Assembly: GCA_951394045.1 (NCBI GenBank)
Contig: OX595990.1
Location: 372,001-436,000, forward strand
Source: Nitzschia sp. DOCU1
Taxonomy: Eukaryota > Bacillariophyta > Bacillariophyceae > Bacillariales > Bacillariaceae
Length of the DNA: 64,000 bases
Direction: 5' to 3'
Shown: positions 1 to 64,000 of the stretch, piece after piece
Layout: the number at the start of each line of letters is the position of its first letter
Position numbering within the stretch: the first letter of the stretch is position 1
The notes under the pieces: model-generated
Told to the model about the DNA's origin: nothing
What the model saw: the letters and a program-made list of their open reading frames with translations, nothing else
Database searches by the model: none
Translations under genes and position numbers: made by a program

Positions 1-753
1 TATGCTTGTTTCGACCTTTCAGGGAAAACATGAATGATGGAAGTAAGTTGCTATTCTGGAATGGCTACTAGACTAGACATGACCGGTCTAGTCTATTCGA
101 TACCCACGCTATATGTGGCAATGTAATGTCTCTCACTCACGCATCGTCGTCGCGTCGCTCTCTCATTCTCTACGTTTAAAGAATCGCCAACATTCTTTTA
201 CTTTGCTTCGACTATATTGGAGCGCTATAACTTGGATTACGCCATGAAATTGGATGGAGATTCGATTTTGCATTTACACGACTGGTTCTTGTTTGCGCAC
301 TATCAGTTACCTTCCCGTCCTTTTGCTAGAGGCATGGTCGGTGGTGCCCTCCGACACAAGGCCTTTTGGCCCGCACCAGCTAATCCAGCCGATTCCATTC
401 GACTCGAATCGTACTGGCAAGAACAATATGAAGGCATTCATTTGTATTTGGCAGGTCAATGTTACTTTATGAGTTTGGATCTATGTCGTGTAGTATCCCA
501 CGAAGCACCCACGGCCGGCTCACGATTGGCGCCAGGTGGATATTTGGAAGGACATGAAGATCATGATGTTTCGAGCATGGCGTTTCGTTCTTCTAATCCA
601 ATTCATGTCTTTGCCATTGGCAAGTCGCAACGATTTTGGGAACATCCCGTCAAGGGACAACCACGATGGGATCGGATCCGCGTTCGTGAATTGGCACGAA
701 TGGCGGGAGAAGTTTTTGAAGGAAAGCAATTGCGATTGTATCGAGATGAATAG
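1..753 (+). CDS. GT31-like galactosyltransferase-type protein, 3' part
   Basis: Partial gene; the 5' end lies before the window. I read two exons: 1-42 (open in the frame starting at base 3, ending ENMNDG plus one base) and 182-753, separated by a 139-bp intron with a GTAAGT donor and a TTTAAAG acceptor. The joined protein reads ...NMNDGK-SPTFFYFAS..., then DYAMKLDGDSIL with a DGD motif (a DxD metal/nucleotide-sugar site as in Golgi family 31 transferases), then YLAGQCYFMSLDL and YLEGHEDHDV, which resemble the GT31 acceptor-side motifs. The expected job is transfer of a hexose from a UDP-sugar in the Golgi. The donor sugar and acceptor cannot be read. The second exon has no ATG before the DGD motif, which supports the splice model. 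A related galactosyltransferase-fold family is possible. Confidence 0.6.
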
Positions 754-774
754 TCATAGAATAGAAAAAGGCGA

Positions 775-960
775 CAGCAACGACGAATGTGGGCAATGCT
801 TTCGTATTAGTGGCCCATTCTAGCTTGTTACTAGGCGTCATTAAGGTCAGGTAGTTCAATGCCGTGCGATTGAGTTGACACGTCTTCATACTACTGGCGT
901 GATGAAGACGACCTTTGTGCAGTTCGTACTCTAGTAGCAACCAGCAAAATCCAAGTAACA
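775..960 (-). pseudogene. Duplicated 3' end of the neighbouring SET gene
   Basis: This stretch is a diverged direct copy of bases about 1265-1425, which hold the last codons and 3' flank of the SET-domain gene. The reverse-strand reading gives LHKGRLHHASSMKT where the real gene gives LHKGLHHTSTKT, and both continue into the same downstream bases around 'ctagcttgt' (820 and 1311, offset 491 bp). No start codon or rest of the gene accompanies it. It is a gene fragment, not a functional paralogue. Confidence 0.7.
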
Positions 961-1321
961 AATGGCAACCGTCTTGAACGTAGTGATACTAACGTATTTA
1001 TCTGGAACCAACCTACGTAGTAGCCATGATGGCAAGCAACCCGCTGTGAATTTTCTCATGGCCGTTACAGGGCCAAATTACCTCGAAGAAGAAAGCTCCC
1101 ATGGCTCATAGTACCGCGCTTGTTGTTTCGTTGCGACAATCATTGATACGATAGACTCTCCAACTATTTTGACGTTCTGGGGGCGAGCAGACAAATGAAT
1201 AATCGAAGAATTTCCTTTCGTCGTTTGTTCCTCGAATAAAGCGACGGAAGGAGCAAAAGGAACGACGACCACCATGAATGCCGGCAGTTTTGCTTTAGTA
1301 GTAGCACATTCTAGCTTGTCC

Positions 1322-2734
1322 TTAGGCGCCGCCATTGAGGTCAGATAACTCAATGCCATGCGATTGGAGTTTGATTTGAAACGTCTTGGTACTGGTATGA
1401 TGAAGACCTTTGTGCAGGTGGTACAATGCCAAAGTCTTGGCTGCCCAAAATCGGGGATCTCTTGTTGCGTTCGAGGATGCTGATGCCGCAGTAGATTCGG
1501 TATTGCTGCTGCTAGTAGTGGTAGCAGCGGCAACGTCAAAAATCAATGACCCAGTATTACTGCTCCTCGGAAGCGACAATGATTGCCGCTGTTGCTGTTG
1601 TTGTATTGCAATCGAAAGATCATAGGCTAGTTCCGAGCATTGTAGTTGATCGCAATCGAGTCCTTCAATACGTAGCAATTCCATGTACTCGATCAGTTGA
1701 TCCAATTGTCGAGACTTGTCCGTAGCTACATCGCCATGGTAGAGGTCATTGTCATCTTGTACGCTTTCTTCTCGCACAATTTGCCGCACTTTTTGTTCAA
1801 ACGTGTCATCGTATAAAAAATTGGCGCCATCTACTACCAAGGCCAAGTGTTGTGCCAATCGTCCAACCCGTCGTCGTCGTGCATCACTTTGGGGGCTGGC
1901 AGTAAAACATGCTGCACATTGACAATCAAATTGATACTTGTGTTTCAAAAAGATTTTTCGGACACGAGTCGAATGATGAAAGGCCACATCACTATAACAC
2001 AAACACAATTCTTCGCCCTGCTGGACGTTTCGGGTAGTAAACAATCGTATGCAATACCCCCCGAACGAAAAGCCGACATTGGGGCGACACGAATGATTGA
2101 AACGACTGGTCGCACCGACAAATAAACATGGTTCGGATCCCAACTCGATATTGCAAAAGGCATTGGAATACACAATGCCCATGAGTCGACGACGACTGGC
2201 ACGCGGTGTTGAATTATCCATAGCAGAAGGACTGCTACCGTCTCCTTCATGACGTTGATCGTGCAATTTCCAAAGCTGAGTTCGTTTCTCAAGAGATAAT
2301 CCACAGATATCTTGCAAGTAGGCATCATCGTCTTGTTGACAGGCGTGTTCACCCGATTCATAGCAGTCCATGGCCTTCCAGATTTGTTCACCTTGCAACG
2401 TCAAACGTTCCTGATGGATCAACGTGTGTTGGGGAATATCTCGAGCGGCAATGCAAGCAAAATACGAAATGCCAGCACCCTCATTATGAGTTGAGGGCGA
2501 AGTAGCATTGCCTGGAGATTCTTCTTTTATATCCTGCTGGGGATCAGGGTCCTGATTTCCATCCGAGGCACTGTCACCGCCCCCTGCCGTAGTGATCCAT
2601 TCGACAGTGAAATATCCACCAAAAATTTCACCCTCACACCCCGACGAAAAAGGAGCAGCAGTACCATTCGCTACTTCTTGAATGTCATTATCATTCGTGG
2701 TGGTCGCCGTCGATGACGCTTCGCCGCCTTTCAT
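1322..2734 (-). CDS. SET-domain protein (SMYD/SET-like)
   Basis: 470 aa, ATG start. The SET signatures are clear: residues about 210-220 read RFNHSCRPNV (the NHSC.PN motif that forms the pseudoknot and binds S-adenosylmethionine), residues about 240-249 read GEELCLCYSD (GEE-L-YSD motif with the catalytic-type Tyr), and C-x-C-x2-C follows at about 271-276 as a post-SET zinc ligand cluster. The N-terminal 85 residues are acidic and low-complexity, and the C-terminal tail has poly-Gln and poly-Ser/Thr runs. The family methylates lysines on histones or other proteins, or in some branches has lost activity; the target cannot be told. It is a single exon, and its 3' end is partly duplicated downstream (775-960). 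Confidence 0.85.
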   Translation of the reverse strand: MKGGEASSTATTTNDNDIQEVANGTAAPFSSGCEGEIFGGYFTVEWITTAGGGDSASDGNQDPDPQQDIKEESPGNATSPSTHNEGAGISYFACIAARDIPQHTLIHQERLTLQGEQIWKAMDCYESGEHACQQDDDAYLQDICGLSLEKRTQLWKLHDQRHEGDGSSPSAMDNSTPRASRRRLMGIVYSNAFCNIELGSEPCLFVGATSRFNHSCRPNVGFSFGGYCIRLFTTRNVQQGEELCLCYSDVAFHHSTRVRKIFLKHKYQFDCQCAACFTASPQSDARRRRVGRLAQHLALVVDGANFLYDDTFEQKVRQIVREESVQDDNDLYHGDVATDKSRQLDQLIEYMELLRIEGLDCDQLQCSELAYDLSIAIQQQQQRQSLSLPRSSNTGSLIFDVAAATTTSSSNTESTAASASSNATRDPRFWAAKTLALYHLHKGLHHTSTKTFQIKLQSHGIELSDLNGGA

Positions 2735-3692
2735 TCAGCACCGTTCTTGGGCGGCAGGCACAAGAGAGTAGCAGTCTCTCTGTGTGTTGTCGACAATTTG
2801 CTGCTTACAACAAACTACTAGAATCACTCGGCTGTCATCATTGGACTCATATCATCTATTGTCGTCGTCGTCCCGTATATTGTGGCTACTACTACAATGC
2901 CATTAGCAGCAGTAAAAGTAGAGGTCATCCTCATCGTCGTTCCATGGGGGGTTAAGAGGTCTTATTTATTAAACGCTGCCGCTCCGATCGCATCGGCAAG
3001 CCGATACGTCGGTCGACCCGCGTTCCCGGCGGATCGGAAGCCGCGAGGACTATCTCTAACTACTGTCCGCCCCATTATTTTTATTTGATGTTCGGGGGTT
3101 GTTTTTTTTTGGTGTTTTTGTTCTTTCGGTGGATTGCTCCTTTTCTTTCTTTTTCTGATTTATCGTTTCTTTTCTAGGGTGGCGGTGGTGGCGGTGGTCA
3201 TCGTCGTTCCAAAAAATGAATGACCTTTCCTGTAGTACCCGACTGCTCCGAACAAATGACACACAGACAGACGTTGGCTATCCGCTCAAAAAAGTAATAG
3301 CCGTTCATTCTTTGTGGCTCTTCGGGAATATTCTTTGGATCGTTTGGATATATGCCACATGATGTGGCAGGCGCTTCCGACTTTCCCTGCGGTTCTCATT
3401 CATCATTCGTATTCCAAAAAATGACGTCGGCTCGCCCGCGTTAATTCTTCTCCGACGACATCTCATTTCCGACGAAAGGAACGACATCGTCAACACAACA
3501 CGAAAGGAGGAAGCCGTCGCCTTGCAAAAGTGAACGGATGAGGCTATTCTCTTTTAACACAAACAACAACAATCACAACAACAACAACAACTCATTTTCC
3601 GCTATCATAATCATAATTCTACAGCCATTCGGAAGGACTGTACTGTCTGTCAGATCTTTACGAGAAGCAAGCAAGAAAGCAAGACCAAAATC
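2735..3692. other. Intergenic, divergent promoter region
   Basis: Lies between two divergently transcribed genes. It holds T-rich and GGTGGC-rich simple sequence (3090-3210) and a run of CAA repeats (about 3555-3592) in what should be the 5' UTR of the downstream gene. I see no convincing coding frame. Confidence 0.5.
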
Positions 3693-4373
3693 ATGACATC
3701 CGTCAACAGCTACAACGAATTCTCAGCCAGCAAGCAATGGGAACGGGTTCCTGTCCGTCCGTTGGAGGAAGAAATCCTTCAGGCTCTACCCTTGTCCGTC
3801 AACATCTATCGCCGTCAACAACAAGAAGAAGAAAAGAAATCTCGTCCAGGGGTGTCGGTCAATCGTCCGCGTCGCGTCTATGTTCCAGCAGATGTGACAA
3901 TGGAGGATGGGCGACAAGAAGTGGAGAGTTCGATGCGACCTCATTACTCGGTAGAAATGCCTCGACATGTCAGAGGAGCCACCCCCTATTACAGATTATC
4001 ATTCAAAGAAGAAGAAATATCAGGGGACGGTGCTGGGGGAGTCAACGACGAAGCGCAGCTAGAAGACGTTGATACTGAAGAGCAAAAGGAACAAGCCACT
4101 CCGGCACGCCCACACTATTCGGTCCACATGCCCCGACAGTTGGAACAAGCCACGGCGTATTATCGCACGTCGATTCGAGGAGATCCATCAATGGATGATG
4201 GAGAAGGAGTGCGACGAGCACCAGGAGTCGTCCAAGACGACCATCTTCGCAGGATTCACTTGCTTCAGCACAAGTTTGAGCATTTAGCAGTGGAATCTCG
4301 TCCGCTACATGACGATGAAAAGTGGGCCGAACTGCTGGCAATGTATCGCTATCGAAAAGGACTGGATGATTAG
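3693..4373 (+). CDS. Unknown protein with RPHYSV-x-MPR repeats
   Basis: 226 aa, ATG preceded by AAATC; not recognised. It contains two clear copies of a 20-residue motif (residues 82-101 and 139-158) sharing RPHYSV-x-MPR and AT-x-YYR, and a weaker third copy at about 51-69 (RPGVSVNRPRRV). The copies are separated by acidic linkers (EEEISGDGAGG, EDVDTEEQKEQ). The first 50 residues are charged, with QQQEEEKK. The C-terminus (RIHLLQHKFEHLAVES) may form an amphipathic helix. There is no signal peptide or membrane segment. The repeat looks like a short linear binding motif, but the partner is unknown. Confidence 0.7.
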   Translation: MTSVNSYNEFSASKQWERVPVRPLEEEILQALPLSVNIYRRQQQEEEKKSRPGVSVNRPRRVYVPADVTMEDGRQEVESSMRPHYSVEMPRHVRGATPYYRLSFKEEEISGDGAGGVNDEAQLEDVDTEEQKEQATPARPHYSVHMPRQLEQATAYYRTSIRGDPSMDDGEGVRRAPGVVQDDHLRRIHLLQHKFEHLAVESRPLHDDEKWAELLAMYRYRKGLDD

Positions 4374-5472
4374 CTACTAGGAAAATTTGGCATTTTTACT
4401 GTTTGTTTCGGCGAGCAAGAACAGTGCAGAGGCGAATTTGCCAGGACAGGCAGCAGAGACAAGAAACAGTGCGAGGATATGAGGGGTTGAACCTGTCGTC
4501 GTGATGTTTTATACTTTCTACTTGGGGTCGACTCGATCTCCACAAGGCTCCAGCAACAACACTATTAGCATTGAGAGGCGCTGCCGTCCTCACCATGCCC
4601 ACTTGTAAAGAGCACGAACAGAAAATGCTGTATGATACTTGGTGGCCGCGTAGACTTCAACTTGTTGGATGAAACGATTTGCGGAAACAAAGCAAGGAAA
4701 CACGATCGGCGTAGCAACGAACGTGCGCCTTGAGGCAATAGTATTGGCAATGAATTTGTGATCTTGTCTACGCACAGAGAGCGGTACCTGTAGCCAATCT
4801 AGTACTATAAGCTGATTAAGCACGAGTGTACCAATATGACTTGGATGGGTACGAGATAGCATCAATGCGAAACGTAGTCGTGAGTTTCACAAATCGACTA
4901 GGTAGTACGGAGTTGGAACTCGAAATGCTTGACCGCCGGCAAATGCGTTGGTGCGAAACAAGTTTTGACAATCCGCCGACTTTTACGCATGGACTAGATT
5001 CCAAGATCCAACATCGGCACTACTACCCGGAGACTATTACGCATTTTACCGACAACTTTACGAATGCCAACATGACGCCCCTATGGTCCCCATGACAAGC
5101 CTGAGAGTCCAACACGTTGCGTCAAACAAAACAGGGCTAGGGGTTTTGACACTAAGAACAAGGGAATCCAATGCATGAATGTTTTTTTCGAGAAGCACGC
5201 CTCACTGAAAAGAACGAAGGCTGGTTTGAAGACTTGAAAGAGAGAGAGCTTCAGGCGAAATAAATGGCACTTTCCCCTCCAGGTTCGTCTTCGAGAAGAA
5301 CTCATTCGATTAGAAGTAAGGATGATGAATTCCTCTATAGATCAGTCCAGTTAAGCTGGCAGTAATAAAGTTGAACACCAGGTGGGTTCTCACAGTAGTA
5401 GAAGTATTTTTGGAAGGCATGCTAGGCACCAACTCCCAACGCGGTTACAATTTCCTCGACACTCATCCCTAC
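4374..5472. other. Intergenic, no supported gene
   Basis: About 1.1 kb between convergent 3' ends. The small frames on either strand have no recognisable motif or splice context. I see nothing I can support here. Confidence 0.4.
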
Positions 5473-6135
5473 TCAACCCATAATAAGTATACTTGAATCC
5501 CCCTTTACAACTTGCCATCGACCCCCTGCTTTTCGCTTCCAGACGCGATTGAAGCGCAGCGTATCTTCAAAGAAGAAACCATTCAAAGATCCAACAATGT
5601 GGGCATCGACGGTCACTTGCGCCAAGTCGGGCCGACCGTCCTTCCCCTGAATGGCTTCGACATTCCATGACGACAATGCGATACTATCGATTGCCACAAT
5701 CCGCATTCGATGGGCGTCTAGATCGTCGGCTTTTGTAATGACTTGATCCAAATGATTGACAAAGCGAAGATTATCGTCGAGCAAACGATCTAGCAATAGA
5801 ACGTCGGAGTGCAGCATCGCCTGCTTGAGATTCATTTCCGCTTCAAAGATTCCGGTCTCCCATGATGCCATTTGCCAGGCGGCAAAGTCGTTCCTTGCGT
5901 CATATGCGGGAAAGTCGTTCCTTGTTTCAAATGCGGGAAAGTCATTCCTCGTTTCATATTCTGCGAACGCCGTGGCTCGCATTGCGTCATGAACGGTGCT
6001 CTTGGCAATTCTGGATCCGTCAGGAGCTGCGGGCTGGACTACCGGCACAAAGCCGCGGCAAGAGCCCACTAGTAGTAGACCAAGCAACAAAGATAGTACC
6101 GTTGGAAGCTGAATCATTGCTATAGATGCGTTCAT
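5473..6135 (-). CDS. SnoaL/DUF4440-like protein with plastid-type presequence
   Basis: 220 aa from the ATG at 6135. The frame is open to another ATG at 6204, but that would put 23 polar residues before the signal peptide. The N-terminus has a hydrophobic run (LPTVLSLLLGLLLVG) followed by SCRG-FVPV; Phe right after the predicted cleavage resembles the diatom ASAFAP plastid-targeting motif. Next come three 9-residue repeats (ETRNDFPAF, ETRNDFPAY, DARNDFAAW), then a domain running from MASWETGIFEAEMNLKQA to the C-terminus, with DRLLDDNLRFV, NHLDQVITK and RVWKRKAGGRWQVV. This is the layout of NTF2-like SnoaL/DUF4440 proteins, which bind small ligands or act as isomerase-like enzymes. The ligand is unknown. 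Probably a chloroplast protein. Confidence 0.7.
   Translation of the reverse strand: MNASIAMIQLPTVLSLLLGLLLVGSCRGFVPVVQPAAPDGSRIAKSTVHDAMRATAFAEYETRNDFPAFETRNDFPAYDARNDFAAWQMASWETGIFEAEMNLKQAMLHSDVLLLDRLLDDNLRFVNHLDQVITKADDLDAHRMRIVAIDSIALSSWNVEAIQGKDGRPDLAQVTVDAHIVGSLNGFFFEDTLRFNRVWKRKAGGRWQVVKGDSSILIMG
5876..5962 (-). repeat. 27-bp tandem repeat, three in-frame copies
   Basis: The segment aaagtc(g/a)ttcc recurs at 5884, 5911 and 5938, a strict 27-bp period, encoding the 9-residue (ET/DA)RNDF repeats in the linker between the targeting presequence and the NTF2-like domain. Confidence 0.85.
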
Positions 6136-6845
6136 TCCGTCAAAATTCCGACAAAGTGATGGCTTGGAAGTAAGTTCGTCATCGAATTCGCAAAGATCCA
6201 TCACCCATCACTTCCATCGGCATCAAGGTCGTGTGGTGGAGGGAGGGATCTCTATCAATTGTTCTTTGCCATCATAAAAGGCGCGTCTCTTCGGTCCAGA
6301 CGGCTGTGAGCAGCTGTCAACTTTGTGCGTAAGTCTGCGTCACAGGCAATAACAAAACATGTCGCATTCTCATTCTTTGGGGTGCAGGTCCGTCATCCAC
6401 GTCTGAGGACCACGTCTCAAATCGACCGTTCCCGAATCCCGGCAAAATGCTGACACAGAGTCTTGGCAAATTGCACCGCTAATTAGAGCAAAGACAGTCA
6501 CTCGCCTAAATCTTTTAGCACGACAAAACAACCTCAATTACGGTTGTGGGATGTCCCGATTGTTAAATAAAAATATCAATGAGAGGTCTCTTTCCGAGCT
6601 CTTTTAACTCACGACTTAAAAGATTTATAGCCCTTGCTACCAGGAAATGGAACTTCGGCATTCACGTCATCGCAGAAAACTCGGGCGGTCGAATTTGTCT
6701 TGCAAAATTGTCCATCAACCCATAAAACACAAGGCTCTTCAATCCACGACACATCAACGCAACATCCCGAGGCATTGCACCCATAAAAGCAAACGCAGCA
6801 GCATTGCAAGTAAACGAAAGACGCACATCACACAATCTTTCAACC
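6136..6845. other. Intergenic, divergent promoter region
   Basis: About 700 bp between the SnoaL-like gene (minus) and the DUF6824 gene (plus). It is AT-rich near 6560-6630, and no coding frame is supported. It presumably holds both promoters. Confidence 0.4.
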
Positions 6846-7508
6846 ATGACGAGGAAGAGTACCGACATTATTACCACCATTTCGCACCACGATGTTCTCT
6901 GCGGCCGGGGCGGACTTGCCAACACGTGGCCCGGCAACAAATTGTTCCGCGGAATGATCAAAGAAAACAAGGAAATCTACCAGGAATTGAGTGAGCATGC
7001 CGTTCGCAAGCAATTGCTAGTTTCCAGTATCATCAAGGCCATTCAACATCACGGTGGACGATTTTTGCGCAAGAGCCGCTGTGGCAACTGGGTTGAAATT
7101 CCGCGACGGGATGCTTACACCAAGACGTGCCAAGCGCTGCGAGATCAAGAAAACAACATTCGTTATGGCTCCGACTCCTCTACAGTGGCTTCGGAAGGGA
7201 GAGTTTCCCCGAGTCCCGAGCATACACAATTTCGTCAGGCCCTTCGCAGCACATTGGCAAAGCAACGACTGGCAACGCGAACAGTTTCGACCGACCAGGA
7301 AGATAAGGAGAATGATGATGTAGTTCCTGACTTGGTGGTGGATGAGAACACGGTGCCGTCAATGATTACTACCACACTACAAAAGAAAGTCTGGGTTGAT
7401 GATGTCGAAGATGACCTTTGTCCTTTGGCACCCCATGAATTTATCTTTGAAAGCGTCGACGAATTCTCCCACTTATGTTCCAATCTGTTGGAGATTTGGG
7501 GCCGCTAG
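6846..7508 (+). CDS. DUF6824 (DVLCGRGG) domain protein
   Basis: 220 aa from the ATG at 6846 (context AACC-ATG-A). Residues about 14-100 carry the diatom-expanded DUF6824 domain: HDVLCGRGG, then TWPGNKLFRGMI, KQLLVSSIIKAI, GGRFLRKS and WVEIPRRDAYTKTCQALRD. The fold and job are not established as far as I know; members are abundant in stramenopile genomes and are suspected of DNA binding or regulation. The rest is acidic and disordered (DQEDKENDD), ending with FIFESVDEFSHLCSNLLEIWG, a possible interaction helix. The last codons and the 3' flank belong to a 160-bp tandem duplication. Confidence 0.85.
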   Translation: MTRKSTDIITTISHHDVLCGRGGLANTWPGNKLFRGMIKENKEIYQELSEHAVRKQLLVSSIIKAIQHHGGRFLRKSRCGNWVEIPRRDAYTKTCQALRDQENNIRYGSDSSTVASEGRVSPSPEHTQFRQALRSTLAKQRLATRTVSTDQEDKENDDVVPDLVVDENTVPSMITTTLQKKVWVDDVEDDLCPLAPHEFIFESVDEFSHLCSNLLEIWGR

Positions 7509-7785
7509 TAGCGATTCTCCGGGCTTCCCCTTTTTGATGCTATATGAATGCATCCTTTCTGTGATATCTGTTATGTTCTTGATTGAGTTGTTTATCATCA
7601 AGCCCCGATCAAGCCCCGATTGTTGTTGGGGCCGTCGTTTCAATCTGCTAGAGAATTGGGGCCGCCAGGATCGATTCTCCGGGCTTCTTCTCTTGTTGAT
7701 GTTATGAATGCATCCTATTTGTGATTTCTGTTATGTTCTTGATTGAGTTTTTAATCGCCAAGCCCCGATTGTTGTCGGGGTCTTT
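7481..7785 (+). repeat. 160-bp tandem duplication of a gene 3' end
   Basis: Copy 1 (7481-7640) starts in the last codons of the DUF6824 gene; copy 2 is 7641 to about 7785. They share the (gag)(a)ttggggccgc segment, 'cgattctccgggctt', 'tgaatgcatcct', 'tctgttatgttcttgattgag' and an end hairpin CCCCGA-TTGTTG-T(T/C)GGGG (7614-7631 and 7763-7780). The duplicated hairpin lies where a 3'-end signal could sit. Confidence 0.85.
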
Positions 7786-8199
7786 GGTTGATAAGTGAAC
7801 AAGGGAAAGTTACCCTTCTTCTATCCATTTTGATGTTCTATCTGTCATGTCCCTCCCGGTTGATAACCTTGTGCTGGTTTTGGTGTTGCTAGCAAAAATT
7901 AAGCTAAACTTGTGATTGTGTGGTGAATGACAACACTGTATGAGTAGTAGACGGTAGCCATGCCTTTGGAGAGGCGGGGGCTCAGAAAGGTCATGGAACA
8001 TCAGTTCCAAACGGCTATCTGCTAGCACAGCACGGCGACACTCAAACAAAACCCAACGGGTCGCAAGGAGTACTCCGTGCTCGAGCAATGTGGCCGTTCC
8101 TTCTTTTGTCGCCCCATAATCGCATTGACAACTCCCTCGTTTGCGCCGGTGCCCACTATATTACTAACTACGGAGATGGTACAGCGTTCCCTTTCGAGT

Positions 8200-8720
8200 A
8201 GAACCACATCAAGGCACAAATTGTCCCAGGCTAGATGAATGCCTCTTTGCCAACCATAAGTTTTCCACTCGCGGTCCTCTCATCTGAACGTTTACTTGTT
8301 TGACGAGTTTGTAGTATCTCGAACGTTTGACGCGAGTTGCAAATCTTGAAACATACCCTCCGGCGGACCAGCAGCAACTATCACCTTGAGACATCCGGGA
8401 GCAAATGCCCCAAAACATTGCGTGTGTGCCCATCCGCCTCCTTCTAGCTAGTAGAGAGAGATGATCGCGCGCCCCCTGTGATAGAACCATCCAGACGCCA
8501 ATTGTTCCAGGCTAGTGCAGTTGTTTGCTTCTCGCCAACGAGAATAGTAGATCAATCGGTAGAGCGTCCCCCCCTGCGCTAGAATGATCCAGACGCCAAC
8601 CCTTCCATGCTAGTCGAATGTCTCTTGCTTGTTTCTCGCCAATGACTCCTCTAGAGACATGTCCCTTTTTGCGACGGAACCATCTAGGCGTCACTTTGTG
8701 TCTCGTGTCAACCACAGCCG
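8200..8720. repeat. Diverged short repeats downstream of the SWEET gene
   Basis: A module of the form 'agaaccatcyagacgccaa..gttccaggctag..ttgcttctcgccaa' occurs at about 8200-8250, 8480-8535 and 8580-8645, with a partial copy at 8675-8715. Spacing is irregular and copies differ by substitutions and short gaps, so this looks like an old cluster of local duplications and not a young satellite. Confidence 0.55.
8250..8383 (-). pseudogene. Duplicated C-terminal coding end of the SWEET gene
   Basis: A direct, diverged copy of bases 8709-8831. In the matching frame it reads PPEGMFQDLQLASNVRD where the real gene reads PPDGIFRDLQLTSNFRD. The offset is about 448 bp. Only the gene's tail and 3' flank are present, so it is a non-functional remnant. 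Confidence 0.75.
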
Positions 8721-8742
8721 TCCGCTCTTCTTCTTCAAACGT

Positions 8743-9741
8743 TCACGCGTCCGAGTTTGTATTGTCGCGAAAGTTGGACGTGAGTTGCAAATCTCGAAAG
8801 ATACCATCTGGTGGAGTAGTAACAGCATTCGATGGAAGTACTGTCAAGGAAATATCATTGGTACCCGATGACGACGACGAAGAAGATCGTTGGTGTCCCC
8901 TGCTTATGCTGGCGTGTCGTTGTTTAGGATAGATCATACACAGGACCACTTGACCCAATCCCAAGGATAATCCAATACTATTGGGTACCATGAGTACGGG
9001 ATCCCATAGAGCGACCCCATACAAGAACCAAAAGGCCGAATTGCCACAGGCCATGAACATGCTTGGAGGATGAATCGAATTGGAATGTCCACTTTGAATG
9101 ACGGCATTCATGGTTTGCAAGGGTACCCCATAGAAAAATATCAAATTCAAATTGACCAATAGGCCAACCGTGGCAGCTTGATATCCTTGCCATGGACATA
9201 ACCATCCGGCCCATACCAAGGTCATGGACCAAATCATCATGACAGAGAGCCACCAAACTTCTTGAGGCGTAAAAATGGGTGGCGGCAACACACGAGGATG
9301 TTCAGCATTGTAGTAATAGTCTGGGTTTCCTTCCTCCTGATCATCGTCATTGTCCTTTTGGACATGCAAGAGTGGTGCTGGTCGATGACTACCACTGGCA
9401 GGATTTCGTGTACTAGTCATTTGCTGGTATTGCAACTTGGCAGCTCCCGCATTGAGCCACATGCTCAAAATCAAACCAGGAATATTGGACGCTAATATAA
9501 AGGGATTGTGAATGTAGTACGCATACGCACACCACCCCAAACAATTTCCCGTCATGACGGCCCATGGTCTAGGATTCAAATCGCCCAACGATTGGCGTAG
9601 CAAGGCGGAACGCAAATCCTGAATCGGTGCCGCAAACATGGCGGTCGCTAGTAAGCAACCCATGGAGGGACACACAAGATGAAAAAAGATCATGGACCAT
9701 TCTTCCGGCAAAAAGGGAAAAGTACCCGAAGAAGATGCCAT
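8743..9741 (-). CDS. SWEET/MtN3-type sugar transporter-like protein
   Basis: 332 aa from the ATG at 9741 (the frame extends to a TTG at 9756). Two membrane halves can be seen. Residues 15-105 hold three helices with NPRPWAVMTGNCLGWCAYAYY, the Pro/Asn-rich helix-1-to-2 hairpin of MtN3 domains. After a long acidic cytosolic loop, about 155-275 hold the second half with YGVPLQTMNAVIQSG and GNSAFWFLYGVAL and a PNSIG motif. SWEETs are facilitators that move mono- or disaccharides across plasma or organelle membranes as 3+1+3 helix bundles. The middle loop (HVQKDNDDDQEEGN) is longer than usual. The Ser-rich cytosolic tail ends in the segment duplicated downstream. The gene is divergent from the ArsA gene across about 430 bp. 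Confidence 0.85.
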   Translation of the reverse strand: MASSSGTFPFLPEEWSMIFFHLVCPSMGCLLATAMFAAPIQDLRSALLRQSLGDLNPRPWAVMTGNCLGWCAYAYYIHNPFILASNIPGLILSMWLNAGAAKLQYQQMTSTRNPASGSHRPAPLLHVQKDNDDDQEEGNPDYYYNAEHPRVLPPPIFTPQEVWWLSVMMIWSMTLVWAGWLCPWQGYQAATVGLLVNLNLIFFYGVPLQTMNAVIQSGHSNSIHPPSMFMACGNSAFWFLYGVALWDPVLMVPNSIGLSLGLGQVVLCMIYPKQRHASISRGHQRSSSSSSSGTNDISLTVLPSNAVTTPPDGIFRDLQLTSNFRDNTNSDA

Positions 9742-10170
9742 GGTAAATAGTGGCAAGGATGTGTAATAGAGAAGGGAAAGGAGAAATTGCCAACAAGTCT
9801 CATTGTCGCCCCTCTATTATCGATCTGCAGCCGTTCTGCGTGTGTTCTTCTTTCTCGCCAGCTTTGACTGATTGGACTGCAAAAAGGTGGTGTCGCACGC
9901 GCGACATGCGTGACTTTGACTGTTCACCAGACTATACTGACGGTGTATAAGAGGATACATATATAGGAAGATTGTAAGTTTCGCCACGTGGAACCCGTTC
10001 ACATCCGAGAGAAGATCGAAGATCGCATCTCATCGCGATGACACGGCAAAATCTCTCTCATCGGCATCCATGTGTTCAATCCCATTCTTGCGTTTGGCCT
10101 CTTGTACATTATTGTCGACTCTTACAGTTTGATAATCTTCATCATCGTATTGTTGTTTCATGAAAGAAGA
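9742..10170. promoter_or_regulatory. Shared divergent promoter with a G-box palindrome
   Basis: Lies between the SWEET-like gene (minus) and the ArsA-like gene (plus). The palindrome CCACGTGG sits at 9984-9991 in a (G)CCACGTGGAAC context, nearly the same as the duplicated element at 63442 and 63510. G-boxes bind bZIP or bHLH factors; whether this one is used is inference. Confidence 0.4.
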
Positions 10171-12771
10171 ATGAAGGCTAGTAATAGAAATGCATGGCGG
10201 CACTTGATAGGGTGCTGGCTATTACTCGTGGCATTCAGCATGTCTCCAGTGAAAGGATTTCTCGCAAAGTCTCCCACGGCACCACATACACTTTTATCAT
10301 CATCATCATCATCATCGACGTGTACTCCAAATCGACATGTACAGCCACAAAAACGGCATACCAGTTCATCCCTTTCTTCGACGACAAGGACGACAACAGC
10401 CTTGCGCGATTCCTTGCAAAGTCTCGTGGACAGTATCAAGTCTTCCAAAAACAAGAAACAAACCATTTTTGTGGGAGGAAAAGGAGGCGTTGGCAAGGTA
10501 CGTTGAAAGTAGTGTGGAAAGTGCAACTGTGGCAGAAACATCTCACGGCCTTGTCCGTCGCCGTCTTACTTCTTGCTAGACTTCTGTGAGTTCTGCATTG
10601 GCAGTACAGCTAGCACTAGAAGATCTCAAAGTATTGGTAGTATCCACGGATCCAGCACATTCGTTAGGGGATGCTTTGGATGTCGATTTGCGTCGTAACG
10701 AGGGTCGCCCCATGGCCATGACCGATCCATTGACGCAAGGACGATTGTATGCGGCCGAAGTCAATGCCGACGCGGCCCTACGAGAATTTCGAGAATCACT
10801 GCAAGGATTTGATGTCGAACGTTTGGCACAATCGCTAGGGGCGAACCCAGAATTATTGGAAAGTTTGGGCTTGCGTGAATTTAGTGGTCTATTGAACAAT
10901 CCTCCGCCGGGAATTGATGAATTAGTGGCGTTGGGTAATGTCATGGAAAATGACACAACGCAAGAATTTGATGTGGTCATTGTGGATACCGCACCGACGG
11001 GACATTCCTTACGACTGTTGGCATTGCCACAATTTTTGGATGGACTCTTGGGCAAACTCTTGAAATTACGAGCCAAATTATCCGCTATACAGAATACACT
11101 CCAAATGTTCATGGGAGACAAGGGTGCCCAAGAACGTGCACAAACCATTGACACTGCCATGGATCGCGTGGAAGCCTTTCGACGAAAAATTGCCAGATTG
11201 GAAACTACCCTGAAAGACAAGTCTTTGACTAGCTTTTTGATCGTGACCGTGCCGACCAAATTGGCCGTGGAAGAATCCAAACGATTGTTAACTGAGTTGA
11301 CCAAGGAAGGTATTGCCGTCAATCATATTGTGGTCAATCAATGTGTGGAAGGAGAAAAGGGCACGAGCACTACGAGTGAAGCTTTGACAAGCTATTACAA
11401 TCGTCGAGTGGCTGGTCAACAAAAGTGGATTGGCAAACTCAAGGAAGCCGTACAAACCGTCAGTGCTAGTGAGGAATATCAGTCCAACGGAGACGCCAAG
11501 TCGCCCATTGCCATTTCGGAATTGCCCTTTTTTGATGTAGAGTTGGTGGGAGTGCCCGCGCTAGGTTACGTGGGAGCGCAGCATCTTGCCAACAACCCCA
11601 GTTTCCAAGCGCTCATGCAAGAAACGGGACGTGGCGAACGAGGAGAGCCCAAAGTGGTAATTTGTGGCGGGAAAGGAGGCGTTGGAAAGAGTAAGTTTAG
11701 AACTGGGAGCGTTAGTATGGTTTGACGAAGAAGAGGATACTAACGCGTTTGACTTGCTGCGTAGCTACCACGAGTTCGTCGCTGGCCGTTACCATGGCGG
11801 CTCAAGGCCACAAGGTCTGCTTGATTAGTACGGACCCGGCTCACAGCCTAGGAGATGCTATTGACATGGACTTGAGAGGCGGCAAGTTGATCGACTGCCC
11901 ATTGTATGGAGTACCGTCTGCCGCGATTGGCGAAGGGTCCTTGTCGGTGATGGAGATTGATCCTTCGAGTGCCCTAAATGAATTCAAGGGAATCGTGGAT
12001 CAACTTATTGGAACAAGCAGTAGCAGCACATCGGGTGGAAGTGATGTTCGAGGAACGCTCCAGGATCTAGAGAGTGTTTTTGATACTTTGCCCCCCGGTA
12101 CTGACGAGATCGTTGCCTTGGCCAAAGTGGTGAAACTGGTTAAGGACGGGAACTTTGACCGCATCGTGCTAGACACGGCCCCGACGGGGCACACGACTCG
12201 TCTCTTGGGACTTCCAAGCTTCTTGGCGGACCTCATTGAGCGTCTTCTGAGCATTGCAAACAAGGTATCGTCCAATGTCGCCGTCAAATTGTTCATAGCC
12301 AGTGCGGCTGGGGGTGACAATGAGGCAGTCGAATCAGCGGCGGCCGCTGCCAAGTCCAAACTTTTATCCTTCCAGCTTCAAATGTATGATATGGAGGATC
12401 TCTTTGCCAATCCCGACCAGACCGAGTTTTTGATCGTTACTGTTCCAACAGAACTGGCCGTCCGAGAAAGTGTCCGGCTACTCAACGATCTCACCTTTGA
12501 ATCTCCGGACTTTCCGATCAAAGTTCGTAACATCGTCGTCAACCAAGTGCTTCGCGATGATGGAAGCGACATCAATACCTTTTTGTCTCATGTCAGCGAC
12601 GGCCAAGCCGTGTCAATGTCGAACCTAGAGCAAGCACTGAAATTGGTCGAACGGCCACCGAGAATAACCAAGGTGCGCTATTTAGACACGGAACCACGAG
12701 GTGTCTTCGGACTCAAGATACTGGGCGACGAACTTTTAAAAGAGGACGAAGTCGCTCCTGCCTCTTCGTAG
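10171..12771 (+). CDS. Double-domain ArsA/GET3-type ATPase, plastid-type presequence
   Basis: Three exons: 10171-10497, 10580-11690 and 11765-12771 (introns of 82 and 74 bp), giving 814 aa. The start is the first in-frame ATG, followed by a signal peptide (HLIGCWLLLVAFSM) and PVKG-FLAKSP, a diatom plastid-targeting-type junction. Each half has the deviant Walker A GKGGVGKT, a STDPAHSLGDA(L/I)D switch, and DTAPTGH(S/T). The family uses ATP-driven dimer closure to carry tail-anchored membrane proteins (GET3) or to drive arsenite export (bacterial ArsA). A two-domain protein with plastid targeting fits a chloroplast GET3B/ArsA-like role, which is inference. I see no CxxC at the dimer interface. 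Each intron interrupts its own P-loop next to the GK|T junction, and intron 2 has a TACTAAC branch site. Confidence 0.9.
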
Positions 12772-13050
12772 CGAACTTTTATAAACGACCCCTTTCGCAA
12801 GGAAGTCCATATTGGATAGCAGGCCTAAAATCTAACCCCACAACGACGTAGCGAACTATTAAGCATTGTCCCTATCACTTGTCCACTATACAATTCCATA
12901 TGAAGTTTGGTTGTCGACTAACATGAAACAGACTGTATTCCCACGTCGTTTCTTGGCGTGTTTCTTGAAGGATCGGCATGACCCGGCACATGGCGCACAC
13001 TAGTTCTGGCCACAAAGAATCATGAACTAGAGTTTAAAGCATGAAGAACC
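12772..13050. other. Short convergent intergenic region
   Basis: Two short similar segments (gtagcgaact at 12769 and 12849) follow the ATPase stop codon; no gene is seen. Confidence 0.35.
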
Positions 13051-13890
13051 TCAGGGCATGTCGGTATAGACAGGATCTCCCACGGGGGTGCAGGTCTGAG
13101 TGACAGTGCCATTTCCAGCATATTCGCAGGAGCATGACTGACGGACCCCATCTAGACCCGTGACGGTCATCCAGGAGCCGGTGACTTGGCAAATCATTTC
13201 GGTGGGTGTCTGAACTTGGCATAAGCTACACTCGGTCTGGCTGGTATCACCCGTGCAGTAGCATGGATACTGAATCCCAGTACAATTGACCCATGAAGGC
13301 CTACAATACTCGGGAGGGCCTAGACAGATTCGCGGGTTGTAGGGCAACAAAGAACTGCACCCCAACGGAGCCAAAGGTTCGACCGTCGGAAGTGGTACTT
13401 CGGGGGTCGGTTGTCCATCCACTGGAGCCCGGTTAGCTGCGGTTGGAGAAGGAGTAGGAGCTGGCTGGGGAATGCGTTCGTGACATTCATGTTCCTTGCG
13501 GCCATCATCAAAAATGTTGCAGGTGCAATGCATGATGCAGTTACAGGTCTTGTCATAAAAGGTCGTCGACGTTCCTGTTTGCATGCAAAGACTACCTTGA
13601 GAAGACCCTGTCTGGATCGAAGGGCAATACTCGCACTGTCCGCAAGAACAGTCATAGGTTCCACTGCAGTCATTCCCATGCACAACCTCGGGTGTTGTGG
13701 CGCTACAGACGCCGACCATTCGTCGCCGGAGATTGTGCTCTTCACTGTTCTCTGGGATCTGAGGTGTAATGAAAACATCTTCCTGCAAGAACATGCCAGA
13801 GCCCATGTCGTATTCGCCAAACGCCGATACTACCACGACAAACGCCGACGGCAGGGCAACGAGAAGATAGTAGCTTCGGAATAGCATCAT
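13051..13890 (-). CDS. Secreted Cys-rich protein, paralogue 1
   Basis: 279 aa, starting MMLF. A signal peptide (YYLLVALPSAFVVVVSAFG) is followed by a basic LRRR site, an N-terminal Cys-rich module (CSGTYDCSCGQCEYCP ... CNCIMHCTCNIFDDG), a Pro/Thr-rich linker (PQPAPTPSPTAANRAP), and a C-terminal module with LPYNPRICLGPPEYC, CSLCQVQTP and CSCEYAGNGTVTQTCTP. Both modules have a C-G-x-Y-x-C-x-C to C-x-C pattern and look related. It is the first of three tandem same-strand paralogues. Cysteines are paired in number, consistent with an extracellular disulphide-rich fold such as a cell-wall, adhesion or ligand-binding protein. No named family is recognised. LRRR could be a processing site. Confidence 0.8.
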   Translation of the reverse strand: MMLFRSYYLLVALPSAFVVVVSAFGEYDMGSGMFLQEDVFITPQIPENSEEHNLRRRMVGVCSATTPEVVHGNDCSGTYDCSCGQCEYCPSIQTGSSQGSLCMQTGTSTTFYDKTCNCIMHCTCNIFDDGRKEHECHERIPQPAPTPSPTAANRAPVDGQPTPEVPLPTVEPLAPLGCSSLLPYNPRICLGPPEYCRPSWVNCTGIQYPCYCTGDTSQTECSLCQVQTPTEMICQVTGSWMTVTGLDGVRQSCSCEYAGNGTVTQTCTPVGDPVYTDMP

Positions 13891-14866
13891 GATACCAAAG
13901 TGAGGTTCTCAAGATTCCTCGAATTTATGAGGAAGAGACGCTTCGAACTACACATCATCGTTCAATTTTTCGATGGGGACCCCTTCCTCCAGTATGTCAA
14001 AAGAATTCTTTGTTACAGCGCCCAATATCGTCGGCGCCCAAACTTCTTGGATCTTTGTGACTCCTCATCGGATACTTTCTTCCAAAGTAATGGGTTGACA
14101 CCAGACTATCACCGCGATTAACTAGAGAAGGCCAGTGCAAGTTCTAGCCGTTCAATTTCAGTTGACGACTCATGTAACACTTTTGGTTGTCCGAGGGTTC
14201 TGCTTCCCGAGTTTCTAGATGCATCGTCGGTGCGAACTTTCGTTTTTGTTCTCTTGGTACGTACGTGTTATGTTGGTGCGTGCGGTGCGTGCGTGCGTGC
14301 GTGCGTGGCGTGCCAAAAAGGTACCGAAGTAGGCCCTTTTGAGGCGAAACTTCACTCCGACAAACGTCACACTGCGAACCCCCATCGTCGTCCCTCGCAC
14401 ATCTCTCTCGCCTTTCGTCGTCGACAACTATCGAGGATTACTGTCAACGCCGAACCACCACCTTCAAGCATTGTCACCTAGTGCTCCTTTCCATGTACCT
14501 GTGGAAAATTGGCATTGAGTTAGCTTGAGTGCCAGGCTATGCTTTGCGAAGCATACGACTTGTTCGACGTTCGTCGGTTGCCCAATGCCACAATGGACCA
14601 TCATTGAGTGCGGTCGCGTCGAAAGCAAACTACTCCCCTGCTATTATCTTTACCACCAGCTGTACACGCGCATCCTTCACGACAAATTCAACGTTCTTTG
14701 CACAATAATATCTATGAGTTTCGGGGTTTTAATGATGCACAAAATGAAACATGGCCCATTTTCTTCTCCTTATGGTAGAAGTACGTTCTTGGTACCACGG
14801 TGTCACATATCTGGAGACGAATTACACTTTGGACGTCAACGGCGTATGGGTCATCGTGATGCTGTT
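13891..14866. other. Intergenic with GTGC microsatellite
   Basis: Between Cys-rich paralogues 1 and 2. It contains a GTGC/GCGT tetranucleotide run at about 14274-14308. No supported coding frame. Confidence 0.5.
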
Positions 14867-15763
14867 TTAGGGAAATTCTGTGGCACCCATCATCATCGGT
14901 TGGGCACCTCCTCCCGCGCCGCTAGGCGCAATGCCTGTAGGCGTAGACGTCTGGATGACATTGCCATTTCCGGCATCCTCACAATGGTACGTCATTAGGT
15001 TTCCGTCAAGACCAACAGCGGTACTCGACGATCCTGAGACTTGGCAAATCGTGCCGGAGGGTGTCTGCACCATGCAGTAGGAACATTGCCTTTGTGACGG
15101 CGCATTGACGCAAGAGCACGCGTAATCCTCGAGAAGATCACAATTGATCCATACGGGATTACAATACTCTGGCGAACCCAAGCAGATCCGAGGATTGTAA
15201 GGAAGAAGGGCATAACATCCAAGGCCTTCAATGGGCGGGAAAGGATTAATCACGTCACCATCCGTTCCGTCGCCATCTTCTCTGTCACCGTCATCCTGAG
15301 GAGGGTTATTATCTTCCGGGGGAGTAGGCGGTGGAATGGGATCTTCAATTGCCGGTGGGTCTTGGTTGTGGCATTCATGAGCAACGGTCCCGTCATCATA
15401 AATGGTGCAAGTGCAAGTCTTGGTGCAATGACAATCTCTGTCGAAATACGTGGTCGAGCTTTGCGACATTTGGCACAGCAGACCTCTTGAAGTTGACACA
15501 CCAGGGCAGAAATTGCAAGTGCCACAACTGCAGGAATATGTCCCGCTGCAATCTTTGTAGACAGTAGCAGGTGCAGTGGTGGTACACACATTGGCTAAGC
15601 GTCGGCGAAGATGATGGCCCCCCTGATTTTCTTCGTTCTTTCCAGGGGGAGGACCGAAGAAGATATCGTCGCTTAGCGCCACGGCAAAGCTCATGTCATC
15701 GAACTGGCCGGCCGCCATGGCCAACGAAGAGAGAGCCAAGAGACAGTAGTTTCGAAAGAGCAT
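14867..15763 (-). CDS. Secreted Cys-rich protein, paralogue 2
   Basis: 298 aa from the ATG at 15763; the open frame runs back to a TTG at 15829, but the paralogues fix the start at MLFRNYCLLALSSLAMAAGQ, a signal peptide. The layout is that of paralogue 1: LRRR, CSGTYSCSCGTCNFCP, CHCTKTCTCTIYDDG, an acidic Pro-rich linker (PPPTPPEDNNPPQDDG), then LPYNPRICLGSPEYC and CSYCMVQTPSGTICQ. In the C-terminal module two cysteines kept in the other copies are lost: SCSCEY is replaced by TYHCED and QTCTP by QTSTP. It may fold differently or be drifting. The N-terminal module keeps its cysteines. Confidence 0.8.
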   Translation of the reverse strand: MLFRNYCLLALSSLAMAAGQFDDMSFAVALSDDIFFGPPPGKNEENQGGHHLRRRLANVCTTTAPATVYKDCSGTYSCSCGTCNFCPGVSTSRGLLCQMSQSSTTYFDRDCHCTKTCTCTIYDDGTVAHECHNQDPPAIEDPIPPPTPPEDNNPPQDDGDREDGDGTDGDVINPFPPIEGLGCYALLPYNPRICLGSPEYCNPVWINCDLLEDYACSCVNAPSQRQCSYCMVQTPSGTICQVSGSSSTAVGLDGNLMTYHCEDAGNGNVIQTSTPTGIAPSGAGGGAQPMMMGATEFP

Positions 15764-16794
15764 GCTTGACTGGCAATCGTATAAGAAGACACGGAGTGGT
15801 GGTTCTTTGTTGGTGCTTTTATGAGGCAACTACATACTGCACCAGGCACAAAGAAGCGTCCGCCCGCATGTAAATAGAATGAAGCACCATGACAACACAT
15901 TTCTCTTTTGCAGTTCCCATCGCAGTCGAGACTTGTCATGCCCATCAGTTGACCCCCCCAATTAGATTCACGAACTGTTTTATAATTGTCATACACGACA
16001 ACCAAGAATAAGCCTCCCTCCCGTTGCGTCTATGAACGGAAATAGCCCCAACACGAGAAGGACACGGGCTAGAACTCTGAATGTCACATGACGAAGAGCT
16101 TTTTATGGAAAAGTATGACATGGTTACTTTGCTTCTTGTTCGGTTCTGATTTGATGCTTCTCATCTTCGTTCGCATCATCGTAGGGACGTCATATGCCTG
16201 CGTGCCATCGCACCGCAGGCGATCGCTTGCTTGCTTTGCTTGCTAGATGAGGTACCGACTTAGTCCTTTTATCGCGATTTAGAAAAACTTCATGCCGAGC
16301 CACTCCGCTCAAAATTTCAAAAACGCGATGTCATCGCACAGTGATCAACCAAATCCGACGATCGGAGCTCGAGACACCTCGCGGCTTGCTAACTACTGGG
16401 AATACATAAAACACACAATGACGTTTTCTACACAGTTTTTAACGATCTTCCGAATGGTGGTGTCCGTTTCTTCGTACGATAATGTACGGCAGAGTTACGT
16501 CTGCTCAAAGTAAAAATAGACCCGTATTGGTCCATTTTTCAAAAAGGGACCAATATAGGACAGGCTGATACGATTGGCGTTAATCAGGGAAGCACCGCTC
16601 TTGAATCAAATGAACCCCGCCCGTTAGATGATTCAATTCGTTGTGCTACCTAGGAGTTCAACGAGCGAGTACTCTCGAGCTAGTAGTAGCATGTAACAAC
16701 CATCTAGTAGTACCTAATTGAGTTTCCTTGGTAAGCCTACTAATTTATGATCTATTGGATCCTTTGTGGATTTCTAAATGGACTGAATATAATT
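15764..16794. other. Intergenic between Cys-rich paralogues 2 and 3
   Basis: About 1 kb. It contains a strong inverted repeat at 16525-16555 (listed separately) and CTAGTAGTA-type short repeats near 16678-16712. No coding frame supported. Confidence 0.45.
16525..16555. repeat. 31-bp near-perfect inverted repeat
   Basis: TATTGGTCC ... GGACCAATA arms of 9 bp enclose ATTTTT-C-AAAAAG, so the whole 31 bp folds with a single A/G mismatch. It could be a hairpin RNA, a cruciform or a factor site. Confidence 0.75.
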
Positions 16795-17667
16795 CTAGGG
16801 CATGGCGGTCAACGAAAAGGTTCGACTGGCAGTGGGAGTGCAGCTCTGGATGGTCTGTCCACTTCCTGCGTAATCGCAAGTGCAGGTCTTCTGGAATCCA
16901 TCCGGAGCAGTAATCTGAAGCGAAGACCCTACGACTTGGCATAGAAGTTCTGATGCCGTTTGTACTTGGCAATAGGAACAATGGGTGTCCAAAGAACCCT
17001 GGCAAACGCATGGATGCTGACTCATGAGTCGTGAACAAGAAATTCCCGAGCATTCCTCAGGCGACCCAATGCAGAGGCGGGGATTGTAGCCCCAGAAAGC
17101 TGTGCACCCTAGGCCAACCAATGGTGCGGCAGGAGGATCTGATACTCCAACATCAGGAGTGGGTGGGTTCGCGTTGAAATTACCAGGATTTCTGTTAGCC
17201 GGGGTGGGCATAGGAGTAGGGTTTGGAGGAGGAGATAACACAGCCGCCGGAGACGGCGTTTGAGAGCGACAGGTTGATATAGCCGCACCACTTCCAGAAT
17301 AGATGCAGGAGCATGTTTGAAGTCCACCATCTTGGCCCACGAAGGTACTCGTTTGGCCCGCCTGCTGGCAAACGACACCACTGGCTGAGGCCGTTGTGCA
17401 ATAGGGGCAATCAGTAGGAACACCGTTGCACCCGCAAGGATACGTTCCAACGCAATTGCTGTTGGTGTCAACCCCAAAAAACATGGCCCTGCAGGTTGCC
17501 TGTTGAGTTTGTCGCCGTAGATGATATTGTTGCTGCTGCTGCTCATCGCTGTTTTCAGGCGGGAAAAAGTCTTCTCTCACCAGCGTACCAGCAAACTCAT
17601 CCTCTTGTTGGCCAGCCACAATGGCCAACGATACCAGAAAGAAAAGAAAATTGCTTTGAAACATCAT
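16795..17667 (-). CDS. Secreted Cys-rich protein, paralogue 3
   Basis: 290 aa, starting MMFQSNFLFFLVSLAIVAGQ, a clear signal peptide. It has the same architecture as the two downstream paralogues but is the most diverged. The N-terminal module reads CVGTYPCGCNGVPTDCPYC ... CSCIYSGSGAAISTC and so resembles the C-terminal module (CTCDYAGSGQTIQSC) more than in the sister genes, supporting an internal duplication. The linker is PSPAAVLSPPPNPTPMPTP, and the core is GYNPRLCIGSPEECSG and CSYCQVQTASELLCQ. LRRQ replaces the LRRR site. Probably extracellular or wall-associated; function unknown. Confidence 0.8.
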   Translation of the reverse strand: MMFQSNFLFFLVSLAIVAGQQEDEFAGTLVREDFFPPENSDEQQQQQYHLRRQTQQATCRAMFFGVDTNSNCVGTYPCGCNGVPTDCPYCTTASASGVVCQQAGQTSTFVGQDGGLQTCSCIYSGSGAAISTCRSQTPSPAAVLSPPPNPTPMPTPANRNPGNFNANPPTPDVGVSDPPAAPLVGLGCTAFWGYNPRLCIGSPEECSGISCSRLMSQHPCVCQGSLDTHCSYCQVQTASELLCQVVGSSLQITAPDGFQKTCTCDYAGSGQTIQSCTPTASRTFSLTAMP

Positions 17668-18433
17668 GGTTGTTTAAAGAATATGCCGTTGAACTGTTGG
17701 GGTGGGGTGTAATTTGCCAGTCAAATTGGGTTTGCTGAATTTGTGAAGGAAATGCCGATCTGACATCTGGATGCGGAGACGATGGCCAGATTTTTCCATG
17801 GTGGATAGATGAGTCGTGATTTAAAAAATAAGGGCACTGGGTGGAGTGTGCGGTCGGCAGCAAACGGTCGGTAGCTGAGGTTAACAAATTGCTCAGCGAC
17901 AATAAGCCCCAAGCCTGTTGCGTTAAATCGCCTCGTCGCTCGTTGATAAAAATAGGCGGAACTTTACCGTTGGTATTTGAGCGTTGCATTGCCGGAAAGA
18001 GAAGGTCTATGCTGACGTGTGAACTCTATCGTATCATTTCAATTTTCTACTGCTGCTGCGTATCTCTGAAGTAGCCCACCAGGACCACAGTCTCTCGTCC
18101 GTTCTTCTTCATTTTGCTTCACAGCTGGTATGATGCTGTTAATGAGCACGCGCTACTGACGCTTTCTTCTGGTTGCTTTGGATCGGCGGCATGATGATCC
18201 TTGATTCGGACCGAAAGTGGTAGGTGACGGCCGCCGCCCAAGCAAGCCATCATAATCTAGCAAGAACAGTAAATAATAACTCTTGCCGTAATAGATAAAT
18301 GAATCGCAATGTTTTTACATGAGCAGGGTACTTCCCCTCCGAAGAAACATGTAGCATGAGCAGTAGCCACCACTTGTCGTTCGGATGTGGATTCCAGCAC
18401 CAGAACGACATGAAAATAGTAATACCCACCATC
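17668..18433. other. Intergenic, no supported gene
   Basis: Holds the upstream region of Cys-rich paralogue 3 and the 3' flank of the ATP-grasp gene. No motif-bearing frame. Confidence 0.4.
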
Positions 18434-20161
18434 TCACAGTCCGGCCGCCGAACTAGGCTTGGCAAAGCTGTTGAGCACAGCCTTACACTCTCCAAGGTTC
18501 TTGCCATAAGCTCCAATGTTGACACGGGTAATCCCCGTCTTTTCGCCATCCTTCTCGCCGTCACACATGCTGTGGATAACAACACAGGACTGGCCCTTGT
18601 GCTCGTCATTGTACTTTGCAACTTCGTCCAGAAGCTGTTCAGGAGTTCCGAAGTAGTTGATATCCCCCGCACGACGGAATAGACCAACTTCAAATCCATG
18701 TTGTTCTCTGAGCTTGGTCAACGTCATCAATGCTGGACAACTTCCAGTGACACGAGGATTAATATCCACCAAATATCCAGCTCCCGACGAGTCAAACAGA
18801 ACATCGATGCCACAGAACCCCCAGAAATTCATGCCACGGCAGTATCGAACGACTTCTTCGACAAATGGCAGTTGCATTTCCTTGAGATCTTCCTGGTGCT
18901 CCATAATTAGGTACGAGTCGGTGCTGAATTTACCATCGGCTTCACGGTGGTTTTCGTTGGAGCCAAACCAGACAATGCTTCCATTCGGATGCATAAAAAA
19001 GTGACAAGCCACGTTTCGGGAAATATCCACGAAGTCTACCACGACGTAGCTTGGGTTTCCAGAATCTACTAGGAATTGCTCAAATTCCTTCTCGTCTTCA
19101 TCATCGGCAATGATAAAGATTCCCTTTGAGCCCATACTGTGGGTCGTCTTGACGACACAAGGCCTCTTCGTGCGAGTATCAGGGAGTAACTTGGTGGTCT
19201 TTTGAGTCATGAGGTGAATCGCATCCTTTCCAGCCAAGTGAAAGTGAATGTCGGGGTCATTGACGTGATGCTTCAATTGCTCGACGGGCAAATACGCATA
19301 AACTGTGTGTTCGTTGATATCAATCTTGGGAACAAAGGAAGGAGCGACAAAGCCTGGAATTGTCTTTGCCCAGTGCTCCAAGAGACCTTCGGGAGGAGCC
19401 CCATCACGCAAAAAGACAGGGAATGCCGCTCCGTTCATACTGGCATAGCGGTTGGGACCAAGAACGCCCTTGCCGTGGCTGGACTTTGGTGGAGGCCAGT
19501 CATGGAATCGATACTTGGATGCGTTGTGAAAGGACGAGTCGGTAGCGCTCGAACTGGGACTCTCAAAGAGCATGACAACGTCATTTTGAGGGAGATAACT
19601 GGGATCGTGGTTTCTCTTATAATCAATGCCAGCCTTGATGTAATCTGAATAGTAGCGTTTTCCAGACCAGTTTGTGCACTTGAAAGTACTGTCCACGTGA
19701 AAGTCGAACTCGTCAAACGACTCGTGGTGAAGTTGATCCTTGAGTTTGTCAGGTTCAGCCACTACGACAAGTGACGAAATAGGAAGCACATTGTCCAGCA
19801 GGTTGGGGTCTTGTTGCTCTTTGAGTTCAAGATCCTGAATCTCAAATAGAGCAAAGTCACTCAAAGAGGACGAGGAGCGATGGTGTTTCATGGCTTCATC
19901 TGCTGCAGGCGGCATGGTTAGATGCATTCGCAAAGTTAGTCCCAACCAATTTTTGTGGTATGATGGATGGTGATGATGATGTGGTCGTCGACCTGCAAAT
20001 CGGTGCGGGCGCATGTGCTGAATGGTGGTAGTTGTACCACCGAAACTTTCACGACACAACGCGGGGTTCGAATCTTCGTCTTTCTTTGAGGGCAAAACGA
20101 TCGGAGTCGTTTCAAGTCGTGTCATTCCATCATTTTTATGAGAAGGCGCCAGAAGGGGCAT
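18434..20161 (-). CDS. ATP-grasp domain protein
   Basis: 575 aa, ATG start. The first 110 residues are polar and His-rich (RRPHHHHHPSYH) and probably disordered. The C-terminal half is an ATP-grasp fold: RPCVVKTTHSMGSKGIFII supplies the nucleotide-binding Lys and the Gly-rich loop, FVDISRNVACHFFM a central strand pair, and FWGFCGIDVLFDSSGAGYLVDINPRVTG the Mg-binding segment (D-I-N-P-R). Such enzymes ligate a carboxylate to an amine or thiol through an acyl-phosphate. The substrate cannot be inferred. There is no signal peptide. An N-terminal pre-ATP-grasp domain probably covers residues about 190-300. Single exon. Confidence 0.8.
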   Translation of the reverse strand: MPLLAPSHKNDGMTRLETTPIVLPSKKDEDSNPALCRESFGGTTTTIQHMRPHRFAGRRPHHHHHPSYHKNWLGLTLRMHLTMPPAADEAMKHHRSSSSLSDFALFEIQDLELKEQQDPNLLDNVLPISSLVVVAEPDKLKDQLHHESFDEFDFHVDSTFKCTNWSGKRYYSDYIKAGIDYKRNHDPSYLPQNDVVMLFESPSSSATDSSFHNASKYRFHDWPPPKSSHGKGVLGPNRYASMNGAAFPVFLRDGAPPEGLLEHWAKTIPGFVAPSFVPKIDINEHTVYAYLPVEQLKHHVNDPDIHFHLAGKDAIHLMTQKTTKLLPDTRTKRPCVVKTTHSMGSKGIFIIADDEDEKEFEQFLVDSGNPSYVVVDFVDISRNVACHFFMHPNGSIVWFGSNENHREADGKFSTDSYLIMEHQEDLKEMQLPFVEEVVRYCRGMNFWGFCGIDVLFDSSGAGYLVDINPRVTGSCPALMTLTKLREQHGFEVGLFRRAGDINYFGTPEQLLDEVAKYNDEHKGQSCVVIHSMCDGEKDGEKTGITRVNIGAYGKNLGECKAVLNSFAKPSSAAGL

Positions 20162-21584
20162 ATCTTGAAGGTGCTGACATCATACAATCACTCCTTAAAT
20201 CATTCAGGACTCTATGATACATACCCATTGGAGTTGGTGCCTGCAGAGTTTTGAGCTGTCATGACCATGGCGGCGATGTGCATTGCTGGCAAGGCATTCG
20301 TCTCTCTCTCGAGTGGTAGAGATCTCTCAAAGTCTGTTGTTAACTTAATTCAGTCATGCACAAGTCACTGTGTTGTCTAGTTTCAGGATGCAGCGAGGAC
20401 CATCACCGCTCTCGATACGACTACCTAGTAGTACTAGGCGTACGGCCCCCGGTAGGTTGTTTCTAGAGATGCTGTGATGAGCGGATAGCAAGGAATCCCC
20501 TTCAGTAGCATCATCCACAAGCACCTGGTAGTTTTGTCCAAGCCTCATTGCAGTATGTCACCAACAAGAAACTGGTTGCTGCATCTGTCAACAATCAGAT
20601 ACCGGAAAATAAAAGCATTCGACGCCCAAGGTAATCGTTCTGCGGAACTACCTACGATACCGGTAAACTTTGGCGCACCTCAAACGGCACTATGTAGTGA
20701 CAACCTCGTCCACAATCAGCTGAGAATCGGGTACCGTTAACCACAAAATGCACATGGAACAAATGCTTTGCCACAAGTTGCTGTCGTGTTCGGGACAACA
20801 AGGTTGTCTACCCGTTCACGCAAGCAAATGCGGGGCCTCGGAGTTTCAGTCGTTCGAAATTAATTATTGCAAAAGACAGAAGTATGGGGATGGGAGGGAC
20901 GGGACAGAACGGTACAGTGATAGTGTTTCCGAGCACCCACGGCGAAACACCGGAAAATCCCCAGCCATATTCAACGCTTTCGTTCAGTCCAATAGCCCAA
21001 GAAGTGAAAGTACCCGTTCGCCGGCAAGCGTCGAAGAATGCCTTCAATAGTTTATTTATTGCTAGTGGTACAAATTCTCTCAAGCGATGATACTCATTGC
21101 ATTGTCTCCCACCATTCATGCGAAGTGCTATTTTACCACTCAGTTAAGTCGGAGCATGCGCAATCAAGGCTTATCAACTGGACATATCATCAGCGTTCGC
21201 CACTGGCGCGCCCCTGCCGTCAGCAAGTGCGGATCTCGTGGTTTTGGTACCAATCTCTACGCGAAGACCAATGCGGAACCGTTGTACCGCGTTAACTCTC
21301 GTGTAAAACGCATTATCGCGTGCTTTGCCGCGGTGTTTTGTGTCTGGAAAATCCTCTCGAAATCTACTGCCTCTCTGGTACTAAATGTACAGATGAAAAG
21401 GGGAGAAGCCAACTCCGACGAAATTCCTCACCTACAACAACACGGCAAAGCGCGGCGTAAACCACTCCGCCTCACATTTTCGCGAGAAATCATAAGTTGC
21501 ACACCTCGGAACTGATTTTTCCGTCGTCGATCCAGCCCATAATTTCGTCTACTTTCTCTGGTTCATTGTCTGTCTTTTGCAACA
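20162..21584. other. Long divergent intergenic region
   Basis: About 1.4 kb between the ATP-grasp and double-HSF genes. Short CTAGTAGTACTAG palindromic sequence near 20425 and a TACCGGTA at 20658 are visible. Several small frames exist, but none has recognisable content. Confidence 0.4.
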
Positions 21585-22841
21585 ATGATGATTCAACGCC
21601 GCAGCGACAATGGCTTCAGCAACTTATCATTCCCCTGCAAGCTCTACGCAATGCTTGAGGACGCCGAAAGCCGGGGATTCGACGATGTGATCAACTGGCA
21701 ATCGGGGGGAAAGTCGTTCAAGGTCTACCAGCCCGACTACTTCGCGAGCAACGTGATGCAAGCGTACTTTGCCCAGACAAAGTTCAAGTCCTTCCAACGC
21801 CAGCTGAACATCTATGGCTGGAAGAAGGTCCACCACGGACCGAACAAGGGGGGCTATGTTCACAAGTGGTTTGTGCGGGGACAGCCCGACCTTTGTAATC
21901 GCATAGTCCGACGAACATCCAAGGATTTGAATAACCCCGCCGACCGACGGGACCTTGCCGTTGACCCTCTCACTTTGGTATTTCAGGGAGATCAAGTCAT
22001 TTCGCCTCCTGCTGTTGCTGAGCAAGAAAGCAGAAGGGCCGCCAACGCCGGCGCTGGCTACCATGAACCCGAGGCTGCTGAGTCTTTCTACGATATCTTC
22101 TTCTCTGGCCCTGGTGGCAGGACTCCCAGGAAGGCACACCCCAGAGGGGGATCGTTTGTGCCTGTCAATGAGACTTTCGCGTTGCCGCATGGCCATGCTG
22201 GGCACTGGCGTGTCAACACTCAAGATCTTGACCTGAAGTTGGATGCAGAAGACCTTGATGGTTTTGTCACAATGCTACACCACGAAGAAACGCAACGAGC
22301 GGGTCCGCGACGCCACCCTCTCAAGGACACTCCCGAACAAGAAGACGACGACGCCGTGATGGACCGGGAGCAGGCTTCTACTGGTAACGCTGATTCCAGC
22401 AGCAGTGTTGAAGAAGACGGTGACGACGAGGATACTCTTGATGCCGAGCACAGCTTCCCCTTCAAGCTTCACTTGATGCTGGAGAGCGCCGAAAAGGACA
22501 ACTACAACCACATTGTTTCGTGGGTCAAGGACGGAAAGGCATTCCGAGTCCACAGCAACAAGGAGTTTGTTTCCAAGGTCCTGCCGATCTACTTTGATCA
22601 AAGCAAGTATGAAAGCTTCCGACGCCAGCTCAATCTCTATGGCTTTTGTCGAATTGCTCGAGGTGTCGATCGAGGTGTCATCTCCCACCCCAGCTTTCTC
22701 AAAGGATCCCGATGGCTCTGCCGTGAAATCAAGCGCAAGCAGCAAACTAAGGGAGCTTCTGGCAGTTCGTCGTCCAAATCATCATCTGGTCCTTCTCACC
22801 GTCGGCAACATCATGAACGGCCTGCTGTGATCTCTTTATAA
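21585..22841 (+). CDS. HSF-family protein with two DNA-binding domains
   Basis: 418 aa, starting MMIQRR. Two HSF-type winged-helix domains are present. Residues about 12-105 contain FPCKLYAMLED, VINWQSGGKSFKV, FKSFQRQLNIYGWKKV and GYVHKWFVRGQPDLC. Residues about 288-385 contain FPFKLHLMLESAEK, IVSWVKDGKAFRV, YESFRRQLNLYGFCRI and SHPSFLKGSRWLC. Both keep the F-x2-F-R/Q-R-Q-L-N-x-Y-G recognition helix. The acidic linker (SSSVEEDGDDEDTLDAE) and Ser-rich tail lack an obvious heptad trimerisation repeat. It may bind two nTTCn-type half sites on one chain. A nuclear transcription regulator is likely; stress inducibility is not shown. Confidence 0.9.
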   Translation: MMIQRRSDNGFSNLSFPCKLYAMLEDAESRGFDDVINWQSGGKSFKVYQPDYFASNVMQAYFAQTKFKSFQRQLNIYGWKKVHHGPNKGGYVHKWFVRGQPDLCNRIVRRTSKDLNNPADRRDLAVDPLTLVFQGDQVISPPAVAEQESRRAANAGAGYHEPEAAESFYDIFFSGPGGRTPRKAHPRGGSFVPVNETFALPHGHAGHWRVNTQDLDLKLDAEDLDGFVTMLHHEETQRAGPRRHPLKDTPEQEDDDAVMDREQASTGNADSSSSVEEDGDDEDTLDAEHSFPFKLHLMLESAEKDNYNHIVSWVKDGKAFRVHSNKEFVSKVLPIYFDQSKYESFRRQLNLYGFCRIARGVDRGVISHPSFLKGSRWLCREIKRKQQTKGASGSSSSKSSSGPSHRRQHHERPAVISL

Positions 22842-23423
22842 GGGACAACACGTGTCAACACGGTCGACGCTGGGTCTCTTGTGACGACAGCTTTCGTGTG
22901 ATAATGCCATGCTGTACTTCTATCGCCTTCTTCAATCCCACCAACAAATCATCAGAATACTAGCTATCCTGATTTCGGCTATTTACCGCACAGCCTGCTG
23001 TAAAACTTCCATTTCTGTAACTGAACACCTATAGATCATCACATACTACAATGTATTTGTACAAACTGTTTTAGAAAGTGCACTTCTCTCGAGCTTATTG
23101 CCGTGGGCCCGCATGTCCTTCTTGCCCGCCCCACTGTTGATGGTACGCCGCCCTCAACTGATAAAGGTAGCAAGAAGCCTTACAATCATGCTTCTGCAAA
23201 CATGAAACACAGAAAGACTCTCTGACGCACGCACTTCAGAACTACGCAAACCCCAGCCATAGCGAACGTCCTGGAGAGAAGTTGCCAGGGGGCGCGCTCG
23301 AAGAGGAGCGAATCTTGTGAGTGAGATGCCCTATGGCATTCTATAGAAGAATGATGTGGTAATATTTACAATTCTATAGCTCTATCTTAGTCTAGCGTTG
23401 TGCGGATTGAATCCCCGCTCCCA
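22842..23423. other. Convergent intergenic region
   Basis: 3' flanks of the HSF and YqgF-like genes. No gene or strong repeat seen. Confidence 0.4.
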
Positions 23424-24119
23424 TTAAAAGGCGAGAGATGGCTCGTGCGGCGATGATTGATCATCGTCGTAATAATAGTCGTCATCCATGTCAGAGCAGT
23501 GGGGACGACGGTCTATTTCGGAGATGCGTCTTTGTTGGTTGAATATTGAAGGCCAATGGGCACGGACAAAGTCATTCCACACCTCCGTGGCGACAACGTT
23601 CTCGTCTTGGTTGTATTGTTCAATGGAAGCAAGATGCTCGTGCTTACTTGACGTTCGAGCATACTCGGGGCAGCGTCCCCATTCATCTTCGTCCGATTGA
23701 GCTGGGTGCTCGCTGTCCCAAAAGCATAAGGGTCGAGTGGGCGTGAAGATGTTTGTGTTTTCCATAAGCTCTTCGACAACATGTATTGTTCTTCCACAGG
23801 CAGCTCCCATGTGTCCTGTGTCTTTTTGCAGTGGCCAGGATACGACAATCCCGCAGATGTTATCATTTTGTCCCTCTACAATCTCTTCCAGTCGTTGTTT
23901 AACATTCTCTGGAAGTTTGCCTCCTTGAAAATGATAGTGGATGGGTTCCAATGGCACCGCACCATCGTCATCCATCGTTGGATGACTAGCAATGGCCATA
24001 CCAATTCGGTCCTTGTGAATGTCTAAACTCAAGACGGCTCCATTGACCTTTTGCCAGTTTAACTTGGATGCTATTTTGGAAGGGGCAACTAACAGTTTGG
24101 CTAGTTTGCTGGTGGCCAT
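23424..24119 (-). CDS. YqgF/RuvX-like RNase H-fold protein
   Basis: 231 aa from the ATG at 24119 (the frame continues upstream only to a TTG at 24212). Residues about 28-130 match the YqgF layout: GAVLSLDIHKDRIGMAIAS corresponds to the first strand with catalytic-type Asp (D-x-G-x-x-R-I-G-x-A in bacteria, here DIHKDRIGMA), and CGIVVSWPLQKDTGHMGAAC to the VVG.P...G..G segment. Bacterial members process pre-16S rRNA ends or act as resolvase-like nucleases. The N-terminus (MATSKLAKLLVAPSKIASKLNW) is basic and amphipathic and could target a mitochondrion. The C-terminal 90 residues are acidic (SDMDDDYYYDDD) and not part of the fold. Some usual active-site residues may be replaced, so activity is uncertain. 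Confidence 0.65.
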   Translation of the reverse strand: MATSKLAKLLVAPSKIASKLNWQKVNGAVLSLDIHKDRIGMAIASHPTMDDDGAVPLEPIHYHFQGGKLPENVKQRLEEIVEGQNDNICGIVVSWPLQKDTGHMGAACGRTIHVVEELMENTNIFTPTRPLCFWDSEHPAQSDEDEWGRCPEYARTSSKHEHLASIEQYNQDENVVATEVWNDFVRAHWPSIFNQQRRISEIDRRPHCSDMDDDYYYDDDQSSPHEPSLAF

Positions 24120-24671
24120 GGTTGTCAAGATTGGTGTCCAATCGGCTGATTGATTTGATCGTTGTTTTTGGGATTTGCGTCGATTTTGTGAGCTCAAAGG
24201 GCGGGCTTCCAAGTGTTCCGTAAAGAAGGTGGTGTCACAGAGAAGTCCACGGCACTGGAGAAGGGCCTGTTTCCATAGCGAACACCAATCAGACTCCGCG
24301 ATAGGCCATCATCGGCATCACAAAGGGTTGACGCTGCGGGACATCTGTCACAAGCGTTGAAGGCGGGGGCAATCACGATATTGGTACGTGGCACTCGAAT
24401 TCCATCGAACACGTGGCAAGGACTTTGCACCCTTCAACAACAACAAAGAGGGTCGGACGATTCAAATCACGTGCTTTGAAATTTAGCGCGGGAATGGCCA
24501 AAAGGATGAAGTACGCAAGATCGGATGGTCGTACGTCTTCCACCTCAAAACATGCAAGATTATTTGTTGGACGACGACGAATGAGCATGGATGAATGGCT
24601 GAATCCACGGTATTCGTTTACGTCGGCAAATGCAATTTCACCGATACCGCGACTGGACAATGCACTACAAG
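24120..24671. other. Divergent promoter region
   Basis: About 550 bp between the YqgF-like gene and the knottin-like gene. An in-frame ATG at 24630 could extend the latter. No other feature seen. Confidence 0.4.
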
Positions 24672-25133
24672 ATGAGGCCCTCGCTACTTGGGGTGGTAGG
24701 GGCAAGGTGGATGCTGGTACCTGCGGTAATATTCTTCCTTCTTGCAGTAGCTAGTTCTTCCGCTTCCACCAATGACTGCGTCCCCGAGTTTGGCAAATGC
24801 GTCATGCCGCGGGATTGCTGCGAAGGTCTATCGTGCATTGCTGGGGAGTGGCAATACACGACCGATAGTACATGCTTGTCGCCCAAGTCGGCGCAAATAG
24901 AGCAACTTCACTTGACGGCCGAACAGCGCCAAGAACTCTTGGCCGCCTTTTATCAAAACGTTGGGGCTACAAAGTCTGTGCAAGACTTGGAGTATCTGTT
25001 GAAAAAGTATCGGGGTAAATTCCCGGCCTTGGTCCTGAAACTCGAACGAAAATACAAGACTACCTTTGATCTAGCACTTGCAAAGGATGGCGGGGCTGGA
25101 AGTGCCACTGCACCATCATCCGAGGAGCTGTGA
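24672..25133 (+). CDS. Secreted knottin-like plus helical domain protein
   Basis: 153 aa from the ATG at 24672, chosen because MRPSLLGVVGARWMLVPAVIFFLLAVASSSAS is a good signal peptide; an ATG at 24630 adds 14 residues. The mature N-terminus has six cysteines spaced C-x6-C-x5-CC-x4-C-x12-C, the inhibitor-cystine-knot pattern. It is followed by a Lys-rich helical region (LTAEQRQELLAAFYQN, LEYLLKKYRGKFPALVLKLERKY) with heptad-like Leu spacing. The C-terminus GGAGSATAPSSEEL has no clear retention signal. A luminal or secreted role is likely; I do not recognise a named family. A knottin scaffold does not by itself imply toxicity. Confidence 0.65.
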   Translation: MRPSLLGVVGARWMLVPAVIFFLLAVASSSASTNDCVPEFGKCVMPRDCCEGLSCIAGEWQYTTDSTCLSPKSAQIEQLHLTAEQRQELLAAFYQNVGATKSVQDLEYLLKKYRGKFPALVLKLERKYKTTFDLALAKDGGAGSATAPSSEEL

Positions 25134-26202
25134 GGAGCGTGGGTGATGCCGATTGGAAGTATGAGAAGATGCCGAATCCTCCTTTCCCTGGATTTGTTGC
25201 CCAATGGATCCACGCAATGAATTGTTGCTTCACAGGTTGGAGAGTTCTTCTGACTTCTGTCGTTTGCTTCCTGGTTGCGTCATCACTCCTCAATGAGGGA
25301 GACACCCATCGAGAATGTTTCAATCGGCTGGCACCTATCCAACAGTCAGGCCCAACAAACTGTTTACGAAAGTATAAACTCTTTCAATGGTAAAACCTTG
25401 CTATGCTATGTCATGCTATGCGCTTGAAAGACTGCAAGAAAGAGTTTTACGGCTGCTCTCAGCAGAGATGTAAAGTACGGACCAGATCTATGGAAGCTTT
25501 GGATTACGTTTGATTCCATTGGATCGAAGCATGTTGATGGGCAGTCAGCGTTGCGCATACAGAGTCGTTATACGGTGTTACTTGTATGACGGCAGATGCC
25601 GCTCCTAATAGCTACTACGACAGGCCTCGGCGGCCTGCAATGTACTACTCAGGGACTGCCGGCGGTACTCCATATTTTATTAAGTGCTGCATCCTACAGT
25701 AATAAGAATACAACACAAGTGTCATCCCAAACTATGTAGGGAGCCCAGCCACAAGGTTAAATCACTCTATTCTCGATAGCAACAGCATTGTGGGCTATTC
25801 CTCCCGCCCGGACCTCGAGTTTGACCGGTTAATAGCTTACTCTATTAACTAGGTATGTAACATAGTTATGTAAATGCGTAGTTGTCGCGCCAATTTGGGA
25901 TGCCGCCTCCGGAACCTCCAAAAGTGCCCGGCCGGCGCTCGGCGTCATTGCCGCCTTGGCAGCAGGTCGCTTTCAAAAAAATCCGAGTCATTGGCCTGCG
26001 TTGAATGATGCCAAGCAGCAATCCCACTTTCTCGAGTGGCTCTCGTCGAATAGGTATCATTGCGTTATTATCCTTCTCACAAAGAACCACAAACAAGCAA
26101 GATAGTTATTAGTCTTGGAGGGAAATTCAAGTCGGATAGTGTTGATAACCACTTAGCCGATTTGTGTTGTTTGGCTTGAGAAGCAAAAGTGCTCTCAGGA
26201 GA
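25134..26202. other. Intergenic region with GC-rich hairpin
   Basis: About 1.07 kb. It contains the hairpin CAGGCC-TCGGC-GGCCTG at 25621-25637 and short gctatg repeats near 25400-25420. No supported gene. Confidence 0.45.
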
Positions 26203-29200
26203 ATGACGTTCCCTGCCGTCGCCGCTGCCAGTAATCCAATCGTGGGTGCGGCAGCAGAACCGTCCCCTTTGGACCTTTCGGAACGTCTGGTGTGGGCCGA
26301 GTGGACCACCAGCGATTCCGATGTTAAGATTTTGTGGCCCGCCTTGATCTTTACCGATGTCCAAGAGTTTGATGGCGTGGTTGCCGAAGAAGCCAAGGCT
26401 ACGAATGACTTTAGTTTCCGATACAAGCTTGCCATGTTGACTTTCGAGAGGGACGTCCTTGCCCCTAGTGGGGATACCGATAATGCGGAGGATCGTACCC
26501 CTCGTGTGGTGCGCTTTCTGGGCCGACCCCTGGGGGACGCGCTAGTCGTTTGTGCCCGTGAATATTACGACTTTGTTCAGAATCTGCACAACGCGTTAAA
26601 CGAAGTAGCATTTCAGCCCGATCGATTTCCCCAAGGATTTCAGCTCTACATGGATTTTCATCGGGGTCTGGAACAAGCCATGGCGATGGTGGCTCAAAAG
26701 GCTGGACCTGCCGCCCGTAAAAGCGCTGCTATGGAATCCCTAATGATTACCAAGGCGGAACAGAAATGGATAGAAAAGCACGGGAGCTTGCCAGCGGTGA
26801 CGCAAGCTCCTGCTGCCATTCCAGCAGCTACTACTCAAGAGACGCGGGGGTCTCTAGAGACTCGTCGTCACCCTCCTGCAAGAGCTATGGCAGCAGCAGC
26901 TGCCAGTCCGAACCACAGTGTGGCCGCCGTTTCGTTAGCCGAGTCCCTGGACAGTCGAATGATGTCTAATACTCCAGCCTCGACGGTAGCTACAGCTCTG
27001 GACCACCAGGATGACTTTGCTGCCAAGCAAGGAGCTTCCAAGGATCATGATTATTCGAAATTTCCGAAACTAGGTCAACCTTTGGGCAACTGTGCTTGGA
27101 AAAGTGCCTGGGTTAATCTGCGTTGCGCTGGCTGGTCTCGACATCTCGAGAATGAAGAACATCGTTATACTTTTGCGGGGGGACCGGAACATACGTCGGC
27201 AGAAATCCAAGAGATTTGTCAAAAACACTATGGATGGAAACCCCAGCCGAACGATCCGGATCTCAAAGTGCCTGCTGGCCCCAAGGCACCGCCAGCCGCG
27301 GCTGCCGCCATCGCTGCGACCCCACCACCGACCCGTTCTCGTCGGATTCTGCGAGCTCCGCAATCGGTTGGAAGGGAATATTCCTTTGAGTTTCTGTGGA
27401 AGCATAAATGCGTACCCAATGGTTGGAACTATGAGAAACCACGAGGGAAAAAAGCATCGCTCATCAACTATTACTACCTGCGCCCCGGGTTCACCGTGGA
27501 CAATTTGGGCGTCGAGGGGCGAGACCACTTTCTCAGCCACTACGATGTTTTGGACTGGTGCCACCGAAACCGCTACTATCCAAGTCCCGGCGGGAGCTCG
27601 TCAAGCTCTGAAGGAACGGATGGTGGCGATGAGTCGTCCGTGTCTACCATGGAGTCCATGGCTGAGGACCCATCGGTCTACGTGCAACAATGTGAAGAAA
27701 GGTCAAAAGACGAACCAGAGTCAGAAGAAGAACAAAAGCCTGCTGCCAAGGGGAAGAGAGGCAGACCACCAGCCAAGAACAAGTCGAAGGCCACCAAGAC
27801 GGAGCGTTCTCGGCGTAACTATTCCTTTGGCGTCTTGTGGGCTATTCATTTGGAGCCCAATGAATGGACAATGGTTAGAGCCAAGGGAAACAAATTGTGT
27901 GACTATTATTATGTTCGTCCAGGTTTTTCGGTGGAAACCGGCACTTTGGGAACTCACTATTTTGGTGATACTGACGCAGTCCTCAAGTGGTGCGAGGAAA
28001 ACAATTACTATCCGGATCCCTCCAGCTGCGAGAGCACGATCGCCACGATGGATCGCGACGATGGTACCAGTACATTGGCGCATGGAGACACTACGGACGA
28101 AGAAAGCACGAAGCATCCCGCCGAATCTGAAGAGGACGAGGGCACCGTTGGGGAATATTCCACTCCTGGGACTCGCACCAAACCTCAAGACCCCGGGAAG
28201 CCCATCCTTCCGGATCCAACCGACCAGTCTCCCGAGCTCTCTTACGAACAGAAGTATCTCTGGAAGAATCTTTGGCCCGTTTTGAGGGATACTCGTGGCT
28301 GGACCGTTAGTAAGGGCAAGAATAAATTGGACGACTGGTGGTGGATGCCTCCTCCCCGCTATCGCGGAAACGATGACGACGGCGAGGAAAGGGAGGGGAG
28401 GGACTACTTTACATCCGAACAGGCAGTCATTGATTACTGCAAGGAGATGGATCGTCACGCCGACCCTAACACATCGAAGTTGGAGGATCATCGTCGTGAA
28501 GAGAGTAGCGTTGCGCCCATGGAAGTAGAGGTTCCAGTTGCGACACGACACGCAAAGAACTCGAAAACCACCAAACGTAAAAGGGCAACAAAGAGCGCAG
28601 GCGAGCAAAACGAGTCTAAGCAAGGAATGGAAATTGTGTTTGTCGAACCCGCTAATAATACAGCGCCTTGGGTAACCGATCCGCTTCCCAGGGATGGGCT
28701 GCATGGTTTGGTTCTGGCGGCATCAAACGTCACCTACCGTTCTACTAATTCCTACCTTCTGCCTGCTGAGTACTCCAAAGATGGCAAGGAAAAACGATTC
28801 CAGGATATTTTGGAACTACGCAAGCATATTTGCAGTCTTGGCAGAGACAACTACGCTGTCAATCCTAAGGCAGGCGATGACGTTGTGAAGGCCTATGTTC
28901 GCTTCATGGACTACGGGTTGGTACCATCGGGGCGGAACCATGATCACTTCCGCGTTCCCGAGCTAAATCGTGACCAAGTCATTTACTGTTTGGAAAAAGT
29001 TCTCAACTTCAAGCAAGTAGACGGAAAGTGGGTGCCACCCGAATTTCTCCAAGCTAATGATGCTGCTAAGAATGATGCGAACGTTAAACAAGGCCCGCTC
29101 AAGTCTTCTTATGGTTCACTCTCGGAGCTTTGTCGTGCGCTCCGGGCTGTCGAGAACCTGGAATGCAAGGAACCCTATAAGGGGCGCAACAGGCAAAAAG

Positions 29201-30714
29201 ACGAATCGAAAGAGAAATGGATGTTGGCATTCCGACTTTCGATTGCGGAAGACAAAGTCGTCGACAAATTAGACACTGCATCCCCACCTTCCAAGAAAGC
29301 TCGAGTCACATCCAAGGCAACCAAAACCAAGCGGAAAGCTCCTGAACTTACTCAAGATGAAGATGAATTGAGCTTTACAACGAGTTGCAAGAAGGAACAG
29401 ACTAACTTTACAGCTTTGACTCCAGTTGAAGAAATTGCTGAACCCCGCGCCGACGGCGAGATGAACAGTCATCAGGAAAGCGGAGAGCAGAACTCAGCCA
29501 AGAAAGGGCGGAAGCGTCCCTCGCAAACGTCTACTTCGAAGAAGACCAAGAAGCAGAAGGAAGTGAACGATTTTGTTGATTTGCTGGTCAAGGCGGATCC
29601 TTCTGCCCCCGCCCCATGGGCTAACCTCGCTATGCGAAGAGATTTGTATCCTCTTGCCCGAGCTCTCGGCGTATCGTATAATAATGGAAACTACTATCTT
29701 CCCGGTGAGAGAGCGTCGATTGCGAAAGAGTCCATCGACGCAATTCTCGTGCACTTTTGTACTTATGGTGGCTATGACCTCAGCCCACTCGACCAAGACG
29801 AAAAGGCTGAAGTCATGCGCCGAATCCGTGGTGCCAATGTGCCTATTCAACCAAGTCGATGGAAGGACTATCGTATGCTGAAAGATTCGGAAGGAATTCA
29901 GATCTTGAAGGCGTTCGGGTTCGAAGATCAACCAGAAGGAAACTGGACAGTCCCACCCAAATTGTTGGAATGGAAGAACTATGACGAGACTGCCCCTTTG
30001 CTTCAAAATCAATACCCGTCACTTGATGATCTCCGTGTTGCGTTGCGCTGTATTCCAGATTTCGACAGGACGCCCGGGGAGACACGACGTTCCTGTGTTA
30101 ACGCTGGTCTATTGAAGTCGCACCAGATGGTTGCTTTTCGACTTTGGCTGGCGTTTGGGCCGGAAGGTCCTACTGATACGACGAACACCAGTAAACGCAC
30201 CGAAGCTCAGCCGGCACCGGAGTCTGTCGTCGGTGAAACATGTTCTCCTGATACCGTGCCTGATGGTGTGGCTGTGCCAGCGGACGAGCCTGACAGCTCG
30301 GCCGAAGAAGCAATCTCCCAAGACAATCCGGTTTCTGATATTGGCGATACACGTTCTCCTGATGCTTTGACTGACGGTGAGAAGGTTCCCGAAGGTCCTA
30401 CTGATACGACGGAATCCGAAAATCCCACAGAGGACCAGCCAGTGGATGAGCCTGAGAACTCGGTCGAAGAAGCTACCTTCAAAGAGGATCCGGCGCCAGT
30501 TATTGACAATGCACGCTCTCCGTCCGCTTTGACGTTTGGGAGCCCTTGTTCCGTGGACGAATCCAAGGTACCACGATTCATGATTCAAATCGAAGGTTCT
30601 CCAGCCGCGCCAGGGGGCGCCACGCAGCCCGACGATGAGGATCACTCAATGACATCAATCAATAATGACGACGACGTAGGCGGGTTTCTCACGCAAGCTT
30701 TTCAAGACGAGTAA
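26203..30714 (+). CDS. Large modular AT-hook protein with repeated W-rich domains
   Basis: 1503 aa from the first ATG (the frame begins at a GTG at 26164). Residues about 20-160 are PWWP-like (ERLVWAEW ... ILWPALIF ... VRFLG). Four W/Y-rich modules follow: about 283-350 (CAWKSAWVNLRCAGW), 390-462 (FEFLWKHKCVPNGWNY ... YYYLRPGF ... DVLDWC), 537-606 (FGVLWAIHLEPNEWTM ... YYYVRPGF ... AVLKWC) and 678-756 (KNLWPVLRDTRGWTV ... DDWWWMPP ... VIDYC). An AT-hook (GKRGRPPAK) lies near 514. A second module of about 190 residues, starting APW, occurs twice (about 821-1016 and 1135-1321). The acidic tail repeats GPTDTT and D(T/N)xRSPxALT units. It is probably a chromatin protein; no full-length family is recognised. 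Confidence 0.8.
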   Translation: MTFPAVAAASNPIVGAAAEPSPLDLSERLVWAEWTTSDSDVKILWPALIFTDVQEFDGVVAEEAKATNDFSFRYKLAMLTFERDVLAPSGDTDNAEDRTPRVVRFLGRPLGDALVVCAREYYDFVQNLHNALNEVAFQPDRFPQGFQLYMDFHRGLEQAMAMVAQKAGPAARKSAAMESLMITKAEQKWIEKHGSLPAVTQAPAAIPAATTQETRGSLETRRHPPARAMAAAAASPNHSVAAVSLAESLDSRMMSNTPASTVATALDHQDDFAAKQGASKDHDYSKFPKLGQPLGNCAWKSAWVNLRCAGWSRHLENEEHRYTFAGGPEHTSAEIQEICQKHYGWKPQPNDPDLKVPAGPKAPPAAAAAIAATPPPTRSRRILRAPQSVGREYSFEFLWKHKCVPNGWNYEKPRGKKASLINYYYLRPGFTVDNLGVEGRDHFLSHYDVLDWCHRNRYYPSPGGSSSSSEGTDGGDESSVSTMESMAEDPSVYVQQCEERSKDEPESEEEQKPAAKGKRGRPPAKNKSKATKTERSRRNYSFGVLWAIHLEPNEWTMVRAKGNKLCDYYYVRPGFSVETGTLGTHYFGDTDAVLKWCEENNYYPDPSSCESTIATMDRDDGTSTLAHGDTTDEESTKHPAESEEDEGTVGEYSTPGTRTKPQDPGKPILPDPTDQSPELSYEQKYLWKNLWPVLRDTRGWTVSKGKNKLDDWWWMPPPRYRGNDDDGEEREGRDYFTSEQAVIDYCKEMDRHADPNTSKLEDHRREESSVAPMEVEVPVATRHAKNSKTTKRKRATKSAGEQNESKQGMEIVFVEPANNTAPWVTDPLPRDGLHGLVLAASNVTYRSTNSYLLPAEYSKDGKEKRFQDILELRKHICSLGRDNYAVNPKAGDDVVKAYVRFMDYGLVPSGRNHDHFRVPELNRDQVIYCLEKVLNFKQVDGKWVPPEFLQANDAAKNDANVKQGPLKSSYGSLSELCRALRAVENLECKEPYKGRNRQKDESKEKWMLAFRLSIAEDKVVDKLDTASPPSKKARVTSKATKTKRKAPELTQDEDELSFTTSCKKEQTNFTALTPVEEIAEPRADGEMNSHQESGEQNSAKKGRKRPSQTSTSKKTKKQKEVNDFVDLLVKADPSAPAPWANLAMRRDLYPLARALGVSYNNGNYYLPGERASIAKESIDAILVHFCTYGGYDLSPLDQDEKAEVMRRIRGANVPIQPSRWKDYRMLKDSEGIQILKAFGFEDQPEGNWTVPPKLLEWKNYDETAPLLQNQYPSLDDLRVALRCIPDFDRTPGETRRSCVNAGLLKSHQMVAFRLWLAFGPEGPTDTTNTSKRTEAQPAPESVVGETCSPDTVPDGVAVPADEPDSSAEEAISQDNPVSDIGDTRSPDALTDGEKVPEGPTDTTESENPTEDQPVDEPENSVEEATFKEDPAPVIDNARSPSALTFGSPCSVDESKVPRFMIQIEGSPAAPGGATQPDDEDHSMTSINNDDDVGGFLTQAFQDE

Positions 30715-30989
30715 GATCTGCGTCTATGATTGGCAAGGATGGAGTGCCATGTATTAATAGCAAATCTATGCATGTATTTAGTTTTTGATTGGAATGCTGC
30801 TTGGTATTTGCGGTCTCGTTTCATCGCCGCTTCAACGTGCAATTTTTTTTAAGAAAAGGACCGCTACACGAAGGTCCAGGAAACTGCGCGTACAAGGTAC
30901 CTCTTCAACATGGGAAGAAGAGGTGGACCGTAGTCATTACATAGAACGGTAGGGAAAGTATGAATTTGCCTATTTTGTCTATGGATATC
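30715..30989. other. Convergent 3' flanks
   Basis: Short region between two convergent genes with A/T runs near 30845; nothing else seen. Confidence 0.35.
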
Positions 30990-32840
30990 CTATTGATGAT
31001 GGCTGCTTTCACGTCGGCTTCGATGCTGACTGGAAGAACGTTGACTAGACTTGCGCCGAAGGCTCTTTGAACTTGGCGTCTTGACGATCTTCCTGGTCGG
31101 GATGATGACAGCTCCAGCCTCGGAAACTTCGATACTGCAATCATCATCTTCATCGTCGTCATCGCCATCGTCATCCAGCGTTAATGCTTGAATATGATTA
31201 ATCATCCGATCATTCCTGTGGCTTCGTCTCTGACTTCTACGGGAAGGTGAATGTGGCGACGCGTTCAGTTCCTGTTGAACAAAGTGCGCACCCAGATCAC
31301 ACGACGTCGTTGACTTTCGTGCACTATCGGGTGCTTCCACTCTACGGTGGCGTCGTTCACTATCACCAGGAGACATCTGCTGGATGTTCTCCATAGCATC
31401 AAGCTCAAAGGAGGGAAATGTTTCCAGCGTTTCGCGGCCGGTGGAGTTGCTGAAAGTCATACGACTCGTGATGGAAGTGCTTCGAGTGCTCCTTGAGCTA
31501 GGAGTCTTGGTAGGTGACGACTTGAAGCTCGACGTCGGCTGTTCGGAGGATCTCCGCAGGATAACATTGGGCGACGCGATAAGACAAACCTCATTTGTGT
31601 CTCCAGGGACAAAGTGACGGTCTCCTCCGTGCTTGGAACGGTTGCGGCGCGAGCCATCATAGTTAGGTTGATATCCTTCGTGTTGCTTTGCCGAGTCCGA
31701 CTGCACTCGACTGACTCCACGCACTAGTGACGAGTGCCTCTTTGGCGACTTGTGGTGGTCTGCCGCCGATTCCGATCGGTTACGCTGAATAGAATTACGC
31801 GAGTGCTGTCCCGGCGATCGATACGTTGAAACAGGAGTTTGGTGGCCAATCTTCTTCACCCCAGCTGGGGATATCCTCGAGGTGGAAATAACAGGGGAAG
31901 CAAGAACAGGCCTCTTTTGCATCGGAGTTGCTTCCTTGGGCACAACAGAATCACGAGAATCTTTTGAGACCTTGGAAGATGAGCAGCTAGGAGCGGTGAT
32001 CCCTGGAATGTAGAAAGAGTCCCTCTTGGAGGCTTCTGCTTTCTTGGTAGACGGGGAGGAGGCGGATAAAGCAGAGGCTCTCTTGGAAGTAGTCTTGTTC
32101 AGACTGATTCTTCGCTTGCTCTTTTGATTGCCACTGCTAGGGGAAGGGTCGGGGAGCGGCGACACAAAGTTATTCAGTCCGATTGGAACATCACAGCTTT
32201 GGGGGATTTCCTGGCGAGGCGTCTGGTAGTATGAACTGCCCCGACTGTGGCTAGTTTCAGCGGGCCGAGGAGATGCAAAGAAGTCACTTTGAGAGTCAGA
32301 TGTAGTTCGGGTCATTGCCTCTGTTTCCAAAGTGCCCATGCTCCTACGAGACTTGTGAGCCGAAGGAGTCTGGGGAGCTACACCCATGTCAAAGCTATCA
32401 GGAACTAGCCGGCAATATGGGATAGAAGATAGCGAGGCCTCGTTGCGGTCAGCGTCTTCCTCTTCACTAGAAGATTGATTATCCGATGAAGTGGAGTCTG
32501 ACTCCGATTCCTCGTCGCTGTAAAGGCAGATTTCGTTGTCGACTGTGCAATCATCAACAGCCTTCTTGCATTTCCGAGGAATTAGGAAGCCTGCTCCGTC
32601 AACCATCAAATCCATCGAGCCGAGCACTGCACTGTGCTTCATACTCTGCGCCTGCCCTCTTTCCTCTCGCACAAAGGTGACATCATCGTCGTCGATCTCG
32701 TTGCCGTGGCGATCCTTTGCTCTTGGAGGGATCCACACTGTTTCGCCCTTGCTGATAATCTTTTGTGCCGCCGCGATACTTGACAATCTGCTCGATCGCT
32801 GCATTTGCTGCTGCCTTTGTTTCATTTCAGCTATCGTCAT
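30990..32840 (-). CDS. Ser/Arg-rich disordered protein
   Basis: 616 aa, ATG start; not recognised. Residues 1-60 are the only compact part: a Gln/Arg-rich helix (EMKQRQQQMQRSSRLSS), then SKGETVWIPPRAKDRHG and an acidic patch (EIDDDDVTFVREERG). An acidic stretch follows (DEESESDSTSSDNQSSSEEEDADRNE), then about 450 residues rich in Ser-Pro and Arg (SPKRHSSLVRGVSR, SSKSLRRKSSQRSSSQHRSRRESSHHQ). There is no signal peptide or membrane segment. The many SP and RxxS sites suggest a phosphorylated scaffold or nuclear protein, which is inference from composition. Confidence 0.7.
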   Translation of the reverse strand: MTIAEMKQRQQQMQRSSRLSSIAAAQKIISKGETVWIPPRAKDRHGNEIDDDDVTFVREERGQAQSMKHSAVLGSMDLMVDGAGFLIPRKCKKAVDDCTVDNEICLYSDEESESDSTSSDNQSSSEEEDADRNEASLSSIPYCRLVPDSFDMGVAPQTPSAHKSRRSMGTLETEAMTRTTSDSQSDFFASPRPAETSHSRGSSYYQTPRQEIPQSCDVPIGLNNFVSPLPDPSPSSGNQKSKRRISLNKTTSKRASALSASSPSTKKAEASKRDSFYIPGITAPSCSSSKVSKDSRDSVVPKEATPMQKRPVLASPVISTSRISPAGVKKIGHQTPVSTYRSPGQHSRNSIQRNRSESAADHHKSPKRHSSLVRGVSRVQSDSAKQHEGYQPNYDGSRRNRSKHGGDRHFVPGDTNEVCLIASPNVILRRSSEQPTSSFKSSPTKTPSSRSTRSTSITSRMTFSNSTGRETLETFPSFELDAMENIQQMSPGDSERRHRRVEAPDSARKSTTSCDLGAHFVQQELNASPHSPSRRSQRRSHRNDRMINHIQALTLDDDGDDDDEDDDCSIEVSEAGAVIIPTRKIVKTPSSKSLRRKSSQRSSSQHRSRRESSHHQ

Positions 32841-33675
32841 GGTACGGCGTGCTATTTGATGTAGCTGTAGTGTTGTCTGCTTGTATTAACTTGACGACTG
32901 ATCAACTGCAACAGCAACCAAACTTTTAATCTGAGGCCTTCACTGCTCAACACATCGACGGAACGAAAGCAGAGGTGTGCGATAGTTGCTTCCGCTTCCC
33001 TGGTTCGAAAGTTATCGGTAGTTTCACCCACAAAGTGTTGGTTGGGCGCGGCTGGCGTCATGGTGAATCTTGGTTGTTAATAAATTTGGTGAGGCTGGCG
33101 GGAGATCCAAGATACTTGATAAATCCTTTTCGAATTGCCCAAGCCCTTGAGTAGGACCTTTTCCAAAGTCATAGACTTGGAACGTATTTTCAATTGTCCA
33201 TGGGCATATTGTGCGAGATAGGTCATTCTCGATATTTATACGCCATGTTCCGACCACTATTCGGCAAAGCTGAGAGAACTCTACCTCCTATCTCTCTGGT
33301 AGAGAGTAGTAGAGAGAGAAAAGAGATGCGGTGAATGACTTCTAGTCACAAAACTGGGGGCAATTTCATCCCAATGTCCAATGGATGGCACCATCCCATC
33401 TACCAGCCGGGCACTAGCGCTTCTATCATATGCTCTCTAGAGTAGTAATAGCTAGCGATGGCGTATTGCAACTACATGCTTTCATTCGGCTATGGTGCCC
33501 ATCTCATTACACATCAAAGGGACGATGTTGGCCCACTATGACAACCCGTCCCGCGAAGATCAAATGGAACGCCGGTATTCCCTCGATACCATGACACTTG
33601 TAGATGTAGAGCTTATGTACCAAATGTTCTAGCTAAATAGAGCCTTTGTTATTGCATCAAACTGTTTGCTACTTG
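32841..33675. other. Intergenic, upstream region
   Basis: Holds a CTCTACC...GGTAGAG hairpin around 33278-33303 next to GAGAGA runs. No supported gene. Confidence 0.4.
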
Positions 33676-36225
33676 TTAGCGACCACGCAATTGATGGCGG
33701 CGGCGACGATTACCATACAGTCTATCCAATTCTTCCAAATCAGCCAGGCGGGGACGCAAATAATCTGATTGCGTAAAGGAAGCCAAATCAAAGCTGTCAA
33801 CCATGCATCCACCACTCAAAGAATGAAAGACTCCCAAGGAATGGCCGAGCTCATGACATAGATAATACTTTAGAGATGCAGATGAAGCCAATGATTGCAA
33901 ACCAAAGTCGTCATTGACCAAGATGACAGCCGCTAATGTCTCAAGGTCACGAGTATAGATTTGAGACATAACTTTCGAGTTGGACGTATCACCATAGTTG
34001 CCATTACAAACGCGGATCATACCCAACGTTGGAACGCAGTCGGTAGTAGCATTGGAGATTGGCAATGCGTCCGCTGCCAGAGACAACACGACACTTGACG
34101 ACCCTTGCCAGTCTTGGACTGTGCCTTCGAGAACAGCTTGATCGTTGGGATCCGACAAGGAATTCAAAATGGTCAGTTGCAAGGGAGTCGACGAATGCGG
34201 CCATACGGGCCCCATCTGGAAGGTCGCATTACTCCAAGTTGCTTCGTCCCAGATTTCATTGTACGGCGGAAGCGTCGTCGACGCAACGGTAGGTGTTCCT
34301 GTTCCCACTGCGTCAGTGGGCGAAGTAGTGGGGGCAGCAGTGTAAGGCCTTGAAGCCGGCGCGGCCGTCAGGGACCAACCAACCGGAGCTATCGTCGGGG
34401 ATGCAGTCTGGACTGGCTCTTTGGTCGGAATCGTGGCAGAAGTCGTTCTTGTTGGTGCCGGGGTGGACTCCGTTGGAGACATGGTTGGTAGTTGCGTTGG
34501 TATTGGCGTGAATGCAGGCATTGGCAGAGATTCTTCCGAACCAATGGCAGAGCCCGCCGCCATGCGAGTATAGATCAGTACCACCACGAGTGGAATAACC
34601 ACGGCCAAAGCCAAAATGAAAATTATGGTCAATCGCAAACAAAGACCCCAGCTCGTTCCAGCAAAGAAGCACCTGCGCTCTTTTGTCTCCAAAGATCCTC
34701 CACCAATAGAAGCCCGCAGTTCATCGGCTTGATTGCCATGCGGTGCACAATGGTCCGACTCCACGTCTCCAGCTCGACTCGACGCCAGCTGACTGGCAGA
34801 TAGTTCCGATATCGAGATGGCGTCGACTTGATTGGCACTGTGCAGGAACAAATCTGCATACGGATCGGGCGGTAATGACCTTGTGCTAGACACATCCCCA
34901 TATTTGGGGCTAGGAGTTGGAACGGAAGACCGGAAGAACAATCGCATGGCTCGATTGTTAGCATACGATTGTTGAGCCCTCACGGTGGGCTCCGGAATCA
35001 TGGCGTCTCCTTCCGGTTCTTCCTTCGGCAAATGTGGTTCCGTTGGCTGTTGGCTTTTGTTACTTTCAGAATGTTCCGAATCCGCAAAGTCATCATACTC
35101 TTCACGACCATTGGACGCGGCAACAATCTCTTCTCGAGACACGCAGAGTGCCGATCCAGACGCTAGTTGCGTCAGAGTGGGCGTCTCTGCTTTTTCCTTT
35201 GGGGCAGGGGGGTTCCCCTGAGCTTCGCCTTTGGCATCTTCTTCATCCTGAGCGTCGCACCTCACCAAGGGGGCCACCTTGGGCGACATGGTCTTGAGCG
35301 AGTGGATATCAGTAGCTTGAGATTGCGATTGAATATCGGATTCTTCTCCACCACCAAAGTCTGGTAAAAACAACATGTTTGGAGACTCCAACTCCGATAC
35401 ATCTTCCGTAGAAGATTGTTCCCCTAACATGCTAGGAAGTGAAAAGGGAGAGGAAAGACTGCTCCCCGCAGTAGTAAGAGCAAAGTTACCGCCCCCAGTA
35501 CTAATCCGCGGTACCCACCATTGACTCTTCTGCGGCTGCGGTTGCTGCTGATTTTTGGGGGTCGTAGACTGTAAAGTACTGCTGGGGGAAGGAACGGCGG
35601 TCCGTTCGGCTCGAACCGCACAATTGCGAATAAGAGGCGTCGCCTTGTTTTCTTCGTCGGCAATGCGAAAGATCTCGGGAGTAGAAGTTGTCGAAGCAGA
35701 AGCCGAATAAATCAATTCCATAAAGGGTGACGATGGCGCCGAACAAGGCGACGCAGTGGAATCGGCTGTACTCTCAGCGGATCCTTTTTCCGATGGGGAG
35801 TGCTGCTTGTAACTGACCTGGTCTCGTTTCTTCTCCTTTTCGGTTCCAGTGCGCAAATGCGGACAAGGACTCATTCCATAATATCGAGCTGCTGGGGGCA
35901 ACTGCGGTCCAAACATCAAGTTGGTGTAACGCAGATATCCTCCAGGAGAAAGTCCTTCTTTGGAATCTTCGGCTTCCTCATTGCCCACACTTTTGGACGA
36001 TGGAGTCATGGGAGGGGTACCAGCATTATGATCCACAGGACCCAGAGGCCGAGACGCCAAGGGACTGGATCGTCCACGTCGATGATTACTAGCAGGAAGT
36101 CGACGAGGACTGGGAGTGCTGCTGTTATTGGCGTGCTGGGTGGATCCTTGTGAAGCTTTCATGAGCAGGGCAGGACTCAGGGACCGCCGACGCACAATGT
36201 TGCTGGGAGAAGGAAGATTCTCCAT
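33676..36225 (-). CDS. Membrane-anchored candidate metzincin metalloprotease
   Basis: 849 aa from the ATG at 36225 (a TTG at 36252 lies upstream). About 520 N-terminal residues are Ser/Pro-rich and disordered, followed by a membrane segment (LTIIFILALAVVIPLVVVLIY, about 528-551), a Thr/Pro-rich stalk (PTESTPAPTRTTSATIPT) and a C-terminal domain. Near residues 788-800 it has HELGHSLGVFH, the HExxHxxGxxH zinc site of metzincins, and shortly after GGCMVDSF, which could provide the Met-turn. The topology is type II, with the protease outside or in a vesicle lumen. The domain is small and the family (M10/M12/M43-like) is not settled. A long cytosolic disordered tail on an ectoprotease is unusual. 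Confidence 0.75.
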   Translation of the reverse strand: MENLPSPSNIVRRRSLSPALLMKASQGSTQHANNSSTPSPRRLPASNHRRGRSSPLASRPLGPVDHNAGTPPMTPSSKSVGNEEAEDSKEGLSPGGYLRYTNLMFGPQLPPAARYYGMSPCPHLRTGTEKEKKRDQVSYKQHSPSEKGSAESTADSTASPCSAPSSPFMELIYSASASTTSTPEIFRIADEENKATPLIRNCAVRAERTAVPSPSSTLQSTTPKNQQQPQPQKSQWWVPRISTGGGNFALTTAGSSLSSPFSLPSMLGEQSSTEDVSELESPNMLFLPDFGGGEESDIQSQSQATDIHSLKTMSPKVAPLVRCDAQDEEDAKGEAQGNPPAPKEKAETPTLTQLASGSALCVSREEIVAASNGREEYDDFADSEHSESNKSQQPTEPHLPKEEPEGDAMIPEPTVRAQQSYANNRAMRLFFRSSVPTPSPKYGDVSSTRSLPPDPYADLFLHSANQVDAISISELSASQLASSRAGDVESDHCAPHGNQADELRASIGGGSLETKERRCFFAGTSWGLCLRLTIIFILALAVVIPLVVVLIYTRMAAGSAIGSEESLPMPAFTPIPTQLPTMSPTESTPAPTRTTSATIPTKEPVQTASPTIAPVGWSLTAAPASRPYTAAPTTSPTDAVGTGTPTVASTTLPPYNEIWDEATWSNATFQMGPVWPHSSTPLQLTILNSLSDPNDQAVLEGTVQDWQGSSSVVLSLAADALPISNATTDCVPTLGMIRVCNGNYGDTSNSKVMSQIYTRDLETLAAVILVNDDFGLQSLASSASLKYYLCHELGHSLGVFHSLSGGCMVDSFDLASFTQSDYLRPRLADLEELDRLYGNRRRRHQLRGR

Positions 36226-36845
36226 GGTAACAACACAATTATCGAGAAGCAAAACAAAAGGGAAGAAGGATACACTTTAGGTGTTCAAAGCAATGAGGAT
36301 TATGTACGGCGTTTGCTTTTGGATCGTCGGAAATGCCAATCGTTCCTCTGTTTCATCGATTGACACGACAGGGGATGGGCCGTTCTCGCGAGGAATGGAT
36401 GATGCACCCATAGTTTGGGATTTGAATTTGAATGTGCTCCCGACAATCCCAGGTGAGCCGGCAGGGTGAGAATAGATTGTCTTTTGTACGCAATTTCGAT
36501 TACCATTTGTAGGCAAAGGTTGGGTTCCCCACTTTCCTTTTGAGGGGCCTAAGGAATTGGGTATGCTTGCGATATTTTTATGTCCGTTGGGCGCCTCGGG
36601 AGCTTTTGCCAACGTCGGCTGTCCCTATCGAACGCAAACGAACAAAAATCGGACTGATCCAGTCCTTCCATGTCGCTCGCCAGTGGCAGCAGCCACGAAG
36701 TTGCCTTTTCGACGATGGTGCCATACGGTTTGATGATAGAGATCGACGACCGATCCCGTCATCACACAATCAACGCAACATTGCGCTGGCTAGAAGTAGC
36801 TTCGGTTGCTACTGCGTATAGAATCCGCCGTTGATCTAGTGCACC
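36226..36845. other. Divergent promoter region
   Basis: 620 bp between the metalloprotease gene and the Elf1 gene. No repeat or RNA gene recognised. Confidence 0.4.
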
Positions 36846-37415
36846 ATGGGTCGCCGCGCCAAGAAAGCTCCAGTACGTGACATAAGATACGCATCGTTTG
36901 GCTGTCTCTGAACGTTCTACTAACTCCACTTTTTCTCTTGTATTTTAAAGGTCCAAACAAAGAAACGTCCTACACTAGCGAAACGATTCAAATGCCCCTT
37001 TTGTGCCAACGAAGAAGCAGTCGAATGCAAAATGGACTTTAAGGCAGGAATTGGACGCCTCGATTGTCGCCTGTGTGCGGCGTCGTATCAAATGCCCATT
37101 CATCATTTGAACGAGCCAGTCGATGTCTTTAGTGAATGGTTGGATGATTGTGAAGCTGCCGCACAAGGACGACCGACGGCGGGGGATGTTGGTGGTGGTG
37201 GCGATGGAGGAGGTGGAGGTGCGCAAGCACCGCGATATGAAAGTGAAGAGGACGATGAGGATGATGACGTGCCGGCACCTTCGGGATTGTCAGGAAAAAA
37301 TAGTGCCAAAGGCCAAGCAAAGAGCCCAGCGAAGGGAGGCAAGAGTGGAGGTGCAGCCGCAAGAGCGTCGTATAATGATCTGGGGCTGGATGATTCGGAC
37401 GATGATTCCGATTAA
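36846..37415 (+). CDS. ELOF1: Transcription elongation factor Elf1/ELOF1
   Basis: Two exons: 36846-36872 (nine codons, MGRRAKKAP) and 36951-37415, separated by a 78-bp intron with GTACGT donor, CTACTAACTC branch site and TTTTAAAG acceptor; 163 aa. The conserved core is basic N-terminus, FKCPFC, then CRLCAASYQMPIHHLNEPVDVFSEWLDDCE: a four-Cys zinc ribbon (C-x2-C ... C-x2-C) typical of Elf1, which binds RNA polymerase II near the downstream DNA and helps elongation and transcription-coupled repair. Elf1 proteins are usually about 85 aa. Here the core is followed by a Gly-rich and acidic, Lys-rich tail (GGGGDGGGGG, ESEEDDEDDD, GLDDSDDDSD), a lineage extension. The tiny first exon fits the conserved MGRRK start. 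Confidence 0.93.
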
Positions 37416-38184
37416 CACACACTAGATAGAATGGGAACACGCACGAAACGAAGTGGCGTCTGTGTCAAACGGACCAGCAGCATGGGGGAAAGTTAGGTAG
37501 TTTATCCACTTCCTTTTGCTATAGGACGCTTACAATCGCTTTTCAAAATCTATGTAGAAGAATTTAATGGCTACGATTATGATCACATCATCGGTGTTGT
37601 ACTGCATAATTAGTTTCTGGAGACAATCTATATCCAGAACGCCGTATCCCTCGAAAACATATTTTGGTAGCTTTACGACGAAAACTCTACATGTTCCTCA
37701 CTCTACCCAGAATCAGGGTGGTTTGTACTGAAACGCCACTTTAGCTACGAGCACTCATGCCGAACATGGGCAAGAAGAATCTGGCTACTAGAACTTCGAG
37801 TTGGCACATCTGCTAGATCCCCATCAAAGCGCATGTGCGTAGCAACCCCGCTCTATATTGCAACTGATTGAATGAAACATAAAGTACGTTTCCTTGGAAA
37901 CAAACAACCAAGATAGCATTAGTCTATATAATATAGCAATTTAACATAGTGACAACTACATCCACCACGGGCAGATTTGCAGATACATGGCCATGGCATA
38001 CTATCGGCCGATCAAAACGTAGCATCCAGCTTGTTCCGGCGACAACACAAAGTCATTGGAGAGCTCAAAGGTGAATGGATGTTAGATGTGGAGACTTTCC
38101 GCACGTGCCCCAAGGTGCACCCGGGAGCACGGGGCTTAACATCACCCAACGGACCATCCTGCAGCTGGACCCTTTCGGCCCCCT
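37416..38184. other. Convergent intergenic region
   Basis: AT-rich, with no supported gene or strong repeat. Confidence 0.4.
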
Positions 38185-39147
38185 TTATACAATTGTTGCT
38201 GGCGCATAGACTCCTTCAGGGTCCGCTTTTCTGGACAGGCTCGAGGTTAGACTAGTGCCAGTGTTGGCGGTGATATTCGATAAGCAAGGTTCCACACCTG
38301 GAATAACATCTCCTGCCGGCGTTGCTGCCTCCGCAGCATCTTGTGATTCTGGCACAGCGTGCGACTCGGGCATAGCTTGTGGGGGCGGCACGATATTGCC
38401 ATGGGAGTCTCTTCGTTGTACGGCCGACGAGGAAAGAAACGTGGTCCTCGCGTAGTACTGAAATTGGTTGTCGCACAGGGCCCAACTCACCAAAATCGAC
38501 ACGCCAGCGAAAGCGGCAACGATTACCCACCCCACCCATTGTCTGTCTGGCGGGAAATCTCCCAAAACATCAATAGTCAATCCAAGAAAAATAGCTGCAA
38601 GACCAAGTCCAGGGATCAACACACTCAATGAATTGGACCATGAGAAATTTTCTTTTTTGGAGTCCAGCAGGTCTTTGGTAACAGCGGACTTGGGCATGCC
38701 TGGAATAATATATAGATCAAGTATTGTCCCTTGGGGTGCCAACCAATTAGACTTGAACCTGTGCATGTATTCTTGTTGTAGCAGGGGGCCTGTGGCAGTT
38801 GTGGAGGCTTCTTTTTTGTGACGGCCTTGAGGAGCGGCCTTGGGGTTTGGCGCGGAGTATACGACTTGAACGAGATACTTCCGTCCGTTTGTGTTGCCCG
38901 TTTCATCACAAGCAACAACAAGCCCAACTATCGGATTGCCTTCATCATATCGTTTTAAGAATATCTTGGTGGCACAGTCTTTGTAAAGCAGAAAGAAAAC
39001 CCCAAAGATTACGAACGCGATGCCGATGGCAAAGCGCAGCAAAATGATGAGCTCTTCAATTTCAATTTCGAATAATTGCTCAGCCAAGACGTTCGTTGGC
39101 AGCGACGCTGCTGAAATTAACAGGAAGCAACTCGATTCTTGTCTCAT
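38185..39147 (-). CDS. Unknown multi-pass membrane protein
   Basis: 320 aa, ATG start. A signal-like N-terminus (SCFLLISAASLPTNVLA) is followed by three membrane helices at about 33-55 (ELIILLRFAIGIAFVIFGVFFLLY), 173-195 (SLSVLIPGLGLAAIFLGLTIDVL) and 204-225 (WVGWVIVAAFAGVSILVSWALC). The domain between helices 1 and 2 has beta-like segments (PIVGLVVACDETGNTNGRKYLVQVVYSA and GTILDLYIIPG), reminiscent of DUF3592-type membrane proteins, though I am not confident of that. The C-terminal 90 residues are disordered. Function unknown. Confidence 0.7.
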   Translation of the reverse strand: MRQESSCFLLISAASLPTNVLAEQLFEIEIEELIILLRFAIGIAFVIFGVFFLLYKDCATKIFLKRYDEGNPIVGLVVACDETGNTNGRKYLVQVVYSAPNPKAAPQGRHKKEASTTATGPLLQQEYMHRFKSNWLAPQGTILDLYIIPGMPKSAVTKDLLDSKKENFSWSNSLSVLIPGLGLAAIFLGLTIDVLGDFPPDRQWVGWVIVAAFAGVSILVSWALCDNQFQYYARTTFLSSSAVQRRDSHGNIVPPPQAMPESHAVPESQDAAEAATPAGDVIPGVEPCLSNITANTGTSLTSSLSRKADPEGVYAPATIV

Positions 39148-40085
39148 TGTCGGGTACTCGTCTCTTTAGCTTGTTCAGTGACAATGTTGTGTCGACGACA
39201 ACGAGAAAGCACTGGAGGGAATACGGAGAGCCCCCAGCAACAGTTTATCCATGATGTGTTTTTCGCCGCTGATGATGATGCTACCTTCGATACCTTCCTT
39301 CTCAGATAGTAGCACGTAGCGAAGTGTTTTGCTACCGCGCGCCAACCACTAGTAGTTAACAAACAATGCGTTGAAAGTTTCGGGTGCGCGGATCAACCGT
39401 AGCTTTGTATATGCCCTACAACCAATGTATTCGAGCCCGGCTGCTTCCCTTTCTAATTGACGTGTGTCCTTTCCGCAACTAAAATCACACGCACGTGACT
39501 TTGTTCAGTTTTCAACATAGTGTTTTGCAATCGCGCAGCGTTTCATCGCCCAACGACGCCGGGTGTAACTTCCTTCCGAAGCAACAAGGCAACTGGCGAC
39601 CAGTTTTGGCCCTTGCAATCAAGGGGACGGGGACGAAAATATACACTTGCTGTAGAACAGAAGCCTCCAATTACTAGGATCTTCTAAGAGTGATAGAGAC
39701 GGATGCGCAGCGGTGGTTGCTTTGATCCGTCATCGTCAGTTAGTACGAACGGAGTGAATGAGCACTCTAAAGCAAGGAATGATTGATCCGACTACATTGA
39801 CACCTTCGATCCGATCCATCCATCCTTGTGACCGGCTTCTTTAGTCCCAATTAGCGCGCCCGCCATGCCAGGCCACCACGCAAGCGCCGAAAAGGCAAAG
39901 CCCACAGACGCACCAAAAGCGCGGGAAGAATTGCGATCTTCGCCCGGCCGCGAGCCAACCAGATCGCGATCTTTTCCCCTTCTCCCCTCTGATGCTCTCA
40001 TACTGGCGAAGGCTCCATCGGCAATGGAGGAAGAGAGTCCTGAGGCAAGCAACTTCGACACACTACATTACCTTGCATTAACACC
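39148..40085. other. Divergent promoter region
   Basis: About 940 bp between the membrane protein gene and the pyruvate dehydrogenase gene. An Ala/Pro/Lys-type frame at about 39865-40060 has no start or motif support. Nothing else seen. Confidence 0.4.
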
Positions 40086-41497
40086 ATGTTTACGTCTACA
40101 GCCGCCATGATGCTGGGCCGTGTGGCCCGACCTGCCTTGCGCAGTGTGAACTACAGCTCTAGTCGATCCATGTCTAGCAAGTCGTTCGACTTGACGGGAT
40201 CGTTTCAGGTACGGTCGGATATCTCCGAGGCGAAGAGTCTCAATCCTAGTAATTCTGATACAGCTCACACTTTTCTCCTTGTCATTATAGACGCACCTTT
40301 TGGACAGTGCTCCCTCGGAAAATATCGAATGCAGCAAGGAAGAACTAGTGAGCATGTTTGAATTGATGTACACGATGCGTCGTATGGAAATCACGTGCGA
40401 CAATGAGTATAAAGCTCGAAACATTCGTGGGTTCTGCCACTTGTATGATGGACAAGAAGCCGTGGCAACTGGGATCCAATATGCTTTTGACCCTGAGGAT
40501 TCGTGGATTACTTCCTACCGTTGTCACTGTGTCGCTCTTGCCCGAGGAGGTACCGTAGCTTCGATTATTGGCGAGTTGTTTGGAGTGTCCGACGGCTACT
40601 CCAAAGCCAAGGGCGGAAGTATGCACATGTACAATAAGAAACAAAACTTTTTCGGTGGAGCCGGTATTGTCGGAGCTCAAGTTCCCGTCGGTGCGGGACT
40701 TGCCTTTGCTAACAAGTACAAGGCCGAGCCCGGGAAGCCCATGAATGTCGCGATTGCCTGCTATGGAGACGGTGCTGCCAATCAAGGACAAATCTGGGAA
40801 TCTGCCAACATGGCAAACCTCTGGAAGTTGGTAAGTAGCAGAGAATGCACTATGGAAATACGACATGGTTGCTGCTGCTGGGCTGTCGTTCTCATGTCCT
40901 TTTGCCTTGGAACTTCTTCGTCATGCCGTATTTGTCACCTTTCGTTTATAGCCCATGATGTTCTGTATCGAAAACAACCACTACGGTATGGGAACTAGCA
41001 TTGATCGTCACTCTTCTATCAGTGATTATTACAAGATGGGTAACTCTATTCCTGGTTTGCGCATTGATGGTATGAACGTCTTGGCAGTGAAAGAGGGAGT
41101 CCGATTCGCAAAGGAGTACTGCGGGGCGGGCAACGGACCCATTTATTTGGAAATGATGACCTACCGATACCACGGACACTCCATGAGTGACCCCGGAACA
41201 ACCTACCGCAATCGTGAAGAAATCGAATTCACTCGAAGTACTCGGGACCCCCTGGAGTTTGTCAAGAAGTGTTTGGTGGATGCCGAATACATGACAGCTG
41301 AAGAAATCAAGGAAACAGAAAAGCGCATCCGAAAGGAAGTTCAAAAGGAAGTACTCAAGGCCAAAGAATCACCGCGTCCACCTATGGATCTATTGACACA
41401 GCATGTGTATGCCGCAGATTTGGAACCAGGCAACCAAGCGTACCCCGACTTTATCCGCATGCCCGACTTTGCTAAGTCTCTCACCTTCAACAAGTAA
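40086..41497 (+). CDS. PDHA1: Pyruvate dehydrogenase E1 component subunit alpha, mitochondrial
   Basis: Three exons: 40086-40208, 40291-40830 and 40952-41497 (introns 82 and 121 bp, both phase 0), giving 402 aa. The N-terminus (MFTSTAAMMLGRVARPALRSVNYSSSRSM) is a mitochondrial presequence. The body matches the thiamine-diphosphate E1 alpha fold: RRMEITCDNEYKARNIRGFCHLYDGQEA, GGSMHMY, GGAGIVGAQVPVGAG, the TPP motif GDGAANQGQIWES ... ENN, and the phosphorylation loop YRYHGHSMSDPG. It decarboxylates pyruvate and, with E1 beta, acetylates the lipoyl group of E2. A conserved Ser in the loop suggests control by PDH kinase, as known for the family. Length is normal. The 3' flank lies beside an antisense GPCR remnant. 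Confidence 0.95.
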
Positions 41498-41799
41498 ATC
41501 TGTACACGAAAATGTTGCTGGAACCTAATAGAGAATGTTATTGTGAAACGATGAGTAAACGTGAACACATCGTGCCCCTTTTCGGACTGGCTTGCGAAAA
41601 TGTCACGGATCGAATGCAGATTACTTGAATAGAACAGAGAAACCTCTACTCCTCCATGGGCGACTCCTCGCACTTTGACAAAATCCCGTCGCTGTGACTG
41701 AAAATGGAGGATTCCTTGAAACAATCTGATGTGTGGGAAGCCTCTGGCGACGTGGTAGAATCTGGCGCATGCGCTGCTGGTGGCTTGCTCGGTGGCCAT
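41498..41799. other. 3' flank of PDH E1 alpha
   Basis: Non-coding on the plus strand. On the minus strand the frame of the GPCR-like fragment stays open through this stretch and into the antisense of PDH exon 3, without similarity I can recognise. Confidence 0.35.
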
Positions 41800-42084
41800 T
41801 CGAATTTCGGAAACAGAGCTCCTTCTTGGACTACTGATGATGGAAGCTCCAACAGTAACGCCTTCGGGCAAGCCCTGCCTTTGGAAGATTATCTTGGGGA
41901 CAAAGATCAGAAGAAGAATACCCAAATCGCTCAGGCACACGATACAAGTAAGAACGATGTAGCTCGCTTCGTCAGAATCGCCCACTGCCACAAGAATGGG
42001 TATACCAACTATCAGCATTTCAAAGATTTGGCGCGTGCTGTTGTCACGACGGGAAAAGCAACAGCTAGAGAAGCAGCGTATCAT
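41800..42084 (-). pseudogene. Class C GPCR C-terminal fragment (TM6-TM7)
   Basis: The minus-strand frame reads MLIVGIPILVAVGDSD, then SYIVLTCIVCLSDLGILLLI-FVPKIIF and GLPEGVTVGASI. This is the sixth and seventh membrane helices and the start of the tail of a GABA-B-like class C receptor (the FxPK motif after TM7 is typical). Directly upstream the frame has a TGA, and I find no TM1-TM5 or Venus-flytrap coding sequence in the next 2 kb. A possible splice acceptor (CTCTAG) lies just before the SRRDNSTRQ segment, so it may be an old terminal exon. I regard it as an orphan remnant; a distant upstream exon cannot be fully excluded. Confidence 0.6.
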
Positions 42085-42880
42085 TCATTCAAACAGCAAG
42101 GGCCTAAAGCTGCCATTATTATTGCAATTATAGGATAGAAAGCCTCACCTCGCTGCGGACAGTACAAAAACTGAAACGTTATTTCCTAGCTCGTTATGTT
42201 GGTTCCAATCGATGGTTGATTCCTAACGATGGAATCATCCCACCGTTAGCGTGATAATAAATGCGATTAACTTTACCATGATTAATTATGCTTGATCATC
42301 GAACTTTTGGCTTCGTTTTTGTGTTCTCACACAAAAAGTTACTGAGCCCCACCGCTACATCAAAGCAGTTCGATTTCGGAGGGGTAGGCCACAGCTGCTC
42401 CGCCCGGAGGAGAGCTCCCTCCACCCACATACGGGAGGGAGATCCGCCTAGTAGAGACAACAATCCACTTCACTTGACGGCGTACAGCCGATTCCAATCC
42501 TCCACGCACCAGCACAGGTTACACTTAACTCTCCGCGACGAGACACGAACGCGAGTGGAGGACGTTTTAAAACCGGAACCACAAACCGGTTGCATTGATC
42601 AGGCTGATTGTGTGCAGGGAGAATTGGAATCGGGGTCGAGATCGGGACCAGGATCGTTGCTCTGGAAAAAGTTGGTTTCGTTGTAGAACAAAATCAGAAG
42701 CCTGCAATAGGAGAAAAGAACAAGGTGAGTAGCACTGCGGGAGAGAAATATGAAAATATGATCAAAGGGCACCAGACAATGCGCACTTACCACAAGACAC
42801 CGAATACATGCACAAACACATCCACAGATCTGTTGAAAGAAAGAGAGAAGAACAAAGACAGAACACGAGGGAGGATCAAT

Positions 42881-43020
42881 CCCGGCGTGCTGCCGACGGA
42901 AGCTTTTAGGATCCCACCCATGGGGATCCCAGGACATTGTTTCACAACAACATCCAGGCGTGCTATCCATCGGAGCTTTTAGGGTCCTACCAGTGAGGAC
43001 CCGAGGACGTCATCTCCGCA
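42881..43020. repeat. 73-bp duplicated hairpin unit with compensatory changes
   Basis: Unit 1 (42881-42948) and unit 2 (42953-43020) share 'ggcgtgct', 'gcttttagg' and flanks. Each carries a 7-bp stem with a 7-nt loop: GGATCCC/GGGATCC (42909-42929) and GGGTCCT/AGGACCC (42982-43002). Two stem pairs differ between copies (A-T to G-C, C-G to T-A), and both strands changed together. Confidence 0.75.
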
Positions 43021-43091
43021 ACTCGCACGAACTGCCGACTTTCCTGCGAGACAAACAGCAGCCGATGGCGCTGCTGAAGGACTGTCATCTC

Positions 43092-43122
43092 CATCATCGT
43101 CATGAAGTTCATGACGATGATG
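43092..43122. repeat. 31-bp perfect inverted repeat
   Basis: 15-bp arms catcatcgtcatgaa and ttcatgacgatgatg around a single G. Folded as RNA it would give a 12-bp stem with a 7-nt loop, the same loop size as its neighbours at 42909, 42982 and 43056. Confidence 0.85.
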
Positions 43123-44049
43123 AAGAAAGGAGCGAAACAGAGTGCTCCTCTCACGAAAAAGTGAGGTCGATCCATGAAAAAAGTGACAAAATCGTGGACT
43201 TTTCCCTCTTTCCGAGAGGCAGTTTCTGCTGCGGTTTCGTCATGGTTTACAAGCGGAGTATCCCACGTTGAACGACCGAAGTGATCCACATGAACCAAAA
43301 ACCCATGCTAGCTTTGATTGTTGCATCCCAATAAGGCAATTCAAGAATGTTGATTGTTGACATGTTGACATTTACAATACATTATCATCACCATTGTCGT
43401 CTTCAGTATTCAAGATCTCCTCTGCTAAGCAGAGGCGTCATGGATAGCGCAAAAGTCGGTTCTCGTCTTGGAGGCAAGCTGCGCCAAGCACGATGCCTTC
43501 CTTTCTCTTTTATTGGTACACGAATACGTTGAATACTCATGCGGGCAGGCCTTCCTTCCAATGACCCCAAATTGACTTCTTTGACCACGGATAGGCCCGT
43601 CACACCCACGACAGCGCCTCGTACCAGTACGACGCCGAAGATTATTGGTTGATTTATTTGACCACAGTTTGATTCTTTTGACTCAATCGCGGGTGGTGGC
43701 CAGGCGGGTCGCGTGAGTCCAAGCAACGCCGATTTCTTTTCGTTTTCCGCGCTATCAGAAAGGAGAATTCTATCGAAGTGGCCACAAAATAGCGGGGGGA
43801 GAATGCCGGTATCCGAATGACGTTGGCAGCATTTCTGTATCTTTGCGTAAATAGTGCGCACGCACGCCGCGAGGAAGTCGACCACCACCTCATCTTTTTT
43901 CCTTGCCCCTCGTATTATTATTCTCTCAATTCTCGTCGTCAGCGTCATTTTTGGTTGATGGATGATGCGAGTGGTCGAGAAAGAGAAGGAGCCAACAACC
44001 GAAACGACAAATTCATTTCGATAGACTGCTACACAACTGTCTAGTAACG

Positions 44050-46120
44050 ATGATCAGCTCTTTTGCCGCTCTTTCGTTTGCCCTGGTCGTTGCGTCGGCA
44101 ACGGGCCAGGTGGACATTCCAGTTGAACCTGCTACGGTTCCAATTGAATACATGGATGGAGACGCCACTCTTCTCGGCCACCTTGCCATGCCCAACGCAA
44201 CGGAGAAGGTACCCGCTGTCGTCATCATCCCGTGAGTAAAGTGGTGTGCTGGGCGTTCCTCTAGTATTCGAATCTCACCCACTTGCTATTGCATCGGTAC
44301 CATTAAAGAGATTGGGACGGAGTAAATGAATATGAACAAGTCCGAGCCACTCTAATTGCCCAAGGATGGGGATTTGCTGGTTTTGCCGCAGATATTTACG
44401 GAGCGGACCTGCAATTCGTCGAAAACGTGACACAGCGTGGTGAGCTTGCCACATTTTATCGAAGCAACCCCGACGTCTTTGGAAGCCGCATCCGAGCTGC
44501 CGTTGAATATGTCAAGAGTATGCCCGAAGTTGATTCGGAAAAGGTCTCTTTGATTGGATAGTAAGTACAACGATACATTGCCAAGAAGAATACACCACAC
44601 CATTGTGTTTGGCTCTCACCACGCACGAATTTTAAACCACAGTTGCTTTGGCGGAACCGGTGTCTTGCAGTATGCCATGTTTGGAAACGATGACGTCGAA
44701 TCCATTGTTTCTATCCACGGAGGACTGAATTTCTTGCCGGATGAGCCTTTGCCGGTGATGCCCAAGCTTCTCGTCTTGTCTGGTGGAGATGACGATGCCT
44801 CCACAGATATTATGGATTTGGAAATGACTTTGGACAACGCCACAGCCCTTTGGGAAATCACTCGCTACAGCAACATTCAACATGCATTCTCCGTTTTTGA
44901 AGATGGTAAGTAAAACCTCTCTCGAATGAGGAAATTACGCATGTGCTGTTCTCAATCTTTTGCTCGTTGTTGCAGAACGCTACAACCCTTGGGCGGATAT
45001 GCGCTCGTGGGATTCTGCGTATGACTTTATCTTGGAATCGTTTGAATTGTTGGAGTACACGTCGGTGATTCCCATCGAACCCAACACTTTGGAAGTCGAC
45101 TATGTGGATCCCATGGATGGCATGGAGCTTCGTGGACATTTGGCTCTACCGTCGGCAGAATGGCAACGACCCCTTCCTGCGGTTGTGATTCTGCCCAATT
45201 GGGATGGTGCCAATGAAGCCGAACGCGAACGAGCCACCGCCTTTGCCGACATGGGGTACGTCGCCATGGTGGCTGACATTTTTGGCGCAGATAAACAATA
45301 TGTGGAGACTTTCGAAGAACGTGGCGCTTTGATTACTCAGTATTTTGAAAACCCCGAACTCTATGTCTCTCGAATGACTTCGGCTATCGATCAACTCAAG
45401 ACTTTGACTGGTGATGTGGATGTCAATGAGATGGCCATGGTTGGATAGTAAGTACTATCATGTGATATACTGGCTAAAGTCTCTCGAGATGCAGTACCTC
45501 ACTCCGTGTCGTGTGCCCTACTTTGCTTGTTCTATGCTATCCGATAGTTGTTTTGGTGGATCGGGCGCCGTGCTCTACTCGTTTTTCAGTGGGGCCGACA
45601 TGAAGGTGGCGGTAGCCTTGCACGGCTCTTTTACTGACCTTCCACCCGTTTTGGTTGACCAAATTTCTCCTTACTTGTTGATGTAAGTACCCGAAGGAAC
45701 GGTTTATTGGTTGAAAATCAATATTGAAGGCCCGAGTCAGCTAATACCTATTTGCACAGCCTTTCCGGTGGTGCAGATGTCCTTCACGGAAACCAAACCA
45801 TGATGGAAGAAGCCTTTAACAGTGGAAACGCAGACTGGGAAATCACCCGCTATGCCGGCGTTCAACATGGATTCACTGAACTTGGTGACGCCTACAACGT
45901 AGTTGCTGATGCTCGCTCTTGGGAAAGCACGATGACCGCTTTCCATGAACTCATGGCCATTCCCCAGAAGGTGGGTGGTACTGACGACATGACTCCTGGT
46001 GGAGCTCCTGCGGGTGATGATGAAGAACAGCCCGAGGAAAATGCTGCGGTTACGGGCTGTTGGACTTTCACCATGGGGCTGACGATGGCCGCTTTGACTG
46101 GTGCTTTCATGGCGTTGTAG
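44050..46120 (+). CDS. Two-domain dienelactone hydrolase family protein, secreted
   Basis: Six exons: 44050-44231, 44309-44560, 44643-44905, 44976-45447, 45548-45682 and 45760-46120; 554 aa. The start gives a signal peptide (SSFAALSFALVVASATGQ). Two alpha/beta-hydrolase repeats follow. Each has a WDG strand segment (PDWDGVNE; PNWDGANE), FAADIYGADLQ or VADIFGADKQ, the nucleophile elbow GYCFGG(T/S)G with Cys, LSGGDDD or LSGGADV (Asp), and QHAF or QHGF (His). Both triads are complete, so both domains may be active. The family hydrolyses lactone or ester substrates; the substrate here is unknown. The C-terminus ends in a hydrophobic tail (CWTFTMGLTMAALTGAFMAL) that could be a GPI signal or membrane anchor. 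An intron splits the Tyr codon before Cys in both repeats. Confidence 0.9.
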
Positions 46121-46944
46121 TAAGCCAAAGCGAAAAGTATTCGTAGCGATCAAAGTTAATATATGTACACTTATTGGGTTGCAGTCTAGGCAGATGAATA
46201 AGTCAGTGATAGGTTAGATTAGAGCCATCGCCTACCCGTGTCCTTGGGTGGCAATTAAAACTAAGGCAATCCCATTGAAGCCTCATTTTCGTATCCTGAT
46301 TTGTTTGATGGAGATTTCACGACGGAGTCGATTCGCAACAAGACCAAAGAAAAGAAGACGGCGCAGTTATTGTAAGTATGAGGAGCCCTTCACGACGGAG
46401 TCGATTGACAGCAAGACTAAAGTCACGAAGACGGCGCAGTTTTGTATCTACAACGGATCGCCTTTTCGGCAATAGATAATCATGCTCGAACCATCTGCTA
46501 GCAAGGTGGGCAAAAGGTGGCACATCCGCGTCGCAGGAAACCTTGATTTCCCCTCCACGATGTCTTCAACAGCGATTGTTAGAATTTGTCTGGGATCTCA
46601 CTATAATTTCGATGACTCCATGTTCTTGTCAATAAAAACCAAATCGCACACGCTCGTTATTCGAACGTGCCGGAAGGCGGCGAGAAGAATGCTTGGATAG
46701 GCCATTAACGCCAAAACCGCATAAAATGTGAGAAGATTGCTTTCTTCTTGCTCGCGAGGACTGATGGAGTCACGGGAACTAAGTCGTGGGGCTTCAATAT
46801 TATGAAGATTTTGTCAAGATTGAAGGAGTCTCCGTTTTTTATTAGTGCCCACTTTCCAGAATTTATGGACATGGTCGACATAACGGAGGCTCGTTTCCCA
46901 GCATAAATATTTTACCATTTGTCAGGTTATTATTGCCTACTGGA
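46121..46944. other. Intergenic with 73-bp tandem repeat
   Basis: About 820 bp. A 73-bp unit is repeated at 46316 and 46389 ('ttcacgacggagtcgatt ... aagacggcgcag'). Both copies keep an open frame reading FTTESI ... KT ... KTAQ on the plus strand, without a start. No other gene seen. Confidence 0.5.
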
Positions 46945-48333
46945 ATGGCGCGAAGGCGTCCAAGACACTCCCACCACTGGTCATCATCATTTTTCGCTTC
47001 GCCGTGCTATCGTGCTTTTTTCGTTTCTGAGTTGACTGGGATCCCTCACACATTTCCCAAAAGTGAAAGAAAAGAAACCCCAGACGCAAAAGCACCAACA
47101 CGAATGTCTCAGACCTATCCAGAAACAATGAATATCCACCGCTTCGTTCCCTCAGCCCAATGCCGGTTCTCTCTTGTGAACACTTCGCCAGCTACCCCGA
47201 TGATGAACGGGCGGGTGCTTGGATTGATAGGCAGCAGTTCTACCGGTAGTATGTTGAAGAGGGAATCAGAAGTAATCGCTGCATCTGCGTTGGCGTCGCT
47301 CTATTCGGAGGCTGGTTTGCCCTCGCCCCTTGCGTATGAACAACATATCTACCATCAGATGAAGAATAAGCAACGGGAAGAGCAAGAACTCAAAGGACGG
47401 AACGCCAAGAAGTTTGAAGTCCCCGAACGCTTCACCAAGAATGGCCGCAGACGTGCTGTACCCTTTCCACTCAAATTGATGAAGGTTCTTTCTGATGATC
47501 GATACAGTCATATCATCAGCTGGATGCCAAGTGGTAGATCCTTTGTGATCCTTCGTCCGAAAGCCTTCGCAGCCGATGTTCTTCCAACGCATTTTAAGTC
47601 TGCCCAGTATGCTTCGTTCACCAGAAAACTTTCCCGATGGGGCTTCACAAGGTGCGAAGACGGTACGGGAGAATTCTACCATCCTCTATTCTGTAGGGGA
47701 AGGCTCGATCTTGTCGACAAAATGAGATGTCATGGGTTTTCTTCCAAGTCCGAAGAAGCCAAGAAAGACAACAGCAAGAACGTAGACACCGAATCAAGGA
47801 ACGACGCTGAAGACGCCTCCAATTCCGGGGATGATGCTACATGTGCATCGAGCGTGAAGAGATTAAAGGAACAGGCCCCTGAAGACCAATCAGGTGTCGA
47901 ACCTAGTCAGACGAGCAACACCCTTCGCGGTAAAGAGTCATTAAGAATGCCCCCAAGTCGTCTCGAGTTGGGTTTGGTTGAGAACAAGGAACGCTACCTG
48001 CACCTTGAGCTTGAAGCTCTGCGTCTTCGCCGGTGCATCCGTGCTGCGACCACTTCTCGCAAGGCCCTCGCAGAAATGCAACACCTACGCTTCGGTGCTG
48101 GATACATGGGTAGCAAATGTGGCAATCGGGCGTTTGCTCTTGGTGCGGCGGGCGTCTTTGCAGAACTTCCTGCTGGCAGTCGCGGAGCTTCGTCTCGAGT
48201 GCCTTGGCGAAGTATGATGCTTGCAGATCTTATGGGAACGGGTCCAATCGGTGGGTCTCGTGATTTTGACGCAAATCCATACTCCTCGCTAGGCGCTCGC
48301 CGCCCGAACACACCGGGCGCAAAGTCAGCCTAG
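46945..48333 (+). CDS. HSF-type DNA-binding domain protein
   Basis: 462 aa from the ATG at 46945; an ATG at 47104 gives 409 aa and could be the true start, since the first 53 residues lack recognisable content. The HSF-type domain lies at about residues 170-265: VPFPLKLMKVLSD, HIISWMPSGRSFVILRPKAFA, YASFTRKLSRWGFTRC and EFYHPLFCRGRLDLV. The recognition helix reads SFTRKLSRWGF, not the usual SFxRQLNxYGF, so its DNA target may differ. A basic stretch (RFTKNGRRRAVPF) precedes the domain. An acidic Ser/Asn linker follows, then a Leu/Arg-rich helix (RYLHLELEALRLRRCIRAA), a possible coiled coil. Nuclear regulator by family. Confidence 0.85.
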   Translation: MARRRPRHSHHWSSSFFASPCYRAFFVSELTGIPHTFPKSERKETPDAKAPTRMSQTYPETMNIHRFVPSAQCRFSLVNTSPATPMMNGRVLGLIGSSSTGSMLKRESEVIAASALASLYSEAGLPSPLAYEQHIYHQMKNKQREEQELKGRNAKKFEVPERFTKNGRRRAVPFPLKLMKVLSDDRYSHIISWMPSGRSFVILRPKAFAADVLPTHFKSAQYASFTRKLSRWGFTRCEDGTGEFYHPLFCRGRLDLVDKMRCHGFSSKSEEAKKDNSKNVDTESRNDAEDASNSGDDATCASSVKRLKEQAPEDQSGVEPSQTSNTLRGKESLRMPPSRLELGLVENKERYLHLELEALRLRRCIRAATTSRKALAEMQHLRFGAGYMGSKCGNRAFALGAAGVFAELPAGSRGASSRVPWRSMMLADLMGTGPIGGSRDFDANPYSSLGARRPNTPGAKSA

Positions 48334-49016
48334 TTACGAGGAATGAACTTCTGCGTGGTGCTGCTCGCGTCGTCCTTCTTTTTCTTTCTTCTCTCACTTC
48401 ATATTCAAGAACGTTAGAGTAATCTCTCATTAGACCAGCTCTTACACCATCCACCACCGCACTAGTAGTAGACCTTTAAACTTCTTGTTCACTGCGTAAT
48501 GATGCGCTTTTGGCCCCCTTGGGTACACGTTGGTGATAGTACATTGCTCTTCTAACGCCTGTGCCCGCTGAAGAACAACTGTCAATACCGAAATGCATCG
48601 AAGGTGCTTTAAAGGTACGGTCGAGTAATAGTAGCCAAAGCAAAAGAAGTGAAATCGGGTACCTATACCTGCTGATAGCATTGCATCGTACATATATGAG
48701 TATTAACGATTCGCCACAGCCCTCTCTTCATCAACTGACTACCGGATACCGGCAAACAAGGATGAGCTTTTTTCTCTATTGATTGGTTCTATTGCAGTTG
48801 ATGGTGATAAAACAATGGCCAACCAAAAGAGAGGGGAGTTGAAATTGTGCAACGTTTAGTCGCAAAGGTAAAAAGGTTCCAAATAATCTGCTGCACTTCG
48901 TAGTACACGGGGTAAAATGCGACTAGAGCCGCTTTAGCCTGACAGAGAACTAGAAGAAAAACAACTAGAAGCATCGAATTTGTGTATATTAAGGTTAATT
49001 CAGCTCGGGGTACAGC
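48334..49016. other. Intergenic, no supported gene
   Basis: 3' flanks of two convergent genes; pyrimidine-rich near 48370-48395. Nothing else seen. Confidence 0.35.
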
Positions 49017-49541
49017 TCAAGAGTACCTACGCGGAGATCTTGGCAGAGCAGGGAACGTACTGGTTGAGCGATGATGGGTCAATTCGCCCCACGACCTCGA
49101 GGGATCACAGCTTGGCACCGATTGCTGTCGGACGGATTCTCGTCGAAGTTGCAATACTCTGGAGTCAGAGCTGTTGCCGAAATCGAGCATTGCGTTGGAA
49201 ATGGTGGTCCGCTTCTCACGAGTCGATGCGGGTCGACTCGTGGTTTTGCTCGTTGGATCAGACGATCGGTGCGTCGAGAAGGCGTCCAATGGATCGTAGC
49301 TAACAACAGGTACGTCTCTAAGAGCCCGGGAGGCCAACTCAAAGGCCTTTAGCCGATTCTTGGCATGCTTGCAATGAGCCGCAGCAATCTTGGCTTGGGT
49401 TCGGGGTGTCACAGGAATATCGTAGTGGAACTCCTGAGGCCGGCGAGGTGAAAATGAACGTGCCGACGAGAAAGTGCGATCCGAGGTGTCGATGTCGGAG
49501 GTCGCGATCGTTGCATTGTCTTGATTATTTCGTGACTTCAT
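49017..49541 (-). CDS. Small basic unknown protein
   Basis: 174 aa from the ATG at 49541 (the frame continues to a TTG at 49658). Not recognised. Residues about 45-100 are the best-ordered part: RRPQEFHYDIPVTPRTQAKI and AHCKHAKNRLKAFELASRAL, suggesting a helix. The remainder is Ser/Arg-rich and disordered. The frame is long for its surroundings and has diatom-like composition, but there is no domain evidence, so it may be a spurious frame. Confidence 0.4.
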   Translation of the reverse strand: MKSRNNQDNATIATSDIDTSDRTFSSARSFSPRRPQEFHYDIPVTPRTQAKIAAAHCKHAKNRLKAFELASRALRDVPVVSYDPLDAFSTHRSSDPTSKTTSRPASTREKRTTISNAMLDFGNSSDSRVLQLRRESVRQQSVPSCDPSRSWGELTHHRSTSTFPALPRSPRRYS

Positions 49542-50884
49542 CCTTGGGTTTCGACGTTGGCGTTGATTTTCAATGAAAGTTGGTATTTGGCCAATGATGC
49601 TGATGGATCGAGTATTAGACAAAGAAAGGAGGTGGCGCCCTTTCGCTGTGTCATGCAATTTTAAGATTTATGCGTCATGATGATCGGGGCACCGAACGGC
49701 CTCCAAAGGACGCAAATGTGTTCTAACGGAAAGGAGCACAAATTCCAAGAATGGTGATAAAAACTACCAGGATTGTTTGAATGGCCCTTCGAACTTGCAT
49801 AAGTAAAATGCCGAAGTGTACTTTTAGTATTATTGCTGTACTTGAGTACCGGGAGACTGATCATCATTTATGTTCTACGCACTCTCATTTGATTCTTGCA
49901 TCGAAAGCGGTAGAGCTTTCGTGGTGAGAGCGATCTTGGCCGTCTCGGCCGGTCTTCGCATCGAAATTTTCGCCGTGTTCAGTTCAATGTGAGGGCATAC
50001 TCCTTGAGCACATTTACTCTGTCGATCCCCTCCGAAATTATATCGGAAGGACAGTACTTTTAAGCCCCTTAAGAAAGATGGCATATATCAATTTAAGCCC
50101 AACAAACATTTGGATCATGGGGCCTTATGTTGAGAATTGCCCCAGATAAATTTACCCGGTGGAGAAATAGATTCGCACTCACAAAAGAACATCCCGGCGA
50201 AATCAATGCAGAACTCGAACGTCACTCTAGCGAAACCTAATTTCGGTAGGGCAAGATTATGCTACTACCGGTAGTAGAGCCGGACGACCAACCGGACGGT
50301 CAAATGAGGATAAGAGGAGCGTCGAACCATGAAGTTGTCAAAACGGCATTTCGACCCATAATAGACCTTGCTTCGGCCGACAAGGACGATAAAAGCCATC
50401 ACCACACTCTATGCATCCTCTTGTCAAAGCTACGGTTGCTGAGAAAAGCATGCTTCCGAATGAACCGCCGGAAACTTCGAGGGGCATCGAGACCGGGGAG
50501 CTATGCTCTAGTAGTAGTAGCGGGAAAAGGAAGTCTGTGTGATGGCGTGGGGCTTCGCTCGTTCACAGCGTAACATAACGGCGAGGATCATTGAGGAAAA
50601 TGCCCTTTGCCTTCTACCGGTGGCCCAACTACCGGTAGCCCCCGATCAAGAACATTTCAAAAATCCCCATCATCTAATCATTGCAATCATGACAGCAAGA
50701 CGGGGTATTCTGTCGTTTTCCTCTTAATTAAATTAATTTGTGGCGAACAGGTTGAAAATTCGGCTTCGACAAGACCTAATATGTGCGACGGTTAAACGTG
50801 AAGCATTTTGATTGGATAAAGCAGTTTTCTTGCAGTCATAGCATTCTGCGAGCTCCAACGGTTTCTCCGGTGGTGAGGCAATAT
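49542..50884. other. Intergenic left of the transposon
   Basis: About 1.3 kb. It holds a 16-bp palindrome CTACTACCGGTAGTAG (50262-50277) and a CTACCGGTAG at 50629-50638. Small plus-strand frames (50259-50573, 50539-50727) have no recognisable content. Confidence 0.45.
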
Positions 50885-51051
50885 TTTAAAAGTAGACACT
50901 GTCTTCTTTTAAAGTTAAAAACAGACATTGTCTTCTTTTAGAGTTAAAAACAGACATTGTCTTCTTTTAGAGTTAAAATCAGACAGTGTCTGTTTTTAGA
51001 GTTAAAACCAGACATTGTCTTCTTTTAACTTTATAAGTAGACCTTGTCTTG
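50885..51051 (+). repeat. Left terminal palindrome array, six 29-bp units
   Basis: AGACA-N-TGTCT-like palindromes start at 50893, 50923, 50952, 50981, 51010 and 51039, joined by TTCTTTTA-GAG-TTAAAA-type spacers that are themselves inverted. The last unit is degenerate. Confidence 0.85.
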
Positions 51052-51438
51052 ATATAAATGAGACGGATTGATTGATAACATGCCTTCTTCTTTCATTCGA
51101 ATATGCCTGATCAATACCCCCTTCGCACGATAGCGAGGGAGAGTGCTCACCAAGTTTAGTGTACTAGCTCGCTTTTGACGGGGAATGAATTCTCGCCATC
51201 TTTTAGCGAGTGCGTGAACGGTTTGCAAGAGTAGGGTGCCAACAAAATCCAAGGCTCGTTTCGACGCGGGAAGCCTACTCTTTGCGGTTTATCGCTATGG
51301 GGACGATCCGTTCTTGCCGCGCATCATCCATAGCCACCACGAATCGTTCAACTGACAAACCTCAAAGTCACGAACTGATGATTTGATCCGGAGCCCGCAA
51401 GATTGCGGTTTTGCGATTTCGATTGAGAATCGTGTTGA

Positions 51439-51831
51439 ATGACAGAGGAGACTGGAGGCAGAAACGTCTCACAATTTCCAACTTTATCAAGGAGCCAAGA
51501 CGACAGCAATATCATGAAAGCACCACCAACAAAGAACGTCCCAGATCTTGATGAAGCCTGCACGGACCCCAAGTGCATGGGTTGCAACCGCAGCAGTTTC
51601 ATTTCAGCTGGCGCCGGTCGTCGTGAGGACGTATCATTGGGTGGCTACGTTATCATCAAGACCACTGAACGCCCCGCAAAGAGGAGGAAGATTGAGAAAT
51701 GGGCACCGTCGTCTCAACAGCAAAATGAGGTCAAGAAGGCCGCCCACCAGATCGATAACTTCTTCAGCAACAACAAGAGAGTCGGGGAGGATGGATGGAT
51801 CATGATCAGGAACAACAACCAGAAGTTCTAG
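51439..51831 (+). CDS. Small unknown protein inside the transposon
   Basis: 130 aa, ATG start. Not recognised. A Cys segment (DEACTDPKCMGCNRSS) is followed by a basic stretch (RPAKRRKIEKWAPSS) that looks like a nuclear localisation signal. The C-terminus (VGEDGWIMIRNNNQKF) is compact. It sits between the left array and the SANT-like gene, so it may be element cargo or an inserted host gene. Confidence 0.5.
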   Translation: MTEETGGRNVSQFPTLSRSQDDSNIMKAPPTKNVPDLDEACTDPKCMGCNRSSFISAGAGRREDVSLGGYVIIKTTERPAKRRKIEKWAPSSQQQNEVKKAAHQIDNFFSNNKRVGEDGWIMIRNNNQKF

Positions 51832-52291
51832 AAAGAAAACCGCCACCACAAGAGATGACTTAAGGGAGCAACGACCCTAGAAATAATAGAAACTAGTAGT
51901 CAACAGTTTCATTTTGCTAAGTTGCCATGTCAATTCTTGTGGTACTGAAACATTTTAGTAGCTAGCAGTATTAGTAGTGTCTTCTTGCCATTCGTCATCT
52001 TGTTGGTATTGTTCTTGAGCTGCTTTATGTTCTTGCTTTGCCATTTGCCCCGCTGCTTTCCTTCTAATCAACCTTGCCAAGAACACCATGGAGATTCTAG
52101 AACCTCGTGTGTTCATTCAGCATTCCCATCCACAATGACGGCAATGGCAAAAGATGATGAATCAAGACGAAACAGAAGAACAATGAGCCGTCACGGCAAC
52201 AACGTATTCCTAGTTGTACTAGAACTTTGCTGCCTAGTAGACCGATGAGTGTGGTAGTAGTACTAGTTGAGTTATCTAAATCCGATTGCTG
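51832..52291. other. Gap inside the transposon
   Basis: 3' flanks of two convergent element genes. A hydrophobic plus-strand frame (51985-52248) has no support. Confidence 0.35.
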
Positions 52292-52873
52292 CTAGCCTAG
52301 TTCTCTTAGAATCTGCGTTATTTGGGCTCGTTCTTGGGCATCCAATTCATTGTGATCCTGTTCTGTAAACTTGGCTTCTGCCTTCTTGACCTTTTTGGCC
52401 TTTTTGTAGGTCCAATACGGTGTTTCCAGATCCCTGCGAAGAATCTGATGGATATGTCCTCTAAAAACCTTGAGAGTAAACTTTTGGTATGCATCTCTGC
52501 GAAGCCAAAGAATTTCAGGCTTGTACTTGAGATGACGTTTCTTGATGATGTCTTTCTCTAGGAGCTTTTGAGCGTCTGAGCCGTCCCAACATCCTTCCGT
52601 GTCCTCTGCCAGATCATAAAGTCGGAGATCGTGGAGTAGCATCACTTCATGTTCATCGGCGCTATCCTTGAATCTCCGAACTCTTTTTTTCAGGTTGTTG
52701 AAATTCGTCCGAAACCTTTCATAGACAACATCCCGGAACTCGATGTGCTCCGGCATGTTGTAGACTTCCATCGGTGACTGGTTGTCTGTAATCTTCCCCG
52801 TGACGTAAGCCTGGAGGAGAATTGGTTTGGCGGCATCCCAAGCGGTCAGTTTCGTCTTGCTCTTGCGTGCCAT
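52292..52873 (-). CDS. Transposon-borne SANT/Myb-like candidate DNA-binding protein
   Basis: 193 aa from the ATG at 52873 (MARKSKTKLTAWDAAK). The N-terminal 70 residues have a trihelix-like pattern: AWDAAKPILLQAYVTGKIT, SPMEVYNMPEH and VVYERFRTNFNNLKKRVRRF. The middle is acidic. The C-terminus is Lys-rich (KKAKKVKKAEAKF) and ends in a short helix. In Harbinger-type elements a second protein with a Myb/SANT fold brings the transposase to the nucleus and the ends; that role is inferred here from position and fold pattern only. Confidence 0.55.
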   Translation of the reverse strand: MARKSKTKLTAWDAAKPILLQAYVTGKITDNQSPMEVYNMPEHIEFRDVVYERFRTNFNNLKKRVRRFKDSADEHEVMLLHDLRLYDLAEDTEGCWDGSDAQKLLEKDIIKKRHLKYKPEILWLRRDAYQKFTLKVFRGHIHQILRRDLETPYWTYKKAKKVKKAEAKFTEQDHNELDAQERAQITQILRELG

Positions 52874-53320
52874 ATTGGTGTTATGTAACGATGCTGGAGA
52901 GGTCTTCGGCAAATATTTGGCGGCAGCATATCATCATTCATGGTAATAAGTTTCCGCGATTGGAGATACTCGTATTGCACCATTCGTGCACCGGATCTGA
53001 GTTTGTAAATCGATTGCCCGCCCGGCGTGTCAATTCTGGCAGGCTTGATCATTGTATCAGATTGTTTGATCCGCTCATACAATGATGAATATGTTCATAA
53101 AACATTTAAAGATAGGAGAACTCAACTGAATAGTGGATATACGAAAGCTAATATATTTATTCATCACACGATTGGTCGTAGCATCTCGTATCTTTCTACG
53201 AACATCAGGGAAATCTCGAGTCACACAGAATTCGCCATTTCAACAAAAGCCACAACACACATGGTCGTCGGTGATTTTGATTTGTCAGGAAACCATTTGA
53301 AGTGGCGATAGCGGCCGGCA
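52874..53320. other. Divergent gap inside the transposon
   Basis: About 450 bp between the SANT-like gene (minus) and the accessory gene (plus); probably both promoters. The frames here have no support. Confidence 0.35.
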
Positions 53321-54866
53321 ATGAGGCCAATCGCACGAATGAACTTGCACGTTGGAACGTCTTGGCGGCAAGAAAATATGCAACAAAGATTGCCGACACA
53401 ACCCATCAACATGCCACGAAAAGCGACACAATTCCACAGCAACAAAAACAGTGTTTGCAACACTACAACACTCAGTCTGATTGATTACATCCTTTCAGGA
53501 GAGAATTTCGGATTAGCATCTTGGAAGAAAAGGAAAAGTATATCATTTCCCGAAGGAAACAAGCAAGTTCTCAACAAACTTGCAACACTTAAGAAGCTAC
53601 GTGAAGAAGACCCGCAGGCATTTGACGACCTTACCAACAAGCTTCGAAGCCGACTGATCCCGGACGACGACTCATCCACATCTTCAGAGGAGTCATCTTC
53701 ATTGTCTGAAAGCGACGACCCCCCTCATACACCAAGAAAAGTAACTTTCTCACCGGCAAGAGGAGCATCTCCCACAGTCAAATCTCCTACACCGAGCAAG
53801 AACAAACCAACGACCACACGCAAGATAGACAAAACGCCTACGATGACTACCGTGACAGCAACCATGGATGAAAGTATCGAATACACTGTGATTGATGTGG
53901 ATGTGGAGCATCCCGAAAAAAACCGAGAGTTCCTTGTTATCGACACCACTCGAATGCCGGGCGTCGATAAGAAATCATTCTACGATGGATACATCATCAT
54001 GCTCCAACAGTTTGATTTAGTCCGCTGGCTCTATGAGAACGAGATGATGGAATTTCTTGAGTCTCGTGTCGTTGAGCCAAACAAGCTTCTAGTCAAGGCC
54101 CCTTCCCTCCCCTACTCGCTCATTCACGACCGAGCCCAGACGAACAAGCAGGGTACACCCGACTATATTTGCCGGGCCTTTGACAACATCAGGCACATGT
54201 TTGCAGACAAGACAGAAGCACACAGGTTGTTTACTTACTACCTTCTTGTGTTTCCAAAGAACTTTGTTCTTTCGGCAAAAGTAATCTCAAAGAATGCTGG
54301 AGAGGAAGAGGAATTGCCATTCGCATTCCTCCAAATTGAGCATTCCTTGGTCGCATTCACTAATGCGAAGAATACTTTGCATTGGCCGACCTGGATTGTT
54401 GCCAGGACAGACATTGCAGCAAAGAAAGAGGGCGAAGTGGACAAGCATACAAAGAAGTCAAAGGCCTTAGCAGCTCTTGAGGCAGGCTTAAGCAGTATGT
54501 CTGTTTAGACGAGGGCACGTGTTGATTGTAAAATAGATATTATATCATTCTAACATGCAACGATTTCTGTTTTTTATAGTCGAAGCGAATGAGGATGAGC
54601 CCGATGCTGAAGAAGTTTCGGAGTATGAGGTCAACGAGGGTGCTCCGATGGAAGCAGAGGATGAGCAGCAGCCTGATGTCTCCACTTCTGGTGATGATCT
54701 TGATGAACTGTATTTCAGAATCGATGAAGCGGAGGTTGAATCTAGGCGCATGATTGCAGAGCGTGAACAGCTTTTGTTCGACATGGGAACAAATGATTCT
54801 ATAATGCATGACGAGACGGGACACTTGAAAAGGCAAGCGGAAGAAATGATTGATCCCGATCTCTAA
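53321..54866 (+). CDS. Spliced transposon accessory protein
   Basis: Two exons: 53321-54494 and 54580-54866, joined by an 85-bp intron with GTATGT donor, CTAAC branch site and TTTTATAG acceptor; 486 aa. The splice keeps one frame (SSxE becomes S-I-E-A-N-E-D-E). An ATG at 53411 is an alternative start. Residues about 45-85 include LIDYILSGENFGLASWKKRK and an EGNKQVLNKLATLKKLRE helix, followed by an acidic/Ser linker, then a compact region with EYTVIDVDVEHPEKNREFLVID, FYDGYIIMLQQFDLVRWLYEN and FTYYLLVFPKNFVLSAKVI. The C-terminal exon is acidic with a coiled-coil-like REQLLFDMG helix. Not recognised. Its place in the element suggests a role in transposition or host interaction. Confidence 0.65.
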
Positions 54867-55032
54867 TGGTGATCAATTACTAATAGCACTAGAGGTATAA
54901 TAGCAAACTGTTACTATCTAATGCTTCGACTACTAGCTTGTACCACTAGCCACCACATTGCGATTGAAATGGTCATTTCGATTCATAGACTAAGATAGAT
55001 ATATCATGAAGACAGTATTGGAGGAACAACTA

Positions 55033-56001
55033 TTATACCTTAAAGAGTGGACTACCATTGTCCAACTCGAACTGCACGATCACAGCACAAGCTTCAAATG
55101 CAGCCTTGTGTTGCATCATCCTGTTTTCTCCAGTTGATCTGAAATTTTCGTTCAAAATTTTGAACGCTTTCAAACGGCTATTTACAGTTTCATGACGAGC
55201 AAGAACCCGTCGCTTGAACTTTCTAACTTGCTTGGAATCAAAGACGTTCTTTGTCGTCGCCTTTTCTTTTTCTCCACGGTAGCCTTTGTCGCCAATCGAC
55301 ATTTTACCTGGCGGAATCCTTTCCTTCAAGCCACCAGGCTTTCGAAAGATGTTTACATCGGTCTGACCAGCAGGAAATGGGCCATTGATCCAACAAATTT
55401 GGTTTTGATGGATTGCTACTCCAAGCTCGTATGCCACACCGGCGCGGTTGAATTTTTTGGAATACCAAGTTGCCGACGGTGTCTTGCGGGGCTCCCAAAT
55501 TCGACAGTGGACCCCATCGACGCTGATGATAAACAGTTCATCATGATTTTCGTTGTCCTGTTCAAACAACCATTTAATCTATATGAAAGCACAAGGAAGT
55601 TAGAGAGGTAACATAGGAAAGTTCGTGGTTTGGGTGTGGGGCATTACCTTTCTTTCCTTTAAGGCCGCGACCGCAAAGGTGTATTTCCACACTCGCTTGA
55701 GTGCCGTCTTCTCGCACGAGTCATTGAATCCAGCAAGTTCAATCTTTGTAGGATACTTTTTTAAGAAGTAGAAAGCCTCCAAGAGATGGGAAGGGTCAGG
55801 ATTTGGGATTGCTAGGTCCCCAAGAGTAGGATCCTGAATGGCAAGGAACACTTGTTTTAAAGTCTTCGGGCAGGCGTAGTACTTATCCTTGAACCAGTCT
55901 CTTTTGGCACTTTTGTTGCCTTCAATCCTCTTCATGCTGAATCCAGCAAGTTGTAGGCCAACAAGAAGGAAATCTCTCTTCGAGAATGTCAACAATACCA
56001 T
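55033..56001 (-). CDS. PIF/Harbinger-like DDE transposase
   Basis: Two exons on the minus strand: 56001-55648 and 55578-55033, with a 69-bp intron (GTAATG donor, CATATAG acceptor, phase 0), giving 299 aa. The start is the first ATG (MVLLTFSKRDFLLVG); upstream codons reach only a GTG. The second exon holds the DDE endonuclease core: SVDGVHCRIWEPR (first Asp), GVAIHQNQICWINGPFPAGQTDVNIFR, SIGDKGYRG (second Asp) and RHETVNSRLKAFKIL (Glu). The catalytic triad looks complete and no stop interrupts it, so the gene may be active. It would cut and paste the surrounding element by binding the palindrome arrays at its ends, as inferred from the family. The N-terminal half (WFKDKYYACPKTLKQVF) is a likely helical DNA-binding region. 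Confidence 0.85.
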
Positions 56002-56280
56002 TTTGCTTTTGCTTGATTTGGCCTGAAATTTATGAGAAGAATCAAAGAAGAAGAGGTGATGGCCATCACACTCGGGACCGCTCGCCAACCTCGGCACGTT
56101 TCATCCATGATTGATTCAACGGGCCTGTCTACATTTCAATTCGTCTCATTTTTATCAAGACAAATTTGTTTCGAGAGGCGCCTTTAGTAAAGAATGGCCC
56201 TTGGCACTTTAAAGGCTTAAGAAATTTGAAGGGCATAAGGAATCGAAAAGAAAACGAAGAAAGTATCGGCTGTTAGATTT

Positions 56281-56425
56281 AATTGCAGACAATGTCTTCT
56301 TTTAAAGTTAAAAACAGACATTGTCTTCTTTTAGAGTTAAAATCAGACAGTGTCTGTTTTTAGATTTAAAAACAGACTGTGTCTGTTTTTAACTTTAAAA
56401 GAAGACATTGTCTGATTTTAGAATA
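56281..56425 (-). repeat. Right terminal palindrome array, five 29-bp units
   Basis: AGACANTGTCT-like palindromes start at 56287, 56316, 56345, 56374 and 56403, exactly 29 bp apart. The outer end is the inverted counterpart of the left array. Confidence 0.85.
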
Positions 56426-57189
56426 CGAGGTCGACTTTAGTTGCACGAACTTCAGGGAGTTCTTCCGAGGTCGATAGATTTGAAACGAACCCGACGTGCG
56501 CGCTCATTGCCGTTATGATAGAGCGAAGGTTGGAACAAAAGACATTATTCTGTTCGCCCCCTTAATTCTTTATCATATATATAAGCCCATATACCTCGTC
56601 TTGCAGCATTTCATTGTTTTTTGGAGGGTGGCTACCGTAGCGGCGCACAACGCAACCTTGGTTCGTGTTCATAATCGCCACTTTCATATGCCACTTTCAC
56701 GATTAAGCCCATGTCGTATAGCCCTGGGAACTTTTCCAATCACACAGTTCTGTATTTTGATGATTAAGATACTAAACAAAATTTGATCTTGGCATCCAAG
56801 TCATGATAGTGCGTGATATTTCTATCGCCCCAAAAGGTTAACATAGGCAATATTATTGGAATGAAGAACAATACCAATGATAAAATAGCACGTTTTTTGT
56901 ATTGCCCCTCATTAATCGCGACTGAACTCTATCGGATAGTTCAACAGCACCGACCGTGGCCTCGCCCGTTTACATTCTTCCCAAAGCTACCGGTAGGGAA
57001 ATGCGTGGAATTACTGCGGGCGCCGACGTCGGCCTTCGGAGATAGAGCATTAGAATTCTTCTCAAGAGAGAATTGGCTACTTGCGCTTAATTGTTGCCAC
57101 AAGATCTGTGTCTATCTCTCCGAACAACTCTCATCCATTCATCAATTCAATAGCGTGATCTTTCGAAAGTAGTTGGAATAAAGCCCAGA
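56426..57189. other. Intergenic right of the transposon
   Basis: Contains CTACCGGTAG at 56988-56997. A frame at 56813-57172 has no motif. It is presumably the upstream region of the large Ser-rich gene. Confidence 0.4.
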
Positions 57190-60100
57190 ATGGTGGAAGC
57201 TGATTTAGGAGAAAGTCGTTCCAAACAACTCTTACGGAGCAACCAACAGCCACCACGACATGGTCGTCAGCCTCAGCATGAGCAGCAACAACAACAGCGT
57301 CCCCATCGAAGATCGACTACGAGAAGTAGCTGGATGCGAACGGAAAATCGTCAAAGCAAAACAACAACGGCATCAAGTGGAGAGGGACGAAAAGTCCAGG
57401 CTGGTAGCTCTTCGCTAGACGATGCTTCTGGGGTTAAGGATCCTCGAGGCATTCAATCCGAGCCTTCGGTTGACTCGTCGGATATGTCTTCACAGCCGCA
57501 ACGTCGCAGACGCTCATCAAGAGCTAGAAGGGACAAGGAGCTAGAAGAACACCACGAAGAGCAAGTAGGGCAAGTGTCAAAGTTTGAGAGCCGAAGGAAT
57601 TCAGATGCGTCAGGAACGGAACCGTTATCTGCCAGCATGGATACGCAGGATAGGGGACTGCAACAGGGGGGCTTGCATTCGTTTCTGCAGGAAGAAAAAG
57701 AGACTTTGTTTCGTGGTGGAAAGGAAGGATGTGATGCTTCCTCTGGTTCCAGCACTATTCGCCATGACAACAAGGGCTTGCTATCAGTCAGGGAGTCGAG
57801 TAACAAAAACGAACATGATTCCAAAATAGCATCACGGCCGAGCATTCCTGAATCAGCAGTCGCCTCCTCTAGTAGGAATCAATCGATTGGGGGGTCAGTG
57901 CAGAAAAAAGATGGGGTATCCGACCCGTTGGAAGATCTTAACTGTGGTTCACGGCCGGCAGTTGCTGCTCTATGCCAGGGGTCTTCGAGTGACGATGAAT
58001 GTTCCCAGCGCTCCAGGGCTACTAGTGTCGCTGCTACACATACCTCAATGCCCTCCCTAGCGTCGGCTTGCTCTTCCTCATCATCGGCATCCTTTGCTGA
58101 ATCCTCGTGGTCAGAGAGCGTCGACGAGGCATCTAGTGGTCGGAATGCTAGGCTATGGAAAAAGGTATCCTCCTCGCTCTCCCTCTCGAGCAACGCAGAC
58201 TTGCCGTCGCTGTCATCCTATTCGCCGTCTAACTCGACCGAAGACGAGTTTGCGTCGATTTCCGGCTCTAGCGCTTCGCCCCGGAATACTAAAGGCGGCT
58301 CTGCGGCCTCTATGCCTTCCCTAGCTTCCCTTTCTTCGTCGGATATTACGTCATCGTCGAGTCTAGCCAGCTCCGCTTTACGCAAAGGAGGCAAAGTTGC
58401 TATCCCCAAAGTCCATGTGATTCCTGAAGAGCCAAACGAGAGCGCATCCTCCTTTTTATCTTTGACACTCGATGTGGACGTGCAGCAGCCCATGTCAGAG
58501 TTAACAATGGCGTGCAGTGCTTCTAGATTCTCCGAGGATGGCTCCACGAATTCTTTCGTCAACATGCAACAAGAAGCTGCACCTAGCAGTCGCAACCTGG
58601 TCGAACGCTCCCACACATCGTCATCAGACAGCACCAAGGAAGATCAAATGACGATCGAACGAAATTACTCGACCACTTCGTCATCAATGGGTGTCTCTTT
58701 GTCGGAAAATAATGACAGCAAAACCTCCTTCTCCAACAGTCACTCATCCCTACCAAAGGGTCGGCGTATCATCGCTTCATCCCTCCACAATTCAAATCGA
58801 ACGTTGTCTCCGGGAGATTCAAGGCATAGCTACAAATCGTTACTTGGTCAACACTTTATCAGCAGTCCTGATTTGTATGCCTCCCAAGATCTTAAGAGTT
58901 TCGTGGACTCGGGGTCCATGGCTTATTCTGAGCCGTCTGAGAAATCAGGCGCATCTTCAAGGGCTGGACAACGAAGCCGTATTGTTGAAGGAGGGTCGGC
59001 TGCATTTTTCACTTTGCCAGAGTCTCCGTCGCGGCGCTCTCACAAAAAGCCCAAGCCGGCTCCCTATGACGGGGCGTTGTTGCTCTTGGTGGAGTCCATG
59101 CATGGTTCTGGAAGCACAGTTGAGCATTTCAATGAATCCCTCTCTTCTTTTCAAACGTTTGGCTACGATTCACGTCGAAGCTTTGCCAGTGGTTCCTCTG
59201 CAAGCAAGCATTCTCGAAGCAGCAGCCCTGTTAGCGTACCAAGAAGCCCCTATAAAAAATTGGGGAAGGGAGGTTTGGATACCACCAAAGAATTGGGTCG
59301 ACACGTGCTGGCATCCGTCCCTGGGAATCGGGCTTCGGGCTATGTGTCCTCTGGCTCTAGTAGTGCATCGAGCAATGCAAACGAGGACGCATTGTTGAAC
59401 CAAGTGGACTCGGGCGCCAATGCTATGCAAGTGCTCCAGCGCACGGTTGGTTCTAAAAGCTCCCCCGTCTCGGGACACAAAGCTCTAAGGCGGCAAACGA
59501 CCAATGGTTCTGTCAGTAGTGCTGGGAGTGAGTCGTCCCCGGGAGAAAGACATGGCGTGCGCCCACCCCACAAGCAACCTCGCAGGCATTCAGTCGGGAG
59601 TCCCATTCCTTCGAGAGTCGACACGTCTCCCAAGCGACGTGAGTCTGCAGGAAGCGCCGGAAGGAGCTCCAAGCACTCTCCCCGTCCCAACGAGCCGATT
59701 CCAAAGCACCGGAATTCAATTTATCACCAGGTAACTGAAAAAATGGAGCGTGGTGACACGGGCTACTTTTCGGCGGCATCATCGACATCCAGCAGAAGTA
59801 CTGCTCCTAGCTTCGACATTGAGCAGGCAAAGGAAATGATCGAAAAATCTTATGCAGAATCGTCGGTGACCCTCCATCCAGGCAACCGAAGTGCAAGTCC
59901 GTTGGCATCCACCCGAAAGTTACGAACCGAGGATTTGGAACGAATGCGGTATTCAGCACCTCCCCGGCTGGGTCGAATTCGATCTCCTCACCGCCGTATG
60001 ATCCATATTTTGCACCACTTTGAGCATGATCGATCACAACGATCAGCTCCATCCAATAATCGCATGTCTTTGAGTCAGCGCAGTCAGCGCTCGACGAGCG

Positions 60101-61536
60101 TTCGGGGGGAGACCTACAAGGTGGTGGATCGGCTTTCAGTGGATGATCTCGACGATTTTCCAGCGAACGGAAGCTCCTTACCGCCACGGTCGCCTGGTAG
60201 CCCCAGCATTAAGTCACTACAGGGAGGACAACCCTCCGCAGATCCCAGGGCAAAGACTATTCGGCGAGGAAATAGGACAGTTGATCTCCTCTCCGGGATT
60301 GCGGAAATCAAACAAGGTCGTCGGCGCTCCTGGACTAGTTCTGCGTCGGAACGCCGCTACCGCATTGTTGGATTGCCTCCTTTTGTAGAGGACAACGAAG
60401 ATGATTCAGTTTCCTCAGGATCTTCCTCGGACATGTCGCAGGATGATCCATACCTCCAGCCCGTTTTGAACGCTTCTCAAAAGTCCTACGGGGATTCGGT
60501 TGGTCGCATGTCTTGGAAATTCGACAACAGCGAATCCAGTCATATGACGATGCCTTCGGCTGGCATGAACACTAGCCCATTGCCCCCTCGGCATCGGCAT
60601 CGCCCGTCGCTCAAGCCCGTACCATCGGATCACTCCATGTCATCCATATCCCACATGACTGGTGAGTCCAGCCAGACTCATAGTCACAGCAGCATGGCTA
60701 TTGCAGACCTCGAGCCATTGACCCGCATTGACCGCGCCTTCTCCATCAAAGCGGATAAGGAATGTCTCGACTCGGACCCAGCTCAAGATCAGTCCAATGT
60801 CAGCACGTTTGCTCGCGTGAATAGCCTTTTCAGTGCAACCAGCGGAGTTTCCAACACGACCTACGACCTTCAACCAGTCCACTTGCGCATTCCATCCTCG
60901 CATTCGCCGTCGACTCATCCTTCCAGTAGTACTTCTACTGTCAGCATTGCTCGCATCACTAGTATGGTCAGTGCAACAAGCGGAATTTCCAACTTGTCAT
61001 ACGACCTTCAGCCATTCCACTTGCCCATTCCTACGTCGCATTCGCCGTCGACTCAACCTTCCAGTACTACTTCCGGCAGCATGCCGAACACGAGCCACGC
61101 CAATGAGAGCCGTTGGGGCCCCCAACTTCCGCTCGCCCCACCCGTATATCGAATCGACAGTCGGGCTAGTGCCAAGACGGCAAGCTCCGAAGTGACTTGT
61201 GAAATCCCCGCATTTCCACAGCATGGAAGTGAATTGCGAGATGATTCTTCGGTCATCTCTGCATCATCGTCAGATTCCAGTTTTGCTCGCCATGCCAAAA
61301 GTGCGGGTATCGATTGTTGTACCCCCCAACAAAATCGTCAAGAAACTCTATCCTTTGACGCGCCATGTTTTATTGCTGGAGCTCCTTCCGAGGTTGTTAC
61401 TAATGCTCCTGCTGCTATGTCCCGTCTCGCGTCAGCACCGCCGTCACCAGGTTCTCAAGGTATCTGGGAAAAACTTCGTTTGGAGAAAGAGAGACAAGAA
61501 AAGCTACGAAAAAAGTTGCACATGGCTCCGACATAA
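57190..61536 (+). CDS. Large Ser-rich disordered protein
   Basis: 1448 aa, ATG start, single exon. Not recognised. Nearly the whole length is Ser/Pro/Arg-rich and predicted disordered, with poly-Gln near residues 30-38 and repeated MPSLAS and SSASS segments. One region is duplicated in tandem: SLFSATSGVSNTTYDLQPVH and SMVSATSGISNLSYDLQPFH, each followed by a SHSPST(H/Q)PSS stretch (about residues 1207-1297). The C-terminus has a charged helix, WEKLRLEKERQEKLRKKL. There is no membrane or signal segment. A phosphorylated scaffold or cytoskeletal linker is possible, from composition only. Confidence 0.75.
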   Translation: MVEADLGESRSKQLLRSNQQPPRHGRQPQHEQQQQQRPHRRSTTRSSWMRTENRQSKTTTASSGEGRKVQAGSSSLDDASGVKDPRGIQSEPSVDSSDMSSQPQRRRRSSRARRDKELEEHHEEQVGQVSKFESRRNSDASGTEPLSASMDTQDRGLQQGGLHSFLQEEKETLFRGGKEGCDASSGSSTIRHDNKGLLSVRESSNKNEHDSKIASRPSIPESAVASSSRNQSIGGSVQKKDGVSDPLEDLNCGSRPAVAALCQGSSSDDECSQRSRATSVAATHTSMPSLASACSSSSSASFAESSWSESVDEASSGRNARLWKKVSSSLSLSSNADLPSLSSYSPSNSTEDEFASISGSSASPRNTKGGSAASMPSLASLSSSDITSSSSLASSALRKGGKVAIPKVHVIPEEPNESASSFLSLTLDVDVQQPMSELTMACSASRFSEDGSTNSFVNMQQEAAPSSRNLVERSHTSSSDSTKEDQMTIERNYSTTSSSMGVSLSENNDSKTSFSNSHSSLPKGRRIIASSLHNSNRTLSPGDSRHSYKSLLGQHFISSPDLYASQDLKSFVDSGSMAYSEPSEKSGASSRAGQRSRIVEGGSAAFFTLPESPSRRSHKKPKPAPYDGALLLLVESMHGSGSTVEHFNESLSSFQTFGYDSRRSFASGSSASKHSRSSSPVSVPRSPYKKLGKGGLDTTKELGRHVLASVPGNRASGYVSSGSSSASSNANEDALLNQVDSGANAMQVLQRTVGSKSSPVSGHKALRRQTTNGSVSSAGSESSPGERHGVRPPHKQPRRHSVGSPIPSRVDTSPKRRESAGSAGRSSKHSPRPNEPIPKHRNSIYHQVTEKMERGDTGYFSAASSTSSRSTAPSFDIEQAKEMIEKSYAESSVTLHPGNRSASPLASTRKLRTEDLERMRYSAPPRLGRIRSPHRRMIHILHHFEHDRSQRSAPSNNRMSLSQRSQRSTSVRGETYKVVDRLSVDDLDDFPANGSSLPPRSPGSPSIKSLQGGQPSADPRAKTIRRGNRTVDLLSGIAEIKQGRRRSWTSSASERRYRIVGLPPFVEDNEDDSVSSGSSSDMSQDDPYLQPVLNASQKSYGDSVGRMSWKFDNSESSHMTMPSAGMNTSPLPPRHRHRPSLKPVPSDHSMSSISHMTGESSQTHSHSSMAIADLEPLTRIDRAFSIKADKECLDSDPAQDQSNVSTFARVNSLFSATSGVSNTTYDLQPVHLRIPSSHSPSTHPSSSTSTVSIARITSMVSATSGISNLSYDLQPFHLPIPTSHSPSTQPSSTTSGSMPNTSHANESRWGPQLPLAPPVYRIDSRASAKTASSEVTCEIPAFPQHGSELRDDSSVISASSSDSSFARHAKSAGIDCCTPQQNRQETLSFDAPCFIAGAPSEVVTNAPAAMSRLASAPPSPGSQGIWEKLRLEKERQEKLRKKLHMAPT

Positions 61537-61798
61537 AGCTAGCAACCGCATTATCGCAACTGGGTAACTGATAGTCCAATCCTATCGACAGCTAGCATGA
61601 ATCGTATTGCCTGCTTCCGTATCTATGTTTTCCCCACTTCAACACCAATCCCTCGTCCGTTTCTTTCATACAGACCGTTGACAAGCTTTCTTCTTCGTCT
61701 TCTTGCAACCCCTCGTCCGTTTCTTTTATACAGATCGTTGACGAGCTTTCTTCTTGTCTTCTCGCCCCCCAAAGAAAACTACTCCGTTGTCTTACTTA
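61537..61798. other. Convergent 3' flanks with direct repeat
   Basis: Two diverged copies of 'cccctcgtccgtttct..catacag.ccgttgac.agctttcttctt' lie at about 61651 and 61709, roughly 59 bp apart. Confidence 0.5.
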
Positions 61799-63313
61799 CT
61801 ACTGCACCCATGCATGTGCCATGATTCCTTGTTCCCGCAACTTGGAAAATAGTTGCATCGCTTCTTGAATGGTCCATCGTGGGGCAGTAGCAGCTGCTGG
61901 ATCGACTAGTCGCATCGCCTCTTGCTGTTGTTCACCTAGCGTTTCCTCATCATCTTCGTCGTCACGACCGTGGTGTCTTTTGGGAAAGTGTCGTGTCAAC
62001 ATTTTCTCCAATCGCGTATTTGATGATGATGCGATTCGTGGTTCGTCTTCTGCCATGTAGACGATTGGATGAAAGAATAACCCATCGATCCGCTTGGCAG
62101 CAGCAGCATTGGATGACGATAACAGTTCTTGGATCAACTCCATTTCCTCGGAAGGATCCTCTTGTCCGCGAGGTGGAAAGTGCACCGTGACCAAGACTAG
62201 ATCTTCGGGTGACGTATTGCCAGCGATCCAATCCCAAGGATAGTTAGAACGTCCAGTTTTCCCCTTGAATGTAAATCCATCTGTCTTCTTTTGAGTATCC
62301 TTCCTATCCACTCGAAAAATGCGAGAAATCCAATCGGTATCCTTTTTGCCTGGATGAGACGTATCAAAAATGGTAATTTGATCGACGGGAAATCCAAAGT
62401 TTTGATACAATTGCACCAAGGACTCGGCGGCCGACAATTCTTGTCGTTTTCGACTTTGCCACTTGGACAAGACTTTGTATCCTATATCGACCAATATGAT
62501 TTTGGAGGTTGCCTGGATCCGTCGACAAGTCGACAGGAAATCATGCACCAAAAAGTCCAAATCGTGTCCTTCTCCCGTGTTTTTTCGGGTGCTGCTGCGT
62601 CGAATCTTGCGCTTCTTCTTCCTTTTCTCATTACAAATCTGCGACACGCTCCCAAAGGGTGGATAAATCGGTTCCAACAGTCCCTGCGGACTTCGTGCCA
62701 AGGATCCGCTCGCAAATACGGCACCTAATCCTTGTGGATGGACTTGGAGAGACTGACAAATCTCCTCGTGCCTCGTGGCATTCGTGCTGTGGTGCCGTAT
62801 ATCTGGCACCGGAGATCCTGGGTGTTGATTCAACAAGGCATTGTACAAATCCATTTCCGGTAAAAATCGTTCCACGAATCCTCCATAAATCGTTCGGGAC
62901 GAAGGTTTCAGGAGCGTACATCCTCTGGCGGCAGCAGAGCCAGCCCCCAGTCGACTGTACTTTAACTGAACGGCATGTTCAATCGTATAGCGTTCAATGC
63001 GAGAGTAGCTATAAAAGCTGTTGAGTTTGTACTGATAGGGGGCTTGTCGTGGCAAGTGAATGATAGTATCGTCAATGATCAGAACATTATCCTTATCCCT
63101 GGGGGGTGGATGCAGCGCACGATAGACCGACCCCAGGAATAACAAGGCCATCAAGGCGGAATTCCAGGATACTCGACCAGTAAGACTACTACTCGTACTA
63201 GCATTAAGAGCATTGCGAGGACTGTTCAAGGGAGGAAACAACATGGTGACGACACTACTAGTGTTGTTCGAGATGAAATGATGTAGTAATGTGCACATTT
63301 CTTCTTCCGCCAT
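61799..63313 (-). CDS. Unknown type II membrane protein
   Basis: 504 aa from the ATG at 63313 (upstream codons reach a TTG at 63421). A short cytosolic start is followed by a membrane segment at about residues 52-66 (ALMALLFLGSVYRAL), giving a likely Golgi or ER type II protein. The luminal part contains IIDDTIIHLP, YTIEHAVQLKYSRLGAGSAAARGC, a Lys-rich insert (EKRKKKRKIRRSSTRKN), KIILVDIGYKVLSKW, DQITIFDTSHPG and DLVLVTVHFPPRG. The VDIG and alternating strand pattern could belong to a Rossmann-like transferase, but I do not recognise it and assign no activity. The acidic DDEDDEETLGEQQQE loop near the C-terminus is disordered. Confidence 0.65.
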   Translation of the reverse strand: MAEEEMCTLLHHFISNNTSSVVTMLFPPLNSPRNALNASTSSSLTGRVSWNSALMALLFLGSVYRALHPPPRDKDNVLIIDDTIIHLPRQAPYQYKLNSFYSYSRIERYTIEHAVQLKYSRLGAGSAAARGCTLLKPSSRTIYGGFVERFLPEMDLYNALLNQHPGSPVPDIRHHSTNATRHEEICQSLQVHPQGLGAVFASGSLARSPQGLLEPIYPPFGSVSQICNEKRKKKRKIRRSSTRKNTGEGHDLDFLVHDFLSTCRRIQATSKIILVDIGYKVLSKWQSRKRQELSAAESLVQLYQNFGFPVDQITIFDTSHPGKKDTDWISRIFRVDRKDTQKKTDGFTFKGKTGRSNYPWDWIAGNTSPEDLVLVTVHFPPRGQEDPSEEMELIQELLSSSNAAAAKRIDGLFFHPIVYMAEDEPRIASSSNTRLEKMLTRHFPKRHHGRDDEDDEETLGEQQQEAMRLVDPAAATAPRWTIQEAMQLFSKLREQGIMAHAWVQ

Positions 63314-63411
63314 GGTCGTCGCCCGGGGGCACGCTTTCACGACTTGCGGAGTTTTCGTGTGACTCCTCCCTCCGCCAATGACAGTGAAGTCAAAGTGGTC
63401 GAACGAATAGT

Positions 63412-63548
63412 TGTCGTCCAATCATCGTGGACTGTGTTTGCTTCCACGTGGAACACGTTTTTAAGGAACGAAGCAAGACGTGTTCGTCCCATCATCGTGC
63501 ACTACCGGCTTCCACGTGGAATACGTTTTAAGGAACGAAGCAAGAACA
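63412..63548 (-). promoter_or_regulatory. Duplicated promoter block with 12-bp G-box palindromes
   Basis: A block of about 69 bp is repeated in tandem (63412-63479 and 63482-63548). Each copy holds the perfect palindrome TTCCACGTGGAA (63442-63453 and 63510-63521), then acgtttt, aaggaacgaagcaaga. It lies 100-235 bp upstream of the start at 63313. The ACGTG core is a bZIP/bHLH site by general knowledge. Confidence 0.65.
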
Positions 63549-63706
63549 TTGCCTCCACTACATAGCGGCGTTTCACTATGTGCGTGCGCTACTATCTACC
63601 CCACAACACGATCCAGGTGCTACTCCTCGGGCTCTTTCTTCTCGTTGCCACCGCATTCTCTTGTACTGGGACAGGTTTCCTGGCATCAAAATTACGTGAC
63701 ACCCAT

Positions 63707-64000
63707 TCATTCCCAAGAATCTGTTAAAGGATCTTCTTGGGCATCGTAGAAAATGTCCCCTTCGGTGCTGCTGTCTGAACTTGTTGCACCATTTCGATCC
63801 TCCCCTCCCAAAGTGCTGCTGTCTGAACTTGTTGCACCATTTCGATCCTCCCCTCCCAAAGTGTTGTTAATGTTATGGGTACCACCAGTCTCTGCGGCTA
63901 CTGGAACCGCATCGTTCGCAGCAGTATAATCGTCAAGATCCTCAAAAATCCCATGAGTAGTAGTATCATTTTTGTAATTTCGGCGATTGCTGATGTTTTC
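63707..64000 (-). CDS. C-terminal part of an acidic repeat protein
   Basis: The open frame enters from the right edge and ends at the TGA at 63707-63709, giving 97 codons with no start in the window. The protein is acidic and Asn/Thr/Ser-rich. It contains an exact 16-residue tandem repeat (TLGGEDRNGATSSDSS twice) encoded by a 48-bp DNA repeat (about 63763-63861), and ends EGDIFYDAQEDPLTDSWE. Not recognised. The intact frame across the repeat and the acidic composition argue that it is real coding sequence. Confidence 0.6.
   Translation of the reverse strand, partial: ENISNRRNYKNDTTTHGIFEDLDDYTAANDAVPVAAETGGTHNINNTLGGEDRNGATSSDSSTLGGEDRNGATSSDSSTEGDIFYDAQEDPLTDSWE
63763..63861 (-). repeat. 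48-bp tandem repeat, two near-identical copies
   Basis: Unit 'gtgctgctgtctgaacttg...cctcccaaa' occurs twice back to back inside the partial coding frame; 48 bp is a multiple of three, so the frame is kept. Confidence 0.85.

Follow-up and report, generated by a model that had tools for sequence, protein, structure and literature searches.

A multicopy, mainly subtelomeric repeat family with partly conserved hairpins and kept splice-like sites in Nitzschia sp. DOCU1

Introduction

A short stretch of the Nitzschia sp. DOCU1 genome, at positions 42350–43300 of a 64,000-nucleotide segment (hereafter the window; C6:372001–436000 of an assembly of 52.08 Mb in 63 contigs), carries a run of inverted repeats and raises the question of what such a hairpin-rich element is. 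The initial annotation proposed either a structured non-coding RNA or a hairpin-based DNA element. We find that they lie in a shortened member of an extensive repeat family, whose conservation pattern suggests an undescribed RNA that is spliced, folded and without a protein product. The interest attaches to this family and not to the window copy alone.

Results

The ten inverted repeats that the initial annotation had listed are all present where it had placed them, and they are real and above chance. Folding of 42350–43300 gave z-scores of −4.01 on the plus strand and −5.06 on the minus strand, and none of 20 shuffled controls equalled the native sequence on either strand. When hairpins with loops of 3–15 nt in this region were counted against 100 dinucleotide shuffles, five had arms of at least 7 bp (0.48 in the shuffles, none of which reached five) and eight had arms of at least 6 bp (shuffle mean 2.42, with eight reached in 1/100). 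The highest hairpin count among 951-base tiles of the whole window belongs to the tile at 42276. The reported duplication was confirmed as a 57-nt unit with 75% identity and a start-to-start distance of 73, and inspection of the sequence bore out both of its compensated stem pairs (A-T to G-C and C-G to T-A). Other details needed correction: 7-nt loops had been claimed for four listed hairpins and occur in three of them (42909, 42982 and 43056), and the repeat at 42398–42409 (CTCCG/CGGAG), listed as a stem-loop, would have a 2-nt loop, which makes a hairpin impossible. Folded alone, 43086–43128 (z −8.49), 43052–43080 (z −3.10) and 42405–42450 (z −2.16) are unusually stable, but neither duplicated hairpin unit is (z −0.82 and +0.63).

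Matches to the window copy occur in at least 148 pieces of the genome (best 40 of 159 candidates). A 34-mer from its conserved 3′ part (42571–42604, minus strand), used as a family tag, has 108 genome matches at up to three mismatches, compared with none for the reversed control; among the matches listed (100 places), every one has 0 or 1 mismatch. We examined 44 of these at least 108 copies, namely the window copy and 40 fetched copies, aligned together as 41, and three further loci. Based on blastn of window positions 41000–45000 against 20 other copies, the window copy spans approximately 42262–43426 with its predicted sense on the minus strand, the outermost matches being at 42262 (L015, L018) and 43426 (L010). 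No clear-cut 5′ limit is common to the copies, and coverage along L012, L016 and L024 drops gradually on this side. The 3′ side stops near GTTCGATGA in 34 tails of type I and two of type II (defined below), and no A-rich or simple-repeat 3′ tail was identified in the 36 tails inspected.

Read along the minus strand, on which all its stranded features lie, the window copy opens with a partly conserved 5′ leader (43187–43426) containing a CAACAATCA-like motif near 43350–43359; in the family this leader may include a promoter. The leader is followed by a series of hairpins (described below) and by the 3′ splice-like AG of intron A (42830–42831; …TTTCAACAG, exon from 42829), which is AG in 39/41 copies. 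At the adjoining deletion junction (42820–42825), approximately 760 bp of other copies (ref 374–1133), including the segment that we call core I, are absent, and short repeats at this junction point to microhomology. Ref 655–1125 is present in 39/41 aligned copies; the window copy lacks ref 374–1133 and L028 lacks 527–1063. The window copy thus derives from the family by internal deletion, and the predicted introns B and C went with the deleted stretch. The 3′ site of intron A is intact, as is intron D (42702–42790; GTAAGT…TTGCAG), whose GT and AG are each found in 41/41 copies. Within the 3′ part, the hairpin CTCCCTCC/GGAGGGAG (42415–42441) is by eye kept in most rows, with one terminal mismatch. 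The 3′-terminal hairpin (42309–42348; GGCTC…AGCC) is retained in two different sequence versions, and 45/49 instances fold alike, as judged by reading.

The family consists of discrete units of 1.4–2 kb, among which two cores occur. A 32-mer of core I matches the genome at 41 places: 31 match exactly, 10 have a single mismatch and none has two or three, although three were allowed. L054 and L055 resemble the family in the leader (78% over ref −129 to 59) and in the 3′ part (85% over ref 1207–1670) but have a different middle. This middle, core II, is unrelated to core I and is placed between the same leader and 3′ part in the two loci read. Core II is 98–100% identical across the best 40 of 51 candidates, its pattern has 47 genome matches (41 exact), and its fold gives a z-score of −3.23. 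The other tagged copies examined are short forms, such as the window copy and L053, and many loci carry additional tandem copies of the 3′ part.

Conservation along the unit is uneven. Copies differ on average by 2.3% in core I (ref 705–905) and by 6.6–17.6% in 14 other segments, some of these latter values being inflated by misaligned rows. Seven splice-like dinucleotides are intact in 274/280 cases, compared with an average of 88.9% for other dinucleotides outside the core; when sets of seven dinucleotides were drawn at random outside the core, 0.5% of the sets reached such a minimum and 1.0% such a mean. The conserved GT…AG sites expected of a spliced Pol II gene are present. GTACAT, at the 5′ splice-like site of the predicted core intron, resembles the usual consensus weakly and counts against reading the family as a spliced-RNA gene. 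The uniformity of the copies could also stem from recent duplication or gene conversion, a source to which L054 and L055 point, since they are 98.5% identical across all 1.6 kb compared; their likeness continues past the unit.

No common open reading frame was found in the 20 copies printed, among which the longest frames vary from copy to copy; frames in single copies reach 210 amino acids. The core block lacks codon phase (minor-allele counts 64/65/48). Among the three blocks given this test, block 1380–1640 was uneven (184/110/108), which we put down to misaligned rows.

Pairing is conserved in some hairpins and lost in others. The two module hairpins, m1 (42982–43002; copy 2 of the duplication) and m2 (42909–42929; copy 1), both with 7-nt loops, have 96.4% of main-helix cells and 100% of cells paired, respectively, the latter over 35 distinct rows. 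Together they have 98.9% of cells paired across the 41 copies, a level seen in 0/500 shuffles (96.6 ± 0.4), and three double-changed pairs, a number equalled in 25/500; these shuffles ignore kinship. Their pairing is retained through G-U, A-U and G-C states: one pair of m1 shows CG/GC/GU and another GU/AU/GC, and three pairs of m2 show three states each. In the core I helices, 99.3% of cells are paired versus 99.1 ± 0.1 in shuffles (13/500), and three double-changed pairs were matched in 1/500, with the structure being the consensus fold of the same alignment and the shuffles again blind to kinship. The long helix of the 3′ part hardly varies and is accordingly of little use for judging pairing.

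The hairpins nearer the leader, in what we call the A1 stretch, are more variable. Hairpin hD (43056–43076; CAGCAGC/GCTGCTG, 7-nt loop) has 98.6% of cells paired and varies by wobble only, and hB (43128–43149; AGGAGC/GCTCCT) has 93.9% paired over 31 copies. The long hairpin hC (43092–43122), which accounts for the stable fold at 43086–43128, comprises two segments, in which 94.6% and 87.1% of cells are paired (31 copies); one pair shows GC/AU/CG/GU states and one is unpaired in 21/29. In contrast to its presence in the window copy, hA (43150–43165; CTCAC/GTGAG) is not conserved in the family (63.0% of cells paired, 31 copies), and hE (43022–43050; CTCGCA/TGCGAG) is missing from most copies, being clear by eye in only 3/31 (window, L037 and L038). 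Together the A1-stretch hairpins have 87.8% of cells paired versus 86.1 in shuffles, with no surplus of double-changed pairs (3 versus 2.4; 226/500 shuffles). In m1, m2 and hD, G-U pairs outnumber A-C by 65 to 2, as expected of a minus-strand RNA. Hairpin hC is neutral on strand (G-U 29, A-C 29) and hA opposite (G-U 0, A-C 29); when all six hairpins are combined, G-U occurs in 17 pairs and A-C in 14, which confines the strand signal to m1, m2 and hD. The RNA structure of the family is supported in parts, not proven.

Comparison with Rfam 15 gave no match in the window at gathering score. In L012 (2900–4900) it gave 12 matches up to E 5, the best at E 0.12 and all far under gathering scores, and in L053–L055 none up to E 1. 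No tRNA was found in the window; a tRNA-like 3′ end suspected by eye (CTCAG to GTTCGA spacing) was dropped, because the fold there is a simple hairpin. Five unnamed ENA proteins, encoded on contigs of 615–2733 bp and lacking Pfam domains, match open frames of the unit. Four resemble the examined copies (P0002 94%, P0004 85% over 78 residues, P0003 69% and P0001 63%) and P0005 resembles the type II query (97%). Related units are thus on record outside this assembly, whether from another strain, another species or further copies of the same genome. Viral contigs gave no match to three exact patterns, and four records labelled bacterial that share a 20-mer in a contig database were taken as chance. 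In the open-licence papers found, with passages of PMC9266582 and PMC9262227 among them, we saw no description of such a family.

The family lies mainly towards contig ends; telomere repeats were observed at the left end of C1, the one contig covered by the listing, and the remaining contig ends are assumed to be telomeric. For tag positions we counted the 86 of the 100 listed places that fall on nine contigs of known length, leaving out 12 rows on C11 and two on C13. Within 400 kb of a contig end there are 53 of the 86 (17.7 expected if uniform), and within 100 kb there are 16 (4.4 expected), 14 of which point towards the end. Type II placement was analysed for 39 of the best 40 hits (of 51 candidates; the hit on C13, a contig of unknown length, was dropped): 37/39 are no more than 400 kb away from a contig end, the closest at 7.6 kb, and 32/39 are directed towards it (23/28 outside C11, P 0.0009). 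Type I copies lie within 400 kb in 21/41 cases, none past about 1.26 Mb, and show no orientation bias (21/41 towards the end). On C6 the window copy sits about 414 kb in from the left end. On C11:50550–197488, nine tags follow each other at a spacing of about 17–21 kb in a single orientation, and the type II cores of this series (spacing roughly 18 kb) are 100% identical over 371 nt at seven places, consistent with a tandem subtelomeric segment. Duplication among subtelomeres may be enough to account for the end-ward orientation of copies near ends. On C5, the spacing of type I copies looked semi-regular.

As a comparison, we placed the 101 Copia reverse-transcriptase matches that fall on the nine contigs among the best 150 of 425 candidates; 17/101 lie within 400 kb of an end, versus 20.7 expected, and C11:50–200 kb holds none of the best 150. 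Derivation from a Copia retrotransposon is not supported, as among the 150 candidates scored the family is neither linked to this reverse transcriptase nor spread like it.

Discussion

We favour, with about even confidence, the interpretation that the family is a gene for a structured non-coding RNA, present in many copies that are mainly subtelomeric, and that the stem-loops belong to one shortened copy of it. Of the two possibilities first proposed, the RNA is the better supported, because the duplicated hairpins and the terminal hairpin keep their pairing and the splice-like sites are kept; several of the listed stems are without conservation. We infer that intact members would be transcribed from the minus strand of the window and spliced at the GT…AG introns. 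Their RNA would carry a hairpin-rich 5′ part and one of the two alternative cores between the common leader and the common 3′ part, with core I inside a predicted intron, and would end in a structured 3′ domain with the terminal stem-loop. Once folded, it might bind a protein and act at chromosome ends, for instance on subtelomeric chromatin. The window copy, having lost its core, is probably a degraded or minor member. More tentatively, and with considerable doubt, we suggest that the family may represent an undescribed class of cassette-like spliced subtelomeric RNA, in which a constant leader and a constant folded 3′ domain enclose either of two near-invariant cores that are unrelated to each other (core I being intronic). 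This class would be kept uniform over dozens of copies on different chromosomes and would act in trans at chromosome ends.

The main alternative is a repeat that has no cellular RNA function, either a non-autonomous mobile element or a sequence duplicated among subtelomeres; its hairpins and splice-like sites would then be relics, or would assist its own propagation. We regard this as a real possibility, though not the one we expect to hold. The copies are dispersed with differing flanks and neighbouring genes; no flanking ORF family occurs in more than 5/41 loci, and among 14 flank frames scanned, 10 of which have a Pfam match (including PEP carboxylase, sulfate permease, Sec3, WD40, PP2C and RecQ), there is no common neighbour gene. 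The identical type II cores of the C11 series, the likeness of L054 and L055 outside the unit and the additional tandem 3′ parts at many loci also fit such a repeat. It accounts less well for the uneven conservation with retained splice-like sites, for the double changes in the module and core I helices, for a 5′ end that is not sharp, and for Copia reverse transcriptase being neither among the listed matches in C11:50–200 kb nor enriched near ends.

Could the hairpins act as DNA, for example as a protein-binding or replication element? Their arms are also good inverted repeats as DNA, and hC tolerates G-U and A-C changes equally, but m1, m2 and hD tolerate G-U and hardly A-C, and splice-like sites are present; we consider this unlikely. 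A protein gene family, intact or decayed, would explain the splice-like sites and the longer single-copy frames, yet the longest frames differ among the 20 copies printed, the core block lacks codon phase and the database matches are limited to the five unnamed frames, which come from short ENA contigs and lack Pfam domains, so that we judge it highly improbable.

The favoured RNA family has partial parallels in known systems. The TARE lncRNAs and intergenic GC-rich ncRNAs of Plasmodium falciparum are multicopy and subtelomeric or near variant genes, and TARE-6 RNA is described as consisting of hairpin-forming repeats (PMC9262227). The likeness lies in multicopy, subtelomeric placement and in hairpins; TARE transcripts are known, whereas the present family is known from DNA alone. 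TAREs are tandem satellites beside the telomere, in contrast to discrete units reaching to about 1.26 Mb from the ends, and the splice-like sites and alternative cores are features of our family unlike TAREs. Type II copies, but not those of type I, partly recall TERRA in being mostly directed to the contig end; the unit has no visible telomere-repeat array. Yeast Y′ elements and the subtelomere repeats of Chlamydomonas are subtelomeric duplicated elements. Like them, the family keeps its orientation near ends, as in the nine C11 tags; unlike them, its conserved part is non-coding and partly folded. SINEs and other non-autonomous repeats are similar in having many dispersed copies with a common 3′ part and differing upstream parts, but the family keeps an intron-like structure and the 36 tails inspected lack an A-rich or simple-repeat end. 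With some hundred copies, a near-frozen core, a frozen 3′ end and kept splice-like sites, it offers an easily probed candidate for an RNA acting at chromosome ends in a little-studied eukaryote, and a system in which to study how subtelomeric copies remain uniform.

Other features of the window

The window copy adjoins a 144-aa frame (41704–42138) without a Pfam match. Pfam domains in the surroundings identify a dehydrogenase E1 component (40300–41497), a dienelactone hydrolase (44960–45448) and an HSF-type DNA-binding protein (46933–48333). Further along, about 5.5 kb is framed by two arrays (50886–51050 and 56286–56420) whose 29-bp units are palindromic at the centre (CAGACA…TGTCTG), and a DDE_Tnp_4 transposase fragment (55036–55569; Pfam E 1.3e-12) is encoded between them; this array-framed segment is presumably a PIF/Harbinger-like DNA transposon. 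Two-copy tandem repeats are located at 7477–7769 (unit 160 bp), 61646–61762 (60 bp) and 63765–63863 (48 bp, 100% identity).
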